From Prochlorococcus sp. AG-402-K04 (GTDB lineage Bacteria > Cyanobacteriota > Cyanobacteriia > PCC-6307 > Cyanobiaceae): a stretch of 64,000 nucleotides of DNA. The DNA lies in assembly GCA_003216895.1 (NCBI GenBank), contig QCID01000005.1:1-64000 (forward strand). The letters are read 5' to 3'. Under the pieces are notes generated by a model. The model did not search any database. It had not been told where the DNA came from and saw only the letters and a list, made by a program, of their open reading frames with translations. Positions 1 through 64,000 of the stretch are shown piece after piece; positions within the stretch are counted from its first letter, which is position 1; each line of letters begins with the position of its first letter. The position numbers and the translations under genes are program-made.

Positions 1-1119
1 TTTCTGAGTCAATCCTTTCAATTGAGCTAATAAAGATAATGCTCCAGCCCCAACGCCCTCTTTGACGTAACCAATCTCATAATCACGTAGAACCTTTTGA
101 TTACTATCATTAAATCTATAACCACTAGCTAAACCCAGGATTTTCACATCAAAATGATTAGCAACATGATTAATTAAATGAATAAAGGAATTCCTTTTTT
201 CTGCAGATAAAAGTGATTCATCAACTAACCATGATGTTGTTCCTATTAAAATCTTATCTACGAATTTAGAGCGTGATTCAGGTTCAATTTCATTTAATGC
301 TAACGCCAACACTGCCAACATTTGAGAACCCCCTCCTAATAAAACCTCTTGACCAGACTCTCTCGCTCCCATTAAAAGACCAAGTGCAATGGGCTGGAAT
401 GGGTCACCAACCGCAGCAATTAGATCAACAGAGGATGGATTCTTATTTAATTTAGCTGCTTTAAGTCCTTGCGTAACTAATTTTTCTTTTAATTTTGAAG
501 GTGGATTTCTATGACTTCCGCTTATAAGACCATTAACATTAATACCCAGCCCAGAGAGAGCAGCAAGAGCTGTAGAGGTACCACCAGGTACACACTCAGT
601 TATCAAAAGAGCTTGTTTTAATTTTTTACCTATTTTAAATCCAGCATCGAGTAAAAGTTTAACTCTAGTTCTTTCCATTGCATTTCCTGAACTCAAACAT
701 TTAGCAGGGCCTATCTCGGGTGACTCGAGGGAAACATGATTAAAGGGTGGGCTTTGTAGCAGTCCTGCCGAAATGATTGTTGGTTTAATTTTTAAGAACC
801 TTGAGGCGACATAACTAATTAATGCGGGAGAGACACCTGCGGCCAAAGGAGGCAAAGGCCATCTTTTTGGAAGGTTTGGTCCTCTCAATAAAAGTTCAGC
901 ATCTGCAAGAGCGGTATAACGTCTAGAAACAGCAGTTGAACCAGCAGCAGAAATCCCCTCAATCTCTGCAGTTTGAGATCCAGCGAGAATTAAAAAGAAG
1001 GACATATTCGTAATGTTTTCTTTCCACCTATGAACTCTTTCCTCTACATTTAGCTCTTGGAAACCTTCCCCAAAAGCTAATATTCCTGACGACAATAAAA
1101 CATAGTGGTCTCCTATCAT
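1..1119 (-). CDS. cobT: CobT-like nicotinate-nucleotide phosphoribosyltransferase (3' end cut by window)
   Basis: The frame opens with ATG at 1119 and stays open for 373 codons to the window edge, so the C-terminus is missing. The glycine-rich stretch ECVPGGTSTA at about residues 175-184 and the overall sequence match the cyanobacterial/archaeal CobT-like family (TIGR00303, UPF0284). Members are thought to attach the lower-ligand base to ribose phosphate in cobamide synthesis. The visible length is near the family's full length, so little is lost. It starts 6 bases after the stop of the DUF2232 gene and is probably co-transcribed with it. The cobI gene at 46.7 kb supports cobamide synthesis in this organism. 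The exact base acceptor cannot be read from sequence. Confidence 0.8.
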   Translation of the reverse strand, partial: MIGDHYVLLSSGILAFGEGFQELNVEERVHRWKENITNMSFFLILAGSQTAEIEGISAAGSTAVSRRYTALADAELLLRGPNLPKRWPLPPLAAGVSPALISYVASRFLKIKPTIISAGLLQSPPFNHVSLESPEIGPAKCLSSGNAMERTRVKLLLDAGFKIGKKLKQALLITECVPGGTSTALAALSGLGINVNGLISGSHRNPPSKLKEKLVTQGLKAAKLNKNPSSVDLIAAVGDPFQPIALGLLMGARESGQEVLLGGGSQMLAVLALALNEIEPESRSKFVDKILIGTTSWLVDESLLSAEKRNSFIHLINHVANHFDVKILGLASGYRFNDSNQKVLRDYEIGYVKEGVGAGALSLLAQLKGLTQK

Positions 1120-1125
1120 TTTCAA

Positions 1126-1812
1126 TCAATTAGATTCTAGAGAAATTAAATCTTCCAGAAAAGCAGGTGGTTCAGGTATTGATGCTTTAAGTTTAGGGAA
1201 TATCCAATAAGCCAAAGCGTGTAAACAAAGAACGTAAACGATTTCTTGAGTTATTATTAAACAGATTGCAACTATTTGAACTTGTCTCATATCCGGAGTA
1301 AAAGAAAGGTTGAAAACATCTATTCCTTTTGCGAGCAATCCCGCCCCAGCACGAGTAAGAATAACCCATAAATTTTCGCCAACCAAAACGGATAAGACTA
1401 AGACCCTAACTAAGAAACCCATAGTTCCAATTGAGACTCCAACACTCCAACTCACCCACCAATTCCATCCCTTTTGCCAACTATATCCTAACCATAAGGA
1501 AAGTAATCCATAAGGGAAAAGCACTAAAGGTCCTCTTAGAGGACCCATTAGAGCAGTTAATAACATTACACATATTGTTACTCCCTCAAGACCTGTCTTA
1601 GAACCTCTACGAATCTGAAGAAGAGCCAATGGTAATGGTAAAGCAAGACGAAAAACAGCTCCACCAATAGGCAAATAATAAAGAGCTATCCAAATCAAAG
1701 CTGTTGCGGAGGCTAAATAAGAGGACTCAACGATTTTCAAGGCTTTTCTCTTGCTGAGAGGAGCTTTGTAAAGAGATCTACTTCTTAAATAGTTTTTATT
1801 ATCTATGGTCAA
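1126..1812 (-). CDS. DUF2232-family integral membrane protein
   Basis: This 228-residue protein has a basic N-terminus followed by about five or six hydrophobic segments, roughly residues 33-55, 75-95, 97-112, 118-142, 148-160 and 178-205. It resembles the DUF2232 membrane proteins of cyanobacteria, whose function is not established. The start is TTG at 1812; I see no ATG near it in frame. It sits 5 bases after the lipoprotein gene's stop and 6 before the cobT-like start, so it is the third gene of a tight topA-lipoprotein-DUF2232-cobT run. An S-component-like transport role is possible for such families but nothing in the sequence proves it. Confidence 0.7.
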   Translation of the reverse strand: MTIDNKNYLRSRSLYKAPLSKRKALKIVESSYLASATALIWIALYYLPIGGAVFRLALPLPLALLQIRRGSKTGLEGVTICVMLLTALMGPLRGPLVLFPYGLLSLWLGYSWQKGWNWWVSWSVGVSIGTMGFLVRVLVLSVLVGENLWVILTRAGAGLLAKGIDVFNLSFTPDMRQVQIVAICLIITQEIVYVLCLHALAYWIFPKLKASIPEPPAFLEDLISLESN

Positions 1813-1817
1813 AATTA

Positions 1818-2300
1818 CTATCTTTTCAAAGTTGTATTCTTTGAAAAATCATCCTCATTAAAACGTTCGATCTTTTCCACTTCAAACTGGACCCCTGCTT
1901 TTCTTAGAGCCTCAGTAACTGTCTCAGCTGGTGCAGATGGATTTGCTCCTGACAATCTTAAAATAATTCTGTATGGTTGTGGATTAAAAATTGTCTTTTT
2001 TATTGATTTGGTTGATTTTTCACTAAGTCTATCTTGATTAGGTATGGAATCTTCATTGATAGGGTTAACAAAATCATTTTCTTTCTTACCATCTTTTACG
2101 TTTGATTTTATTTTTGTCTTTTCATTGAGTATTTGTGGCTTCTTGTTAGTGTTTTCTATATTTCTTGGGTTCTCAATAGTATCAAAACTATTTTCCAACT
2201 TTTCACCAATTAGAGTATTTGAGCATGATTGAACTAGGGGAAGGGTAGATATTAGAAATAATCTAATAAATATTTTCACAACTAATCTTGAAATATTCAA
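1818..2300 (-). CDS. Putative lipoprotein
   Basis: This is a 160-residue protein with a TTG start at 2300, five bases after the topA stop codon. The first 26 residues form a lipoprotein-type signal: basic start, hydrophobic core and a lipobox-like VQSC, giving a predicted mature Cys at residue 26. The mid-part is polar, rich in Lys, Asn and Ser, and looks disordered. The last 50 residues (YRIILRLSGANPSAPAETV) look like a small folded domain. I do not recognise a family. It is probably translated from the topA message because spacing is so short. Function unknown. Confidence 0.6.
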   Translation of the reverse strand: MNISRLVVKIFIRLFLISTLPLVQSCSNTLIGEKLENSFDTIENPRNIENTNKKPQILNEKTKIKSNVKDGKKENDFVNPINEDSIPNQDRLSEKSTKSIKKTIFNPQPYRIILRLSGANPSAPAETVTEALRKAGVQFEVEKIERFNEDDFSKNTTLKR

Positions 2301-2304
2301 AATT

Positions 2305-5211
2305 TTATTTCGTTTTAATTACCCTAACTTTACTTGCTCTTAGACGTCCTGTTTTAGTTGTAGAAGGCGCTTTTCGAGCATTAGTTTTTTTTGATGATGA
2401 TGAATCCACATCTTTCTTTGTTACCTTTGCTGTCTTTTTAGTAGATTTTTTTTTCTTAGGTGTTGTCTTTTTACTTGATTTTTTAGCTGCCAATAATTCA
2501 ATAGCCTCATCTATAGAGATATCTTCCGCAGTTTTTCCCTCTGGTAAAGAGGCATTTACTTTGCCCTGTTTAACATATAAACCATAGGGTCCATTAAATA
2601 ATTGTATGGTTTCTTTTTCACCTTCTGGGATACCAAGTTCCTTCAAAGCAGTTCTTCCACCTCTTCCTCGTTTAGGAATAGATAAAAGCTCAAGAGCTCT
2701 TTCTAGGCTTATTTGAAGAACGTCATCTTCGCCCTTAATTGAGCGATAATCTTTCTCTCCACCATTTTTACTCCAAACAACATAGGGGCCAAATCTACCC
2801 AAACTTGATTGAACTTTACCTCCCTCTGGATGCTCTCCAAGCAGGCGTGGTAATTGAATTAATCCAAGAGCCTCCTCAAAAGTCAAGTTCTCAGGTTTTA
2901 AATTCTTCGGTAATGAAGTCCTTTTTGGGTTTGGAGCTTTTTTTAATTTTTTATCATCTAGATATTCAAGTGCTTTTTCAACATCTATTTCTTCCTCCTT
3001 AATATTCTCCGGCAACAAAACTTGAACCTTTGATGAATCCTGCTTCAAATAAAGTCCAAATTGACTGCTTTTAAACAAGCGAAGATTTCCTAGCTTTTTC
3101 TTACCTTTTGGGATCCCAAGATCTTTCAATTCGACTACTAAGCCCCTCTGAACAAAATGGCCATATCTACCATTTAATAGATATAAATTCTGTCCAGTAT
3201 CTGGATCAACTCCAAGTGATTCAGGGCCCTCGGCTTTTTGTTTTAAGATCATCTCTGCGATATCTTCGTCCAAATCTGCGGGAGTAATTTCCTGTGGAAG
3301 AGTAGCTGTTATAGGCTTGCCATTTTCACCAAGTTGCTTTGATTCAAGATATGTTCCAAATTTACCCAACCTAACAAGAGATGAAAGCCCCTCCAAGGAA
3401 ACAGCTCGGAATTCCCCTCCATCTATATCTCCTTCTCTTTGATGAACTTGATTCTCTAGACCAGTATCGCCTTTATAAAAGCCCTTAAGGTATGGGAGCC
3501 AACTCACTTTCCCTGTTGAGATCTCATCAAGTGTAGATTCCATACGAGCTGTAAAACTGGTATCTACAAGATCAGGAAAATGTTCTTCAAGAAGTGCCGT
3601 TACAGCAAACGCTGTAAAGCTTGGAGTCAAAGAATTGTTGTTTAGAACTGAATAGCCTCTATCTACGATCGTTCCGATAATGCTTGCATATGTTGACGGA
3701 CGGCCTATACCTTCTTTTTCAAGTGTTTTAACTAATGAAGCTTCACTATATCTAGCAGGAGGCTGAGTCTGGTGCCCCAATGCTTCTACATTCTTAGCAG
3801 TTGGAGAATCTCCTACCACTAATTTCGGCAAAAGCACTTCTTGTCCTTCGAGTGCACTATCTGGATCGTCAGTACCCTCAACATAAGCTCTAAAAAATCC
3901 AGGAAAATCTATTCTTTTACCACTGGCCCGAAAAGATACATCTGATGCTTGCAATTCCACTCCAAGCATTGTCAGCCTGGCATCGGCCATTTGACTAGCA
4001 ACTGTTCGTTTCCAAATAAGTTCATACAAAGAAAGGTCCCTACCTTGCAAGTTAGACTCTTTGGGTGTTTTAAAACTTTCACCAGAGGGACGAATTGCTT
4101 CATGAGCTTCTTGAGCATTTCTAGTCTTATTAGAGAATTGACGAGGCTTTTCACTTAAATATTCAACTCCATATTTTGATTCAACACAATTTCGTGAGGC
4201 ATTAATTGCCTGCTCGGACAAATGTACAGAATCTGTTCTCATATACGTAATAAAACCTCTTTCGTACAAACCCTGAGCACATCTCATGGTCTCCCTAGCT
4301 GATAATCGAAGTTTTCTATTAGCTTCTTGTTGTAATGTACTTGTTGTAAAAGGCGGGACTGGTTTACGGATTGAAGGTTTTTCCTCGACATTAATAACTT
4401 TCCATTTATCAGTAGTTAATTTTTCAGCAAGTGCTTTAGATTCTTCTTCGTGGAGTAATTTGACATTCCGGCCAGTTTTCAATAATCCAGTTGTCTCATC
4501 AAAATCACTTCCACTAGCAACTCTTTGCCCTCCAATTGAGGTCATTTTCACCTCAAATTCACTACCTTCTTTTTCTAATTTTGCTTTTAAGTCCCAGTAA
4601 CTTCCGCTTTTGAAAGCTCGCCTTGCTCTCTCTCTCAGAACGAGCAATCTTACCGCAACTGATTGAACTCTTCCAGCAGATAACCCCCAAGAAACTTTCT
4701 TCCATAAAAGAGGAGACAATGTATATCCAACCAATCTGTCTAATATCCTCCTTGTTTCTTGAGCATGAACTAATTCCATATCAATTTCTCTTGTTTTAGA
4801 TAGCGCTTTGGAAATAGCTTCTTTAGTTATTTCATGAAATACCATCCTCTTTACGGGGATTTTTGGCTCAAGCACATTCATTAAATGCCAACTTATACTT
4901 TCTCCTTCTCTATCTTCATCAGTCGCCAGCAATAATTCACTAGCACCCTTCAAAGATTGTTTTAATTCCTTGACAATTTTTTTCTTATCTTTGGGTACAA
5001 CGTACAAAGGGTCAAAATCAGCAGTTGTATTAACTCCTATAGTTGCCCACTTTTCTCCTTTGTGCTTTGCAGGTATCTCAGAGGCATTGTTAGGCAAGTC
5101 TCTTATGTGTCCCATTGACGCAAGAACTTGAAAATCCTTAGGCAAAAAACCTTTAATAGTCTTTGCCTTTGTGGGACTTTCAACAATTACCAGAGTATGG
5201 TCAGTGGGCAT
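2305..5211 (-). CDS. topA: DNA topoisomerase I (type IA)
   Basis: TopA relaxes negatively supercoiled DNA. The 968-residue protein has the N-terminal Toprim domain with VESPTKAKTI at residues 10-19 and the acidic DEDRE cluster at about 98-102. The catalytic tyrosine is in FITYMRTDS, residue 323. After the core there are several repeated C-terminal modules (LGxxPEGxxxx and GRFGPYV-type motifs) that replace the zinc fingers of E. coli TopA, as in other cyanobacteria. The last 50 residues are a Lys/Ser/Thr-rich tail, probably for DNA binding. ATG start at 5211 fits the family start. It heads a minus-strand run and is divergent from ndhB, with 130 bases between. Confidence 0.97.
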   Translation of the reverse strand: MPTDHTLVIVESPTKAKTIKGFLPKDFQVLASMGHIRDLPNNASEIPAKHKGEKWATIGVNTTADFDPLYVVPKDKKKIVKELKQSLKGASELLLATDEDREGESISWHLMNVLEPKIPVKRMVFHEITKEAISKALSKTREIDMELVHAQETRRILDRLVGYTLSPLLWKKVSWGLSAGRVQSVAVRLLVLRERARRAFKSGSYWDLKAKLEKEGSEFEVKMTSIGGQRVASGSDFDETTGLLKTGRNVKLLHEEESKALAEKLTTDKWKVINVEEKPSIRKPVPPFTTSTLQQEANRKLRLSARETMRCAQGLYERGFITYMRTDSVHLSEQAINASRNCVESKYGVEYLSEKPRQFSNKTRNAQEAHEAIRPSGESFKTPKESNLQGRDLSLYELIWKRTVASQMADARLTMLGVELQASDVSFRASGKRIDFPGFFRAYVEGTDDPDSALEGQEVLLPKLVVGDSPTAKNVEALGHQTQPPARYSEASLVKTLEKEGIGRPSTYASIIGTIVDRGYSVLNNNSLTPSFTAFAVTALLEEHFPDLVDTSFTARMESTLDEISTGKVSWLPYLKGFYKGDTGLENQVHQREGDIDGGEFRAVSLEGLSSLVRLGKFGTYLESKQLGENGKPITATLPQEITPADLDEDIAEMILKQKAEGPESLGVDPDTGQNLYLLNGRYGHFVQRGLVVELKDLGIPKGKKKLGNLRLFKSSQFGLYLKQDSSKVQVLLPENIKEEEIDVEKALEYLDDKKLKKAPNPKRTSLPKNLKPENLTFEEALGLIQLPRLLGEHPEGGKVQSSLGRFGPYVVWSKNGGEKDYRSIKGEDDVLQISLERALELLSIPKRGRGGRTALKELGIPEGEKETIQLFNGPYGLYVKQGKVNASLPEGKTAEDISIDEAIELLAAKKSSKKTTPKKKKSTKKTAKVTKKDVDSSSSKKTNARKAPSTTKTGRLRASKVRVIKTK

Positions 5212-5306
5212 CAGCTCAATTTCCCTCCTTCTTATCTAACGTACTGAATACTAAAATGCATAGCCCAAAATGATAAAAAAGGCATATTTCATAACTTCGC
5301 TAGAGT

Positions 5307-5312
5307 TATAAA
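5307..5312 (+). promoter_or_regulatory. Candidate -10 element for ndhB
   Basis: The hexamer TATAAA lies 30 bases upstream of the ndhB ATG in the 130-base topA/ndhB divergent region. No convincing -35 hexamer is seen at the expected distance, so this is only a candidate. Confidence 0.3.
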
Positions 5313-5341
5313 ATCAGACTCAGCTTAAAAACAATACATAA

Positions 5342-6904
5342 ATGGGAGAACTTTTGTCTTTTCAAATATTCATAAATGAGCCCGTAGAGCTTTTAAATCT
5401 CTCTTTAAATGCTAAGGCTGTGCTTCCAGAGGCAGCAGTTTTAATGGCAATGCTAGGGACTCTTTTGGTTGATTTGGCTGGTGAAAAGATATCAGCTCGC
5501 TGGTCCCCCCCTATTTGTTATGCAGGTCTTGGTGCTGCTTTGATTTTGCTAATAATGCAATGGAATGGAGAAATTCAAGAATCCTTTTTAGGTGCATTTG
5601 TCGCAGACAACCTTGCTATTGCTTTTAGAGGGGTGATAGCTCTATCAACTCTTATTTCATTGCTAATTAGTTGGAGATATGCTGATCAGAATGGAAGTCC
5701 TATTGGTGAATTTGCAGCAATATTATTAGCTGCCACTCTTGGAGCAATGCTTCTATGTGGTTCAACTGATTTGGTAAGTGTTTTTGTCTCACTGGAAACA
5801 CTTTCCGTCGCTAGCTACTTACTTTCTGGATATCTCAAAAGAGACTCAAGAAGTTCAGAAGCAGCTTTGAAATATTTATTAGTTGGTTCGGCTGCAGCTG
5901 CTGTATTCCTTTATGGATCATCCCTACTTTATGGAATAAGTGGTTCAACAAATTTAAAAGATATAGGCATAACCCTACTAGGTGCTCCCACACCTTTATC
6001 TGCATTAGCACTGGTTTTCGTCTTATCTACAGTAGCTTTCAAAATTGCGGCAGTCCCATTTCATCAATGGACACCAGATGTTTATGAAGGTTCTCCTACC
6101 CCAGTAGTTGCCTTTTTATCGGTAGGCTCCAAAGCTGCAGGTTTTGCACTTTCAATAAGGATACTAGTCGGATGTTTTAGTGCTTTTGACTCTCAATGGA
6201 AATTGCTATTCACTGTTTTAGCTGTTCTAAGTATGTCGCTGGGAAATGTTGTAGCGCTAGCTCAAAAATCAATGAAGAGAATGCTGGCTTATAGCTCAAT
6301 TGGACAGGCTGGCTTTGTAATGATTGGTTTGGTTTGCGGAACTGAAGATGGTTTTGCCGCGATGGTTCTATATATGGCAGCTTATTTATTCATGAATCTT
6401 GGTGCTTTTGCCTGCATAATCCTTTTCTCAATCAGAACTGGTAGTGATCAAATTTCAGATTATGCAGGGTTATATCAAAAAGATCCATTAATCACACTTG
6501 GCTTAAGTTTATGCCTTCTTTCTTTGGGAGGCATTCCTCCAATGCTGGGGTTTTTCGGGAAGATTTATTTATTTTTTGCTGGATGGTCAGATGGACAATA
6601 CTTACTAGTAAGTGTTGGTCTAGTTACCTCTGTTATTTCAATTTACTATTACATATCAGTTATAAAAATGATGGTCGTAACAGAACCAAAAGAAGCTTCA
6701 GATGTTGTAAAAGCATATCCAGCAATAGAATGGTCAATCCCAGGGATGTCATCTCTTAAAGTGGCTTTGATTTTTTGTGTTCTCATAACTGCTATTGGTG
6801 GGATTATTTCGAGCCCTCTCTTTGACTTCGCCGATAGTGCGGTAAACGGAACTCCATTACTTCGCGAAGCTATTACCCTTGCAAGTAAAAGTTCCATTGG
6901 CTAG
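5342..6904 (+). CDS. ndhB: NAD(P)H-quinone oxidoreductase subunit 2 (NDH-1)
   Basis: This 520-residue, highly hydrophobic protein is a proton-pumping subunit of the thylakoid NDH-1 complex, used in cyclic electron flow and respiration. It carries the antiporter-like core with about 14 membrane segments. The sequence around 6050-6110 ([16 protein letters not shown]) is the hallmark of NdhB/NuoN. Length matches cyanobacterial NdhB. The ATG at 5342 is followed by an N-terminus typical of marine picocyanobacteria. Its 3' end overlaps the longest possible reading frame of the following ABC ATPase gene, so the two may be transcribed together. Confidence 0.97.
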
Positions 6905-7604
6905 CCAATTTAAATCATTGAAAAAATCTGTAGCGCGACTAACGAATGTAAATAAATTTTATGGGGAAGGATCTGTCAAAGTAAAAGCTCTTGACGAACT
7001 AAACCTTGAGGTTTTCCAGGGTGATTACCTCGCCGTGATGGGTGCGAGTGGATCTGGTAAAAGTACTGCAATGAATATACTTGGATGTCTTGATCGACCT
7101 ACTAATGGTACTTATGAATTAAATGGAACCGCAGTAGAAAAGCTTGATGATGACTTGCTAGCAGATATTAGGAACAAAGAACTTGGTTTTGTTTTTCAGC
7201 AATTTCACCTGCTTCAAGAAGTTTCAGCACTTGAGAATGTCATGCTTCCAATGATTTATGCATGCGTTCCCTATTTAGAAAGAGAGAAGCGCGCTGAAGA
7301 TGCTCTTAATCGAGTAGGTCTTGGAAATAGGATGAGCAATCTGCCTAATCAATTATCTGGAGGACAACAACAACGGGTTGCCATAGCAAGGGCAATAATC
7401 AATCAACCATCTCTGCTATTAGCAGACGAACCGACTGGTGCTCTTGATTCAAAAACCACTGAAGATGTTTTAAATCTTTTTGACCAACTTCATAGTCAAG
7501 GAATAACAATTGTCTTAGTTACTCATGAAGACAATGTCGCTCAAAGAGCAAAAAAAATCGCTAGATTTAGAGATGGCAAGGTAATAGAGATTACTCATAA
7601 TTAA
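6879..7604 (+). CDS. ABC transporter ATP-binding protein (MacB/DevA/LolD type)
   Basis: This is a complete nucleotide-binding domain: Walker [11 protein letters not shown]-loop FQQFHLL, signature [14 protein letters not shown], Walker B LLLADEP, then TGALDS and the H-loop VTHE. The spacing and the TGALDS motif place it with the MacB/LolD/DevA group, which powers outward extrusion or lipoprotein release with a separate permease. No permease is adjacent. The longest frame begins with TTG at 6879 inside ndhB. In-frame TTG codons at 6897 and 6918 are alternatives and no ATG precedes the Walker A motif in a sensible place, so the start is uncertain by about 13 codons. Confidence 0.88.
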
Positions 7605-7619
7605 CATAAGCAATCATAT

Positions 7620-8378
7620 TTAAGTAGACAGGATTTTTTCTTCACCTTCATTAAAAACAATCAATCTGCCAATTGAGTCGATACCTTTGATATCCCATTT
7701 ATTACCAGTTTCTTTGTCAATATATTTTTTTGACCACAATCTTTCTTCAACCTGACTGCATAAAAGATTTTTATCTTCTAATAAATCTAAAGATCTTTCT
7801 ATTGCAAGTAAAACTTCTGATGACCAGAAATTTATATTCATTTTTTTATTTCCAACAATTTGTTTTAGTGAAATCCCCTCTTTAGGAACATTATTGAAAA
7901 CGTTTAAACCTACTCCAACTCTTAATAATCTAAGTTTTCCACCTCTAAAAAATAATCTCGGTAAAATCCCAGCTAATTTTTGACCATCAACTAATAGATC
8001 ATTTGGCCATTTTATTTTGACATTAACTCCTATCTGTTCAATTCTCTCAACCAAAGCTAATGCAACCGCCAACCCATAAAGCTGAGAATTTTCCTCATAA
8101 AGACCTTCTCTCTTAATAGCTGCACTAACCCAAACCCCTCCTTTTGGAGCCTGCCAAATTCGACCAGCTTGACCTTGGCCAAATCTTTGACAAGAAGCAA
8201 ACATTGCTTTTGGCTGATTGTTTTTTACTGGTTTCTCTTCAATCCATTTTGTTAGCTCAATTTCAGTGCTAGCACAAATAGGTTTCAACTTTAATCGCCA
8301 AGATCTTGAAGAGAAATGATTTAATTTCTGATATCTAGAAATCAACCCTACGCCTCTATAGGGTTTTTGATTATTCAT
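7620..8378 (-). CDS. birA: Biotin-[acetyl-CoA-carboxylase] ligase
   Basis: BirA activates biotin as biotinyl-AMP and attaches it to the carboxyl carrier protein of acetyl-CoA carboxylase. The 252-residue protein carries the biotin/adenylate loop in the form QGQAGRIWQAPKGG and the KWPNDLLV motif, followed by the GVGLNV strand. There is no N-terminal helix-turn-helix, so it is the monofunctional ligase and not a repressor. It is convergent with the ABC ATPase gene (15 bases apart). The vipp1 stop lies 28 bases upstream of its start, so the two may share transcription. Confidence 0.92.
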   Translation of the reverse strand: MNNQKPYRGVGLISRYQKLNHFSSRSWRLKLKPICASTEIELTKWIEEKPVKNNQPKAMFASCQRFGQGQAGRIWQAPKGGVWVSAAIKREGLYEENSQLYGLAVALALVERIEQIGVNVKIKWPNDLLVDGQKLAGILPRLFFRGGKLRLLRVGVGLNVFNNVPKEGISLKQIVGNKKMNINFWSSEVLLAIERSLDLLEDKNLLCSQVEERLWSKKYIDKETGNKWDIKGIDSIGRLIVFNEGEEKILST

Positions 8379-8406
8379 ATTTCAAAAATCATATGTTCTA
8401 AAAAAA

Positions 8407-9183
8407 TCAAGAATTATCCATTGATTTTTTCATCTCCTCTAATTCAACTTCAACTTCTTGGATTTCTACAGTCTTTACCTCATTTTCATCTAAATGAGAA
8501 GGAGGCAAAGCTATTGCTTCAACACCTGATTTCAATTGACTCCTCAATGTCTCTAATTCTTTTTCTATATCATCACCTCCCTCTAGAGCAGCGAACTTAC
8601 TTTCTATATCTTCTCCAGCCAACTCTAAGGCTGCTTGCCCCGAAGCTTCCAAAGCTTCTACTTTATCTTCCATTCTCTCAAATGCAGCCATAGCAGACTT
8701 ACCACCCAAATCACCAACTGCACTTTGAATTTTTTGCTGAGCTTTAGCTGCTTGAGCTCTTGCTTTAAGCATATCTTTTTTAGTTCGAGCCTCCGCAATC
8801 TTTCTTTCTAATAACAAAAGACTTTTTTTAAGTTTTTCAACTTGACCATTTTGTGATTGAAATTGAGTTGTTAAAGCTTCAAAGGTTTCCTGAAAAGTTT
8901 TTTTTCTACTTAATGCTTCCCTAGCCAGATCATCCTCTCCTTTTTTCAAGGCTAATTCAGCTCTAGAGAACCAATTTTGAATTTGCTCTTTTGCTTGATT
9001 TGCCTGATTCTCTAATCTTTTTTGACTTGCAATTGCAATAGCTACCGCTTGTCGTAGTTTCACCAAGTCTTCTTGCATATCAGCAACAGATTGATCAAGA
9101 ATTTTTATCGGATCTTCTGCATCACTAACAAAGGCATTTAGATTTGCCCTTACTAAGCGACTTAACCTATCTAATAATCCCAT
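8407..9183 (-). CDS. vipp1: Vipp1/IM30, PspA-family thylakoid membrane protein
   Basis: This 258-residue, almost wholly coiled-coil protein begins MGLLDRLSRLVRANLNAFV, the amphipathic membrane-binding helix of the PspA/IM30 family. It is longer than bacterial PspA by roughly 35 residues. The extra acidic C-terminal helix (ending KKSMDNS) is the feature that marks Vipp1 in oxygenic phototrophs. Vipp1 forms ESCRT-III-like rings needed for thylakoid biogenesis and membrane repair. ATG at 9183 is supported by conservation of the first helix. It lies upstream of birA on the same strand. Confidence 0.93.
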   Translation of the reverse strand: MGLLDRLSRLVRANLNAFVSDAEDPIKILDQSVADMQEDLVKLRQAVAIAIASQKRLENQANQAKEQIQNWFSRAELALKKGEDDLAREALSRKKTFQETFEALTTQFQSQNGQVEKLKKSLLLLERKIAEARTKKDMLKARAQAAKAQQKIQSAVGDLGGKSAMAAFERMEDKVEALEASGQAALELAGEDIESKFAALEGGDDIEKELETLRSQLKSGVEAIALPPSHLDENEVKTVEIQEVEVELEEMKKSMDNS

Positions 9184-9256
9184 TAGTATCTTTTATGCAG
9201 ACTAGAAAATATTAGCTAGATTTAAGCACTAACTCATCATCAGTGTCTAATTTAAA

Positions 9257-9739
9257 TTGATTTTAGAAGACTTAAAGCATAAAACAAAAGCAAAAAGAGA
9301 GCAGTCAATATATTCATGCTTAGAAGAAATCAAGTCTTCATGGAAAGGGAATGTAGGAGGCCTGATTCAAGATTGGGTAGAGATAGCTGGTGAGCAACTT
9401 GCATTGAATTGCACACCACTTAACATTCAAAATAAAGTTCTAACGATTGGAGCAAGCCATCCACAGTGGCGACAGGCGCTCCAATACAACCGTTTGGAGT
9501 TAATTGAATCTTTAAAATCATACGGATATCAAGTAAAGGAAATAAGGATTAGACAACATTATCCAATTGATCTAGTCACAAGAGAAACTGAAAAAGAAAT
9601 TTGGGAAAATCACCCAAGCAGAACTGATAAAAATGGAATCACCAATTGTCCTTTTTGCAAAGTGCCTTCTCCTAAAGGAGAAATTAAATTATGGGGTAAA
9701 TGTAGTTTTTGTAGGAGAAAAGAATTGAAAATAGATTAA
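9257..9739 (+). CDS. DUF721 (DciA-like) protein with C-terminal zinc ribbon-like motif
   Basis: The N-terminal part of this 160-residue protein matches DUF721, the domain of the replicative helicase loader DciA; WVEIAGEQLA and ASHPQWRQALQY are typical. The C-terminal 30 residues hold two Cys pairs (CPFC at about 134 and CSFC at about 150) that could bind one zinc. The start is TTG at 9257, preceded in frame by a stop at 9248-9250, and no ATG is available near it. It is divergent from vipp1 and convergent with menG. A role in replication or nucleic-acid binding is an inference from the family. Confidence 0.75.
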   Translation: MILEDLKHKTKAKREQSIYSCLEEIKSSWKGNVGGLIQDWVEIAGEQLALNCTPLNIQNKVLTIGASHPQWRQALQYNRLELIESLKSYGYQVKEIRIRQHYPIDLVTRETEKEIWENHPSRTDKNGITNCPFCKVPSPKGEIKLWGKCSFCRRKELKID

Positions 9740-9749
9740 GGTATTTATC

Positions 9750-10460
9750 TTAGGCTTCAAGTAATAAAATCCCCATTTGTCCCATTGCTAGTATTTGATA
9801 TTCTGCCTTCTTAAAGCCCGCAGAAAGTGCTAAATGAATTTGTTTTTCCCCTGACGGGAAATTAATTAAGCTTTTTTTTATGTATGAATATTCCTGTCCT
9901 AAACCAAGAAGTGATGCGATGGGAACAACATAAAGATTTAGATAAATTTTTTGGAAAAGCCCTTGTATTGAACCTCCTTCAAAAGATCTAAAGTCCAAGA
10001 TTCCTGCTCTTCCACCTGGTTTTAAAATTCTAAGAGCCTCTCTAAGCCCTGCATAAGAACTAGAAAGATTCCTTAAGCCATAGGACATCAAAAGGCCATC
10101 AAATTCATTTGATGCGAGATTAGTTTGTAAAGCATCACCATTTATCCATTCAATTGAAGAATATTTTTTCTTAGATCTTTCTCTCGCGACTAGTAATGCT
10201 TGAGAAGCTGAATCTAAACCAGTAATGTTTTTCGCACTTTTCATATATCTAGCCAAAAGTATAGACATATCTCCAGTTCCACAACAAAGATCAATCCATT
10301 TTTCTCCAATAGTGGGGGTAAGAATTTCCAACAATTTTCTTTTCCAAAGCCTATGTAATCCAAAGCTGAATATATCATTTAGAAAATCATATCTTGAAGA
10401 AATTGAATTAAACATCTCCTTAATTGCTAAAGTATTACCAGGCCTCATATGAATATACAA
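9750..10460 (-). CDS. menG: Demethylphylloquinone/demethylmenaquinone methyltransferase
   Basis: This is a 236-residue SAM-dependent C-methyltransferase of the UbiE/MenG family. It has FNSISSRYDFLND near the N-terminus, motif I WIDLCCGTGDMS at about residues 55-66, and a later LRPGG-like motif (LRILKPGGR). In cyanobacteria the enzyme performs the last ring methylation of phylloquinone, the photosystem I secondary acceptor. ATG at 10460 gives MYIHMRPGN; the second ATG at 10448 is an equally possible start. It lies downstream of hisF on the same strand with a 58-base gap. Confidence 0.92.
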   Translation of the reverse strand: MYIHMRPGNTLAIKEMFNSISSRYDFLNDIFSFGLHRLWKRKLLEILTPTIGEKWIDLCCGTGDMSILLARYMKSAKNITGLDSASQALLVARERSKKKYSSIEWINGDALQTNLASNEFDGLLMSYGLRNLSSSYAGLREALRILKPGGRAGILDFRSFEGGSIQGLFQKIYLNLYVVPIASLLGLGQEYSYIKKSLINFPSGEKQIHLALSAGFKKAEYQILAMGQMGILLLEA

Positions 10461-10518
10461 AAATACTTAAATCACATATAACTTTAACGCATAATTAATG
10501 TTTTTATTAAATTGTTTA

Positions 10519-11289
10519 TCATTCAATTGGTCTTATAGGTAAATTTTCCTTAATTAAATATTCTTTTATTTCTTTTATAGTTAATTGTCCATCATGTAAC
10601 AGGGACGCCAAGAGAGCGGCCGAAGATTTCCCTAGAGTAAAAGCCTCTTTAATATCTCTCAAACAACCTGCACCGCCAGAAGCTATTACTGGTATTGGAA
10701 CTTTCTCAGAAATAGATTTAGTGAGCTCTAGATCATAACCATTTTGAGTGCCATCACCGTCCATGGAAGTTAATAGGATTTCCCCTGCGCCAAGCTGAAA
10801 TACTTTCTCTGCCCATTCAATGACATCTAAACCTGTATTTTTACGTCCACCACTCACATAAACGTCCCATTTATTAGGAATATTTTTGTTCTTTTTTGCA
10901 TCAATCGCGATCACAATACATTGAGAACCAAAACGACTTGCCCCTTGAGAAATCAAGGAAGGGTCTTTAACAGCACTGGAATTTAAGCTTACTTTGTCAG
11001 CTCCAGCTCTTAGTAATTCATTTATTCCATCCAATGAACTTATTCCTCCCCCAACAGTGAAAGGAATGGTTACAGCTTCAGATGTTCGTCTAACCATTTC
11101 AACCAAAGTAGATCTTTTTTCGTGTGTAGCTGTTATGTCAAGAAAGACCAATTCATCCGCTCCAGCCTTGCTATATCTGCATCCCAACTCCACTGGATCA
11201 CCTGCATCACGCAGTCCAACAAAATTAACACCTTTTACTACTCGTCCTTTTGAAACATCAAGACAAGGAATCAATCTTAAAGCAACCAT
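10519..11289 (-). CDS. hisF: Imidazole glycerol phosphate synthase cyclase subunit
   Basis: HisF is the cyclase half of IGP synthase in histidine synthesis. It joins PRFAR-derived carbons with ammonia delivered by HisH and releases AICAR to purine synthesis. The 256-residue TIM barrel begins [20 protein letters not shown]. The catalytic Asp of IPCLDV (residue 11) and the second Asp in IAIDAKKN (about 130) are both present, as is the [12 protein letters not shown] loop. The length matches the family. It is divergent from petP with 53 bases between. Confidence 0.97.
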
Positions 11290-11342
11290 GATTTTTAAAC
11301 AGAGGAACTGTTAAGGTGCCCTGAATTAATTAATTTAATTCC

Positions 11343-11564
11343 ATGGCTAAGCCAACCTCCCTCTCAAGGATAGGTTCAAAAATTAAAATTAATATTGAAC
11401 GTGTAAGAGATCGCATACCTTCTGATTTGATAGATCAACTATCACAAGACCCAAGGGGCACTGTCATCGACTATAAGATGACTGATGGAAGGGGTGGAAT
11501 TGGTGTCGTACTTAAAATGAATGATGGAAGTAAAAAATGGTTCTTTGAAGATGAAATTTCTTAA
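11343..11564 (+). CDS. petP: PetP, cytochrome b6f regulatory subunit (DUF2862)
   Basis: This 73-residue protein matches DUF2862/PetP, a small peripheral subunit of the cyanobacterial cytochrome b6f complex linked to linear electron flow. It has the SH3-like signature with IGSKIKI near the start, GTVIDYKMTDG in the middle and the closing WFFEDEIS. ATG at 11343 gives the expected N-terminus. chlG follows 15 bases later on the same strand, so the two are probably one transcript. Confidence 0.88.
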   Translation: MAKPTSLSRIGSKIKINIERVRDRIPSDLIDQLSQDPRGTVIDYKMTDGRGGIGVVLKMNDGSKKWFFEDEIS

Positions 11565-11579
11565 CCTGGAGATAGAAAA

Positions 11580-12530
11580 GTGAGCGATGCTAGGCAGCTC
11601 CTTGGAATAAAAGGAGGTTCTGAAACAAAAAACATATGGAAGCTTCGTTTGCAATTAATGAAGCCCATCACATGGATCCCATTGCTTTGGGGAGTCATAT
11701 GTGGAGCTGCTGCCAGTGGCAATTTTCATTGGGAATTAAGCAACGTACTTGCTTCAGTCAGTTGCATGATCATGAGTGGGCCACTCTTAACTGGATACAC
11801 CCAAACAATTAATGATTACTTTGATAGAGAAATAGACGCAATAAATGAACCAAGCAGGCCAATACCATCTGGGGCAATTTCCCTTTTCCAAGTCAAATTA
11901 CAAATCTGGGTTTTATTAATAGCTGGTCTTGTAGTTGCCTATTTATTAGATTTATGGGCACATCACACAATCCCTTCAGTCCTTTTACTGGCATTAGGAG
12001 GATCATTTGTAAGTTATATTTACTCAGCACCACCATTAAAACTCAAACAAAACGGTTGGCTTGGTAATTATGCACTTGGTGCGAGCTATATAGCTCTTCC
12101 TTGGTGGGCTGGACAGGCTCTCTTTGGACACTTAACCTGGACAACCGCCCTACTTACTCTTGCGTACAGCTTGTCAGGGTTAGGAATAGCTGTGATAAAT
12201 GATTTCAAAAGCGTAGAAGGAGATAGAAGCCTAGGTCTTGAATCACTTCCAGTCGTTTTTGGTATTAAGAATGCAAGTCGTATTAGCGCAGGAATGATAG
12301 ATATCTTCCAGCTCGCAATGGTAGTAGTTTTAATAGCAATTGGACAACATTTTGCGTCTGTCATTCTTGTTTTACTAATAATTCCTCAGATAACATTTCA
12401 AGACATATGGCTATTACGTGATCCATTGAAATTTGATGTTAAATATCAAGCTAGCGCACAACCATTTTTAATTTTAGGAATGCTTGTAACTGCAATTGCT
12501 ATTGGGCATAGTTCTTTAATTATTTTATAG
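11580..12530 (+). CDS. chlG: Chlorophyll synthase
   Basis: ChlG esterifies chlorophyllide with phytyl or geranylgeranyl diphosphate in the thylakoid membrane, the last step of chlorophyll synthesis. The 316-residue polytopic UbiA-family protein has both Asp-rich motifs: NDYFDREIDAINEPSRP and NDFKSVEGDRSLG. Length fits the family. The start is GTG at 11580; it lies just downstream of petP. In Prochlorococcus the product is divinyl-chlorophyll, an inference from the organism and not from this gene. Confidence 0.96.
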   Translation: MSDARQLLGIKGGSETKNIWKLRLQLMKPITWIPLLWGVICGAAASGNFHWELSNVLASVSCMIMSGPLLTGYTQTINDYFDREIDAINEPSRPIPSGAISLFQVKLQIWVLLIAGLVVAYLLDLWAHHTIPSVLLLALGGSFVSYIYSAPPLKLKQNGWLGNYALGASYIALPWWAGQALFGHLTWTTALLTLAYSLSGLGIAVINDFKSVEGDRSLGLESLPVVFGIKNASRISAGMIDIFQLAMVVVLIAIGQHFASVILVLLIIPQITFQDIWLLRDPLKFDVKYQASAQPFLILGMLVTAIAIGHSSLIIL

Positions 12531-12604
12531 AATTATTCCTCAAATTTACAAATTAAGATCGTTTATTTTTTTATTGGCTTTATATAATTTAGTGTTTTTT
12601 TACT

Positions 12605-13936
12605 TTAGCATTTTTTTAAAATTGCAGCATAAAAGCCATCACCATTGTCTTCCTCACCAGGCCAAATCTGTTTTTCATATTCCAATAAAAATTCAGACTT
12701 TAATGTAAGAAACTTTTTGATCTGATTAAAGTTTTCATCAGGATGAATAGTACAAGTAGAATAAACTAATTTACCTCCACTTTTTAATAAAGGAGATAAA
12801 GAATTCAATAGCTGACTTTGAACAAAAACAAGCTCCTGAATATTCTCTTGATTCATTCTCCATCTAGCATCAGGATGTCGCGCAAGAGTCCCCAATCCAG
12901 AGCATGGAGCATCAATAAGAATACGATCAAAAAAACCTTTCCATTCTGGTCTTTTGACTAATAACTCATTAGAATCAGCAACCAGTAGTTGTATGCATTT
13001 TGTTCCAAGTCTCTCTGAGTTAGCTGATATTTTCTTAGATCTTCTAGATGATCGATCAACAGACCAGATCTTGCCATTATTATTAATTAATTCAGCAATA
13101 TGTGTTGATTTTCCTCCTGGTGCAGCACAAGCATCAAGGATCTTTTCTCCAGGCAAAGGTTCTAATAATCGGGCAATTAGCTGTGAAGATCTATCTTGCA
13201 CACTCCATTTACCTTCTTCATAGCCGGGCCATTTTCTAGGCTCACCAACACCAGCTCGAACTTCCAACCCGTAAGGGCAGCTTGGAATTACTTGATTATT
13301 AATACCACAGGAATCAAAAAGTTTTTTTACATCTTTTAAATCTGCACGTAATTTATTAACCCTAATGTCAATAGGACTAATGATGTTGAATGCTTTAGCA
13401 ATCTTATTCGCATCTTCGACTCCCTTCCAAGCAATCAATTCACCTGCCAACCAAATAGGTAGAGATTCGTTTTTTGCTAACTCTAAACTTTGATTGGTTG
13501 ATTTCGGTAGTAGAAGTTTTTTTTCTTTGCTTCTAAGAGCAGAGCGCAAGATTCCATTAACAACAGGGGCAAGTTTTTTTAAATTATGAGTTTTAGCAAG
13601 CTCCACAGTTGTGTTGATTGCCGCAGCTGGAGGTATCCGCTTCATTTTCAAAATCTGATAAAGCCCAAGATGCAATAACCATCTCAACAAAGGAGGTTGT
13701 TTTTGGGCCGGTACTTTTCCCAGATAATCAATCCAACAATCTAAAAAATATCTTTGGCGAATTGCACCATAAGAAAGTTCCGTTATCAAGGCTTTATCAA
13801 TTGATTTGAATGGATAGAGTTTAAAAATCCTTTCCAAAGCCACATCTGCAAATGCTCCTCCACCTACTGCTTGGATAACCTCCCAAGAAGCTTTTCTGGC
13901 ATCTAAACCTTTCATTAATGACAGATTTTTACTCAA
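12605..13936 (-). CDS. rsmB: 16S rRNA (cytosine967-C5)-methyltransferase
   Basis: RsmB (Sun/Fmu) methylates C967 of 16S rRNA. The 443-residue protein has the N-terminal NusB-like RNA-binding domain (about residues 1-150) and a C-terminal Rossmann methyltransferase. The SAM motif is LDACAAPGGKSTHIAELI, the catalytic motif IV is DAPCSGLGTLARHPD, and the nucleophilic Cys is in VYSTCTIHPDEN. ATG at 13936 encodes MSKNLSLMKGLDARKAS; the internal Met at residue 8 is an alternative start. It is convergent with chlG. Confidence 0.93.
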   Translation of the reverse strand: MSKNLSLMKGLDARKASWEVIQAVGGGAFADVALERIFKLYPFKSIDKALITELSYGAIRQRYFLDCWIDYLGKVPAQKQPPLLRWLLHLGLYQILKMKRIPPAAAINTTVELAKTHNLKKLAPVVNGILRSALRSKEKKLLLPKSTNQSLELAKNESLPIWLAGELIAWKGVEDANKIAKAFNIISPIDIRVNKLRADLKDVKKLFDSCGINNQVIPSCPYGLEVRAGVGEPRKWPGYEEGKWSVQDRSSQLIARLLEPLPGEKILDACAAPGGKSTHIAELINNNGKIWSVDRSSRRSKKISANSERLGTKCIQLLVADSNELLVKRPEWKGFFDRILIDAPCSGLGTLARHPDARWRMNQENIQELVFVQSQLLNSLSPLLKSGGKLVYSTCTIHPDENFNQIKKFLTLKSEFLLEYEKQIWPGEEDNGDGFYAAILKKC

Positions 13937-14138
13937 AAGTAATCATTTAAAAATTCAGCTCTAAGTCAACTGCTTATCTAACAATCATAGCGCGTAATCA
14001 CCAAGAATTCTTTTACTGCAATGACTTTCAAAGGAATAGTCGCAACTAGGCCAACTCAAAAGGTGTAACATAAGATACTTTTAACATCTTCTTTGAGAAG
14101 TTAGATTTGATACAACTTCTTTAATGTGTGAGGACACT

Positions 14139-15143
14139 ATGAAGCTTTTTCAACGTTTATTAGTAGCTCCTGCAGCTTTGGGCCTTATGGCTCCAGTTGC
14201 AGCTAATGCTGACACTGCATTTACATCAGCAACAAATCTTTCTGGTTCTGCTGTTTTTACAACTGGTTCAGTTGCAGATGGCGGTACATCTGATACTGAA
14301 GAAGAGCTATATATGCAGTATGCATATAGCCTTGACGTGATCTCTAGCTTCTCTGAGGGTCACACTCTCTCTGCAGGTCTAGTATCTGGTAATGCTAGTG
14401 GCCCACTTGCAAGCATGGATAGTGCTGAATCAGGTGATCTAAATGTTACTTCTCTTTTCTACAACTTCCCTGTTGGCGATCTTTCAGTAACTGTTGGACC
14501 TTTGGTTGATCAGGATGATGTTGTTGCTGCAACAACTTCTCGCTATTCAGATGCTTTCAGACTAGGCAGCATGCCTTACTCTTTAGCTGGTGACGAAACT
14601 GGTCCTGGTGTTGGTGTTGAGTACTCCAATGGCAATGGCGTAGTTGCTTCAGTTAGTTTCGTTTCTGTTGGTGGTGCTTCTTCAACAGTAGGAATCGGCG
14701 CAGATGATGGTGATGATGTTTCAACTTTCACTCTCGGCTATGACGGCGACAACTTTGGTGGCGGTATTGTAATCGCTTCTAACGACGGCGAAGGCGGAAC
14801 ATCTGGATACGACACATTCGGTGGTGGTATCTACTACAGCCCTGATTCAATTGATGCAACAATCAGTGTTGCTTATGACACAACTGATCCAGAAACAGGT
14901 GCTGATGCAACTGACTTGTTCGTTGGTGTTGACTACGAAGTTGGCCCTGGAACATTAAGTGCTGCTTACAATTCAACTGATGTTGATGGTAGTGATTCTT
15001 TAGATTCAACAGGATTTGAAGTTTCTTACACTTATTCATTGAACGACAACGTTACAGTTACTCCTGGCTTCTTCACTGTTGAAGATACAAGTACTGGTGA
15101 TGACGACACTGGTGTTGTTGTTGAAACTGCATTTAGCTTCTAA
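14139..15143 (+). CDS. Secreted/outer-membrane porin-like protein without SLH domain
   Basis: This 334-residue protein starts at the ATG at 14139, which has GAGGA just upstream; the ATG at 14124 adds only five residues and would overlap that ribosome binding site. Residues 1-25 (MKLFQRLLVAPAALGLMAPV) are a signal peptide nearly identical to that of picocyanobacterial SomC-type porins. The mature part lacks the SLH and OprB domains. It is very acidic and rich in Gly, Asp, Ser and Thr, with alternating strand-like segments and a terminal Phe (VVVETAFSF), as in outer-membrane beta-barrels. A strong terminator follows, so it is monocistronic and probably well expressed. Substrate unknown. Confidence 0.8.
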   Translation: MKLFQRLLVAPAALGLMAPVAANADTAFTSATNLSGSAVFTTGSVADGGTSDTEEELYMQYAYSLDVISSFSEGHTLSAGLVSGNASGPLASMDSAESGDLNVTSLFYNFPVGDLSVTVGPLVDQDDVVAATTSRYSDAFRLGSMPYSLAGDETGPGVGVEYSNGNGVVASVSFVSVGGASSTVGIGADDGDDVSTFTLGYDGDNFGGGIVIASNDGEGGTSGYDTFGGGIYYSPDSIDATISVAYDTTDPETGADATDLFVGVDYEVGPGTLSAAYNSTDVDGSDSLDSTGFEVSYTYSLNDNVTVTPGFFTVEDTSTGDDDTGVVVETAFSF

Positions 15144-15176
15144 ATTTAATAGAAATTTAAATTTATTAAGTTAAAT

Positions 15177-15209
15177 AAAAAGCCCCTGCCCAATGGCCAG
15201 GGGCTTTTT
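15177..15209 (+). terminator. Rho-independent terminator of the porin-like gene
   Basis: A GC-rich stem, AGCCCCTG pairing with CAGGGGCT, has an A-run on the left and a T-run on the right. It begins 34 bases after the porin-like stop codon. The inner CC/GG pairs shorten the loop. Confidence 0.92.
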
Positions 15210-15321
15210 ATTTGGAAATTTATCAAATATTTTTTTAAATAGCTAAAAAGTTTTTTATATTAAATAAAAACTACTCTCTTCATTAAAAATCAACAACTAA
15301 CAGTTCCATAAATCATTAGAA

Positions 15322-16011
15322 ATGCCTCTACTACCTAGACGTTTTGAACGTATAAAATCAGTACTAAAAAGAAGGTTTTCCGATCTCACAATCTTAATTG
15401 AAAATGTTGAGAAGCCTCATAATCTCTCAGCGATAATACGAAGTTGTGACGCAGTTGGTGTTCTTGAGGCATATGCAATATTCAACAAAGAGAAGTTTTT
15501 AACATTTAATAGTACTGCTCAAGGAAGTCAAAAATGGGTCCAAATAAACCAATATAAAGAAACCACTGAGGCAATAAAAGTTCTTAAACAAAAAGGGTTT
15601 AAATTATATGGGACGAACTTGAATCCAAACTCAATTGACTATAGAAAATGTAATTTCAAGGGGCCAACAGCATTTGTACTAGGTGCTGAAAAATGGGGTA
15701 TCAGTAAAGAAGCCGCGAGTCTAGTGGATGAGCATATTCATATTCCAATGAGAGGTATGGTTGAATCTTTGAATGTATCAGTTGCAGCTTCGGCATTACT
15801 ATTTGAAGCACTAAGACAACGTCAAGTAGCCAATCTAATTCCTGAGTCTGGAGAAGGTATGAACGAAGAAACATACAAAAACAAGATCTTCGAGTGGGCT
15901 TATCCCGAAGTTGCTAAATGGTGCAAAAGTAAAGGCAAAAAATATCCAGAACTTAATGAAAAAGGTGAAATCATCGATGATCTTCCAAGAACAGAAAAAA
16001 TGAGATATTAA
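15322..16011 (+). CDS. trmH: tRNA (guanosine18-2'-O)-methyltransferase, SpoU family
   Basis: TrmH 2'-O-methylates G18 in the D-loop of tRNAs. The 229-residue protein has the three SPOUT motifs: NLSAIIRSCDAVG near residue 35, FVLGAEKWGIS in the middle and HIPMRGMVESLNVSVAAS, which forms the SAM-binding knot. The C-terminal tail of about 50 charged residues is longer than the minimal fold. ATG at 15322 gives MPLLPRRFERI, the usual start. It is convergent with the permease gene, with 20 bases between. Confidence 0.93.
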   Translation: MPLLPRRFERIKSVLKRRFSDLTILIENVEKPHNLSAIIRSCDAVGVLEAYAIFNKEKFLTFNSTAQGSQKWVQINQYKETTEAIKVLKQKGFKLYGTNLNPNSIDYRKCNFKGPTAFVLGAEKWGISKEAASLVDEHIHIPMRGMVESLNVSVAASALLFEALRQRQVANLIPESGEGMNEETYKNKIFEWAYPEVAKWCKSKGKKYPELNEKGEIIDDLPRTEKMRY

Positions 16012-16031
16012 ATTCAAATCTCAAGTATGAG

Positions 16032-16889
16032 TTAATCTTTAATACTAGTTTCACTTATAAATTTTTCTAAGCCTTCTCCAATAAAAGATAGTCCCAAAAC
16101 TAAAACGAACATAGCCATCCCAGGATAGATAGCTGTCCACCAGATACCAGTAGGCAATGCAACTAATGCCATATTCAGATCACTTCCCCATTCTGGTATA
16201 TTCTCAGGAAGACCTAAACCAAGAAAGCCCAATCCCCCAAGAACCAATACAGCATCTGCAGCATTAAGTGTTAAGACAACAGGGATAGAGGTAAGAACAT
16301 TTTTAAGAAGGTACTTTCTTATCACCCACAAAGGGGATGCTCCCATTGATATGGCCGCCTCGATATAAAGTTCTGATTTAACCTGTGAAGTCTGGTTTCT
16401 AACAAGACGAAAATATTGAGGAATATAAACGACACACAATGCTATTGAAGCATTCAATATGCCTCTCCCCAATAAAAATGCCATCACCACAGAAAGAAGG
16501 AGGACAGGAATGGTGTAAAGGGTATCCATAAAAAGCACCAAACCCCTATCCCAAAGACCACCAATGTAGCCACTTAAAAGTCCCAAAGGTATTCCTACTA
16601 GAACAGCGAGAGATACAGCCACAAAAACGACCTGTAACGCGACTCCACTTGCAGCCAAAGTTCTAATACAAACATCTCTACCTAGTCGATCTGTTCCACA
16701 CCAGTGATCTATTGATGGAGCTGAAAAAATCGGATTCCCTAACCCAAATTCACCATTAGGTACAATCTTTAAAGAAATTAATAGTGGCATAAAAATAGAG
16801 ATGCCTATATATACGGATAAAATTATCAACCCAGCGAACAATAATCGTGTAGACAAGTTCTTTTGTCTTAAAAAATCTCTCAGATTCAA
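16032..16889 (-). CDS. ABC transporter permease, DppC/OppC type
   Basis: This 285-residue inner-membrane permease has an N-terminal membrane segment (about residues 15-38). The CGTDRLGRDV motif typical of DppC/OppC follows, then five more segments in the BPD_transp_1 domain. The EAA-loop interacting with the ATPase is near EAAISMGASPLWVI. The family imports di- or oligopeptides or nickel with a DppB-type partner, two ATPases and a binding protein. None of these lies nearby, so partners must be elsewhere. Substrate cannot be assigned. Confidence 0.9.
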   Translation of the reverse strand: MNLRDFLRQKNLSTRLLFAGLIILSVYIGISIFMPLLISLKIVPNGEFGLGNPIFSAPSIDHWCGTDRLGRDVCIRTLAASGVALQVVFVAVSLAVLVGIPLGLLSGYIGGLWDRGLVLFMDTLYTIPVLLLSVVMAFLLGRGILNASIALCVVYIPQYFRLVRNQTSQVKSELYIEAAISMGASPLWVIRKYLLKNVLTSIPVVLTLNAADAVLVLGGLGFLGLGLPENIPEWGSDLNMALVALPTGIWWTAIYPGMAMFVLVLGLSFIGEGLEKFISETSIKD

Positions 16890-16956
16890 TGCTCAAATAA
16901 TAAGACCTAATTAAATTTAGCTGTAAAAGGTAGAAATAAAAAAATAAATTGCTTAA

Positions 16957-17148
16957 ATGAATGAACACATACAACTTAAGATGCATTTAAAAAATGATGG
17001 TCTCACCGTAGGTGAGCTCTCAATAACCATTGCAGCATTAATAATTATAGGTTTGGTATGGACAAACCTGATCAGAGACAAAGGGGATCAGGAAGTCTCA
17101 ATGTTTATAAATAATTCAAATGAAATAAGCTATCTAAAACAAACATAG
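16957..17148 (+). CDS. Small single-pass membrane protein, hypothetical
   Basis: This is a 63-residue frame with one hydrophobic segment (about residues 22-39, ITIAALIIIGLVWTNLI) between polar ends. The ATG at 16957 or the ATG at 16981 (MHLKNDGLTV) could be the start. It lies between the dppC-like gene (divergent) and lepA (convergent), filling an otherwise empty gap. I recognise no family. The membrane segment and gap-filling position favour a real gene. Confidence 0.5.
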   Translation: MNEHIQLKMHLKNDGLTVGELSITIAALIIIGLVWTNLIRDKGDQEVSMFINNSNEISYLKQT

Positions 17149-17164
17149 ATCATAAAAATATCTA

Positions 17165-18976
17165 TTAATCATTATTTAATTTCAAGACGGCCATAAAAGC
17201 CTCTTGGGGAACATCTACTTTTCCCATTGATTTCATTCGTTTTTTTCCCTTTGCCTGTTTCTTTAACAATTTCTTTTTTCTTGAAATATCGCCCCCGTAA
17301 CACTTGGACAAAACATCTTTTCGTAATGCACTAATACTTTCACTTGCAATAATTCGACTCCCAATAGAAGCCTGTAAAGGAATCTTAAATTGCTGTTTAG
17401 GAATAAGTTCTTTTAATTTCTCAACAAGTCCTTTCCCTACACCATAAGCATTATCTTTATGCACAATTGTCGTTAAAGGATCAGCTCGCTCTGAATTAAT
17501 TAAAACATCTAATCTGACTAAATCATTTTCTCTATAACCAATCAAATGATATTCCATAGAAGCATATCCCTTAGTTCTACTTTTCATCTGATCAAAGAAA
17601 TCAGTGACAACTTCAGCTAGTGGTATTTCATAAATAAGAGTGACTCGATCAGTTGTTATGTACTTCATATCGATAAAGTCTCCTCTTCGATCCTGGCAAA
17701 GTCCCATCAAAGTTCCGTTGTAGTCATTAGGAGCATAAATTTCCATTCGGACATAGGGTTCTTCTATAGTTTCACGTTTTTGAGGGTCTGGAAGTGTAGC
17801 TGGGTTATCGATCATCAAAACTTCTCCATCAGTCATTTTCACTTTATAAATAACTGAGGGTGCAGTAACAATTAAATCCAAATCATATTCGCGTTCTAAA
17901 CGCTCTTGAACAATTTCCATATGCAATAAACCTAAGAATCCACAACGAAAGCCAAATCCCATTGCACTACTTGTTTCAGGCTCATATTTCAATGCAGCAT
18001 CGGATAGCTGTAATTTGTCTAGAGCCTCTCTTAGATCTGGATATTGATCTGCATCAGTGGGAAACAACCCGCAAAAAACCATTGGTTTGGCTTCGATATA
18101 ACCTGGCAAAGCTTCATCAGCAGGTCTATCTTGCAACGTGATCGTATCCCCGACTCTTGCATCAGCGACTGCTTTGATTGATGCAGCTAAATATCCAACT
18201 TCACCTGAATGAAGAGAATTTACTTTTACTTGATCAGGAGCCATTACACCTATTTCATCTAACTCATAACTTTTTTTACTAGCCATAAGTAAAACCTTGT
18301 CTTTCTTACTTATGCCACCACTCATGATTCTGAAATAGACAATCACCCCTCTGTAAGGGTCGTAATAAGAATCAAAGATAAGTGCTTTTGTAGCTTGATC
18401 AGCATTATCTTTTGGAGAAGGTATTCTATCTACAACTGCTTGCAGTATGTCTGGAATACCAACTCCTGTTTTAGCAGAACATGAAATTGCCTTAGAGGTA
18501 TCTAAACCAATAATTGATTCAATCTCATTTTTAATTTTCTCAGTATCAGCACCAGGTAAATCAACTTTATTGAGAACAGGAATAATTTCTAAATCATTTT
18601 CCAAGGCGAGATAAACATTAGCTAAAGTTTGAGCTTCAACTCCTTGACTAGCATCAACAACCAGCAAGGCACCCTCACAAGCCTGCAATGATCGACTCAC
18701 CTCATATGAAAAGTCAACATGACCAGGCGTATCAATCAAATTCAGGACATATTCCTCTCCATTATCAGCTTTATAATTCATCCGCGCAGCCTGTAATTTT
18801 ATAGTTATGCCTCTCTCTCGCTCAAGATCCATATTGTCCAAGAATTGTTCTTGCATGTCTCTAGAAGAGACAGTACCAGTGTCCTGAAGAAGCCTATCTG
18901 CCAAGGTTGATTTGCCATGGTCAATATGAGCAATTATGCAGAAGTTCCTCAGGCGAGAAATGGGCACATTAGTCAT
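17165..18976 (-). CDS. lepA: Elongation factor 4 (back-translocase GTPase)
   Basis: LepA/EF4 is a ribosome-associated GTPase. The 603-residue protein has the G1 motif [13 protein letters not shown] at about residues 15-27, G3 DTPGHVDF, and G4 [12 protein letters not shown]-like domains II, III and V follow, and the diagnostic LepA C-terminal domain has [17 protein letters not shown]. Length matches the family exactly. ATG at 18976 is supported by [17 protein letters not shown]. It is monocistronic as far as can be seen. Confidence 0.97.
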
Positions 18977-19060
18977 ATGAAAACGATTAAAGGAACAAGG
19001 TCTTCATTTATCAATTCAACTCTTAACAAAGATTAAATATAACTCACCAATACGAGAATT

Positions 19061-20587
19061 TTAAATTAATTTAAGCAAGAAATCGTTTCTTTTGCGAATT
19101 GCCAAAAGTGCTTCTTGATTTGAATTAATATCAGTTCCAATACTTGGAAAAAGCTCTAACATTTTATTTTTCCATTTACTTGATTTCATTTTTTCCTTCC
19201 AGCACCGGTTTAAAACTTCAACCATAATTGTTACTGCTGTGCTTGCGCCAGGGGAAGCGCCAAGCAAAGCAGCCAAGGATCCATCTGATGAAGTAACTAC
19301 TTCTGTCCCCATTTTTAAAACACCACCTTTAGAGGTTTGTTTGATTATTTGAACACGTTGACCAGCAATTGAAAGCTTCCAATCATTAGGAGAGACCGTA
19401 GGAAGAAATCTTTTTAAGGTTTCTATTCGATCTTCATTTGTTTGTCTTAATTGATTAAGTAAGTATTTTCCCAGATCTATATTGTCGAAACCTGCTTGCA
19501 ACATAGAGAAGATATTAGTTGTTTTGATAGATCTAAACAAATCTAATTTTGATCCATATTTTAAAAAATTTGAACTAAATCCTGCAAAAGGACCAAATAA
19601 AAGAGATCTTTTTCCTTCTATCCATCTTGTGTCTAAGTGTGGAACAGACATTGGTGGTGCTCCAACTGCTGCATTTCCATAAACCTTTGCATTATGTGTT
19701 TTTGTTGATTTTTCCTCATCACAAATCAACCATTTGCCGCTGACAGGGAACCCTGCATATAACAATCCTTCTGGTATTCCAGATTTTTGCAAAAGAGACA
19801 AAGCTCCTCCCCCTGCCCCAAGGAAAATAAACTTTGATCTAACAATTCTATTTTTTTTTGCTCCTTTTAAAGATAAATACCAATCTCCCTCACTATCTTG
19901 TTGAAGATTTTCCACATTTGTAGAGTAGTTAATTTCTATAGATTTTGCCCCTTCAATTTGATTGATATATGAGCGAGTTAAATTACCAAAATCAATATCA
20001 GTTCCTCTTTTAATTCTTGTCGCAGCAATTTTTTCACTCTGTTTCCTACCATCCATAATCAATGGAATCCAATCTTTTAATTGACCATGATCCTTTGTGA
20101 ATTCCATTTGTGAAAAAGAGACATGAGAACTAAGTTCAGAGAACCTTTTCTCAAGCAATGAAATATCTTTATCTCCAAAGACAAGGCTAATGTGCGGCAA
20201 TTTATTTAAAAAAGTTTTTGGCATCAATTTCTCTTTTTCTGCCAAAGATGCCCAAAACTCTAAGCTTTGCTCAAAGGATTTATTTATTTCAAAAGCCTTG
20301 GCAGTATTAAGAGAGCCATCCTCTTTAATTGGAGTGTAATTAAGCTCACAGTTAGCGGCATGTCCTGTACCAGCATTATTCTTTGCGCAGCTACTTTCCA
20401 AACCAGCCGAAGATAATCTTTCAACAACCAGCAATCGTAAATCTGGATCAAGCTCATGCAGAAGTACTGCAAGAGTTGAGCTCATAATTCCTGCACCTAC
20501 TAATATTGCGTCATATGTATTTTCTGAATCTGAGGCAATGGTATTAAACAAAATCTTTATCAAGATTACATACAGACTATCCTGCAA
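19061..20587 (-). CDS. mqo: Malate:quinone oxidoreductase
   Basis: Mqo oxidises malate to oxaloacetate at the membrane and passes electrons to quinone. The FAD-binding motif is GAGIMSSTLAVLL at about residues 31-43. The family blocks SCAKNNAGTGHAANCELNYT and GASPGASTAV are conserved, and the length is near the usual 490-500 residues. The longest frame starts with TTG at 20587 and adds about 25 residues before the FAD fold, so the true start may be a downstream TTG. A role in the branched picocyanobacterial TCA pathway is likely. It is divergent from nfu, with 38 bases between. Confidence 0.93.
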   Translation of the reverse strand: MQDSLYVILIKILFNTIASDSENTYDAILVGAGIMSSTLAVLLHELDPDLRLLVVERLSSAGLESSCAKNNAGTGHAANCELNYTPIKEDGSLNTAKAFEINKSFEQSLEFWASLAEKEKLMPKTFLNKLPHISLVFGDKDISLLEKRFSELSSHVSFSQMEFTKDHGQLKDWIPLIMDGRKQSEKIAATRIKRGTDIDFGNLTRSYINQIEGAKSIEINYSTNVENLQQDSEGDWYLSLKGAKKNRIVRSKFIFLGAGGGALSLLQKSGIPEGLLYAGFPVSGKWLICDEEKSTKTHNAKVYGNAAVGAPPMSVPHLDTRWIEGKRSLLFGPFAGFSSNFLKYGSKLDLFRSIKTTNIFSMLQAGFDNIDLGKYLLNQLRQTNEDRIETLKRFLPTVSPNDWKLSIAGQRVQIIKQTSKGGVLKMGTEVVTSSDGSLAALLGASPGASTAVTIMVEVLNRCWKEKMKSSKWKNKMLELFPSIGTDINSNQEALLAIRKRNDFLLKLI

Positions 20588-20625
20588 TTAACTAAGCTAA
20601 GCAAAATTAAATTAAGTAAACCGAA

Positions 20626-20871
20626 ATGAGCGATGAAACTCTTGCACTGACGACAGAAAACGTCGAAAAGGTTCTTGATGAATTAAGACCATTTCTCATG
20701 GCTGATGGAGGCAATGTAGAGATAGCTGAAATAGATGGACCAATCGTCAAAGTTAGACTTCAGGGAGCTTGCGGAAGTTGCCCGAGTAGCACTATGACTC
20801 TAAAAATGGGTATTGAAAGAAAGCTGAGGGAAATGATTCCAGAGGTTAGCGAGGTAATACAAGTTTTATAA
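20626..20871 (+). CDS. nfu: NifU-like Fe-S cluster scaffold (NFU)
   Basis: This 81-residue protein is the C-terminal NifU domain alone. The cluster-binding motif CGSCPSST is at about residues 50-57, and the [15 protein letters not shown] block precedes it. In cyanobacteria this single-domain NFU is the main scaffold handing 4Fe-4S clusters to photosystem I and other targets. ATG at 20626 gives [17 protein letters not shown]. It is divergent from mqo. Confidence 0.95.
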
Positions 20872-20898
20872 ATTAACATTCCTGTTAACCTTTATTAT

Positions 20899-21162
20899 TT
20901 AATTTAGAGAACTTAATTCTCTTTTAATTGCAGACTTATAATTAAGACAATCCAATGGAAGTCCATTATAAATGAGATAACCAATTGGAGCCATTAGTCC
21001 AACTGTAAAAATAAGGTTAGATACTTCTAAACCTACATTTCTTAGCAAAAAAGTTATTCCATAAATACCTAAAAGATAGACATGCATAATCAAAAATTGT
21101 TTAGTATTTTGAACAGGCCATCTAAAGATAGAACCTAAGAAAAACAAAACACCTTTCATCAC
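20899..21162 (-). CDS. Small two-to-three-segment membrane protein, hypothetical
   Basis: This 87-residue protein has hydrophobic segments at about residues 22-42 (QFLIMHVYLLGIYGITFLL) and 48-66. It begins with two adjacent ATGs (21162 and 21159). It is convergent with nfu and precedes a chain of other small minus-strand genes. I do not recognise a family. Its compactness, clear membrane segments and lack of a competing frame support a real gene. Confidence 0.55.
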   Translation of the reverse strand: MMKGVLFFLGSIFRWPVQNTKQFLIMHVYLLGIYGITFLLRNVGLEVSNLIFTVGLMAPIGYLIYNGLPLDCLNYKSAIKRELSSLN

Positions 21163-21248
21163 TCTTATTTATAGTTGAATAATCATACATAATCTTTAAT
21201 CATTTTCACCAATGAATATGTATCTAAAGATGAAAAATGATGTATCAA

Positions 21249-21383
21249 TTAATTTTTAAATTTTGATTTATTTAGAGAATATTCTTTTTTAAGTTTTCTC
21301 ATTCTTCTTGACCATATAAATGTCGCAATAACAACCCATAGAAAGAAGCCACACAAAGCAAGAAGGCTAGCTGTGTAATTCAT
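21249..21383 (-). CDS. 44-residue single-pass membrane protein, hypothetical
   Basis: The short frame from ATG at 21383 encodes an N-terminal membrane helix (about residues 5-25, ALCGFFLWVVIATFIW) followed by a strongly basic tail (SRRMRKLKKEY). The layout is positive-inside, like the small subunits of photosynthetic and respiratory complexes. It is not a subunit I can name. The stop of the NicO-family gene is 13 bases upstream, so the two may be co-transcribed. Confidence 0.45.
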   Translation of the reverse strand: MNYTASLLALCGFFLWVVIATFIWSRRMRKLKKEYSLNKSKFKN

Positions 21384-21396
21384 GAAAAGAAGTGAT

Positions 21397-22065
21397 TTAA
21401 AAAGTTAGAATCGAAGTCTTTTGAAGCCAATAAAGTCCTACTGCTATTGACAAGCCTCCAATTGACCTCATCAAAAAAGGATAAAAGTTTTTATTAGCTT
21501 TTTTAGCAGCAAATGATATCCCTAAAACAACACATCCCATCGCAAAAACAGACCCAATTAAATATGAAAAGAGATAAACCAAAGCACCATTAAAAGAAAG
21601 AGCAAAGGCAGGTATAACTGCCAGAAGATGATTTGTCCCTGCAAAACCATGAAGGACCCCTATTCCAGTAGCGGCATGAGTATGGCTTCTAAGGAAACTA
21701 TTACCAAAAGAATGAAAGTGAAAATGCTGATGAGGCATTCCATTCTCATGTTCATGTTTATGAATATGAATGTTGACTCTTAGAGAAGTCCTAATGGCGA
21801 AACCTCCAATAATCAAAAGAGTTATTCCAACAAGAATCTCAGCAAAATCAGACGTTTTTCCAATATCAATAAAGTCTTTAGCAACAATCCCAACTAAAGA
21901 GAGGATCAAAACACCTGCAGAATGCCCTACTCCCCATGCCAATCCATCTTTCAATGCAACTCTTGGTTTTGTTATCGCTGATGGAGCCATTGCAACCATA
22001 TGATCTGGTCCGCTTATGACATGAAGAGCTCCTAACCCAAAACCTGTGACAATACTATCTAACAT
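21397..22065 (-). CDS. NicO/UreH-family nickel/cobalt (metal) transporter
   Basis: This 222-residue protein has about six membrane helices. The two metal-site signatures are GLGALHVISGPDHM at about residues 10-23 and GVLHGFAGTNHLLA at about 137-150, forming an inverted internal repeat. Between them residues 100-130 are extremely His-rich, a cytoplasmic or periplasmic metal-sensing loop seen in RcnA/HupE/UreH relatives. Marine picocyanobacteria need nickel for urease and Ni superoxide dismutase, so a nickel role is plausible. Whether it imports or exports is not readable. Start ATG at 22065. Confidence 0.82.
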   Translation of the reverse strand: MLDSIVTGFGLGALHVISGPDHMVAMAPSAITKPRVALKDGLAWGVGHSAGVLILSLVGIVAKDFIDIGKTSDFAEILVGITLLIIGGFAIRTSLRVNIHIHKHEHENGMPHQHFHFHSFGNSFLRSHTHAATGIGVLHGFAGTNHLLAVIPAFALSFNGALVYLFSYLIGSVFAMGCVVLGISFAAKKANKNFYPFLMRSIGGLSIAVGLYWLQKTSILTF

Positions 22066-22255
22066 AAAAACCGACTTTTCTTAAAGCTTTCTATTAAATA
22101 CAGTTTAATATAACGAACATATATTATTACCTTTAATAAAATATTGTTGATACTATATCTAAGTAAAGTAATAGATATAAAATTAAATTAGATATCTTAC
22201 TTAAAATATTTTGTCGTAATTTTTGCTAATATGCTAAAGCTAGATTCTTTAATTT

Positions 22256-22492
22256 TTAAGAAATATTGTCTTTTTGAAGTTTCCCAGACATCTCATATGC
22301 CTCTGAACTTCCACCATGTCCATGGGCAATACCTAATTCATGCATTTTTGCGTGTTCATCAATAGTATCTCTGAGCTCTTTAGAGCCTGAGCCAAATGTT
22401 GAATAAACTCCATAGGCTACTGAGCCTGCTAGCAAAACAACTATTCCGCCTATGAGCATCAATAAAGTTGGATCAGTAGTTGAAGTTTCCAT
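22256..22492 (-). CDS. PsbN-like small membrane protein with His-rich extension
   Basis: The 78-residue protein has one membrane helix (about residues 10-30) followed by STFGSGSKELRDTIDEH. This closely parallels the conserved tail of PsbN (FGPPSKELRDPFxxHED), the photosystem II repair/assembly factor. It differs from canonical PsbN by an extra 30 residues after that motif, containing HELGIAHGHGG and a polar end, and by GSGS in place of GPPS. It is therefore probably a diverged paralog, not psbN itself, which normally lies opposite psbH. ATG at 22492. Confidence 0.65.
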   Translation of the reverse strand: METSTTDPTLLMLIGGIVVLLAGSVAYGVYSTFGSGSKELRDTIDEHAKMHELGIAHGHGGSSEAYEMSGKLQKDNIS

Positions 22493-22727
22493 TGGTATTA
22501 ATTATTTCAAATAATTCTACTGTATGAACACTGTTATCGAGAGCTTCAAATGGAAACTAGTTAAATTGGCCTATTATATTCTTTGAGTTTATTAATCAAA
22601 AAGTCAAAAAACTATTTTTAATTAACTGATTTTCAAATGATAAACATTTTAGAAAATAATTGATATTGAATAATTTTTAAATATATAAATGAATTTGTAT
22701 ATCCTTAAAATATTTACTTATATGTTA

Positions 22728-22826
22728 TTAGAGAGTCGAATTGTAAGCTAAAAGCCCGAAGAAACCCAATATCAAAAGAATACTAGCAATCCTGCTAAAA
22801 GTTATAGGACCAAAATCAATTTTCAT
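22728..22826 (-). CDS. 32-residue single-pass membrane peptide, hypothetical
   Basis: The short frame from ATG at 22826 encodes a peptide with a hydrophobic run at about residues 9-28 (TFSRIASILLILGFFGLLAY). Size and layout resemble the small b6f or photosystem subunits, but it does not match PetG, L, M, N or the Psb peptides as I know them. It lies in a low-complexity AT-rich spacer beside other small genes, so chance remains possible. Confidence 0.35.
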   Translation of the reverse strand: MKIDFGPITFSRIASILLILGFFGLLAYNSTL

Positions 22827-22937
22827 TTCAAGACTGAATCATTACATACATATTAATATAAAAAACGGCAAAAAGTGAACAAGTTTAAATAGAAATATGA
22901 TTTTTACTATTTGCCCAATAGCACCGAAATCTAATTT

Positions 22938-23072
22938 CTATTCACTCTTTTGATTATCAACTTCCAAATGATGCTCATAAGCGTCAATCTCTTTCTCACT
23001 TTTTTTTATTTGCCCATCGAACATAACCACCCATTCTTGAGCTTTGATTTTTTGGTCTTTTTTGATACTCAT
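22938..23072 (-). CDS. 44-residue charged soluble protein, hypothetical
   Basis: The frame from ATG at 23072 encodes a hydrophilic peptide rich in Lys, Glu and Asp (MSIKKDQKIKAQEWVVMF and on) with no membrane segment. It has the composition of a genuine small protein in AT-rich DNA where random frames are usually Lys/Asn/Ile/Phe-biased. It is divergent from the aminotransferase gene. No family recognised. Confidence 0.45.
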   Translation of the reverse strand: MSIKKDQKIKAQEWVVMFDGQIKKSEKEIDAYEHHLEVDNQKSE

Positions 23073-23251
23073 AAACTAATTAAAATTAAAATCCATCATA
23101 CTTTAATACCATGTTTTTTGATTTAAAATCCCCACATAAAATATTTAAAAAATGCTAGGCGTTAAGGTTGACATAAATAGAAAACATCATCAAATTGGTA
23201 AGTCAGGGGAAAAAAGATATTCTTAGTTACAACAACTAAAAGTTAGAAGAT

Positions 23252-24463
23252 ATGTCACCAATATTGTTCAAAGACAATATGCCCGCCCTACAAAATAAAG
23301 CCTATTTTAATTATGGAGGTCAAGGTCCGCTCCCAAGTCAATCATTAAATGCAATAACTTCGAGCTGGCAAACAATTCAAAACTTAGGTCCATTTACAAA
23401 TAATGTTTGGCCATACATTACTAAAGAATTCATAACTACGAAAAATCTTATAGCGGAGATTTGCGCTATTCATCCTAAGAGAATTGCCTTTACTGAAAAT
23501 GTCACCTCCGGATGTGTTTTACCTTTACTAGGACTACCATTTTTTGATTGTGATAATTTATTACTTAGCGATTGTGAGCATCCTGGGATAGTCGCAGCAT
23601 GTAAAGAGCTCGCTCGGAAAAAGAATCTAACAATCACAATACTACCCGTATCAAAAATATGTAATGGTGACGACAAGAAAAATGAGACGTATAAAATAAT
23701 ACTTAAATTAATAGATGAACATATACAAAAAAATACAAAGCTCGTTGTCCTCTCACATCTCCTTTGGAATACAGGACAAATTATGCCAATTGAGCTTATC
23801 TCAAAAAGGCTTAAAGATCATTCAAGCAAACCATATTTATTAGTTGATGCTGCTCAAAGTTTTTGTCATGTTCCAATCAAAGGTGCTTGTGAGAATGCTG
23901 ACATCTATGCTTTTACCGGACATAAATGGGCTTATGGGCCTGAGGGACTTGGAGCTGTTGCTCTCTCAACAAGAGTTTTAGAAGAATCAAGCCCAACATT
24001 AATTGGGTGGAAAAGCTTAAAAGCTGAAGAAGGAATCTATATCAACAATAAAACACCTTTTCATTCTGATGGAAGACGTTTTGAGATAGCGACTTCTTGT
24101 GTCCCACTTTTAGCTGGCCTCAGAACCTCTCTAAACATGTTAAAAAATGAAGGAAGTGAGACTGAGCGATTTAATAAGATTAAAAACCTCAGCGCTGTCC
24201 TGTGGGAGAAACTAAACCAAATCAAAAATATTGAACTTGTTTTAAATAGTCCGCCACCTTCAGGGATTATAAGTTTTACTGTTGATGGAAACAATTCTCC
24301 TGAGGAGATCGTCAACTACCTTGGTCAACAGAATTTATGGATAAGAGTTCTCGAAGATCCGAAATGGCTTCGTGCTTGCGTTCATATCACTACAGATTTA
24401 AACGAGATTAATAATCTTGTTGTTGGTCTAAAAAATTTTATTTCGACTAAAGAGGCTATGTAA
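23252..24463 (+). CDS. Class V aminotransferase / cysteine desulfurase-like (possibly cystine lyase)
   Basis: This 403-residue fold-type I PLP enzyme has the PLP lysine K225 in FTGHKWAYGPEG and the cofactor Asp in LLVDAAQSF (about 196-204). SDCEHPG at about 106-112 and the ENVTSG phosphate-binding loop are typical of the SufS/isopenicillin-epimerase branch. No catalytic Cys loop of SufS is evident. The closest cyanobacterial relatives I know of are the C-DES cystine lyases. It is convergent with murE and overlaps it by 8 bases. Substrate not provable. Confidence 0.8.
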   Translation: MSPILFKDNMPALQNKAYFNYGGQGPLPSQSLNAITSSWQTIQNLGPFTNNVWPYITKEFITTKNLIAEICAIHPKRIAFTENVTSGCVLPLLGLPFFDCDNLLLSDCEHPGIVAACKELARKKNLTITILPVSKICNGDDKKNETYKIILKLIDEHIQKNTKLVVLSHLLWNTGQIMPIELISKRLKDHSSKPYLLVDAAQSFCHVPIKGACENADIYAFTGHKWAYGPEGLGAVALSTRVLEESSPTLIGWKSLKAEEGIYINNKTPFHSDGRRFEIATSCVPLLAGLRTSLNMLKNEGSETERFNKIKNLSAVLWEKLNQIKNIELVLNSPPPSGIISFTVDGNNSPEEIVNYLGQQNLWIRVLEDPKWLRACVHITTDLNEINNLVVGLKNFISTKEAM

Positions 24464-26012
24464 AAGCCTTTCTTAAGGACAATGCTTTTCTCGCTTGTTC
24501 ACGATCATCAAAATAAATTGTCTGATCTTTTAGAATTTGATAATCCTCATGACCTTTCCCTGCGATTAAAACAACGTCGTTTTCCATGGCTTTTGCTATT
24601 GCCAGTTGAATTGCTGTAGATCTCTCTGGCTCAACAGAAATTTCAGAATCAAAAGTTATACCTTTTTCAATATCTTTAATAATTACGCTTGGGTCTTCTT
24701 GCCGAGGATTATCAGATGTCACAACTACATAATCTGCAAACTTAGCAGCAACTTCCCCCATCTTAGATCTTTTTCCTTTATCTCTATTACCACCACAACC
24801 AAAAACACAAATTAATTTTTTTTTCGTCAATGATCTCGATGCGACTAAAGCATTTTTCAAGCCATCCGGTGTATGCGCATAATCTACTATCACTAGTGGA
24901 TAGCCGTCTTTCACTGTAAATCCATCCATATTTATCAATTGCATTCTCCCTGGCACTCCAGGAAACTTGTTCAAAGCTGCCAAAAGATCATTTAATGGGA
25001 GTCCCCTTTGAACTAGAATTCCTATTGCTTGCAAGATATTCATTAAATTAAAATCACCTATTAGTGGTGAAAAAAAGTTTTCTACTCCAAAGGGCGTATG
25101 CAATTTTCCCTTATATCCATCTTGCATAATTTGGAGATTACTAATATATAAATCTGGTTTCTTTCTCATTTGAGAGTTCTCTTTTAATGAGCATGTCCAA
25201 CATTTTTTGTTTAGCTCTTTTGCTAATATTGCACCCCATTTATCGTCTATATTAACTACTGACCTAGGACCATCATCTTCTATTAGATGTGTTCGGAACA
25301 GACTAGCTTTAGCCTCAAAATAAGATTCCATTGAATCGTGATAATCTAAATGGTCTCTTGAAAGATTTGTAAATATTGCCCCACTAAAATGACAACCAGC
25401 GACTCTGTTCTGAGATAAAGCATGTGAACTTACTTCCATTGCGGCATATTCAACTCCTGCCTGAACAGCTTTACTAAGTTGAGCCTGCAAAGGAACAGCA
25501 AAAGTAGTCGTATATTTTGAAGTCTCCTCATAGTTGGGCCATCGATTAATTAATGTTCCAAACAAAGCGGATGGATGGCCAAGCGAAGCAGTCAAAAATT
25601 CAATTAAAAATGATGTGGTCGTTTTACCGTTTGTACCAGTAACACCTATCAAACAAATCTCACTAGATGGTTTACCCCAAAAATCTGCAGCTAATTTGCC
25701 CATAAAGAGTGATACAGGATCAGGGATGATAACTACTGGGTCTTCATTAGTTGGTGGATTCAAAAGAGATGCATTTTTACTTATAATGGCTGCACAAGCA
25801 CCTCTCTCAATTGCTTTTGCCCAATAAATCCCTCCATCAACTTGTGCACCGTCTAAACCTAAGAACAAATCACCTTTTTCGATTTCCCTAGAATCACATG
25901 AAAGATTTTTTATTTCTGGATTCGCTAGGCCTGAAGGGACTTGAACATCAATTGCCTTCAATAAAGTGTGCAGATAACGCGACAAAACAAACCTCTGATG
26001 ATGAAAAATCAA
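24456..26012 (-). CDS. murE: UDP-MurNAc-tripeptide synthetase (DAP-adding)
   Basis: MurE adds meso-diaminopimelate to UDP-MurNAc-Ala-Glu in peptidoglycan synthesis. The ATP motif is VTGTNGKTTTS, the conserved VDYAHTPDGLKNAL block is present, and DNPRQEDP is the signature for DAP rather than lysine. The longest frame (518 codons) begins TTG at 26012. A TTG at 25985 giving SRYLHTLLKA right after the start agrees better with the family, so the gene may be nine codons shorter. It overlaps the convergent aminotransferase gene by 8 bases. Confidence 0.94.
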   Translation of the reverse strand: MIFHHQRFVLSRYLHTLLKAIDVQVPSGLANPEIKNLSCDSREIEKGDLFLGLDGAQVDGGIYWAKAIERGACAAIISKNASLLNPPTNEDPVVIIPDPVSLFMGKLAADFWGKPSSEICLIGVTGTNGKTTTSFLIEFLTASLGHPSALFGTLINRWPNYEETSKYTTTFAVPLQAQLSKAVQAGVEYAAMEVSSHALSQNRVAGCHFSGAIFTNLSRDHLDYHDSMESYFEAKASLFRTHLIEDDGPRSVVNIDDKWGAILAKELNKKCWTCSLKENSQMRKKPDLYISNLQIMQDGYKGKLHTPFGVENFFSPLIGDFNLMNILQAIGILVQRGLPLNDLLAALNKFPGVPGRMQLINMDGFTVKDGYPLVIVDYAHTPDGLKNALVASRSLTKKKLICVFGCGGNRDKGKRSKMGEVAAKFADYVVVTSDNPRQEDPSVIIKDIEKGITFDSEISVEPERSTAIQLAIAKAMENDVVLIAGKGHEDYQILKDQTIYFDDREQARKALSLRKAFT

Positions 26013-26199
26013 TGAAGGATCATTTCAAGTATAAAAAGATCTGCATAAATTTCAGCACAAAATAAATCTACTTACGATTCAGTAATTAAAAAGAAATCTA
26101 ATCTTTTTTATAAAATAATTTTATTGATACAAGCAATAAATTATTTTTTCTCTTTGAAATCAAGAAAGTAGTTTTATAAAAAGAGGAATTGATTATTTC

Positions 26200-26511
26200 T
26201 TAAACTGTTTTGTAAAAAATATTCAAATTCTTTTGTATCCAAGATAAAAGCATGTCTTCCTTTAAACGTGGAGAGACTCGGGGTAATTCAACCTTTTTTA
26301 ATAATCTAGTTGAGTCAAGAACTAATACTGGGACCTCATTTGTATACTTCATATGAATATCTAAAGAAACTTTCTTACTATCTATATCGACAATGGAAAG
26401 AGCAATAGAAGGGTTTAAATTTTCTAGACATACATTAGACAATTTTTTTTCAAGTGTTTGACACAAGCAACAACCTTTACGTGTATATAAAATCAATAAC
26501 TCTGAGATCAT
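26200..26511 (-). CDS. Glutaredoxin-like protein (DUF836)
   Basis: This 103-residue thioredoxin-fold protein has the redox motif CCLC at about residues 14-17 in [17 protein letters not shown], and the cis-Pro strand NEVPVLVLD. It belongs to the DUF836/glutaredoxin-like group, often next to yidD or Fe-S genes. Its ATG overlaps the yidD stop as ATGA, which shows translational coupling. The redox partner is unknown. Confidence 0.8.
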
Positions 26512-26786
26512 TTTTCTGGAACTGGGTCACACCCACAAGGAGTAAAAGGATGACATTTGCTTAACCTTTTCAAAGTCAGCCAACCACCTCTCCAAGGACC
26601 ATGTTTATTAACGGCTTCTATCCCATAAGCGCTGCAACTAGGGATAAATCGACAACTCGGGCCAAACAATGGTGAAATCCACTTCTGATAAAAGGAAATC
26701 AAACTAACAAAAACAAATGCAATGGCTTTATTGATCTTTGTAAGCATCTTTATATAGAATAATGAACTGGTGAATAAAGGGTCCAT
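26508..26786 (-). CDS. yidD: Membrane protein insertion efficiency factor YidD
   Basis: YidD assists YidC-dependent membrane protein insertion. The 92-residue frame has the family core [20 protein letters not shown] followed by [26 protein letters not shown] and GCDPVP. Two starts compete: ATG at 26786 with GGAAG seven bases upstream, and ATG at 26747 ([11 protein letters not shown]), which fits the family length better. Its stop overlaps the start of the glutaredoxin-like gene. It is divergent from rpsD with 51 bases between. Confidence 0.93.
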
Positions 26787-26837
26787 GGATTTACTTCCAG
26801 AATACCTTTACCAGTAAACATTTCTAAATTAAACCCT

Positions 26838-27446
26838 ATGTCTAGATACCGCGGACCTCGTTTGAGGATCACGCGTCGCTTGGGAGACCTACCTGGTCTC
26901 ACCCGGAAGGCCGCAAAAAGGTCTCATCCCCCAGGTCAGCACGGCCAAGCCCGTCGCAAGCGCTCTGAATACGCGATCCGACTCGAAGAAAAGCAAAAAC
27001 TTCGATTCAACTATGGTATTTCTGAACGCCAGCTTGTTCGCTATGTAAAGAAAGCTCGTGCTCAGGAGGGTTCCACTGGAACAAATCTCTTAAAGCTTCT
27101 GGAAAACAGGCTGGATAATGTTTGTTTTAGACTTGGATTTGGCCCTACAATCCCAGGTGCAAGGCAGCTAGTAAACCATGGACATGTAACTGTTAATGGC
27201 AGGATCACTGACATTGCAAGTTACCAATGCAAGGCCGGAGATGTTATTGCTATTAGAGATAGCAAAGCTAGTAAGCAATTGGCTCAAGCCAACTTAGAGT
27301 TCCCAGGTCTTGCAAATGTTCCTCCACACCTTGAGCTTGATAAAACCAAACTCTCGGCAAAGATATCTGCAAAGACAGATAGGGAATGGGTTGCTATTGA
27401 AATTAATGAATTGTTAGTTGTTGAGTATTATTCAAGAAAGGTATAA
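26838..27446 (+). CDS. rpsD: 30S ribosomal protein S4
   Basis: S4 is a primary 16S rRNA-binding protein that nucleates the 30S body. The 202-residue protein begins [20 protein letters not shown] and has the S4 RNA-binding domain ([12 protein letters not shown], about residues 91-102), followed by [12 protein letters not shown]. Length fits the bacterial family. The first 150 bases are strikingly GC-rich with CGN arginine codons, unlike neighbours. A terminator lies 40 bases after the stop, so it appears monocistronic. Confidence 0.98.
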
Positions 27447-27485
27447 ACATACATAAAGCTTCTTTCTCATTAAATTTAATTATGG

Positions 27486-27509
27486 AGCCCCTTTTTTTAG
27501 GGGCTTTTT
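27486..27509 (+). terminator. Rho-independent terminator of rpsD
   Basis: A 7-bp stem, AGCCCCT with AGGGGCT, closes a loop of six T and is followed by a T-run. It sits between the rpsD stop and the metB-like start. Confidence 0.9.
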
Positions 27510-27549
27510 CATGTTTTTCTATAGCCTATAGAAAAACAACTCAAAGGAT

Positions 27550-28719
27550 ATGGGATCAGCAAAAAGAGACAAGGAGTTCAGTACTGGAGTAAACACGAGA
27601 GTCATTCATCACAAAGAAAATTTTTCTGAAGAGACCGGATCAATAATGCCTCCAATCTTCCCAACCTCAACGTTTGTTCATGGTAATGAGAAAGGCTTTG
27701 ACTACACTCGTTCAGGAAATCCAAATTTTCGAATTCTTGAATCAGTTTTGTCTGATCTTGAAGAATGTCAGTTCGCAAGTGTATTTAGTTCTGGAGTAGC
27801 TGCAATTACTGCAATAGTCTCCTCTCTTCAGGCTGGAGACATAATCCTTTGTGAGGAGAACCTTTATGGGTGTACGGTGAGATTATTTGAACAAGTTTTT
27901 AATCGTTTTGGATTAAAAACTCAATGGATAGATTTTACCAAGTCCAATTTTCAAGAAGTCATTTCAAATCACAAACCCGCAATGATTTGGATCGAAAGTC
28001 CAACCAACCCACTTCTTAAAATTATTGATATTGAGGGGATTTGTCATTTCTCAAAAAAAATGCAAATTCCTGTTGTTGTAGACAATACTTTTGCAACACC
28101 TCTATTACAAAAACCTCTTAAGCTTGGAGCGACCTTATCTTTAACTAGCACGACCAAGTATATCAATGGTCACTCAGATGCACTTGGAGGTGCAGTATGT
28201 ACCGAGAGTACCGTATGGAGAGACAAGCTAATTTTTGCCCAAAAAGCTCTTGGCTTAAATCCTTCTCCTTTTGATTGCTGGCTTATTACTAGGGGGATAA
28301 AAACTCTTCCACTTCGCTTAGAAAAACAAATAAAGAATGCATCTAAAATAGCTAATCAATTAGCCGATAATCCAGCAATAAAATCAGTTCGATATCCCTT
28401 CAGGAGTGATCATCCACAATGTAAATTAGCTCAAAAGCAAATGGCTATGGGAGGAGCAATTGTTACTGCCACAGTTAACGCAACTCAAGCCCAGACTTTT
28501 TCATTTTGCAAAAGTCTTAATTACTTCAAAATGGCAGAAAGTCTCGGGGGAATTGAAAGCCTTGTTTGCCACCCAGCAACAATGACACACGCTTCAGTTT
28601 CAAAAGAAAGAAAATTAAAGATTGGAATTACTGATTCACTTATTCGATTTTCCGTCGGATGTGAAGATATTGAGGACTTAAGTGCCGATTTAAATCAAGC
28701 ATTGGGAAACATCTCTTGA
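27550..28719 (+). CDS. metB: Cystathionine gamma-synthase/lyase family enzyme
   Basis: This 389-residue PLP enzyme of the Cys/Met metabolism family is predicted to join O-activated homoserine and cysteine into cystathionine, or to run transsulfuration the other way. PLP Lys K203 is in TSTTKYINGHSDALGG, and the cofactor Asp is in VVVDNTFATPLLQ. YTRSGNPN at about 52-59 binds the phosphate of the neighbouring subunit. Its stop overlaps the next gene's TTG start, and cysK follows, so this is a sulfur amino acid operon. Choice between synthase and lyase is not certain. Confidence 0.88.
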   Translation: MGSAKRDKEFSTGVNTRVIHHKENFSEETGSIMPPIFPTSTFVHGNEKGFDYTRSGNPNFRILESVLSDLEECQFASVFSSGVAAITAIVSSLQAGDIILCEENLYGCTVRLFEQVFNRFGLKTQWIDFTKSNFQEVISNHKPAMIWIESPTNPLLKIIDIEGICHFSKKMQIPVVVDNTFATPLLQKPLKLGATLSLTSTTKYINGHSDALGGAVCTESTVWRDKLIFAQKALGLNPSPFDCWLITRGIKTLPLRLEKQIKNASKIANQLADNPAIKSVRYPFRSDHPQCKLAQKQMAMGGAIVTATVNATQAQTFSFCKSLNYFKMAESLGGIESLVCHPATMTHASVSKERKLKIGITDSLIRFSVGCEDIEDLSADLNQALGNIS

Positions 28720-30182
28720 CTGAAAGAAATTTACTAAATGATCCTTGCTGGAGTGCTAAAGACTTAGGGGAACCTCTCCCAAGTCGGCCACATGCCGTAT
28801 CTGTTGCCTTACCTAGATGGAAAGATGTAATCGCCTACGAAGAGAAGGTTCCATCCTGTATAAATTCATTAAAAACAATTTACCCTAGATTCGGATTTCA
28901 TCCTTTCGTTGCTGAAGTAGCCAGGAAATCACTTGCATTTCATGGTGAATCTCAGCAAAGTAGTTGGCCTTATCCCAATAGAGCTTCTGCATTAAGTGCG
29001 CAACAATATTGTCATCGAAAATATTCTGATTGTTCTTCAAAAATAAAAGATTTTCTGGGTATTTCCTGTCTAATTGTTGACCAAAGGAGTTCTCCTTCAG
29101 CAAAAGCCTTCTGGCAACATACTGGTCTTGGATTATCGTCACGTGAAGCGGCAATTGCGCTTGGAAAAGAGAAAAAGCCCTCCTCTTCTGATGGTCATTG
29201 CGCTCGAGATGAACTTCTTAATCGTTTAGCAAATATATATAATTGTGATAGTAGACTAATACGACTACATCGATCAGGGATGGCTGCCTTAACGACTATC
29301 CTTTCAGCGATTAAATGTATTAAAGGAAATTCTTCGACGCTTCAAATAGGCTTCCCATATGTTGATGTACTTAAACTTCCTCAAATAATATTCCAAGGAA
29401 GCGATCTCATCGTCAAAACAACATTAAGTCATATAAAAGAAGAGCTAGATAAAAGGAGTCCAGCAGCATTAATCATAGAAATACCTAGTAATCCTCTATT
29501 GCAATGTGTTGACCTCATATCTATTTCAAAATTAGCTCAAGAAAAAAACATCCCAATAATTGTTGACGACACCATCGGTTCCTCTCTAAACGTTCATCTG
29601 ACTCCATATGCAGATGTGGTTTTCAGCTCACTTACAAAAAGTTTTGCTGGAAGAGGAGATATTCTTGCTGGCAGTACTGTCATAAGTCCTTACTCCAAAT
29701 GGGGAAAGGACTTAGCTGAGATCATCCCTAAAGTTGCATTATCTACCCTATCTGATTCAGATGCTATCGAGCTAGAAAAGACTAGTCGAGACGTAAAGGA
29801 TCGCTTAACAAGGCTAAACATTTCTTGCTTAAAGCTGAAAGAAAAATTAGAAACAAAAAAAGAAATTTCAAAAGTTTTGCATCCACAATTTTGTAAAAAT
29901 TTTAATTCTCTATTAAAAAAGGGAGGAGGTTATGGATGTCTATTATCGTTTGTACTTAAAGGAGGAATTGAAGAATCAAAAAGAGTTTATGATTCGTTAA
30001 GAGTAAGCAAAGGACCAAGTTTAGGTACAAATTTTACATTGGTCTGTCCATATGTTCAGTTGGCACATTTTAAAGAATTAAAATGGGCTGAAAGTTGTGG
30101 GGTCTCAGAACACTTATTAAGAGTGTCTGTAGGTCTAGAGAATGAAGATGAATTATGGTCAAGATTTAATTCAGTAATATAA
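28716..30182 (+). CDS. Second Cys/Met-metabolism PLP enzyme with N-terminal extension
   Basis: This is a 488-residue paralog of the preceding enzyme. The PLP Lys is K308 in SSLTKSFAGRGD and the cofactor Asp is in IIVDDTIGSS. It is diverged and carries about 105 extra N-terminal residues before the SGMAALTTIL loop that aligns with residue 81 of its neighbour. That extension has no domain I recognise. The TTG start at 28716 overlaps the upstream stop (TTGA), so translation is coupled. Often annotated as a putative cystathionine gamma-synthase; the true reaction is unknown. Confidence 0.78.
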   Translation: MTERNLLNDPCWSAKDLGEPLPSRPHAVSVALPRWKDVIAYEEKVPSCINSLKTIYPRFGFHPFVAEVARKSLAFHGESQQSSWPYPNRASALSAQQYCHRKYSDCSSKIKDFLGISCLIVDQRSSPSAKAFWQHTGLGLSSREAAIALGKEKKPSSSDGHCARDELLNRLANIYNCDSRLIRLHRSGMAALTTILSAIKCIKGNSSTLQIGFPYVDVLKLPQIIFQGSDLIVKTTLSHIKEELDKRSPAALIIEIPSNPLLQCVDLISISKLAQEKNIPIIVDDTIGSSLNVHLTPYADVVFSSLTKSFAGRGDILAGSTVISPYSKWGKDLAEIIPKVALSTLSDSDAIELEKTSRDVKDRLTRLNISCLKLKEKLETKKEISKVLHPQFCKNFNSLLKKGGGYGCLLSFVLKGGIEESKRVYDSLRVSKGPSLGTNFTLVCPYVQLAHFKELKWAESCGVSEHLLRVSVGLENEDELWSRFNSVI

Positions 30183-30270
30183 AAAAATCACTAATAAAGA
30201 TTATCCAAATAACCAATTACCTAGATTTTTATATAGATTTATAGCATTAGTTAATTAAGTCATTTCTAAA

Positions 30271-31257
30271 ATGTCAAGAATCTATGAAGACAATAGTTTT
30301 GCTATTGGTCATACACCATTGGTGAAACTTAATTCGATCACAAAAAACGCAAAAGCGACAGTACTTGCAAAGATAGAAGGCCGTAACCCTGCCTACAGTG
30401 TCAAATGCAGAATAGGAGCAAATATGATCTGGGATGCCGAAAAGAAAGGTTTACTCAATAAAGATAAAGTTATTATTGAACCAACATCTGGAAACACTGG
30501 AATAGCCCTCGCATATACAGCCGCTGCGAGAGGTTACAAATTAATCCTCACGATGCCTGAGTCCATGTCAATTGAACGTAGGAGGATGATGGCTGTTCTT
30601 GGTGCTGAATTAATACTTACTGAAGCAGCGAAAGGGATGCCTGGAGCCATTGCGAAAGCAAAGGAAATAGCAGATAGCGACCCAAAAAAATACTTCATGC
30701 CAGGACAATTTGATAATCCAGCCAATCCAGAAATACATTTCAAAACTACAGGTCCTGAAATTTGGGATGATACAGATGGCCAAATTGATGTTTTAGTCTC
30801 TGGCGTCGGGACAGGTGGAACAATTACAGGTGTTTCTCGTTTCATAAAGCAAGAAAAAAATCATTCATTATTATCTGTTGCCGTAGAGCCCACTCATAGC
30901 CCAGTAATAACTCAAACTCTCAATGGAGAAGAAGTCAAACCCGGCCCTCACAAAATCCAAGGAATTGGAGCTGGGTTTATTCCTAAAAACCTTGACTTAT
31001 CCGTAGTCGATCAAGTTGAGCAAGTCTCTAATGATGAGTCTATTGCAATGGCATTACGTTTAGCACAAGAAGAAGGTCTACTAGTTGGCATTTCATGTGG
31101 TGCAGCTGCAGCTGTGGCTTTAAGGCTGGCAGAAAAAGAAGAGTTCTCAGGGAAGACAATTGTTGTAGTTCTACCTGACCTTGCCGAAAGATATATCTCA
31201 TCCGTAATGTTTGAAAATGTTCCTACAGGCGTTATAAAAGAACCATCATTAGCTTGA
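30271..31257 (+). CDS. cysK: Cysteine synthase A (O-acetylserine sulfhydrylase)
   Basis: CysK makes cysteine from O-acetylserine and sulfide. The 328-residue protein has PLP Lys K45 in [11 protein letters not shown], the substrate loop [12 protein letters not shown] at about 71-82, and the phosphate-binding [10 protein letters not shown] loop. Length matches the family. It is the third gene of the sulfur amino acid run, 88 bases after the second PLP enzyme. Its 3' end overlaps the convergent queA by 9 bases. Confidence 0.96.
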
Positions 31258-32364
31258 CTTTTGAGTTAATACAACTGACTCCGGTGTTATCAACATAGCG
31301 TCTCCATAAGAAAAAAATCGATATTTGTTAGAGATAGCATGTTTATAAAGTTTCAACATACGTTCGCGACCAATTAGAGCGCTAACTAAAAGTAATAGGG
31401 AACTTTTAGGTAAGTGAAAATTAGTGAGCAATCCATCAATTACGGAAAATTTAAATCCTGGTTTAATTACCAAATTTACTTTACCCGTATACGGCTTCAA
31501 GGCGCCTCGTCCTGAAAGGAATGCAGCCTCAAGCGCTCTCACACTTGTAGTACCAACAGCAAAGACTTTTCCACCGTCTTCTCTACAATTAGTTATGGCT
31601 TTTATGGTTTCTTTCGTAACCTCTATCCACTCACTATGTAAATGCAGTTGAGATAGATCTTCTTTTTCTAATGGTCTAAAAGTTCCTAAGCCAACATGCA
31701 AAGTGATTTGTGCAATTCTAACACCTCTGATTTTTAAAATTTCTATAAGTTCATCACTTAGATGCAAGCCCGCTGTGGGAGCAGCTATAGCTCCTGGCTT
31801 CGAGGCAAATCTAGTCTGATATCTTTCCTCATGCTCACTAGATTTATCTTTATCTATATAGGGAGGTAAAGGGACTTCGCCATATAAATCAAGTAAATTT
31901 TCCATTTCGATCCTACTAGTATACTCATTAGGGAATTGAATAATTCGTCCACCTGTACTCTCATCTGTATCAATAACCTTTAAACATAAAGAATCATTTG
32001 AAGAATTATCCAACCATAATTGATCACCTCTTCGCATACGTCTAGCAGGACGTCCTAAGCATAGCCATTGGCCATTTCCCCTTGGTTCCATTATCAACAA
32101 TTCAGCTAAACCTCCTCCTGATAATCGAATATTTAATCTTGCCTTGATCACTCGGGTATTATTGACAACCAAAAGATCACCAGTCTTCAAGATATCCTTT
32201 ATATCCCATATTTTTGCATGAACAAGGTTTAAAGACTCATCCAGCCCATCTTTAACGATCATCAATTTAGCATCATGCCTACTCTCTGTAGGTGATTGAG
32301 CAATTAAATCATTTGGCAAATCATAGTTATAGGAGCTTAAAAGATTATCTTTTTGATCTAACAC
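31249..32364 (-). CDS. queA: S-adenosylmethionine:tRNA ribosyltransferase-isomerase
   Basis: QueA transfers the ribosyl group of SAM to preQ1 in tRNA to make epoxyqueuosine. The 371-residue protein starts [17 protein letters not shown] after a short N-terminal extension. The conserved blocks [35 protein letters not shown] and [11 protein letters not shown] are all present. ATG at 32364 gives [17 protein letters not shown]; a start a few codons later is possible. It is convergent with cysK. Confidence 0.96.
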
Positions 32365-32417
32365 ATCAAATCAGATTAAAGTAAGAAAAAATCACTTGTG
32401 GTTCGACTAATTAAATC

Positions 32418-33788
32418 TCAAGACGAGAGGCTATAAGGGTTGTTTTCGATTAAGTAAGTCAAATCCTTCAGGAATAGTGCGCCATCAGCCCCATAGATCA
32501 CTCTGTGATCAGCGGTAAGATTTACTTGCATCTGTTTTTTGATTGAAATCGAACCATCTTTTGAAGCAACAACTTTAGGCAAGGAAGCTCCAACCGCTAA
32601 AATCGCTCCAGTCCCTGGGGGCAGAATTGCATCAAAACGATCAACACCAAACATACCTAGATTAGAGAGTGTAAAGGTGCCACTGCTATATTCTTGAGGT
32701 TCTAATTGCTTATTCCTCGCACGCTTAACAAGATCTGCCCATTGTAGGGATAAATCAGAGAGGCTGGTCTTGTCAGCATTTTGCAGCACTGGAGTTATCA
32801 ACCCTCCGTCCTCCATCGCAACTGCAACGGCTACATTTATTTGAGAAGGATAGGCAATCCCCTCAGAACTAAAAGCTGCATTCACCTGGGGATGCCTAGC
32901 TAGGCTTAAACCAACTGCTTTAGCAAGTAAAGCAGTCATAGTTACTCCATTAGGTTTAACTTGTTTATAAAAAAGATCCAATTCATCAGTAAGAATTGAA
33001 TATCCGACTCTGAAACAAGGAGTATTTAAGCTTTCCTCCATGTTCCGATTTACAGCATGTTGAAGAGTATTGAATGGAATTGTTTCCCCTCTGGATCCAA
33101 AACTTTTTCCTGGAGCAGGTGGATTGCCGGAGTCAACAGATTTTTTTTCTATGCGAGGCACGTCAGAAGCAATTTTGGCTGGAGCATTACTTTCGGCAAT
33201 CCAAGGAACACTTATGGGTTGCCCTTTTGCACTTTGAACATCCTCAGCTTGTATCCGTCCATGAGGTCCTGAGCCCCTAACAGTTGCTAAATCGACTCCC
33301 ATTTGAGAAGCAAGTTTTTTAGCTCTCGGGGAGGCAACTATTCGACCATCATTTAAAAACTGAGCCTGATTTACAGAGGATTCTGAAACAAGAGGCGCAG
33401 GAGATGCCTTTGCAATTACTGTTGCTTTAGGAGAGTCAACAGAGACTTGTTTTTCTTGAACTTGAGAAGATGAACTTTCTTTTTCTTGACTTGCTGATTG
33501 AGGAGAGGGAGAAGGTGCATTAGCTTGAACCGCTGCTATCTCATCTACGGTTTCAACAATCAATCCAATTGTCTCTCCAACAGGCGCAGAGCTTCCTGCA
33601 GGCATCACAATCGAAGCAAGAAAACCATCTTGAAAAGACTCAACATCCATGTCAGCTTTATCTGACTCAACAACTAAAACCGACTCACCTCTCTCAACTT
33701 TATCTCCAGGTTTTTTTAGCCACTCAACTATTTTTCCTTCGGTCATTGTTGAACTTAAAGCAGGCATAAAGATGTCATGAGTGGCCAT
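32418..33788 (-). CDS. pdhC: Pyruvate dehydrogenase E2, dihydrolipoamide acetyltransferase
   Basis: E2 carries acetyl groups from E1 to CoA. The 456-residue protein has one N-terminal lipoyl domain with the modified lysine in VVESDKADMDVES (about residue 44). An Ala/Pro/Ser-rich linker follows, then the peripheral-subunit-binding domain (RIVASPRAKKLASQ, about 150-185) and the catalytic domain ending with the HxxxDG-like active site in LTADHRVIYGADGA. The usual catalytic pattern is kept with DHRVIYGADG. ATG at 33788 is well supported. Confidence 0.96.
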   Translation of the reverse strand: MATHDIFMPALSSTMTEGKIVEWLKKPGDKVERGESVLVVESDKADMDVESFQDGFLASIVMPAGSSAPVGETIGLIVETVDEIAAVQANAPSPSPQSASQEKESSSSQVQEKQVSVDSPKATVIAKASPAPLVSESSVNQAQFLNDGRIVASPRAKKLASQMGVDLATVRGSGPHGRIQAEDVQSAKGQPISVPWIAESNAPAKIASDVPRIEKKSVDSGNPPAPGKSFGSRGETIPFNTLQHAVNRNMEESLNTPCFRVGYSILTDELDLFYKQVKPNGVTMTALLAKAVGLSLARHPQVNAAFSSEGIAYPSQINVAVAVAMEDGGLITPVLQNADKTSLSDLSLQWADLVKRARNKQLEPQEYSSGTFTLSNLGMFGVDRFDAILPPGTGAILAVGASLPKVVASKDGSISIKKQMQVNLTADHRVIYGADGALFLKDLTYLIENNPYSLSS

Positions 33789-33822
33789 AATTCGTTCCTA
33801 TTCCATTTATGGAGAGTTTGTA

Positions 33823-33857
33823 GCAAGGCTTCAAAATTTTCTATCTAGAAGCTTTGC
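33823..33857 (-). other. Hairpin in the ylqD-pdhC intergenic region
   Basis: A 10-bp inverted repeat, GCAAAGCTTC with GAAGCCTTGC on the minus strand, has one G-U pair and a 15-base loop. It lies 35 bases upstream of the pdhC start. There is no T-run after it, so it is not a canonical terminator. It could structure the pdhC leader or protect a processed end. Confidence 0.4.
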
Positions 33858-33979
33858 AAGTATCAATACATACCAATGTTAGTTCTACATGAGTGTCCTT
33901 ACAACGATAGTTTTTTTTATGTGGATTTCTTCTTAATATCAAAAATTATTTTTTGTATAAATTACTGTTTTGCCAACTT

Positions 33980-34414
33980 TCAATCCGGATCAATTTTCTC
34001 TACTACGCCATCTCTGACCAAAATGCTCACACCCATTTTACTTACTAAGTTGTCACCAACTTTTAAATCACAAAAACTATCAATTTGTCCTTGCTCGACG
34101 ATTTGTTCCATTTCTAACTCACGAACTTGTGATTGCTGTGACAGTAGATTTCTTTTTTGTTCTTCAAATTCTGCTCTTTTAGAAGCAACTTGGGTCTGTA
34201 CTTGAGCTACTTGCTCTTGAACTCTTGGGTCAAGTGGATTAGAGCTCTGACGCCTAATACCATCAACAATTTGTTGTCCCTCTTTTTCTAATTCACCAAG
34301 TTGCTGATCTATTGCTGAAATTGCATTACTTAATTCTCGCTCAGCCTCCTCTTTCCATGAAGGTGTTACAACTGCTCTAACTGTTATTGAACGTTTTATA
34401 GAAATTGAGTCCAC
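33980..34414 (-). CDS. YlqD-family protein
   Basis: This 144-residue protein matches the YlqD family of unknown function found in cyanobacteria and Firmicutes. It has a central long coiled coil (about residues 18-105) flanked by short strands (SIKRSITVRAVVTPSW at the start, DNLVSKMGVSILVRDG near the end). The start is GTG at 34414. It lies between the acyl-ACP synthetase and pdhC on the minus strand, with 190 bases downstream before pdhC. Confidence 0.75.
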   Translation of the reverse strand: MDSISIKRSITVRAVVTPSWKEEAERELSNAISAIDQQLGELEKEGQQIVDGIRRQSSNPLDPRVQEQVAQVQTQVASKRAEFEEQKRNLLSQQSQVRELEMEQIVEQGQIDSFCDLKVGDNLVSKMGVSILVRDGVVEKIDPD

Positions 34415-34494
34415 CTGATCAAAAAATTATGATTCGATCAATAGACTCTCAACAAAAGATAGTATTGGTCAATTTAATTGGCCAAACAAACAAA

Positions 34495-36468
34495 TTACAA
34501 ATCATATATTTCATTTACAATTTTCAAATCACGTTGAATAATTTTTTCACGTTTTTGCTTAAGGGTTTGCGTTAACAAGCCATTTTCTATTGTAAATGGC
34601 TCTACTAGAGCAATTGCAAATAATCTCTCTTCTCTTCTAGATCCAAGACGATTTGCTAGAACTTTATTCATTTCCAATCTTAGAGATTGTCTTAATTCAT
34701 AATTTTCAGAAGATAGCCCAAGAACAACTTGTAAATTCAACCCTCTTTCCGCTATCCATGCTTTTACGTTATCAATTCTTGGAACAATCAAAGCAGCAAG
34801 TTGTTTTTGATCTTGACCCAATAGCAAAGCCTGCTCAATCAATGGACTTGAAATTAAGGATTCCTCCAAAGGACCAGGCTCAATATTTTCTCCACTACTG
34901 AGCACAATTGTGTCTTTGGCTCTTCCAGTAAGGATTAAGGATCCATCAGAAAGCAACATCCCTAGATCGCCAGTATTAAACCAACCAGTAGCATCTAAAA
35001 CCTTCTTAGATTCAGATCTTTTTCCTAAGTAACCAGACATTATTTGAGGACCACGAGCAAGAACCAAACCTTGTTGACGTAGCTTTTTTATTTGGAATGT
35101 TTCTGGATCTACAATCTTTATCTCAGTCTCTGGCAAAGGTTGACCAGCACCTCCACGTAAATTCCTCCAAGGTCTTCTACATGTGAGGACTGGACTAGTC
35201 TCCGTTAAACCATAGCCAACTAATAATTCAACACCTAAAGCTTCAAAGAAAGAATCAACATACGGAGCAATGGCACCTCCACCACTTATTGGGAATCTAA
35301 GTCTTCCTCCACAAATCTTGGTAAGGATTTTTGGCCATAAGTAAATAGAGGAAATTCTATGAATTGGGTAGCGAAAAATTATCTCTATAAAAGAGATAAT
35401 TTGTTCTAAACTTGAAACACTCTCAATAGTTAAAAAATCAAGTTTTCTTCGTGCCAATTTATATGACTTACTATTAGAGATCGCACTTGTTATCAATATC
35501 TTTCTTAGCCTTGGCATTTTATTAACAGCATCCTCAAACCCTGTCTTTATTGACTCCCAAAGCCTTGGAACTGTTGCCATTACAATTGGCTTAACCCTAG
35601 GCAAATCGTCCTTTAGATGCCTAATTGATGTATAAGTTTGAGTACAACCACAAGAAAAAAAATAATATTCCGCACTACGTTCATATGAATGCCAAATTGG
35701 TAAAACACTTAATACTGGCGCTCCTGGCGAAGGGTTTGCTACGCAAGCAAGAGACCTTATTTGATGTAATAAATTAGAGTGTGTTAGCGGAACGCCTTTG
35801 GGCTTACCTGTCGTTCCAGATGTATATAAAATGGTTGCTATTCTTGCTGGTTGTCTCTCAATTATTTTCTCCTGTTCACTTACATTTACTGTATTCAATC
35901 CTTTGTTCAAAAAACTCTCCCATTCCAAAACGTCTTCACTAGCTTTTCCCTCAAGTTGAAGAACAAATTTCAAATTATTTTTTTGAGCTTCATTAAGCGC
36001 AAGTCTCTTCCAGACATCAGCGTTTTGAACAATCAATCCAACCGCATTTGAATCCTCAAGAATATATCTAAGTTCACTTGGTGGTGCAGTCGCACCTCTA
36101 ACAGAGTCTGTTGCACCTATTCGCATAAGACCTTGATCGGCTATGAGCCATCTAGGACTATTTTCTGCAAAAAGAGCTACCACATCATCAGGTTCCACAC
36201 CGATCTGAGAAAAAGAAAATGCTGCCTTAGAAATATTTTCGGCAATTTCTTTATATGTAAAGCTTTCTACGTGGTAAGTATGCGGTGAATCAACCGCCAA
36301 AACATCTCCAGACTGAACTTTTAATAGTTCCCAAATCTCATCAACTTGACTAATCTTCTCAAGATGAGATCTTCTCTTAATTGCTTGTTCCTCTTTTCTA
36401 TTAGGGATCCAAAAAGCTAAAGCATCTTTAGAGGCAGATATATTTTTTGGTGAGTTAGTTTTTGTCAT
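34495..36468 (-). CDS. aas: Acyl-ACP/long-chain acyl-CoA synthetase (AMP-binding)
   Basis: This 657-residue adenylate-forming enzyme has motif ILYTSGTTGKPKGVPLTHSN at about residue 215 and GYGLTETSPVL for the adenine site. NTGDLG carries the ribose-binding Asp, and a C-terminal lysine loop follows. In cyanobacteria the single FadD homolog acts as an acyl-ACP synthetase, recycling free fatty acids released from membranes; that assignment is from the family. It is 46 bases downstream of lipB on the same strand, hinting at a lipoate/fatty-acid grouping. Confidence 0.92.
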   Translation of the reverse strand: MTKTNSPKNISASKDALAFWIPNRKEEQAIKRRSHLEKISQVDEIWELLKVQSGDVLAVDSPHTYHVESFTYKEIAENISKAAFSFSQIGVEPDDVVALFAENSPRWLIADQGLMRIGATDSVRGATAPPSELRYILEDSNAVGLIVQNADVWKRLALNEAQKNNLKFVLQLEGKASEDVLEWESFLNKGLNTVNVSEQEKIIERQPARIATILYTSGTTGKPKGVPLTHSNLLHQIRSLACVANPSPGAPVLSVLPIWHSYERSAEYYFFSCGCTQTYTSIRHLKDDLPRVKPIVMATVPRLWESIKTGFEDAVNKMPRLRKILITSAISNSKSYKLARRKLDFLTIESVSSLEQIISFIEIIFRYPIHRISSIYLWPKILTKICGGRLRFPISGGGAIAPYVDSFFEALGVELLVGYGLTETSPVLTCRRPWRNLRGGAGQPLPETEIKIVDPETFQIKKLRQQGLVLARGPQIMSGYLGKRSESKKVLDATGWFNTGDLGMLLSDGSLILTGRAKDTIVLSSGENIEPGPLEESLISSPLIEQALLLGQDQKQLAALIVPRIDNVKAWIAERGLNLQVVLGLSSENYELRQSLRLEMNKVLANRLGSRREERLFAIALVEPFTIENGLLTQTLKQKREKIIQRDLKIVNEIYDL

Positions 36469-36514
36469 AGCAAAAAATAATTTTTTATTTTTTTAGTAAT
36501 ACTTAAAGTTCAAT

Positions 36515-37237
36515 TTATATGTTTTCCCAGTTTAATTTAAAACGTCTTTTTACAGATTCCCTTAAAAGAGGCTTAACGTCACAGACTTTGATACCAGGTA
36601 TCCAATCACTTATTTTACCTATTTTCACTTTATCCAGTCCACAAGGAATTATCTTCTCAAAGCCAACAAGATCACACTCTACATTTAGAGAGAATCCATG
36701 TTGAGTCACCCATCTCTTGCAACCAATTCCTATTGAACCAACCTTTTTATCTTCACACCAAACTCCTGTAAAGCCATCTACTCTCTTTCCCTCTATTCCC
36801 AACAATTTAAGAACATCAATCAGCACTTGTTCCAATTCTCTTAAATACCAAGATAAATCTTTTTTGTGAAGACATAAATTTAAAACCAAGTATCCAACGA
36901 TCTGCCCTGGCATGTGATGCGTGACTTCACCTCCTCTCTTAATACAAAAAACAGGTATAGGAGATTTATTTTCTTCGAATAACAAATTTTTTTTGTCACT
37001 GCCTGTACCTATTGTGAAACAAGAAAAATGTTCAAGAAACCATACTGCTTGAGGTGAGAACGGTTCCTCAATAAGGCTTTTCTGAAAATTCTTCTGCCAA
37101 CCTAACGCAGTCTCAAACGGCACAATATTTTTAGGTTCAAAAAGAAAAGCGGAAGAAGATTGTGCAAGTTGAGGGGTTAGATCTAAGTTGATATTAGGCC
37201 CTGATTCTGGCGAAACAGAATGAAGCTTCTTATTCAT
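36515..37237 (-). CDS. lipB: Octanoyl-[ACP]:protein N-octanoyltransferase
   Basis: LipB moves octanoate from ACP to lipoyl domains such as PdhC's. The 240-residue protein has the RGGEVTHHMPGQIVGY loop, the lysine loop KKVGSIGIG, and the catalytic cysteine in IIPCGLDKV. HGFSLNVECDL is also conserved. ATG at 37237 gives about 30 extra polar residues before the fold, so a later start is possible. As written, its first codons overlap the first codons of the divergent hpf gene by 18 bases. Confidence 0.93.
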   Translation of the reverse strand: MNKKLHSVSPESGPNINLDLTPQLAQSSSAFLFEPKNIVPFETALGWQKNFQKSLIEEPFSPQAVWFLEHFSCFTIGTGSDKKNLLFEENKSPIPVFCIKRGGEVTHHMPGQIVGYLVLNLCLHKKDLSWYLRELEQVLIDVLKLLGIEGKRVDGFTGVWCEDKKVGSIGIGCKRWVTQHGFSLNVECDLVGFEKIIPCGLDKVKIGKISDWIPGIKVCDVKPLLRESVKRRFKLNWENI

Positions 37238-37804
37238 GGACGCAATCTTGAATTAACTCCATCACTTCGTGATTACACCAAAACAAAAATTGATAAAGCA
37301 ACTCACAATTTTCAAGAAATGGTGCAAGAAGCTGATGTCCACCTCTCAGTAGCTCGGAATCCTCGCGTGCCTCAACAGACAGCGGAGGTGACTGTTTTTG
37401 CAAACGGAACAGTGATAAGAGCCCAAGAAAGAAGTGAAAATCTTTATGCAAGCATCGACTTAGTAGCAAATAAACTTGCACGACAATTACGTAAATACAA
37501 AGAGCGACATAACAGTCACAATGTTCATAATAATCAATCAACCAAATCAGTCCAAAACGAAGAAACTCAAAATTTCTCTTCCTCAGATAATTCACTCATT
37601 GAAGGGAAAGAACCACATCTACCTAGCCCAGGAGTAAGACGCAAATATTTTGAAATGGATCCTATGACCATTGAGCAAGCAAGAGTCCAATTAGACCTGA
37701 TTGATCATGACTTCTATTTATTTAGAGAGGAAGAAGGATCCTCTTTACGAGTCATCTATAAGAGAAATCACGGAGGATATGGCGTAATCCAAGAAAAAAT
37801 TTAG
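37220..37804 (+). CDS. hpf: Ribosome hibernation promoting factor, long form (LrtA)
   Basis: Long HPF dimerises 70S ribosomes into inactive 100S particles in the dark or under starvation. The 194-residue protein has the N-terminal S30AE domain (MKLLIHGRNLELTPSLRDY to about residue 100) and a polar linker. The C-terminal dimerisation domain has KYFEMDPMTIEQARVQLDLI at about 140-159. In cyanobacteria this is the light-repressed transcript lrtA. It starts an apparent operon with the deoC-like gene and recO. Its promoter must lie within or beyond the 5' end of lipB. Confidence 0.95.
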   Translation: MKLLIHGRNLELTPSLRDYTKTKIDKATHNFQEMVQEADVHLSVARNPRVPQQTAEVTVFANGTVIRAQERSENLYASIDLVANKLARQLRKYKERHNSHNVHNNQSTKSVQNEETQNFSSSDNSLIEGKEPHLPSPGVRRKYFEMDPMTIEQARVQLDLIDHDFYLFREEEGSSLRVIYKRNHGGYGVIQEKI

Positions 37805-37814
37805 TACTAATCAA

Positions 37815-38498
37815 ATGAGTAAAAACAGCTTGGAAGAAGCTCATGCCAATATATCTAATGTGATTTATCAAGCAGTCCTAAACCCTCATTTTGATAAAGA
37901 AATGATTGTTCAGGTTTGTGATGCATCCAAGCAAAATGGCTTTGCTGGTTTATGTACAAGCCTTTCAAATTTACCAATTGCACGTGAAAGATTAGGCAGC
38001 AAAAGCACTACAAAATTAATCTCTGTAATTGCCTTTCCTTTTGGGTTCATTCCAACTTCTAACAAACAACAAGAAGCCGAGTATGCGATAGAGCAAGGAG
38101 CAGAAGAGTTAGATATTGTTCCAAATTATTTTGCATTAAAAGAAGGGAATATAGAACTATTTTCTGAGGAAATAAATCAAATAAGTGAACTTGGTATTCC
38201 AGTAAGAGTAATAATTGATGCAAATATATTCTTAAACTTATCAAAACTTTCCATCGCAATAGATGCTTTAATCGATGCGGGCGCAATTGGAATTCAAATA
38301 GGTAATGGTTTTGGTCCATCTATCTCAAAGGATCAAACTAATCATGTCTCAAAAATTGTTAAAAATCGCTGCTCAATTAAAACTGTTGGAGGTATTAAAA
38401 CTTTGGATCAAGCAATAGAAATAATTGAAGCAGGCTCAACATATATTGGAACAAGTTTTGGTTTTGAAATTGCTCAAGAACAAAAGGGAAAGGAGTAA
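37815..38498 (+). CDS. DeoC-like protein lacking the Schiff-base lysine
   Basis: This 227-residue TIM-barrel protein aligns along its length with deoxyribose-phosphate aldolase. ELDIVPNYFALKEGN holds the Asp (D100) matching E. coli D102, and SIKTVGGIKT holds K189, matching K201. But the Schiff-base lysine position (VKTSTGF in DeoC) reads IQIGNGF here, with Gln161, and the N-terminal DHTLLKP is YQAVLNP. The normal retro-aldol reaction is therefore unlikely. It sits between hpf and recO, 10 bases after hpf and sharing one base with recO's ATG, so it is actively maintained in an operon. Confidence 0.85.
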   Translation: MSKNSLEEAHANISNVIYQAVLNPHFDKEMIVQVCDASKQNGFAGLCTSLSNLPIARERLGSKSTTKLISVIAFPFGFIPTSNKQQEAEYAIEQGAEELDIVPNYFALKEGNIELFSEEINQISELGIPVRVIIDANIFLNLSKLSIAIDALIDAGAIGIQIGNGFGPSISKDQTNHVSKIVKNRCSIKTVGGIKTLDQAIEIIEAGSTYIGTSFGFEIAQEQKGKE

Positions 38499-39298
38499 TG
38501 AGTGTAAGTCAAAGGATGAAAGGACTGTCTTTAAAAGTTGGGCCTCTCGGTGAGAATGATAGGCTTTTAACCTTACTTAGTGAAGAAAATGGAATATCAC
38601 GTCTTGCAATACCAGGAGCAAGAAAACCTAAAAGCAGACTTGGAGCAACATCTCCTTTTAATTTTTTAGATTTACATATAGTCGGAAAAAAAAATCTTAG
38701 AAGAGTTACACAAATAAAGATTCTTAAGAGTTTTGGGGATCTTGGAAAAAGCATCGAAACACTTTCAGCCGCACAAGCAATTTCGGAGCTAGTTATGGTT
38801 ATGGTTGGGTATGAAGATCCACAAAAAGATTTACTGAGACTGGTATTAATTCATTTAAATAGACTTAATGACCTACATAAAACAAAACTTAATTCATTAG
38901 AAGCTTTAGCAATAAGTATTCAAGCGTGTATTCATTTATTGGCTCTAGGCGGATATTGCTTACCACTGCAAACCTGCTGTTATTCTGGTTCCAGACTTAT
39001 ACCCCCTATTGGAGAATGGAGCTGGAAGTGCAGTTTTATTCCTCAAGAGGGTTTTGCTATTGGAACAATTCCTAATTCAAACGCTGAGCTGAATCCATCT
39101 GAACTTGCTTTACTTCAAAGACTATTACTAGAAAAAGTACCTTTTCACAGTAATGGAAAATTATTAGGTCCTAAAAATGTCTGGTTAAAACTACTGAGAA
39201 TTGTTGAAACCTGGATTGAAACTCATTTACAAAAAAAAATTACATCTCTTCAAATGATGAGAGAAGTAATCATTAGTAATGATCTAGATACTAAATAG
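38498..39298 (+). CDS. recO: DNA repair protein RecO
   Basis: RecO helps load RecA onto SSB-coated DNA in gap repair. The 266-residue protein has the N-terminal OB fold (GLSLKVGPLGENDRLLTLLS, IPGARKPKSRLG) and a helical C-terminal domain. Several Cys are grouped around CLPLQTCCYSG and WSWKCSF, a likely remnant of the usual zinc site. The ATG at 38498 overlaps the preceding stop in TAATG, showing coupling with the deoC-like gene. Confidence 0.93.
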   Translation: MSVSQRMKGLSLKVGPLGENDRLLTLLSEENGISRLAIPGARKPKSRLGATSPFNFLDLHIVGKKNLRRVTQIKILKSFGDLGKSIETLSAAQAISELVMVMVGYEDPQKDLLRLVLIHLNRLNDLHKTKLNSLEALAISIQACIHLLALGGYCLPLQTCCYSGSRLIPPIGEWSWKCSFIPQEGFAIGTIPNSNAELNPSELALLQRLLLEKVPFHSNGKLLGPKNVWLKLLRIVETWIETHLQKKITSLQMMREVIISNDLDTK

Positions 39299-39419
39299 GA
39301 GCATATATTTGAAAAAATTTTTTATTTAAAACCTTATTTATAAATTATTTAACTATTAACAATAGTTTGAGGAGAAATATACGATAGCTGCTAGTTTGAA
39401 ATACCGGTTTATTTAGAGT

Positions 39420-40694
39420 TTGACCCATATCGCCTGGCTAGGCAAAAAAACACCTTTTTGCGGGAACGTCTGTTACGGGCTTAGCACAACTGAAGAGCTT
39501 AGAGACAGAGGATATCAAACAAGTTTTATTCACTTTGACAATCCAATGAGAGATGGGAACAATAAAACTTCCCTACTAGCAAATGATCCTGATGTAAGTC
39601 TTCCTTATTTAATTAAATCTCAGGTTTACACGATCCCTTCTTTAAATGCTCAAAGAGAGCTTAGAGAATCACTCTCAAGGCTTAAACCTGATTTAGTCCA
39701 TGCAAGCCTAACTCTTTCTCCACTAGATTTTCGACTACCTGAGCTTTGTCATCAACTCAATTTACCTTTGATCGCAACTTTTCACCCAGCTTTCGATTCA
39801 AAGCTCAGGAATCTTACCGCCAATACGCAGCAACTTACCTACCAACTTTATGCACCATCATTAGCTAAGTATGAAAAAGTTATTGTGTTCTCAGATTTGC
39901 AAGCAGAAGTTCTCGCAAAACTAGGAGTAAAAGAGAGCCGGCTCAAAGTGATACCTAATGGAATTGACATAAAGAAATGGGAACCTCTTAAACCAAGTAA
40001 TTCACAAAATGATCTTCATCTTGAAATACGGAAAAAGCTAGGCTCTGAGAGAATATTTATCTATATGGGTAGAATCGCTTCTGAAAAAAACGTTGAAGCA
40101 TTACTTCGTGCATGGAGATTTGTCCAGCCAAAAGGATGTCGACTAGTAATAGTAGGAGATGGGCCTCTAAGGCCAACACTCGAAAATCATTCAATCTTCA
40201 ATAAAGAAGATAATGTGGTTTGGTGGGGATACGAAGCCGATCAAAATAAAAGAGTCGCTCTTCTTCAAATCGCTGAGGTTTTTTTACTTCCAAGTCTTGT
40301 AGAGGGATTATCAATAGCCTTGCTCGAAGCGATGGCAACCGGAACAGCGTGCGTCGCGACAGATGCCGGAGCAGATGGAGAAGTAATTGAGAATGGAGCA
40401 GGAATCATACTTAATACTGAGGGAGTTACTTCGCAATTAAGAACCCTTTTACCTGTCTTGCGCGATCAACCAGTGCTTACACACGAATTAGGTAGACGTG
40501 CACGCTTAAGAGTTGAAGAAAAATATACACTTCAACAAAACATAAACTCACTAGAAACTCTTTATGCAGAAGTTCTCAGGTCATCTAACTCGAAAACTCC
40601 TCAGCCAATTGACGACTCTTCTGCGCTGCCAAAACAACTGCTTCAATTAAGGCGGATCTCAAACCCGCAAGCTCAAGGTGTCGAAGAGCACTGA
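39420..40694 (+). CDS. GT4 glycosyltransferase (glycolipid synthase candidate)
   Basis: This 424-residue GT-B retaining glycosyltransferase has VIPNGIDIKKW at the domain junction, the GRIASEKNVEALLRAW loop and the E-x7-E motif PSLVEGLSIALLEAMATG. N-terminal IAWLGKKTPFCGNVCYGLS resembles cyanobacterial DgdA-type digalactosyldiacylglycerol synthases; this is a memory-based suggestion, not a proven assignment. The start is TTG at 39420, with an in-frame stop just upstream at 39414-39416. The last 110 bases overlap the convergent proC gene, so the C-terminal 36 residues are encoded opposite proC. Confidence 0.85.
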   Translation: MTHIAWLGKKTPFCGNVCYGLSTTEELRDRGYQTSFIHFDNPMRDGNNKTSLLANDPDVSLPYLIKSQVYTIPSLNAQRELRESLSRLKPDLVHASLTLSPLDFRLPELCHQLNLPLIATFHPAFDSKLRNLTANTQQLTYQLYAPSLAKYEKVIVFSDLQAEVLAKLGVKESRLKVIPNGIDIKKWEPLKPSNSQNDLHLEIRKKLGSERIFIYMGRIASEKNVEALLRAWRFVQPKGCRLVIVGDGPLRPTLENHSIFNKEDNVVWWGYEADQNKRVALLQIAEVFLLPSLVEGLSIALLEAMATGTACVATDAGADGEVIENGAGIILNTEGVTSQLRTLLPVLRDQPVLTHELGRRARLRVEEKYTLQQNINSLETLYAEVLRSSNSKTPQPIDDSSALPKQLLQLRRISNPQAQGVEEH

Positions 40695-41427
40695 TTGTAG
40701 TACCAGCAGGAGAGGCGACCATATCTTTAAGTTCAGCAGGATGCAAACTCTTTTTTCTTAAGAGCGATGCAGTACCTGAAAGGGTTTTATGAGCTAATTG
40801 GTGGGATAAATGTCTTGGTAATCCTGCGGCAACAGCCCCATCAGCCATTGCTTCAAGCACTAAAGCTATATAGGCAGGTCCTGAAGAAGTCAAAGCCAAA
40901 AAGGAATCAAGCTTTTGTTCCTCTAATTCGTATATTTCACTAATAGGTTCAAAAATCTTTCTAACAACTTTCTTTTGATCCGAAGTTATATCATCCTCCC
41001 ATGCCAAACCAGTAAGCCCCTGGCCAACGAGAGAAGGAGTATTCGGAACCGCTCTTACACATGTGTGCCCAGGGAAAGCTTTCTTCAGACTTTTCAATGT
41101 TATTCCAGCCAACACTGAAATTAATAATGGTTTTTGGAACTGATCATCCGATTGAAATGATGCTACAGATTGTTTGATCTTGTTAAATTGTTGAGGCTTT
41201 ACTGCCAATAACGTCAAAGGAGACTTCCATACTTCTCTAGAAAAAGGATCTTCACTAGATAAGACTTTTACTTCCTTTGGAAGATCATTTAATGCGGATG
41301 CAATACTTGAACTACTACCAACAATTCCTAAAACATTTTGAGGTTGGTATTCACCTCTTTCCAAAAGGGGGGAAATAATAGCTTTAGCCATACTGCCAAA
41401 GCCAATTATCCCAATAGAAATTTCCAA
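40585..41427 (-). CDS. proC: Pyrroline-5-carboxylate reductase
   Basis: ProC makes proline from pyrroline-5-carboxylate with NAD(P)H. The 280-residue protein starts ISIGIIGFGSMAKAIISPLL, the dinucleotide fold. The signatures AVKPQQ, VRAVPNTPSLVGQG and the C-terminal HPAELKDMVASPAGTTI are all intact. It is the last gene of the der-ecfT-pipX-pipY-sepF-proC run, 13 bases after sepF. Its 3' end runs 110 bases into the convergent glycosyltransferase gene; both frames look real. Confidence 0.96.
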   Translation of the reverse strand: MEISIGIIGFGSMAKAIISPLLERGEYQPQNVLGIVGSSSSIASALNDLPKEVKVLSSEDPFSREVWKSPLTLLAVKPQQFNKIKQSVASFQSDDQFQKPLLISVLAGITLKSLKKAFPGHTCVRAVPNTPSLVGQGLTGLAWEDDITSDQKKVVRKIFEPISEIYELEEQKLDSFLALTSSGPAYIALVLEAMADGAVAAGLPRHLSHQLAHKTLSGTASLLRKKSLHPAELKDMVASPAGTTISALRHLELAGLRSALIEAVVLAAQKSRQLAEEFSS

Positions 41428-41440
41428 TCTATTTAATCAT

Positions 41441-42016
41441 TCAGAGAGCAGTAGCTACTGTCTCCCCCCAAGCAGGTTCTGGAGCAGGAGTAGATTCCTT
41501 GGAAATCAAATCATTACCTTTATTACTCATACTTGAAGGGGAAGCTTCCTCTTGAAATGAATTAGTAACCGTTACGCAAGAAGGTGCAAAAAGGAAAATA
41601 CTTTCTCCAACCCTTTCTTGATGTCCATCAATAGCAAACGTTCCACCTGCGACAAAATCAACTGCTCTTTGAGCCTGATCAGGCTCCATCATCGTGAGAT
41701 TCAAAATAACTGTTTTACGCTCTCGCAACGCTTGAATCACCCTTGGCATTTCATCAAAGCTACGTGGTTCCATCAAACTAACTTCAGAATCATTTGTTGA
41801 GATTCCAGGCATACCAATGACATTTGAGGAAGTAAAACCACTCCTTCCGTCAAAAGGATTAGGCTTAGATATGGTTGTCATTTCTCCACTTCCTTCTCTA
41901 TTGGCTCTGTTAAATTTTTCATAGTCATCACTTGTTTCGTAATCGAGCTCATCGAAATCACTATCTAAAAAGTCATCGCCAGCGACGACAGCACGAAGAC
42001 GGGAAATAAGCGACAC
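41441..42016 (-). CDS. sepF: Cell division protein SepF (Cdv2)
   Basis: SepF links FtsZ filaments to each other and the membrane. The 191-residue protein has a short amphipathic N-terminus ([17 protein letters not shown]), an acidic linker and the DUF552/SepF core. In the core, [20 protein letters not shown] and [22 protein letters not shown] are typical. A polar C-terminal tail follows. It lies in the usual cyanobacterial context between pipY and proC. Confidence 0.95.
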
Positions 42017-42160
42017 CAGTTAATCCTCTCGGGATGATTTGTTAAAAAGTTGGATAAACCAACAATCGATACATCTTCAACAATATGAAGGATGAACCAT
42101 ATACTTAAATAACGTTCCTTAACTTAAGGGGCAAGCTTTTTTATTAGTTTTTTCATATCT

Positions 42161-42820
42161 TCAACAATTTATCTGGCTCTGACGTTTACCAAATAAAAGA
42201 GATCCTAAGCGAATCCAAGTAGCACCACATTCAATAGCCTCTTGCCAATCATTGCTCATTCCCATCGAGCACTCCTTTAATCCCAAATGATTTGCAAATT
42301 TTCTACATTTACAAAACAAATCTTTTCTTTGATAAGAATTAAGAGCTATTGGTGGAATTGTCATTAGTCCAATCAAATTAATATTTTTCAAAGAAATAAT
42401 TTTGGACCAGCTTTTCAAAAGATCTTGTTGTAAAAATCCACCCTTGTTGGGGTCATCTCTAAATTTTATTTGTAAAAATATATTCGGAGTTTTTTGCTCT
42501 TCTTGTGAAATTCTAGAAATTCGTTCAAGCAATGACAAAGAATCAACAGAATGAATAAAGTCAAATTCTTTAATAACTCCTCTAACTTTATTTTTTTGCA
42601 AACTACCAACGAAATGCCATCGAAGTTGCGTTAAATCATTCAAATCAATTTTTTTAGGAATAGCCTCTTGCAAACGACTTTCCCCAAAATCCAACTGACC
42701 ATAACTAGACAGTTTACGTATGGATTCATGATGATGACCCTTGCTTACAGCAAGTAAATTTACCCCTAAAGGTAACAAGTCCTTTATTATCTTAAATTCA
42801 TTAGCGTCAGTCAAAATCAA
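42161..42820 (-). CDS. pipY: PLP homeostasis protein PipY (YggS/PROSC family)
   Basis: This 219-residue single-domain PLP-binding protein keeps pyridoxal phosphate and amino-acid pools balanced. LLAVSKGHHHESIRKL contains the PLP lysine (about residue 26). FGESRLQEA, LRWHFVGSLQKNKVR and LSMGMSNDW-like SMGMSNDWQEAIECGATWIRLG are the family blocks. It lies 16 bases after pipX, the arrangement known in cyanobacteria, where the two genes are co-expressed and functionally linked. Confidence 0.93.
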   Translation of the reverse strand: MILTDANEFKIIKDLLPLGVNLLAVSKGHHHESIRKLSSYGQLDFGESRLQEAIPKKIDLNDLTQLRWHFVGSLQKNKVRGVIKEFDFIHSVDSLSLLERISRISQEEQKTPNIFLQIKFRDDPNKGGFLQQDLLKSWSKIISLKNINLIGLMTIPPIALNSYQRKDLFCKCRKFANHLGLKECSMGMSNDWQEAIECGATWIRLGSLLFGKRQSQINC

Positions 42821-42836
42821 ATCAAATCAAATAGAG

Positions 42837-43103
42837 CTACATAAAAGTTTGATTAAATAATTCCTGCCAAACCTCAATATCTGAGGATTTTTCTCTCTTA
42901 CATTTAGAAAGATGCATTTCTGAATAATGTCGGGCATCCATATATGGAATAACTTCAAAAGCTGCTCCCCGTGGTTGCAAGGTAACTAAAAAAAATATTT
43001 TCTGTGCATATAAAGTTGCATATACATCTCTACCATTACTTGCTGGTGACACTAGATATAGCATTCCAAAAGTTGGATGGTTTAGATAGCGTTCAGCGTT
43101 CAA
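42837..43103 (-). CDS. pipX: PipX, co-activator of NtcA and PII partner
   Basis: The 88-residue protein begins MNAERYLNHPTFGMLY and contains YATLYAQKIFFLVTL and a C-terminal WQELFNQTF, all matching PipX. Under nitrogen limitation PipX binds NtcA with 2-oxoglutarate and raises transcription of nitrogen genes. Under nitrogen plenty PII sequesters it. The Tudor-like N-terminal domain and two C-terminal helices fit the length. pipY follows on the same strand. Confidence 0.93.
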   Translation of the reverse strand: MNAERYLNHPTFGMLYLVSPASNGRDVYATLYAQKIFFLVTLQPRGAAFEVIPYMDARHYSEMHLSKCKREKSSDIEVWQELFNQTFM

Positions 43104-43119
43104 ATCTTAATTTTTTTAA

Positions 43120-44034
43120 TTAAGAGGTACCATACAGACAACGTAAGCTAATAGCTATCAAAAACAAACAAATCGAACTTAAATTAATCCACAAATATTT
43201 AGGATTAACAACAATGCAAGGTTTTAGTTGTTGCGACGATAGCCAAAGTCCCTCCCTTGACATTAAAGAATCAGCCCCGTGTTCTGCCCTAAGCAAGATA
43301 TTTGACAAGAGTCTTTCTCCCAAAGAAACGAACAAATTCAATGAACTCTTAAGTCCCAATTTTCTAAAATCAATTGCCCGCACACCAATTGAACGAAAGA
43401 GGTTCTGAAGCTCCTCTTGAACTAAAGGTAAAAATCGTAAAGCCAAGAGCAGTTGAAATGACAATTTTTCCAGAGGAACTCCCAATAAAGTTAAAGGAGC
43501 AAAAAACCATCTTATTGCCCACACAAGATCTTCAGGAGGGGTTGTAATTAACATCAAATTCACACTTTGAATAACAGTAAAAATCAAGGTCGACGTTTTA
43601 ATACCTAATTCTGCAGAGCGACGATCAACAATTAATGGCCCTAACGAAATCCCTCCGAAGTTAACTGGCCCCAACCTAAAAATTTCCCATGATCGAGTCA
43701 AAACAATTGCTCCTGGTATTTCATCAGGTGCTCTTGTCGTCAATTCAAGTGATAATTCACTAGCAGGTAAAACAATCGATAAGAATCCAATAATCAAAGA
43801 GAAAACCAATAAAAATACTAGAGATCGCCACCAAATACGTGGAGGAAGAAAGCTAAAAAATGTAATTAATAAAAGAACTAAAGCTGTAGAGATCCTCCAA
43901 ATGGAGTTAGCTAAAATTGGAGATAATAAAAACAATAGTATCCAAGAGAGTTTAATTCGAGGATCAATAGCTCGAAGCCAGCTTGATTTGCCAGAGACAT
44001 ATTGACCAATCGGAATCTTTTTTAGCCAATCCAT
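43120..44034 (-). CDS. ecfT: ECF transporter T component (CbiQ/EcfT family)
   Basis: This 304-residue membrane protein has about five helices. The two coupling-helix Ala-Arg motifs seen in EcfT are in LRFLPLVQEELQNLFRSIG and ERLLSNILLRAEHGADSLM. With ATPases and a substrate-specific S component elsewhere it would import a vitamin or metal. N-terminal GQYVSGKSSWLRAIDPRIKL is the standard CbiQ-like opening. It lies between der and pipX on one strand. Substrate unknown. Confidence 0.87.
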   Translation of the reverse strand: MDWLKKIPIGQYVSGKSSWLRAIDPRIKLSWILLFLLSPILANSIWRISTALVLLLITFFSFLPPRIWWRSLVFLLVFSLIIGFLSIVLPASELSLELTTRAPDEIPGAIVLTRSWEIFRLGPVNFGGISLGPLIVDRRSAELGIKTSTLIFTVIQSVNLMLITTPPEDLVWAIRWFFAPLTLLGVPLEKLSFQLLLALRFLPLVQEELQNLFRSIGVRAIDFRKLGLKSSLNLFVSLGERLLSNILLRAEHGADSLMSREGLWLSSQQLKPCIVVNPKYLWINLSSICLFLIAISLRCLYGTS

Positions 44035-44043
44035 GAATTATTA

Positions 44044-45414
44044 CTAATTTCGGACCTCTTTCTTATGGCGTGCTAAATCTTTTTCGACATCGCGTTGAGG
44101 CTTCCCTCTCCAAAATAATTTTACAGGAGTCCCTTCAAAACCCAATCCCTCTCTAATTTGTCTCTCAATATATCTTCGATAAGTTTCCCCAAACAATTTA
44201 GGTTCATTCACAAACAGAGTAAAACTTGGAGGATTAATAGCTACTTGAGTACCGTAATAAAGACGCCCTTGTTTTCCACCTCTAGTGGTTGGAGGACTTC
44301 TCCATTTTAATGCCTCAGTCAGCACCTCATTAACCACTGATGTGCTGACTCTTCTTCTATTCTGATCAACTGCCAAAGTAGCTAATGCAAAGATCCCATC
44401 TACTCTTTGTCCAGTAAGTGCAGATGTAAAAATCATCTCGGCCCAATCTAGAAAATATAGTTTTGAACGAATGTCTTTTTCCATCGCAGACATTGTATGA
44501 CTATCTTTTTCGACAGCGTCCCATTTATTAATGACAATTAAACAAGCTCTTCCCTCTTGCTCAATTCTACCTGCAAGCCTCTGATCTTGTTCTGTGACGC
44601 CCTCCAAAGCATCTATAACCAAGACACATACATCACTTCTTTCTATTGCCTTAAAGCTGCGATTAATACCAAAAAATTCTGGGCCATAATTAACACTTCT
44701 ACGTCTACGTATTCCCGCCGTATCAAGTAATTTCCATTGTTTACCTTGATGCGTAATTCGCGTATCTATCGTATCTCGAGTCGTACCCCTAATCGAACTA
44801 ACAATTGCTCTTTGCTCTCCACAAATAGCATTAAGAAGACTTGACTTGCCTACATTTGGTCTCCCAATAATTGCCAATTGAACAGGAGAATCACTTATCT
44901 CATCTAAATTTTTAGAAGGAAACAAAGTGACTACATGATCAAGCAGATCGCCTGTTCCTACTCCATGTATGGCAGAAATTGGATAGGGCTCACCGAGACC
45001 AAGCCTCCAAAATTCAGCTGCCATTGCTAATCCTTGTTCAGGAGATTCACATTTATTAACTACGACGAGTGTTTTACAGGAATGAAACCTTAAAAATTCA
45101 GCAATTGATTCATCAGCTGTGGTAACACCCTCCTGGCCATCAACAACAACTAACGCAACTACGGCTTCTTCAAGTGCAAGATTAGCTTGCTCTCTAATTT
45201 CAGGAAGGAATTCACTATCGTCATCAAAAACAAGTCCTCCGGTATCTACAACTTTAAAATCCCTATCCCTCCAAAATCCATCTTGGTAGGTTCGATCTCT
45301 AGTTACACCTGGTTCATCATGAACAATCGCTTCTCTGCTTTGACATAAGCGATTCACCAATGTAGATTTCCCAACATTTGGGCGTCCAATTATTGCGACT
45401 ATAGGTAGCGCCAA
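44044..45414 (-). CDS. der: GTPase Der (EngA), ribosome assembly
   Basis: Der is a double-GTPase needed for 50S assembly. The 456-residue protein has two G domains, each with GRPNVGKS (residues 9-16 and again near 184). DTGGLVFDD and DTAGIRRRR are the two G3 regions, and NKCESPEQ and NKWDAVEK the two G4 motifs. A C-terminal KH-like domain ends [17 protein letters not shown] at 45414 fits. It heads the minus-strand run to proC. Confidence 0.97.
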
Positions 45415-45486
45415 ATTTCTCTACCTTTCATAAGATTATTTACCCTTTATAGGTCAAAATAAAGATTAATTCTTCATACTACAAGT

Positions 45487-45717
45487 ATGAGCAAAGAGTT
45501 CGATTCAAAAATGAAATTTAGAAATCAAACTTCCCTAAAAAGATTAACCCAAAAAAGAAAGGATTCTTTAACTAGCAAACCATCTTTAATAGCAATCCTT
45601 CTTTCTTTAATAGTTTTTTTTCAAATACCAATTGCCTTAAAAGCTTCATTAAGTATTTTTTGCTTACTTTCTGAAAACAACGAAACAAAAAAATCTTTGA
45701 TTTTTTGTAATGACTGA
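45487..45717 (+). CDS. Hypothetical basic membrane-anchored protein
   Basis: This 76-residue frame starts with ATG at 45487, between der (divergent) and dus (24 bases downstream). The first 35 residues are strongly basic. One hydrophobic segment follows at about residues 33-62 (SLIAILLSLIVFFQIPIALK). No ribosome binding site stands out and I recognise no family. Composition in AT-rich DNA makes a chance frame possible. Confidence 0.35.
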   Translation: MSKEFDSKMKFRNQTSLKRLTQKRKDSLTSKPSLIAILLSLIVFFQIPIALKASLSIFCLLSENNETKKSLIFCND

Positions 45718-45741
45718 AATAAATTCAAGCTTACATTAAAG

Positions 45742-46734
45742 ATGAACGAATTATCTCCGATATTTCTACCAGGCAATGGGACTTCCAGATGTTTAGAGTG
45801 CCAGGTTATTCAGTCCCCACTTGCAGGTGTAAGCGATCAAATTTTCAGAAAATTAGTTCGTAGATGGGCTCCAAAAGCTTTACTTTTTACCGAAATGGTA
45901 AATGCTAAAAGTCTTGAATTAGGACATGGTGAAGAGAAAGTAAACGAGCTTGCAGAAGAGATTGGACCAATTGGTGTTCAACTTTTTGACCATAGGCCAG
46001 ATTCAATGATAGATGCTGCTATCAAAGCGGAATTATCTGGTGCATTTCTTATAGATATAAATATGGGTTGCCCGGTAAAAAAAATCTCCAAAAAAGGAGG
46101 CGGAAGTGCTCTATTAAAAGAACCAGAACTTGCTCAATTAATCGTCAAAAAGGTTTCAAAAGCCATCTCAATTCCAGTAACAGTAAAGATAAGGTTGGGG
46201 TGGTGTGAAACCACCAGTAATCCAGTATCTTTTGCTCTAGGGCTACAGGATGCTGGAGCACAACTCATAACTGTCCATGGGCGAACGAGAAAGCAAGGAT
46301 TTTCTGGTTATGCGAACTGGGAAGCTATTTCTAAAATCAAAAAGTCATTAGATATACCTATCATTGCTAATGGTGATATCAAAAATGCTAGAGATGCTAT
46401 TAATTGCCTAGAGACTACTAATGCCGATGGAGTGATGATAGGAAGAGCAAGTATGGGAGCTCCATGGTTGATTGGCCAAATCAATGAGGAACTCAAAAAT
46501 AAAAAAACTTTTAAACCACCTGATGCAAAGATGAAAGTAAGTTTATCTTTAGAACATCTAAAGTTACTGGTTTCAAAGAAAGGGAATCATGGGCTTTTGA
46601 TTGCTAGAAAACATATGAATTGGACTTGTAGAGGTTTTCAAGGTTCCTCTGCTCTTCGCCACAATTTAGTGAGAGCAAAGAATCCAAAAGACGCAATAAA
46701 ACTACTAGAAGACGAACTTATTAAATTAAACTAA
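45742..46734 (+). CDS. dus: tRNA-dihydrouridine synthase
   Basis: Dus reduces uridines in the tRNA D-loop using FMN and NADPH. The 330-residue protein has the FMN-binding barrel opening (SPLAGVSDQIFRKLVRRW), the catalytic Cys in INMGCPVKKISKKGGGS, and VTVKIRLGW. ITVHGRTRKQGFSG and ANGDIKNARDA follow. The C-terminal helical tRNA-binding domain ends at the stop at 46734. It is convergent with cobI, with five bases between stops. Confidence 0.95.
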   Translation: MNELSPIFLPGNGTSRCLECQVIQSPLAGVSDQIFRKLVRRWAPKALLFTEMVNAKSLELGHGEEKVNELAEEIGPIGVQLFDHRPDSMIDAAIKAELSGAFLIDINMGCPVKKISKKGGGSALLKEPELAQLIVKKVSKAISIPVTVKIRLGWCETTSNPVSFALGLQDAGAQLITVHGRTRKQGFSGYANWEAISKIKKSLDIPIIANGDIKNARDAINCLETTNADGVMIGRASMGAPWLIGQINEELKNKKTFKPPDAKMKVSLSLEHLKLLVSKKGNHGLLIARKHMNWTCRGFQGSSALRHNLVRAKNPKDAIKLLEDELIKLN

Positions 46735-46739
46735 AAATT

Positions 46740-47468
46740 TCAGGGCATTGTCACAGGCCAACTTTGTCGAATCAAAAGTAAAGAAAAATATGGCCTAGTG
46801 CCTGAGGATAGATCAGATGCTCTAAGAATTTGTTGATCTGAAAATCCTATTCTTTCTGCGAATATTGAATTTTTCATCAAATCTAGTTCTTCAAGCAAAG
46901 GTTTAACCCATTCCCATTTTCTACCAAGCTTGAGCAAAACAACTATCCTTTTCTTTGAAGCCGCATCAGACAACGTAACCTTTAACTCGTCATGTGAGTC
47001 TGGCACAGGCAATACAAGTAATTGTTCATCTTGAAAAGCAAGTGGTAATTTACTTATCGCGGCAGCTGCAGAAAAAGATGTCACCCCTGGAATTAATTTA
47101 ATAACGCACTTTGGATGATGTTTTTCTAACTCCTTTGAAAGATACGAACCTGTCGAAAAAAGGGAGATATCTCCTTGAGCAAGAAAAACGACTTTTTCGC
47201 CTTTCTCAACCATTTTCATTAATTCATCACCAGCAACTCGCCATGCACTTTTTAATGTGTTCTGATCCTCAACCATGGGAAAATGTAAAGGCAATTTTTT
47301 TTTATCTTTTGTTATCCATTTAGAAGCAGTTTTTTCAGCGACACTGTCTCCTCCCAAAGTAGAGACAGGATAAGAAACAACTGTTGATTCTTGAATGGCA
47401 TCAACTGCGGCCAAAGTTAATAAAGAGGGATCTCCTGGACCTATGCCAGTAATAGTCAAAACTTTCAT
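46740..47468 (-). CDS. cobI: Precorrin-2 C20-methyltransferase
   Basis: CobI/CbiL adds the C-20 methyl group to precorrin-2 in corrin ring synthesis. The 242-residue protein begins with the tetrapyrrole methyltransferase opening ITGIGPGDPSLLTLAAVDAI. It has LAQGDISLFSTGSY for SAM and a IPGVTSFSAAAA loop. Length matches CobI. It supports the cobamide pathway with the cobT-like gene at the window start. It lies 36 bases after miaE. Confidence 0.92.
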   Translation of the reverse strand: MKVLTITGIGPGDPSLLTLAAVDAIQESTVVSYPVSTLGGDSVAEKTASKWITKDKKKLPLHFPMVEDQNTLKSAWRVAGDELMKMVEKGEKVVFLAQGDISLFSTGSYLSKELEKHHPKCVIKLIPGVTSFSAAAAISKLPLAFQDEQLLVLPVPDSHDELKVTLSDAASKKRIVVLLKLGRKWEWVKPLLEELDLMKNSIFAERIGFSDQQILRASDLSSGTRPYFSLLLIRQSWPVTMP

Positions 47469-47504
47469 TTAATTGGGTAACTTCTTTCTGCTTAAAAGAG
47501 ATAA

Positions 47505-48119
47505 TTAACTATGCATTCTTGGTTGATGATGCATTTCCAATAAAGCATCAGATTCAACCTTAGCTAATTCTTCTAATCTAGAAGTAAAAATATTTCGATC
47601 AAAACGTTCATCTGCCAACTTCCAATAAATCCCAAAATGCCTAGCCTCGCTTTTTAGCAAGTCAGCATATAAATCTCGAAGTTCAATATCAGGAGAATGT
47701 ATGGACAATAATTTCATTCTTTCATGACTCCTTGCCTCAATAAGTCCTGCAACTAGAAAGCTATCCAACATTCGAAATGGTTCATCTTTGCAAATATTTT
47801 TTGCCAGAATTGATCCATAGGGAGGCGATGCTAATTTTTGAAGCTTTCCCCCTCGTGCATTAAGAATAGATAAAACCCTCTCAAAATGTTCAAGCTCCTC
47901 TCTTGCTAATGGACTTAGCACCTCTGAGAGCCCTGGTTCACTTACATAACGAAACATAAGTTGCAGTGCTACTCCCGCAGCCTTCCTTTCACAATGTGCA
48001 TGATCCAAAAGTATTTCCATTGGATTAGAAATTGCAAGATCTATCCAATCTTTAGAAGTTTCATTTATTAGCCAGCGAATTTTTGATTGCCCAACGACTT
48101 GAGATTTTGAATTACCCAT
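47505..48119 (-). CDS. miaE: tRNA-(ms2io6A)-hydroxylase MiaE
   Basis: MiaE is a diiron monooxygenase that hydroxylates the isopentenyl side chain of ms2i6A37 in tRNA. The 204-residue ferritin-like four-helix protein has EXXH-type iron ligands: LDHAHCERKAAGVAL, EELEHFERVL, GLIEARSHERMKLL and KSEARHFGIYW. All metal-ligand positions look intact. It is 7 bases after aroQ on the same strand. Confidence 0.92.
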   Translation of the reverse strand: MGNSKSQVVGQSKIRWLINETSKDWIDLAISNPMEILLDHAHCERKAAGVALQLMFRYVSEPGLSEVLSPLAREELEHFERVLSILNARGGKLQKLASPPYGSILAKNICKDEPFRMLDSFLVAGLIEARSHERMKLLSIHSPDIELRDLYADLLKSEARHFGIYWKLADERFDRNIFTSRLEELAKVESDALLEMHHQPRMHS

Positions 48120-48126
48120 AAACTCC

Positions 48127-48579
48127 TTAGACTTGCTTTAAATAAGAAACTATCCCTTGCAAAGCAAGCTGATAACTATTTGGTCCAAATCCACAAACCA
48201 AACCCACTGCTTTATCTGAAAGGAATGATTTATGGCGAAATTCTTCCCTGGAGTAAATGTTACTTAAATGTACTTCCACATAAGGAATAGCAACTCCTAA
48301 TAAAGCATCTCTAAGAGCAATAGAGGTATGCGTATAAGCACCTGCATTAATTAATATGCCGTCAATATGGCCAACACTGTTTTGAATGCGATCAATCATC
48401 TCGCCCTCTGAATTACTCTGAAAAAATTTGAGCTTTGCATCAAGTTCATCAGCCAAAGTCAATAACTCTTCTTGGATGTCTTCTAAAGTTTGCGAACCAT
48501 ATATGGATGGCTCCCTTTTCCCAACAAGATTCAAATTCGGACCATTAATTAATAAAAGATCCAATTCCTTACAAATCAA
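48127..48579 (-). CDS. aroQ: 3-dehydroquinate dehydratase, type II
   Basis: AroQ removes water from 3-dehydroquinate in the shikimate pathway. The 150-residue type II enzyme has [20 protein letters not shown] with the catalytic Tyr at about 27, [15 protein letters not shown], and the [17 protein letters not shown] block. [18 protein letters not shown] carries the catalytic His region. The start is TTG at 48579; no in-frame ATG lies nearby. It heads aroQ-miaE-cobI. Confidence 0.95.
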
Positions 48580-48671
48580 ACATCTTTCATGATCGTATCG
48601 ATTTAAACCTCAAAGGACCAACAAATTCGAGAAAAGTGGCACCATTTACTGTTAATCTCATCAAGTGGATC

Positions 48672-48753
48672 GGGTCGGTGCCCGAGTGGTTAATGGGGGC
48701 GGACTGTAAATCCGCTGGCTACGCCTACGTTGGTTCAAATCCAACCCGGCCCA
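48672..48753 (+). tRNA. tRNA-Tyr (GTA)
   Basis: The cloverleaf is clear. Acceptor GGGTCGG pairs with CCGGCCC with one G-T wobble, the anticodon loop CTGTAAA reads GTA, and a long class II variable arm follows as in bacterial tRNA-Tyr. The T-arm GTTGG-TTCAAAT-CCAAC is intact. No CCA is encoded beyond the discriminator. It lies 11 bases upstream of tRNA-Thr. Confidence 0.96.
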
Positions 48754-48764
48754 TCTTTCCACAA

Positions 48765-48836
<72 letters not shown>

Positions 48837-48892
48837 TCGTCGGAAGCTTAACCAGGGCAAGCGATCTGAGGCACTAGGATCGCAAATCTTTG

Positions 48893-48932
48893 AAAGTGGA
48901 CGTCCGATTTCGGGTCCACTTTTGTTGTTTTT
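48893..48932 (+). terminator. Rho-independent terminator of the tRNA-Tyr/tRNA-Thr unit
   Basis: Stem AAAGTGGAC pairs with GTCCACTTT. An inner CCG/CGG closes a four-base loop, and a T-rich tract with two G interruptions follows. It lies 57 bases after tRNA-Thr. Confidence 0.8.
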
Positions 48933-48946
48933 AGACCATTTTTGCT

Positions 48947-48967
48947 TGATGCATCTGACCTGATGCA
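48947..48967 (+). repeat. Short direct repeat upstream of the integrase remnant
   Basis: TGATGCA occurs at 48947-48953 and 48961-48967, 14 bases start to start. The first copy also reads into TGCATC, which is inverted relative to GATGCA of the second. The pair ends 10 bases before the integrase remnant's ATG. It might be an arm- or excisionase-type binding site; this is only suggested by position. Confidence 0.3.
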
Positions 48968-48976
48968 ACCCAAAAA

Positions 48977-49177
48977 ATGGCAACGATTAGAAGAAGCGGA
49001 AGTGGCTGGCAAGCACTGATTCGGAAAAAGAAATATCAAGGCAAAACATCTAAAACTTTTAGCTCCAAAGCAGCTGCAAAACTGTGGGCAAATGCTGTTG
49101 AAAGTTCTCTTACTGGTTCATTAGCGGTGGAATTCATATCTGAAGGTGAATTCATTACCAAAAAAGATTCTGATTAA
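48977..49177 (+). pseudogene. Truncated tyrosine integrase, N-terminal arm-binding domain only
   Basis: The 66-residue frame MATIRRSGSGWQALIRKKKY then TFSSKAAAKLWANAVESSL matches the N-terminal arm DNA-binding domain of tyrosine integrases of phages and islands (pattern W-x-A-x-V/I-R-x-K...K-T-F-x-T-K-x-x-A-x-x-W). It stops at 49177, before the core-binding and catalytic domains. I found no Arg-His-Arg-Tyr remnants in the next 800 bases in any frame. It lies 140 bases after tRNA-Thr. It is either a decayed integrase or a stand-alone DNA-binding peptide that still uses the old domain. Confidence 0.75.
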
Positions 49178-49537
49178 GTATGTAATCAAAAGGATCAAGA
49201 AGTAGAGACAAAAAGCAGCTACTCACAGATGCTTTCTTTGCTTGCAGCAGCGACGAGGAAAAGAATTCAAAAAATTTACTGCTTTGCCAAGGCGGACAAC
49301 CTAAAAGCTTGCATTAAGAAAGGGACCCTGCTGCTTCAGCGACCTTGAGTCCCTCTCTTCAGTTACAGAACGAATTTTGGTAAGGAGTTGTTCTGCTTTT
49401 CCTTTTCTAATCAATTCCACAAAGAATCTGCATCAGTGAGAATTCCTAATTCCCAAAAGAAGGTAAATTCTACTTATGCTTTTATTGTTGATACGACAAA
49501 TAATTCTCTAGGATGTTTCTCTTTTGGGAGAAATAAT
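49178..49537. other. Non-coding stretch with a hairpin, downstream of the integrase remnant
   Basis: These 360 bases hold no reading frame I can support. An imperfect hairpin lies at 49321-49354: AGGGAC pairs with GTCCCT, and an inner TGCTG/CAGCG stem closes a CTT loop. There is no T-run after it. The stretch may be decayed element DNA or part of a structured RNA. Confidence 0.4.
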
Positions 49538-49681
49538 ATGAGTAAAAAGAAGGAGCATTTCAACGTGACGCAAGGCATGACTCTCTTGCTCCTTAAAAAA
49601 ATTTCATTACCTGCGAACCTAGTCTTTCAAATGATTATCTTTATTACTAATCCAGAAAATAATATTGGATACGAGGATTAA
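49538..49681 (+). CDS. 47-residue small protein, hypothetical
   Basis: ATG at 49538 follows GGGAGA by six bases, a good ribosome binding site for this genome. The stop at 49679-49681 is followed within 10 bases by a strong terminator. The peptide begins MSKKKEHFNVTQGMTLLLLK and has a hydrophobic middle. The longer frame from 49388 lacks an initiation signal. No family recognised; position between integrase remnant and DUF4278 gene suggests accessory DNA. Confidence 0.45.
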   Translation: MSKKKEHFNVTQGMTLLLLKKISLPANLVFQMIIFITNPENNIGYED

Positions 49682-49689
49682 TAACTACA

Positions 49690-49723
49690 AAAAAACCGCC
49701 AGTTATAAACAAGGCGGTTTTTT
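49690..49723 (+). terminator. Rho-independent terminator
   Basis: Stem AAAAAACCGCC pairs with GGCGGTTTTTT around a 12-base loop, followed by the T-run. It lies 9 bases after the 47-residue ORF, which supports that ORF being transcribed. Confidence 0.88.
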
Positions 49724-50043
49724 CATGAGATAAGGCGCAAGTGTTTCCTTGTTTCCACTGCGGAGTATCTCAACTCCTCACTCAACTAATTTAGGGTGAT
49801 TAACAAGAAGGAAAGCAACAAGCAGTAAAGTTCTTCAACTGTCACAGATCATAAGAATTTAAAAAGCTTTGCTTCAGCAAAGACAATAAGCTTTATGTAA
49901 CAAGCCGAACACCGATAATTGGACAATATGTTTATAGTGGTTATGTAGCAATAACTACTAAAACGTTCAACTCATCAACTGATGAGCCGCAGTTTGACTC
50001 AAGCCAAGGAACGGGGACTTGAGCATATTTCGGAGAAAAAAAA
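49724..50043. other. Hairpin-rich leader region upstream of the DUF4278 gene
   Basis: There is no protein frame I can support in these 320 bases. Three hairpins are visible: CTTTGC-TTCA-GCAAAG at 49867-49882, CTCATC-AACT-GATGAG at 49971-49986 (stem up to 7 bp), and CTCAAG/CTTGAG at 49998-50023. The last ends 9 bases before the GGAG at 50032 that serves the DUF4278 start. They look like a structured 5' leader or small RNA. Confidence 0.45.
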
Positions 50044-50145
50044 ATGTCATTAACCTACAGAGGTCTTAAGTACAACCAGCATAAAGCAGTTGTAGAAAAG
50101 CAGCATGTACAACTTACTTATCGAGGTAAGTCATATCAGAGCTAG
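50044..50145 (+). CDS. DUF4278 mini-protein
   Basis: The 33-residue frame has the DUF4278 motif twice: LTYRGLKYNQ at residues 3-12 and LTYRGKSYQS at 24-33. This family of very small proteins is abundant in marine picocyanobacteria and has no known function. ATG at 50044 is preceded by GGAG eight bases upstream. A strong terminator begins 12 bases after the stop, so it is the last or only gene of its transcript. Confidence 0.75.
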   Translation: MSLTYRGLKYNQHKAVVEKQHVQLTYRGKSYQS

Positions 50146-50156
50146 CAACGATGTCC

Positions 50157-50190
50157 AAAAAAAAAAGCCCTTTTAAGGGCTTTTTTTTTT
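50157..50190. terminator. Bidirectional Rho-independent terminator
   Basis: Stem AAAAGCCCTT/AAGGGCTTTT is flanked by an A-run on the left and a long T-run on the right, so it can stop transcription of the DUF4278 gene on plus and of the membrane protein gene on minus. Confidence 0.9.
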
Positions 50191-50203
50191 GCAAACCAAT
50201 AAA

Positions 50204-50953
50204 TTACTTAATAATAATAGATCTTTTATTTATATATATATTGATCATCGCCAAAGTAAAAATTATTAAAAAAGATGTTATAAATAGAATAAGATAATTT
50301 CCAGAAATCATATCTAATTCTCCGTTTAATATTTTTTGTAAGAAATTTTCTAATCCAATATCCTTAATTTTTCTCGCAGCAAAACCACTAGCTACAAAAG
50401 GTGAATCTGAGATTATGATGCTAAAAATCAAAGCAGGCATAAATCTTTTCCATGTTATTTTTGTTAGTCCTATTGCATAGCAAACAAAATCAAAGAAGCC
50501 TGACATTAAAAGAGCTATCATAAGGAAATAATTATTTTCTAGATAATCTTGACTAATGCTTTCAACCCTTCGCATTTGTCTTGAACCAAGTAATCTAGCA
50601 ATATAACTTCTTCCTAATTTTCTAGCCAATAGAAATGATATTGAACAAGAGACAAAATCTGCAAAAAATATAATAATCAAGCCCTGCGTAAAGCCAAACT
50701 GAAAACCAGCAGCAACGGAAAATATTGTTCCAGGCAAAACTGGTATTATTATGCTAATAGATCTTAATATAAATAATAAGAATATTATTGTTAAGCCAAA
50801 AAAGTCATTCGAATTTAAGCCTCTAACAATATCATAAAAGAAATCACTAATTATATCGAGATCCAAGGAAATAAGATTAATACTTAAAATTACAATCAAG
50901 AAAGTTATTATTAAAAACTGAAAATATTTACTACTGATAAACTTATTAGCCAT
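50204..50953 (-). CDS. TVP38/TMEM64-family membrane protein (VTT domain)
   Basis: This 249-residue protein has about six hydrophobic segments. The SNARE-associated/DedA-like VTT core is visible: PVLPGTIFSVAAGFQFGFTQG, then FLLARKLGRSYIARLLG and a later SGFFDFVCYAIGLTKI. Family members affect membrane potential or lipid transport; no specific role can be given. The gene is very AT-rich with many Ile/Phe codons, more so than nearby housekeeping genes. The terminator at 50157-50190 serves its 3' end. Confidence 0.83.
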   Translation of the reverse strand: MANKFISSKYFQFLIITFLIVILSINLISLDLDIISDFFYDIVRGLNSNDFFGLTIIFLLFILRSISIIIPVLPGTIFSVAAGFQFGFTQGLIIIFFADFVSCSISFLLARKLGRSYIARLLGSRQMRRVESISQDYLENNYFLMIALLMSGFFDFVCYAIGLTKITWKRFMPALIFSIIISDSPFVASGFAARKIKDIGLENFLQKILNGELDMISGNYLILFITSFLIIFTLAMINIYINKRSIIIK

Positions 50954-51030
50954 AAAATATTTTTCGACCTAAATCGGTTTCTATCTTAGAATTATAGTAA
51001 ATAAATTATTAAAAAATTGCCATTAAAAAA

Positions 51031-51360
51031 CTAATTCTGTTCAAACTTTAAGCTGCACATCGTATTAGCCTCTGTTAAAGGCATTTCACCAGACTTCCAT
51101 TTCTCATATACACATGTATAAAAAGGTTCATTTAAACTACTTAAATCATTTTTTTGATCAATTAATTCTCTTAGATATTTAGCTTTTGCCCTAAGATATT
51201 CTTTTTTATATAACCAGTACATCACCTCGGCGACACCAATAAAAGCCAAGGAGAATACAAAAATAACCAGCAAATGATTAATCAATCTTTCATTTCTGTG
51301 GATCAATATCCTAGGTCCAATATAGAAAAGACGTAACTCGTTAATAATACTCAAAACCAT
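51031..51360 (-). CDS. Hypothetical single-pass membrane protein
   Basis: The 109-residue frame has a basic N-terminal region, one membrane helix at about residues 30-50 (LLVIFVFSLAFIGVAEVMYW) and a charged, probably helical C-terminal part with two Cys (CVYEKW, MCSLKF). No family recognised. ATG at 51360 has only an A-rich upstream region. It lies 77 bases upstream of the TVP38-like gene on the same strand. Confidence 0.5.
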   Translation of the reverse strand: MVLSIINELRLFYIGPRILIHRNERLINHLLVIFVFSLAFIGVAEVMYWLYKKEYLRAKAKYLRELIDQKNDLSSLNEPFYTCVYEKWKSGEMPLTEANTMCSLKFEQN

Positions 51361-51569
51361 TTTTTTCTTTTTTAGTAAAAATTAGAAGCTATTATCTTTA
51401 ATAGTTTTCCTGACCAGTTTTATTAGACATCCCACCGACAGCGTCGTTGCTTTATAAGATAAGTATGGAGATCAAAAACTGAGTCAAAATACTCATAGGG
51501 ATATCTTCTTGGGGCTGTACCTCAATGAATGATTTATTTTGTTAGAAGAAATAAAAATCGTAAACGACA

Positions 51570-52949
51570 ATGTCATTAGAAGATTTTGTAGTTAATCAAT
51601 TACAAGATGTAGTTTTATCAGGCAAAACAAGAAATGAAAAATGGCGAAGGAAACAGCTTCACGCTTTATCAAATTTATTAGATAAACATCAGGAAGAAAT
51701 CTTAAATGCTTTAAATCAGGATTTAGGAAAGCCTGCAACAGAAGCTTTCTTTGAGATTATCGCTGTCAAACAAGAGATAAAACTTGCGCAGAAAAATTTA
51801 TCCAATTGGATGAAGCCCAGGCAAACCAATGTGCCTGTATCTCTGAAACCAGCTCAAGCATGGGTCCAGCCAGATCCATTGGGCTGCATTCTAATAATTG
51901 GTCCGTGGAATTATCCTTTTTCGCTTACTCTTCAACCACTAGTAGGAGCATTAGCCGCTGGGAATACCGCTGTTTTAAAACCATCAGAACATGCTCCTAA
52001 CGTATCAACTCTTATAAAAAAACTCATAGAAAAATATTTTCCACCAGAGATCACGCGAGTTTTTGAAGGAGATGGAAACATTGCGGCTGATTTAATGACT
52101 CGGAAATTTGATCACGTCTTTTTTACAGGTGGAGAAAACATAGGAAAAAAAGTAATGGAAGCAGCCTCAAAAAACCTCACTCCAGTAACTTTAGAACTTG
52201 GGGGGAAAAGCCCAGCGGTTGTTATCGATGGTGCAAATCTAGAAGTAACTGCAAAGAGAATCATATGGGGCAAAAGTCTAAACGCTGGTCAAACATGCAT
52301 TGCTCCTGATCATTTACTAGTTGAGCAAAAACTTTTTGATTCATTAATTTTTAATTTAAAAAATTCGATTAATAATTTTTACGGAAATACACCTTTAGAT
52401 TCAAAACATCTTGGGAGCATTATCAATCAAGAACAATTTAATAGACTGAATAATTTACTAAAGCAGGCTAAAAAGAATAACCAGATAATCTATGGAGGAG
52501 ATAGCAATGAAAAAGAGAAAAGAATTAGCCCTACTCTGATCAAAATTGAGAATCGCAATGATCCACTAATGAAGGAAGAACTTTTTGGCCCATTGCTACC
52601 TATTTTGAGTATTAAAAACCTCGACCAGGTCATTTCAGATTTAAAGTTATTACCTAAACCACTTGCTCTATATCTTTTTGGAGGAGGCAACAATGAACAA
52701 GTGAAAGTTCTATCAATGACTTCTTCGGGAGGTGTTTGTTTTAATGATGTTGTTTTACAGGCAGGGATACCTGAACTGCCGTTTGGAGGAGTCGGAACAA
52801 GTGGTATGGGAAAATATCACGGTAAAGCAGGTTTTGATAACTTTACTCACTATAAATCAGTTCTAAAAAGACCTTTCTGGCTAGATCTAAACTTCAGATA
52901 CCCTCCATACAAGCTAGATTTATCTTTACTTAATAAATTAATAGGTTAA
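51570..52949 (+). CDS. Aldehyde dehydrogenase (ALDH3-like)
   Basis: This 459-residue NAD(P)-dependent aldehyde dehydrogenase has the catalytic Glu in VTLELGGKSP (about residue 210) and the Cys in LNAGQTCIAPDH (about 244). IGPWNYPFSLTLQPL is near residue 110. Short N-terminus and absence of a long oligomerisation tail fit the class 3 fatty/aromatic aldehyde group. In cyanobacteria these often detoxify lipid-derived aldehydes; substrate is an inference. ATG at 51570. Confidence 0.9.
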   Translation: MSLEDFVVNQLQDVVLSGKTRNEKWRRKQLHALSNLLDKHQEEILNALNQDLGKPATEAFFEIIAVKQEIKLAQKNLSNWMKPRQTNVPVSLKPAQAWVQPDPLGCILIIGPWNYPFSLTLQPLVGALAAGNTAVLKPSEHAPNVSTLIKKLIEKYFPPEITRVFEGDGNIAADLMTRKFDHVFFTGGENIGKKVMEAASKNLTPVTLELGGKSPAVVIDGANLEVTAKRIIWGKSLNAGQTCIAPDHLLVEQKLFDSLIFNLKNSINNFYGNTPLDSKHLGSIINQEQFNRLNNLLKQAKKNNQIIYGGDSNEKEKRISPTLIKIENRNDPLMKEELFGPLLPILSIKNLDQVISDLKLLPKPLALYLFGGGNNEQVKVLSMTSSGGVCFNDVVLQAGIPELPFGGVGTSGMGKYHGKAGFDNFTHYKSVLKRPFWLDLNFRYPPYKLDLSLLNKLIG

Positions 52950-52994
52950 AATAAATTTAATTCCTAGAATATAGATCAACAATTTAGGTTAGTG

Positions 52995-53852
52995 ATGTTC
53001 AAAAATATAAAAATACCTATCAGCCTATTTTATATCAATAGTATTGTCTTTCTCTTATCTGAATTTACTTTAAAAGTAAATTCAGATACAAAGATTATCG
53101 CAAAGAGCGGGGATACCCTTATCAAGATATCCAAGCAATATGGTGTTCCTTTAAAAGAACTAATGTATAAAAATGATTTCAATGATGCAACCAAAATAAT
53201 AGAAGGAGAAGTTATATTAATACCTCATAAAGACATAAATAAATCTAACAACAATAAACTAACTTATAAAGTTATTGAAGGAGATACTCTTTACAAGATT
53301 GCAAGAGATTTTAATGTAAGTCTAAAAGATATTACTTCCATAAATAATATTAACGATGATTATATTCTGAAGCCTAATCAGATTATCTTATTGCCTATGG
53401 GAGCCAGATCCAAGGAAGTAAATAATAGAGAAAATATTAAAGTAGCAAGTAAAAAAGTTTTTTATCATCGAACCTCTATTTCAGAAGATCTTTCAACGAT
53501 CGCATATATTCATAAAATCCCAATAGAAGAAATTAAGACTTTAAATAAATTAAATGATCCTATAAATATCAAGCCTAATATAAAATTGAAATTAAGAAAC
53601 CATAAGCCTTCAAGATGGTTAGGATATGGCTCCTTAATGATCAATTGGTCAGATTGGACTTATTTTGATGGCTATTATATGGTTCAAGCAAAAACAAAAA
53701 AAAATAAGGCTTTCTATTTAGCTCTTAGCTGCAAAAAGATAGCATTGAATAATACATTAAATAATTCTTCCTGGACAAGCTGGTATTTCCCTGAAACTAA
53801 TTTTGAATTTAAGTTAATTAATGATTTTTGTGATCAGGGTTTTAATTTTTAA
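52995..53852 (+). CDS. Exported LysM-repeat protein
   Basis: This 285-residue protein has an N-terminal signal or anchor (about residues 8-29, ending near VNSDT). Three LysM modules follow: IIAKSGDTLIKISKQYGVPL, YKVIEGDTLYKIARDFNVSL and a weaker SISEDLSTIAYIHKIPI. A C-terminal domain of about 90 residues (MINWSDWTYFDGYYMV and on) is not recognised. LysM binds peptidoglycan, so a cell-wall location is likely. ATG at 52995 is preferred over the adjacent GTG at 52992. It is convergent with the following gene, one base apart. Confidence 0.8.
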   Translation: MFKNIKIPISLFYINSIVFLLSEFTLKVNSDTKIIAKSGDTLIKISKQYGVPLKELMYKNDFNDATKIIEGEVILIPHKDINKSNNNKLTYKVIEGDTLYKIARDFNVSLKDITSINNINDDYILKPNQIILLPMGARSKEVNNRENIKVASKKVFYHRTSISEDLSTIAYIHKIPIEEIKTLNKLNDPINIKPNIKLKLRNHKPSRWLGYGSLMINWSDWTYFDGYYMVQAKTKKNKAFYLALSCKKIALNNTLNNSSWTSWYFPETNFEFKLINDFCDQGFNF

Positions 53853-53853
53853 A

Positions 53854-54903
53854 TTATTTACTAATTTCAAGAGAGGGAGGTTCTAATCTTTCAGAATCTT
53901 CCTCAACAAGTTGCAATCTCAACCTTTTCCCTCCTGAAAGTTCTCCAAGAGAAACTCTTATTGTTGAACCAGTGAGCGTTTGAAGGGTTTCTAAAAGCTC
54001 TCTTAAATATGGAGTGCTACTTCCAGACTCGACCCATAATCTTTCTTGTAATCCTTCTAATCTTTTCCAAGCAGAGTGAAACCTCAAAATAGAACTCTCA
54101 ATAGTTTTTGCTTGGCCGAATGCATCTGAAAGTAATCCTAAGGAATCCAATCTGAGAGCTTCTTGAGTGGCTTTATCTAAATTTAAATTTTTATCTTGAA
54201 AAGCTCTTAAAGCTTGTGAAGCATCTAAAGACTTGCACATCCATTTAGCAGTATTCGTCATATCTTTTACTGAATCTATTTCAGGATTTTCTCTTAAAGT
54301 TTCGCAGATTTCTTCCTGTTGATTAGGTGACAACTTGGACAATTCTCTTACTAATGGAGCCACAAACTTTGCTGGCAATAAATTTGATTGCGTTTTTTCT
54401 CTAATTTCATCAGGTAAAAGAGTACTGGTTGCGGCCATGAATTGATCAGTTAAACTTTTAACTTGTCTTCTTGTTATATCCTTTCCTTCATTAGCAGCCT
54501 CAGAAATCATATGTTGAATCTCAGGCTCAGATTGTGCTGTTTCGATAAAAGCTCTTTTAGAAAAATTATTTACACTTGATTCTTCAAGAATTCCACCAAC
54601 TACAAGATTATCGGAGGAATCAGCTAGTTGGATAAGAGAATAGGCTTTGCTTTTACTAATTTCCATTTCCCTAAGCCACTGCAAAAAACCTGTACCTCTG
54701 CCATCTCCGCCTCTCTTTTCTCTATCTCGAACAACACGTAAAATCCTCCCTCGCCAAATTTCGGTTTGCAAATCAAACTTCTCACATATTGACCATGCAT
54801 TCTCTAATCTCTTAATGAAATCAATATTACTCAAGTCATCTTGATCAGGGTCCGGCAAATCAAAACTAAGAGAAGATGGGTCTAAAGATGGCTGTGATAT
54901 CAC
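53854..54903 (-). CDS. Unrecognised 349-residue protein, possible DNA-binding N-terminus
   Basis: The start is GTG at 54903. The N-terminal 100 residues include a helix-rich stretch (GFLQWLREMEISKSKAYSLI, about 73-92) that looks like the DUF3102 or KilA-like helix-turn-helix region used in plasmid and phage proteins. The middle is mostly helical. The last 50 residues form a basic/acidic beta-like part (TIRVSLGELSGGKRLRLQLV). I cannot name a family. It is not fragmentary and codon use resembles neighbours, so it is probably a conserved picocyanobacterial gene. Confidence 0.7.
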   Translation of the reverse strand: MISQPSLDPSSLSFDLPDPDQDDLSNIDFIKRLENAWSICEKFDLQTEIWRGRILRVVRDREKRGGDGRGTGFLQWLREMEISKSKAYSLIQLADSSDNLVVGGILEESSVNNFSKRAFIETAQSEPEIQHMISEAANEGKDITRRQVKSLTDQFMAATSTLLPDEIREKTQSNLLPAKFVAPLVRELSKLSPNQQEEICETLRENPEIDSVKDMTNTAKWMCKSLDASQALRAFQDKNLNLDKATQEALRLDSLGLLSDAFGQAKTIESSILRFHSAWKRLEGLQERLWVESGSSTPYLRELLETLQTLTGSTIRVSLGELSGGKRLRLQLVEEDSERLEPPSLEISK

Positions 54904-55109
54904 AAAAAATAAAATCTTTAAAGGTTAAACACTTCAAAGCTAATTGAAAATTCACCCGGAAATCAATATGAATTATGTTTGTCTTGAAGTAAAAAATCTT
55001 TTAAAAGAGATCTAATTTTTTAAAATACCAGCGACAGTCTGTGACACATATACAAATATCTCCTGTTCTGATAGATAATAATGATATTAAAGTTATTCAG
55101 GTAAGTCAG

Positions 55110-55328
55110 ATGAGCTTTGCAAGGAAAGATAAGGTTCGCATCTTGCGTCAAGAATCATATTGGTTCAATCAAATTGGAGAAATAGTCTCTATAGATAAAT
55201 CTCCATCAATGAGATACCCAGTAACTGTCAAATTTGATAAATGTGATTTCAAAGCTTTTAGCGGTGTTGATGGGGGAGCTAATACCAGTCAATTTTCAGT
55301 GAAAGAATTAGAAGCTGCAGTAAGTTAG
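55110..55328 (+). CDS. psaE: Photosystem I reaction center subunit IV (PsaE)
   Basis: PsaE is the stromal SH3-like subunit that helps ferredoxin docking and cyclic flow at photosystem I. The true start is ATG at 55110, giving MSFARKDKVRILRQESYW. This matches the family opening and 72-residue length; the frame open to 55041 would add a non-homologous leader. RYPVTVKFDK and FSGVDGGANTSQFSVKELE are the conserved core. fpg follows after 14 bases, probably in one transcript. Confidence 0.95.
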   Translation: MSFARKDKVRILRQESYWFNQIGEIVSIDKSPSMRYPVTVKFDKCDFKAFSGVDGGANTSQFSVKELEAAVS

Positions 55329-55342
55329 CAGTATTAATACTT

Positions 55343-56191
55343 TTGCCAGAATTACCTGAGGTTGAGACAGTAAGGAAGGGACTTGAGAAACTTCTAAATG
55401 ATTTTTATATAGTAAGAATAGATGTATTAAAAGAACGCTCAATTGCAAGTAAAGGGGGCTCTAAAGCTTTCATAGATAATATAAAAAATAGTTATTTAGG
55501 TAGTTGGGAAAGAAGAGGTAAATATTTGATAGGGTATCTATATACAAAAAAGAAAAAAAGTAAAGGATTTTTAGTTGTCCATCTTAGAATGACAGGCCAA
55601 TTTAAATTTATTGAGAAACAAATACCCCCATGCAAGCATACAAGAGTGAGGTTTTTTGAAGAGAAAGGTAAAGAACTTCGTTTTATAGATATTAGAAATT
55701 TTGGACAAATGTGGTACGTACCACATACGAAATCAATACAAGAAATAGTATCTGGTATTAAAAGATTAGGCCCAGAGCCATTTAGCGCTGAATTTAATAG
55801 TCATTATTTAAAACAATATTTGAAGAAAAAAACTCGCTCAATTAAATCTGCATTATTAGATCAAAAAACTGTTGCTGGTGTTGGGAATATATATGCAGAT
55901 GAAACATTATTTGATGCAGGTATTAATCCAAAAACTGAAAGTAAAAATTTAAAAAGCTCTGAATTAAATAAGCTATGCAATAGTTTGATCAAAATCTTGA
56001 ATATAAGTATCGGAGAAGGAGGGACTACTTTTAGTGACTTTAGAGATTTAGAGGGAGTTAATGGAAATTATGGAGGGAAAGCTTGGGTGTATAGAAGAAG
56101 TGGTAAAAGTTGTAGAAAATGTGGTGAGAAGATATTGCGAGAAAAAATCTGTGGAAGGAGCACTCACTGGTGTCCTAATTGCCAAAAATAA
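55343..56191 (+). CDS. fpg: Formamidopyrimidine-DNA glycosylase
   Basis: Fpg/MutM removes 8-oxoguanine and cuts the abasic site. The 282-residue protein starts with TTG at 55343, since the catalytic N-terminal Pro requires MPELPEVETVRKGL. The lysine loop, KTVAGVGNIYADE and the C-terminal zinc finger with CRKCGEKI and CPNCQK are present. Guarding DNA against oxidation next to psaE fits a phototroph. A terminator lies about 10 bases after the stop. Confidence 0.96.
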   Translation: MPELPEVETVRKGLEKLLNDFYIVRIDVLKERSIASKGGSKAFIDNIKNSYLGSWERRGKYLIGYLYTKKKKSKGFLVVHLRMTGQFKFIEKQIPPCKHTRVRFFEEKGKELRFIDIRNFGQMWYVPHTKSIQEIVSGIKRLGPEPFSAEFNSHYLKQYLKKKTRSIKSALLDQKTVAGVGNIYADETLFDAGINPKTESKNLKSSELNKLCNSLIKILNISIGEGGTTFSDFRDLEGVNGNYGGKAWVYRRSGKSCRKCGEKILREKICGRSTHWCPNCQK

Positions 56192-56201
56192 TTGAACATT
56201 A

Positions 56202-56228
56202 AAAAAGAGCCCCTAAGGACTCTTTTTA
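56202..56228. terminator. Bidirectional terminator of fpg and of the rRNA operon
   Basis: Stem AAAAAGAG pairs with CTCTTTTT, with inner CC/GG pairs. It has A and T runs on both sides, so it can end psaE-fpg on plus and 5S transcription on minus. Confidence 0.85.
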
Positions 56229-56235
56229 ATATTTT

Positions 56236-56353
56236 ACCTGGCATTGAGCTATTTTCTCAGGGGGCTACCCCCCAAATATCGTCGCCGCTGATGCGTTTCA
56301 CAACCGAGTTCGAGATGGATCGGAGTGGTTCCACATCGCCATGAACACCAGGA
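56236..56353 (-). rRNA. rrf: 5S ribosomal RNA
   Basis: On the minus strand the sequence opens with TCCTGGTGTTCATGGCGATG and ends at CAATGCCAGGT, the pairing ends of 5S. The AACTCGGTTGTGAAACGC loop region is typical of cyanobacterial 5S rRNA. About 118 bases; ends are set by the helix I pairing (TCCTGGTGT/GCCAGGT), so each may be off by one or two bases. Confidence 0.95.
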
Positions 56354-56367
56354 TAGTGTTATTTTTG

Positions 56368-56386
56368 AACCTTGAAAACTGCATAG
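56368..56386 (-). other. 3' half of the 23S processing helix
   Basis: AACCTTGAAAACTGCATAG here is the exact complement, over 19 bases, of 59456-59474 in the 16S-23S spacer. The two halves flank the mature 23S gene, so in the precursor they form the RNase III-type helix that frees pre-23S. Confidence 0.85.
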
Positions 56387-56442
56387 AAATTATTAAAGAA
56401 TAATCAGAAAAAATAAAGCACTTACTTGAATAAAAGCAAAAA

Positions 56443-59316
<2,874 letters not shown>

Positions 59317-59622
59317 TTAAATACAATCACAAAATCAATTGTGCTCGGCTAATACTCAAGAATTAAACATGAATTCATGTGAATGTAATTTAGTTTTCAA
59401 GCTAAATTACAAAAAACAGAATTATGCATCCATGAGATGCTTTATTCTTTCTAATCTATGCAGTTTTCAAGGTTCTACTGAATTCTCAAGGAATAAATCC
59501 AAGCGAGCCCAGCATATTATCAACTATAAAAAGATGATAAGAAGCTAGGTTCTTTCAAATAGACAAATCTAAGACACATCTACAAATGTTCTCCGGAATT
59601 TAGTTATCAGGATAGTTTTCAG
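59317..59622 (-). other. Spacer between 23S and tRNA-Ala with box A
   Basis: This is a 306-base AT-rich spacer within the rRNA operon. Reading the minus strand, GAACCTTGAAAA at 59464-59475 is the box A antiterminator known from cyanobacterial spacers. A hairpin (ACATGAATTCATGT, 59368-59381 on plus) and other short inverted repeats lie nearby. No coding frame is supported. Confidence 0.7.
59456..59474 (-). other. 5' half of the 23S processing helix / box A region
   Basis: These 19 bases are an exact complement of 56368-56386 on the other side of 23S. The segment also carries the box A sequence, so antitermination and 23S processing share the same nucleotides. Confidence 0.85.
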
Positions 59623-59695
59623 TGGAGGTAAGCGGACTCGAACCGCTGACATCCTGCTTGCAAAGCAGGCGCTCTACCAACTGAGCTATACCCCC
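59623..59695 (-). tRNA. tRNA-Ala (TGC)
   Basis: On the minus strand it reads GGGGGTATAGCTCAGTTGG onwards, with anticodon loop CTTTGCAAG (TGC), T-loop GGTTCGAGTCC and acceptor ending TACCTCC-A. It lies between tRNA-Ile and 23S in the standard spacer order. Confidence 0.98.
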
Positions 59696-59704
59696 AACAA
59701 CGAA

Positions 59705-59778
<74 letters not shown>

Positions 59779-59802
59779 AGGAGAAACCTTTGTTGGGTGT
59801 GA

Positions 59803-59824
59803 CCTAGACAAGTTTAGGAACTGA
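59803..59824 (-). other. 3' half of the 16S processing helix
   Basis: Read on plus, CCTAGACAA then GTTTAGGAACTGA is complementary to the leader segment 61753-61781 in two blocks of 9 and 13 bases, with a 7-base bulge on the leader side. The halves flank mature 16S, so this is the 16S precursor helix. Confidence 0.8.
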
Positions 59825-59943
59825 AATCAAAGAATTAATTATAAAATAATTCAAAATCTGAGGTACCGATCGACCTTGAGGTGACAGGATTGCGGCCTAA
59901 GAATAAATAACTTAGACATCACAATCTATTTAATGTCTCCCTG

Positions 59944-61425
<1,482 letters not shown>

Positions 61426-61947
61426 TGTAGTCAGGCCCTATTGTAAAAAATAATTTCTACTCAGTCTGATTTGCTTCTCCCACTGATAACAGCACTGGCG
61501 TACTGAATTGTGATTGTTGCCACCTTGTTTTTAATAAGGGTTCTAAAGAGTGCACTTAGTTTTATCTTCGTGACTTTCCCGGATCTCAGATCCGTCGTTG
61601 CTCTAACTCTGTAAAACCAAATATCAACGTAGAGCCGTGAAACTCCAATTTGAAATGGCTACAAAATCATGCAACTAATTTCTTTTTGACGGGACCTCAC
61701 ACCCTTATCGCAATACATCCGATTCAAAAATGAACCAGACGCGATAAAAGCGTCAGTTCCTAAACTTTTAAGTTGTCTAGGTGCAATGTTTTTGACTTAA
61801 GCCAAGAACATCTTTCGATCTTGCGACCGTTTGTCAGCTTACAACACAGAAGGGTTTAGTCTCCAAATGTTGTAAAACTCCCACTTAACTAAAAAAACTT
61901 TCGTAGTTTTCGCTAACTGAGTACGCTCCAGATTTACTTTTGCGCAG
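61426..61947 (-). other. 16S leader of the rRNA operon
   Basis: About 520 bases separate the candidate start of transcription from mature 16S. Besides the processing half at 61753-61781 it holds a hairpin, TTATCGC at 61705-61711 pairing with GCGATAA at 61741-61747. No coding frame is supported. The remaining DNA up to 62074 contains the promoter below and, on plus, whatever drives the invertase gene. Confidence 0.6.
61753..61783 (-). other. 5' half of the 16S processing helix
   Basis: Complementary to 59803-59824 in blocks of 13 (61753-61765) and 9 (61773-61781) bases, with bases 61766-61772 bulged out. Confidence 0.8.
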
Positions 61948-61953
61948 AAAAAT

Positions 61954-61983
61954 ATTCTAGACCCTCGAAGTACTTACTTGCAA
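61954..61983 (-). promoter_or_regulatory. Candidate rRNA operon promoter
   Basis: On the minus strand TTGCAA (61978-61983) and TAGAAT (61954-61959) are 18 bases apart, matching the sigma-70 -35/-10 layout. This predicts a start near 61947. The -35 is a two-base departure from TTGACA. No experimental support is available here. Confidence 0.45.
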
Positions 61984-62074
61984 CAAAGTTGCAAATGAAA
62001 TGTTTTACCTCTTACTATCAATATCAATGGAGTAAGCCATAACTAGCTTTTAGCGATGGCAACAGATTATCTTA

Positions 62075-63526
62075 ATGCCCGCACGTTTTAGTCAACAGCA
62101 CCAAAGGGTTCGCCCTAACTCTAATGAAGACAAAGTTGTGGCAAGAGCGAAAGAACATTTTGAAAAAACTCTGATTGAAATTTCTGGAGATATTGCAGGT
62201 AGTGTCGCGGCCTTGGAGCATCCAACAAAAAATGATGCTCTTAATTACGGAGAGATTTTTTTAAGGGACAACGTCCCAGTAATGATCTATCTGTTAACTC
62301 AAAAACGATTTGACATAGTAAAAAAATTCTTGACGGTAAGTCTTGATTTGCAAAGTACTACCTATCAAACCCGAGGTGTTTTTCCAACAAGCTTTGTCGA
62401 AGAAAAAGGAAAACTTATAGCAGATTATGGCCAGAGATCTATTGGAAGAATTACTTCTGCTGATGCAAGTCTATGGTGGCCAATACTTTGTTGGCTTTAT
62501 GTCAGGAAAAGTGGTGATCAAAGTTTTGGAACAAGTCAACAGGTTCAAAGAGGTGTTCAACTTCTTCTTGATTTGGTTTTGCATCCAACTTTTGAAGGAA
62601 ATCCAGTTTTATTCGTACCAGATTGTTCATTTATGATCGATCGACCAATGGATGTTTGGGGAGCTCCTCTTGAGGTAGAGATTTTGTTGCATGCATGTCT
62701 AAAAAGCTGCATACAATTAATGGAATTAAGTAGAAAACATCAAAAAAGTCGCTTACTTGATCAGAGACTTGTTCTAACTCGTCAGTGGGTACATGATCTT
62801 CGACAATTTCTATTGAAGCACTACTGGGTCACAAGCAAAACCATGCAAGTTCTCAGAAGAAGACCAACTGAGCAATACGGTGAAGATCAACATCAAAATG
62901 AATTCAATGTTCAACCTCAAGTAGTTCCTTCATGGCTTCAAGATTGGCTCGAGAATAGAGGGGGATACCTTATTGGAAATATTAGAACTGGTAGACCAGA
63001 TTTTCGTTTCTATAGCTTGGGAAATTCACTAGCATGCATGTTTGGAGTATTAACAGCACCCCAGCAAAGAGCATTATTTCGATTGGTTCTTCATAACCGT
63101 GAACACCTCATGGCACAAATGCCAATGAGGATCTGTCATCCACCAATGGATGTAGAAGAGTGGCAAAACAAAACTGGCTCAGACCCCAAAAACTGGCCAT
63201 GGAGTTATCACAATGGAGGTCATTGGCCTAGTCTTTTATGGTTTTTTGGTGCTTCTATATTGCTTCATGAAAAACGTTATCCAAAAGCGGATGTTTTACT
63301 AATGGGACAAATGAGGGCTCTTATTGAAGAATGTTATTGGAGTCAATTGAATCAACTTCCGAGACAAAAATGGGCTGAATATTTTGATGGTCCAACAGGT
63401 ACATGGGTAGGTCAGCAATCTAGGACTTATCAAACTTGGACTATTGTTGGATTTTTATTGCTCCATCATTTATTGAGAGCTGAACCTGATGATGTACTGA
63501 TGTTGGATTTAGAGGGGAACTTTTAA
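62075..63526 (+). CDS. Alkaline/neutral invertase (GH100)
   Basis: This 483-residue protein hydrolyses sucrose to glucose and fructose in the cytoplasm. Family landmarks are [19 protein letters not shown] with the catalytic Asp near residue 66, [28 protein letters not shown], and the C-terminal [20 protein letters not shown] and [13 protein letters not shown]. Length matches cyanobacterial enzymes. It would supply hexoses from the sucrose these organisms store as solute. ATG at 62075. Its stop overlaps the convergent petD stop by 4 bases. Confidence 0.93.
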
Positions 63527-64000
63527 AATAAACCTAGAGTTAGAGATTTATCTATAGGTAAGCACGCCCCTATACCTAAATACATTGTCAAAACTGTTCC
63601 AAATAAAAACAATGACATCGCAACTGGTCTTCTGAAAGGATTAGCGAATTTATTAATATTTTCAATAAAAGGGAGAATAATCAAACCTAATGGTATCAAT
63701 GTCTGTAGAGCAATACCAAGTAATTTATTAGGGACAACACGTAAAATTTGAAATACAGGATATAAATACCATTCAGGAAGAATCTCTAATGGAGTAGCAA
63801 ATGGATTAGCTTTATCTCCAAGGAATGCAGGATCTAAAACCGCTAATCCAACAACACACGCGATTGTACCCAGGATAACTACAGGGAAAATATATAACAA
63901 GTCATTTGGCCATGCTGGTTCTCCGTAATAATTATGACCCATTCCTTTAGCAAGTTTTGCTCTTAATTTGGTATCAGTTAAGTCAGGTTTCTTAAGAGTA
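63523..64000 (-). CDS. petD: Cytochrome b6f subunit IV (5' end cut by window)
   Basis: PetD is the three-helix core subunit IV of cytochrome b6f. The frame reads in from the window edge as [19 protein letters not shown], so only the first codon or two (MS-) is missing. It then runs through [17 protein letters not shown], the PEWY motif (residues about 77-80) of the quinol site, and the C-terminal helix. Stop at 63523-63525 overlaps the invertase stop region. petB probably lies just beyond the edge, as is usual. Confidence 0.96.

Follow-up and report, generated by a model that had tools for sequence, protein, structure and literature searches.

A DeoC-fold protein without the Schiff-base lysine throughout a clade of picocyanobacteria

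The deoC gene of Prochlorococcus sp. AG-402-K04 encodes a protein that has the fold of the aldolase DERA and carries glutamine where the enzyme has its Schiff-base lysine. As judged by comparison of homologous sequences, the loss of this lysine is real, clade-wide and of single origin, at the base of what we call the Gln clade, and the picocyanobacterial protein probably has a different job from DERA. The reading we favour, at slightly better than even odds (about 0.55), is that the aldolase pocket lost its Schiff-base lysine in a single rebuilding and has been retained because it binds phosphosugars or carries out non-covalent chemistry. The protein of this clade is annotated and counted as a working DERA although its catalytic lysine is gone. 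We take deoC of Prochlorococcus NATL2A to be the orthologue of the gene studied here. A published pathway table places the NATL2A gene under sugar degradation (PMC5974335), and no description of the Gln variant was found in the literature searched. A single lysine loss shared by a whole clade, with a lysine-bearing sister in the same operon, is a clean natural example of what may be the repurposing of an enzyme, in hosts that are among the most abundant photosynthetic cells.

The window, that is, the whole stretch of 64,000 nucleotides analysed, contains the following features:

37220..37804, + strand: hpf/lrtA, ribosome hibernation factor, directly upstream of deoC
37815..38498, + strand: DeoC-fold protein of 227 aa without the Schiff-base lysine, a pseudo-aldolase candidate (from the ORF, TIGR00126 and the model fold)
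37869..37871, + strand: Gln19 codon; the sister clade and most other cyanobacterial DeoC have His; altered in the same clade as Gln161
38112..38114, + strand: Asp100 codon; aligns with E. coli Asp102
38295..38297, + strand: Gln161 codon CAA; corresponds to Lys167 of E. coli DERA; motif I-Q-I-G-N-G-F-G, strand beta6 (residues 159-162)
38304..38306, + strand: Asn164 codon; Ser/Thr in lysine-bearing relatives; altered in the same clade as Gln161
38379..38381, + strand: Lys189 codon; aligns with E. coli Lys201; strand beta7 (residues 187-191)
38498..39298, + strand: recO; its start and the deoC stop share one base

The deoC reading frame is intact, and its product is, in the predicted model, a full-length DeoC-fold protein. 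Against NCBIfam TIGR00126 (deoC) it scores 119 bits, just past the cut-off of 117.3, which several members of the Gln clade miss; against Pfam DeoC it scores 12.3 bits, far under the cut-off of 23.8. The nearest solved structures by sequence are DERAs (E 2e-26 downwards). The model, for which 83 homologues were used, has a mean pLDDT of 95 and aligns with 1mzh over 214 residues at 1.2 A (Z 32.9), and its top structural matches are all DERAs, so that both the TIM-barrel DeoC fold (Z 33 to 1mzh) and the family profile place the protein in this family. By fold the protein belongs with DeoC; it should not be filed as a DERA ahead of a measured activity. The window's genome (74% complete) gave no other DeoC match that could be a second, canonical deoC, and the complete genomes of relatives likewise have a single copy. 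A search for phage-borne copies returned only distant matches, from Firmicutes phage records and faecal samples.

In DERA, Lys167 forms the imine with the assistance of Lys201 and Asp102 (PMC6244999; PMC8403123), and exchange of Lys167 abolishes function according to a review (PMC6244999); the ordinary DERA mechanism is therefore unavailable to the Gln161 protein. The preliminary description of this DNA had read the Schiff-base lysine as replaced, with Asp100 and Lys189 retained, and alignment to solved DERAs bears out both points: Gln161 sits on E. coli Lys167, and Asp100 and Lys189 on Asp102 and Lys201. It had also singled out the N-terminal motif YQAVLNP, which is correctly read and is unusual only at Tyr18 and Gln19, Ala20 and Asn23 being present in ordinary cyanobacterial DeoC as well. 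The refuting case that it named, a lysine from another strand in the same place, is not seen: by predicted secondary structure and alignment, no lysine has moved to another barrel strand. A relocated lysine elsewhere was rejected: Lys67 sits where strand 3 begins, Lys84 belongs to a helix, and Lys189, the sole lysine besides Lys67 on the barrel strands of the model, is the only one well placed. Of the positions in the phosphate-binding loops of DERA (G171, G204, G205, G236, S238, S239), Gly165, Gly192, Gly193, Gly212 and Ser214 are kept; at the Ser239 position the window has Phe215 and the Gln clade varies, as do other cyanobacterial DeoC. The protein thus resembles the solved DERAs 1mzh, 6d33 and 1jcl in its whole-length fold (Z 27-33), in the equivalents of Asp102, Lys201 and Ser238 and in the phosphate-loop glycines, but departs from them in its glutamine, in further clade-wide pocket changes and in its sub-cut-off Pfam DeoC score.

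We compared about 190 cyanobacterial homologues. Among the 139 sequences of the window's family, 85 have Gln at the catalytic position, 53 Lys and one Ile: Gln is found in 85 of the 86 Gln-clade sequences, the fixation of Gln161 across the picocyanobacterial clade that had been named beforehand as a test, and Lys in 53/53 sequences of a sister, Cyanobium-like clade, as well as in 36 of 37 other cyanobacterial loci. Since glutamine recurs at this frequency and both of its codons are in use (CAA 78, CAG 8), chance or sequencing error is ruled out as its source. In a tree of 177 rows built without the motif, all Gln sequences of the family fall into a single clade, of 79 rows (SH-aLRT 99), and a long branch (0.98) leads to the family as a whole; a careful tree of 60 rows, also built without the motif, gives support of 100/99 and a single Lys-to-Gln change. 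All named loci within the Gln clade are Prochlorococcus, and the clade takes in all named Prochlorococcus loci; genome size and GC lead us to infer that marine Synechococcus falls in it too and that the clade with lysine is Cyanobium-like. The gene is present in 139 of 151 family genomes and in 94/94 of those that are near-complete (at least 90%), nearly always in one copy, and no internal stop interrupts it in any of the 139.

Further differences accompany the lysine loss. The Cyanobium-type DeoC (LKTGSGF clade), the nearest relatives outside the Gln clade, have the same hpf-deoC-recO order and share Pro103 and Gly163 with the window protein, but retain Lys161, His19, Lys131, Glu135 and Ser164. 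Near-fixed differences between the Gln and lysine clades occur at eight positions: the changes H19Q, K131R, E135D, K161Q and S164N, and further differences at 50, 72 and 186. Four of the eight fall among 21 pocket positions, mapped by alignment from E. coli DERA residues, some of them drawn from papers; the corresponding hypergeometric p of 0.005 is indicative only, as the pocket list was set after the conservation table had been viewed. Within the Gln clade, entropy is 0.75 bits in the pocket versus 1.53 elsewhere (permutation p 0.0001), with the Gln161 column among the least variable; the pockets of the lysine clades are tighter, at 0.33 and 0.44 bits. Position 100 is Asp in 81% and Glu in 18% of the clade, and Lys189 is kept in 96%. 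Median dN/dS of deoC per genus (Nei-Gojobori) is 0.20 in the window's genus, 0.21 in a genus of 1.7-Mb genomes, and two further Gln genera have 0.05 and 0.13; it is 0.13 and 0.12 in two lysine genera, and hpf and recO range from 0.04 to 0.21. Purifying selection, with dN/dS well below 1, had been put forward as a sign of a new role and is indeed what is seen, the median in the window's genus being about 0.2.

Ten bases separate the end of hpf (37804) from the deoC ATG (37815), and no clear Shine-Dalgarno sequence was found upstream of deoC. Base 38498 is common to the deoC TAA and the recO ATG, so that the stop/start overlap described earlier for this hpf-deoC-recO operon is correct. Same-strand neighbours are nearly constant in the family, with hpf upstream of deoC in 138/139 loci and recO downstream in 138/139. 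In other cyanobacteria recO follows deoC in 29/37 loci, and hpf was found beside deoC in 0/37. As the recO pairing is widespread and the hpf pairing is confined to the family, the deoC-recO link is ancient and hpf was added to it within this family; the hpf linkage is accordingly as old as the long branch to the family. At 37220-37237 the start of the hpf ORF overlaps by 18 bases that of a divergent ORF (36515-37237, - strand), presumably LipB-like by eye, and one of these ORFs may really begin at a more internal codon.

We looked for deoB and deoA, the partner genes of deo nucleoside catabolism, in 59 cyanobacterial genomes, lysine-bearing ones among them, and found no DeoB above cut-off and no match to PYNP_C (thymidine phosphorylase C-domain); the PNP_UDP_1 family is present in all cyanobacterial genomes tested. 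Because DeoB and PYNP_C are missing even where DeoC looks intact, their absence does not separate clades, and a loss of deo partners specific to the Gln clade was rejected.

Under the favoured reading of a rebuilt pocket, ordinary Schiff-base aldolase chemistry would have been lost once, in the ancestor of marine picocyanobacteria, and the altered pocket (Gln19, Arg131, Asp135, Gln161, Asn164) was then retained, with the predicted barrel intact, in the hpf-recO operon. The ligand may be a phosphorylated C3-C5 sugar or aldehyde, bound without a covalent imine: the conserved glycine loops are those that bind phosphate in DERA, Gln161, Asn164 and Gln19 would bind the ligand's carbonyl or hydroxyl groups, with Asp100 and Lys189 as polar or acid-base partners. 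The outcome would be either a non-covalent enzyme, of isomerisation or elimination type, or a ligand-binding protein, and variation at Asp100 together with occasional loss of Lys189 leads us to lean slightly towards binding. A DERA barrel performing non-imine chemistry has a parallel in the designed Kemp eliminases KE70 (3npu, 8for), which are close structural matches to the model but are artificial and use other catalytic residues and another substrate. Retention for something other than ordinary deoxyribose-phosphate cleavage, the overall interpretation given in the preliminary description, is well supported by the sequences, with the amendment that Lys189 could still be a substitute nucleophile in most members; ligand sensing or a different reaction, which it suggested, would be candidate roles. 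A bolder version is a long shot: that the metabolic aldolase turned, in the marine picocyanobacterial ancestor, into a non-covalent sensor of phosphosugars, or into a new enzyme, working with Hpf in darkness or starvation, and was kept in every lineage since.

The main rival to a rebuilt pocket, which we consider unlikely, is that the protein is still a class I aldolase whose Schiff base has shifted to the neighbouring strand, with Lys189 (beta7) as nucleophile. The prevalence of this lysine in the clade, its being the only well-placed one in the pocket and the retention of Asp or Glu at position 100 agree with such a rescue of aldol chemistry, which could tell against the rebuilt pocket. Laboratory evolution of KDPG aldolase reportedly produced an active variant in which lysine had become glutamine and the next strand carried a new lysine, and we count this in favour of the rival; the case shares with ours a glutamine in place of lysine on one strand and a lysine on its neighbour, but the aldolase is a different one and its second lysine is new, whereas that of the window protein is ancestral. 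Three of the 79 distinct Gln-clade sequences, however, have Gln, Gln or Thr for Lys189 and so lack both lysines in otherwise intact genes, and Lys131 and His19, conserved in lysine-bearing relatives, are altered in the same clade. Moreover, Lys201 of E. coli DERA does not compensate for the loss of Lys167 (PMC6244999).

Two other explanations look to the operon. It is distinctly improbable that the protein senses a small molecule, a sugar phosphate of central carbon metabolism, and acts on Hpf or ribosome hibernation in the dark. The near-universal hpf linkage in the family, not found at the other cyanobacterial loci, is what such a sensor would suggest, and transcripts of NATL2A deoC become enriched within the first hours of prolonged darkness, whether the cells grow axenically or in co-culture (PMC5974335); NATL2A hpf, however, is not enriched in co-culture, adjacency and shared transcription do not amount to interaction, and the Cyanobium-like clade has the same operon with its lysine intact. 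The most doubtful of the three is a decaying enzyme retained only through translational coupling of its frame to recO. The two genes do overlap or almost touch in the Gln clade, DERA is conserved but non-essential in S. elongatus PCC 7942 (PMC5464585), and the weaker pocket conservation than in the lysine clades, like the 18% Glu at position 100, could also fit partial decay rather than rebuilding. Against decay stand the dN/dS range of 0.05-0.21, the absence of internal stops, the invariant pocket glycines and a Gln161 that is near-invariant even in very small genomes.

Three smaller observations concern the same residues. Scattered members of the Cyanobium-like clade (L099, L102, L116, L123) carry Gln, Glu or Ser at the Lys201 position, the Schiff-base lysine always being retained. 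Another cyanobacterial lineage (L178:1486-2139 in G186, and L211 in G291) has independently lost both DERA lysines and the Asp; Gln, His and Asn take their places in both genomes examined from that family, and in G186 the deoC homologue L178 is followed 18 bases later by recO. Within the Gln clade, the 1.7-Mb, 30% GC genus (L133-L137), which is probably high-light Prochlorococcus, has a very long branch (2.99), the motif FQFGDGF and Glu replacing Asp100.
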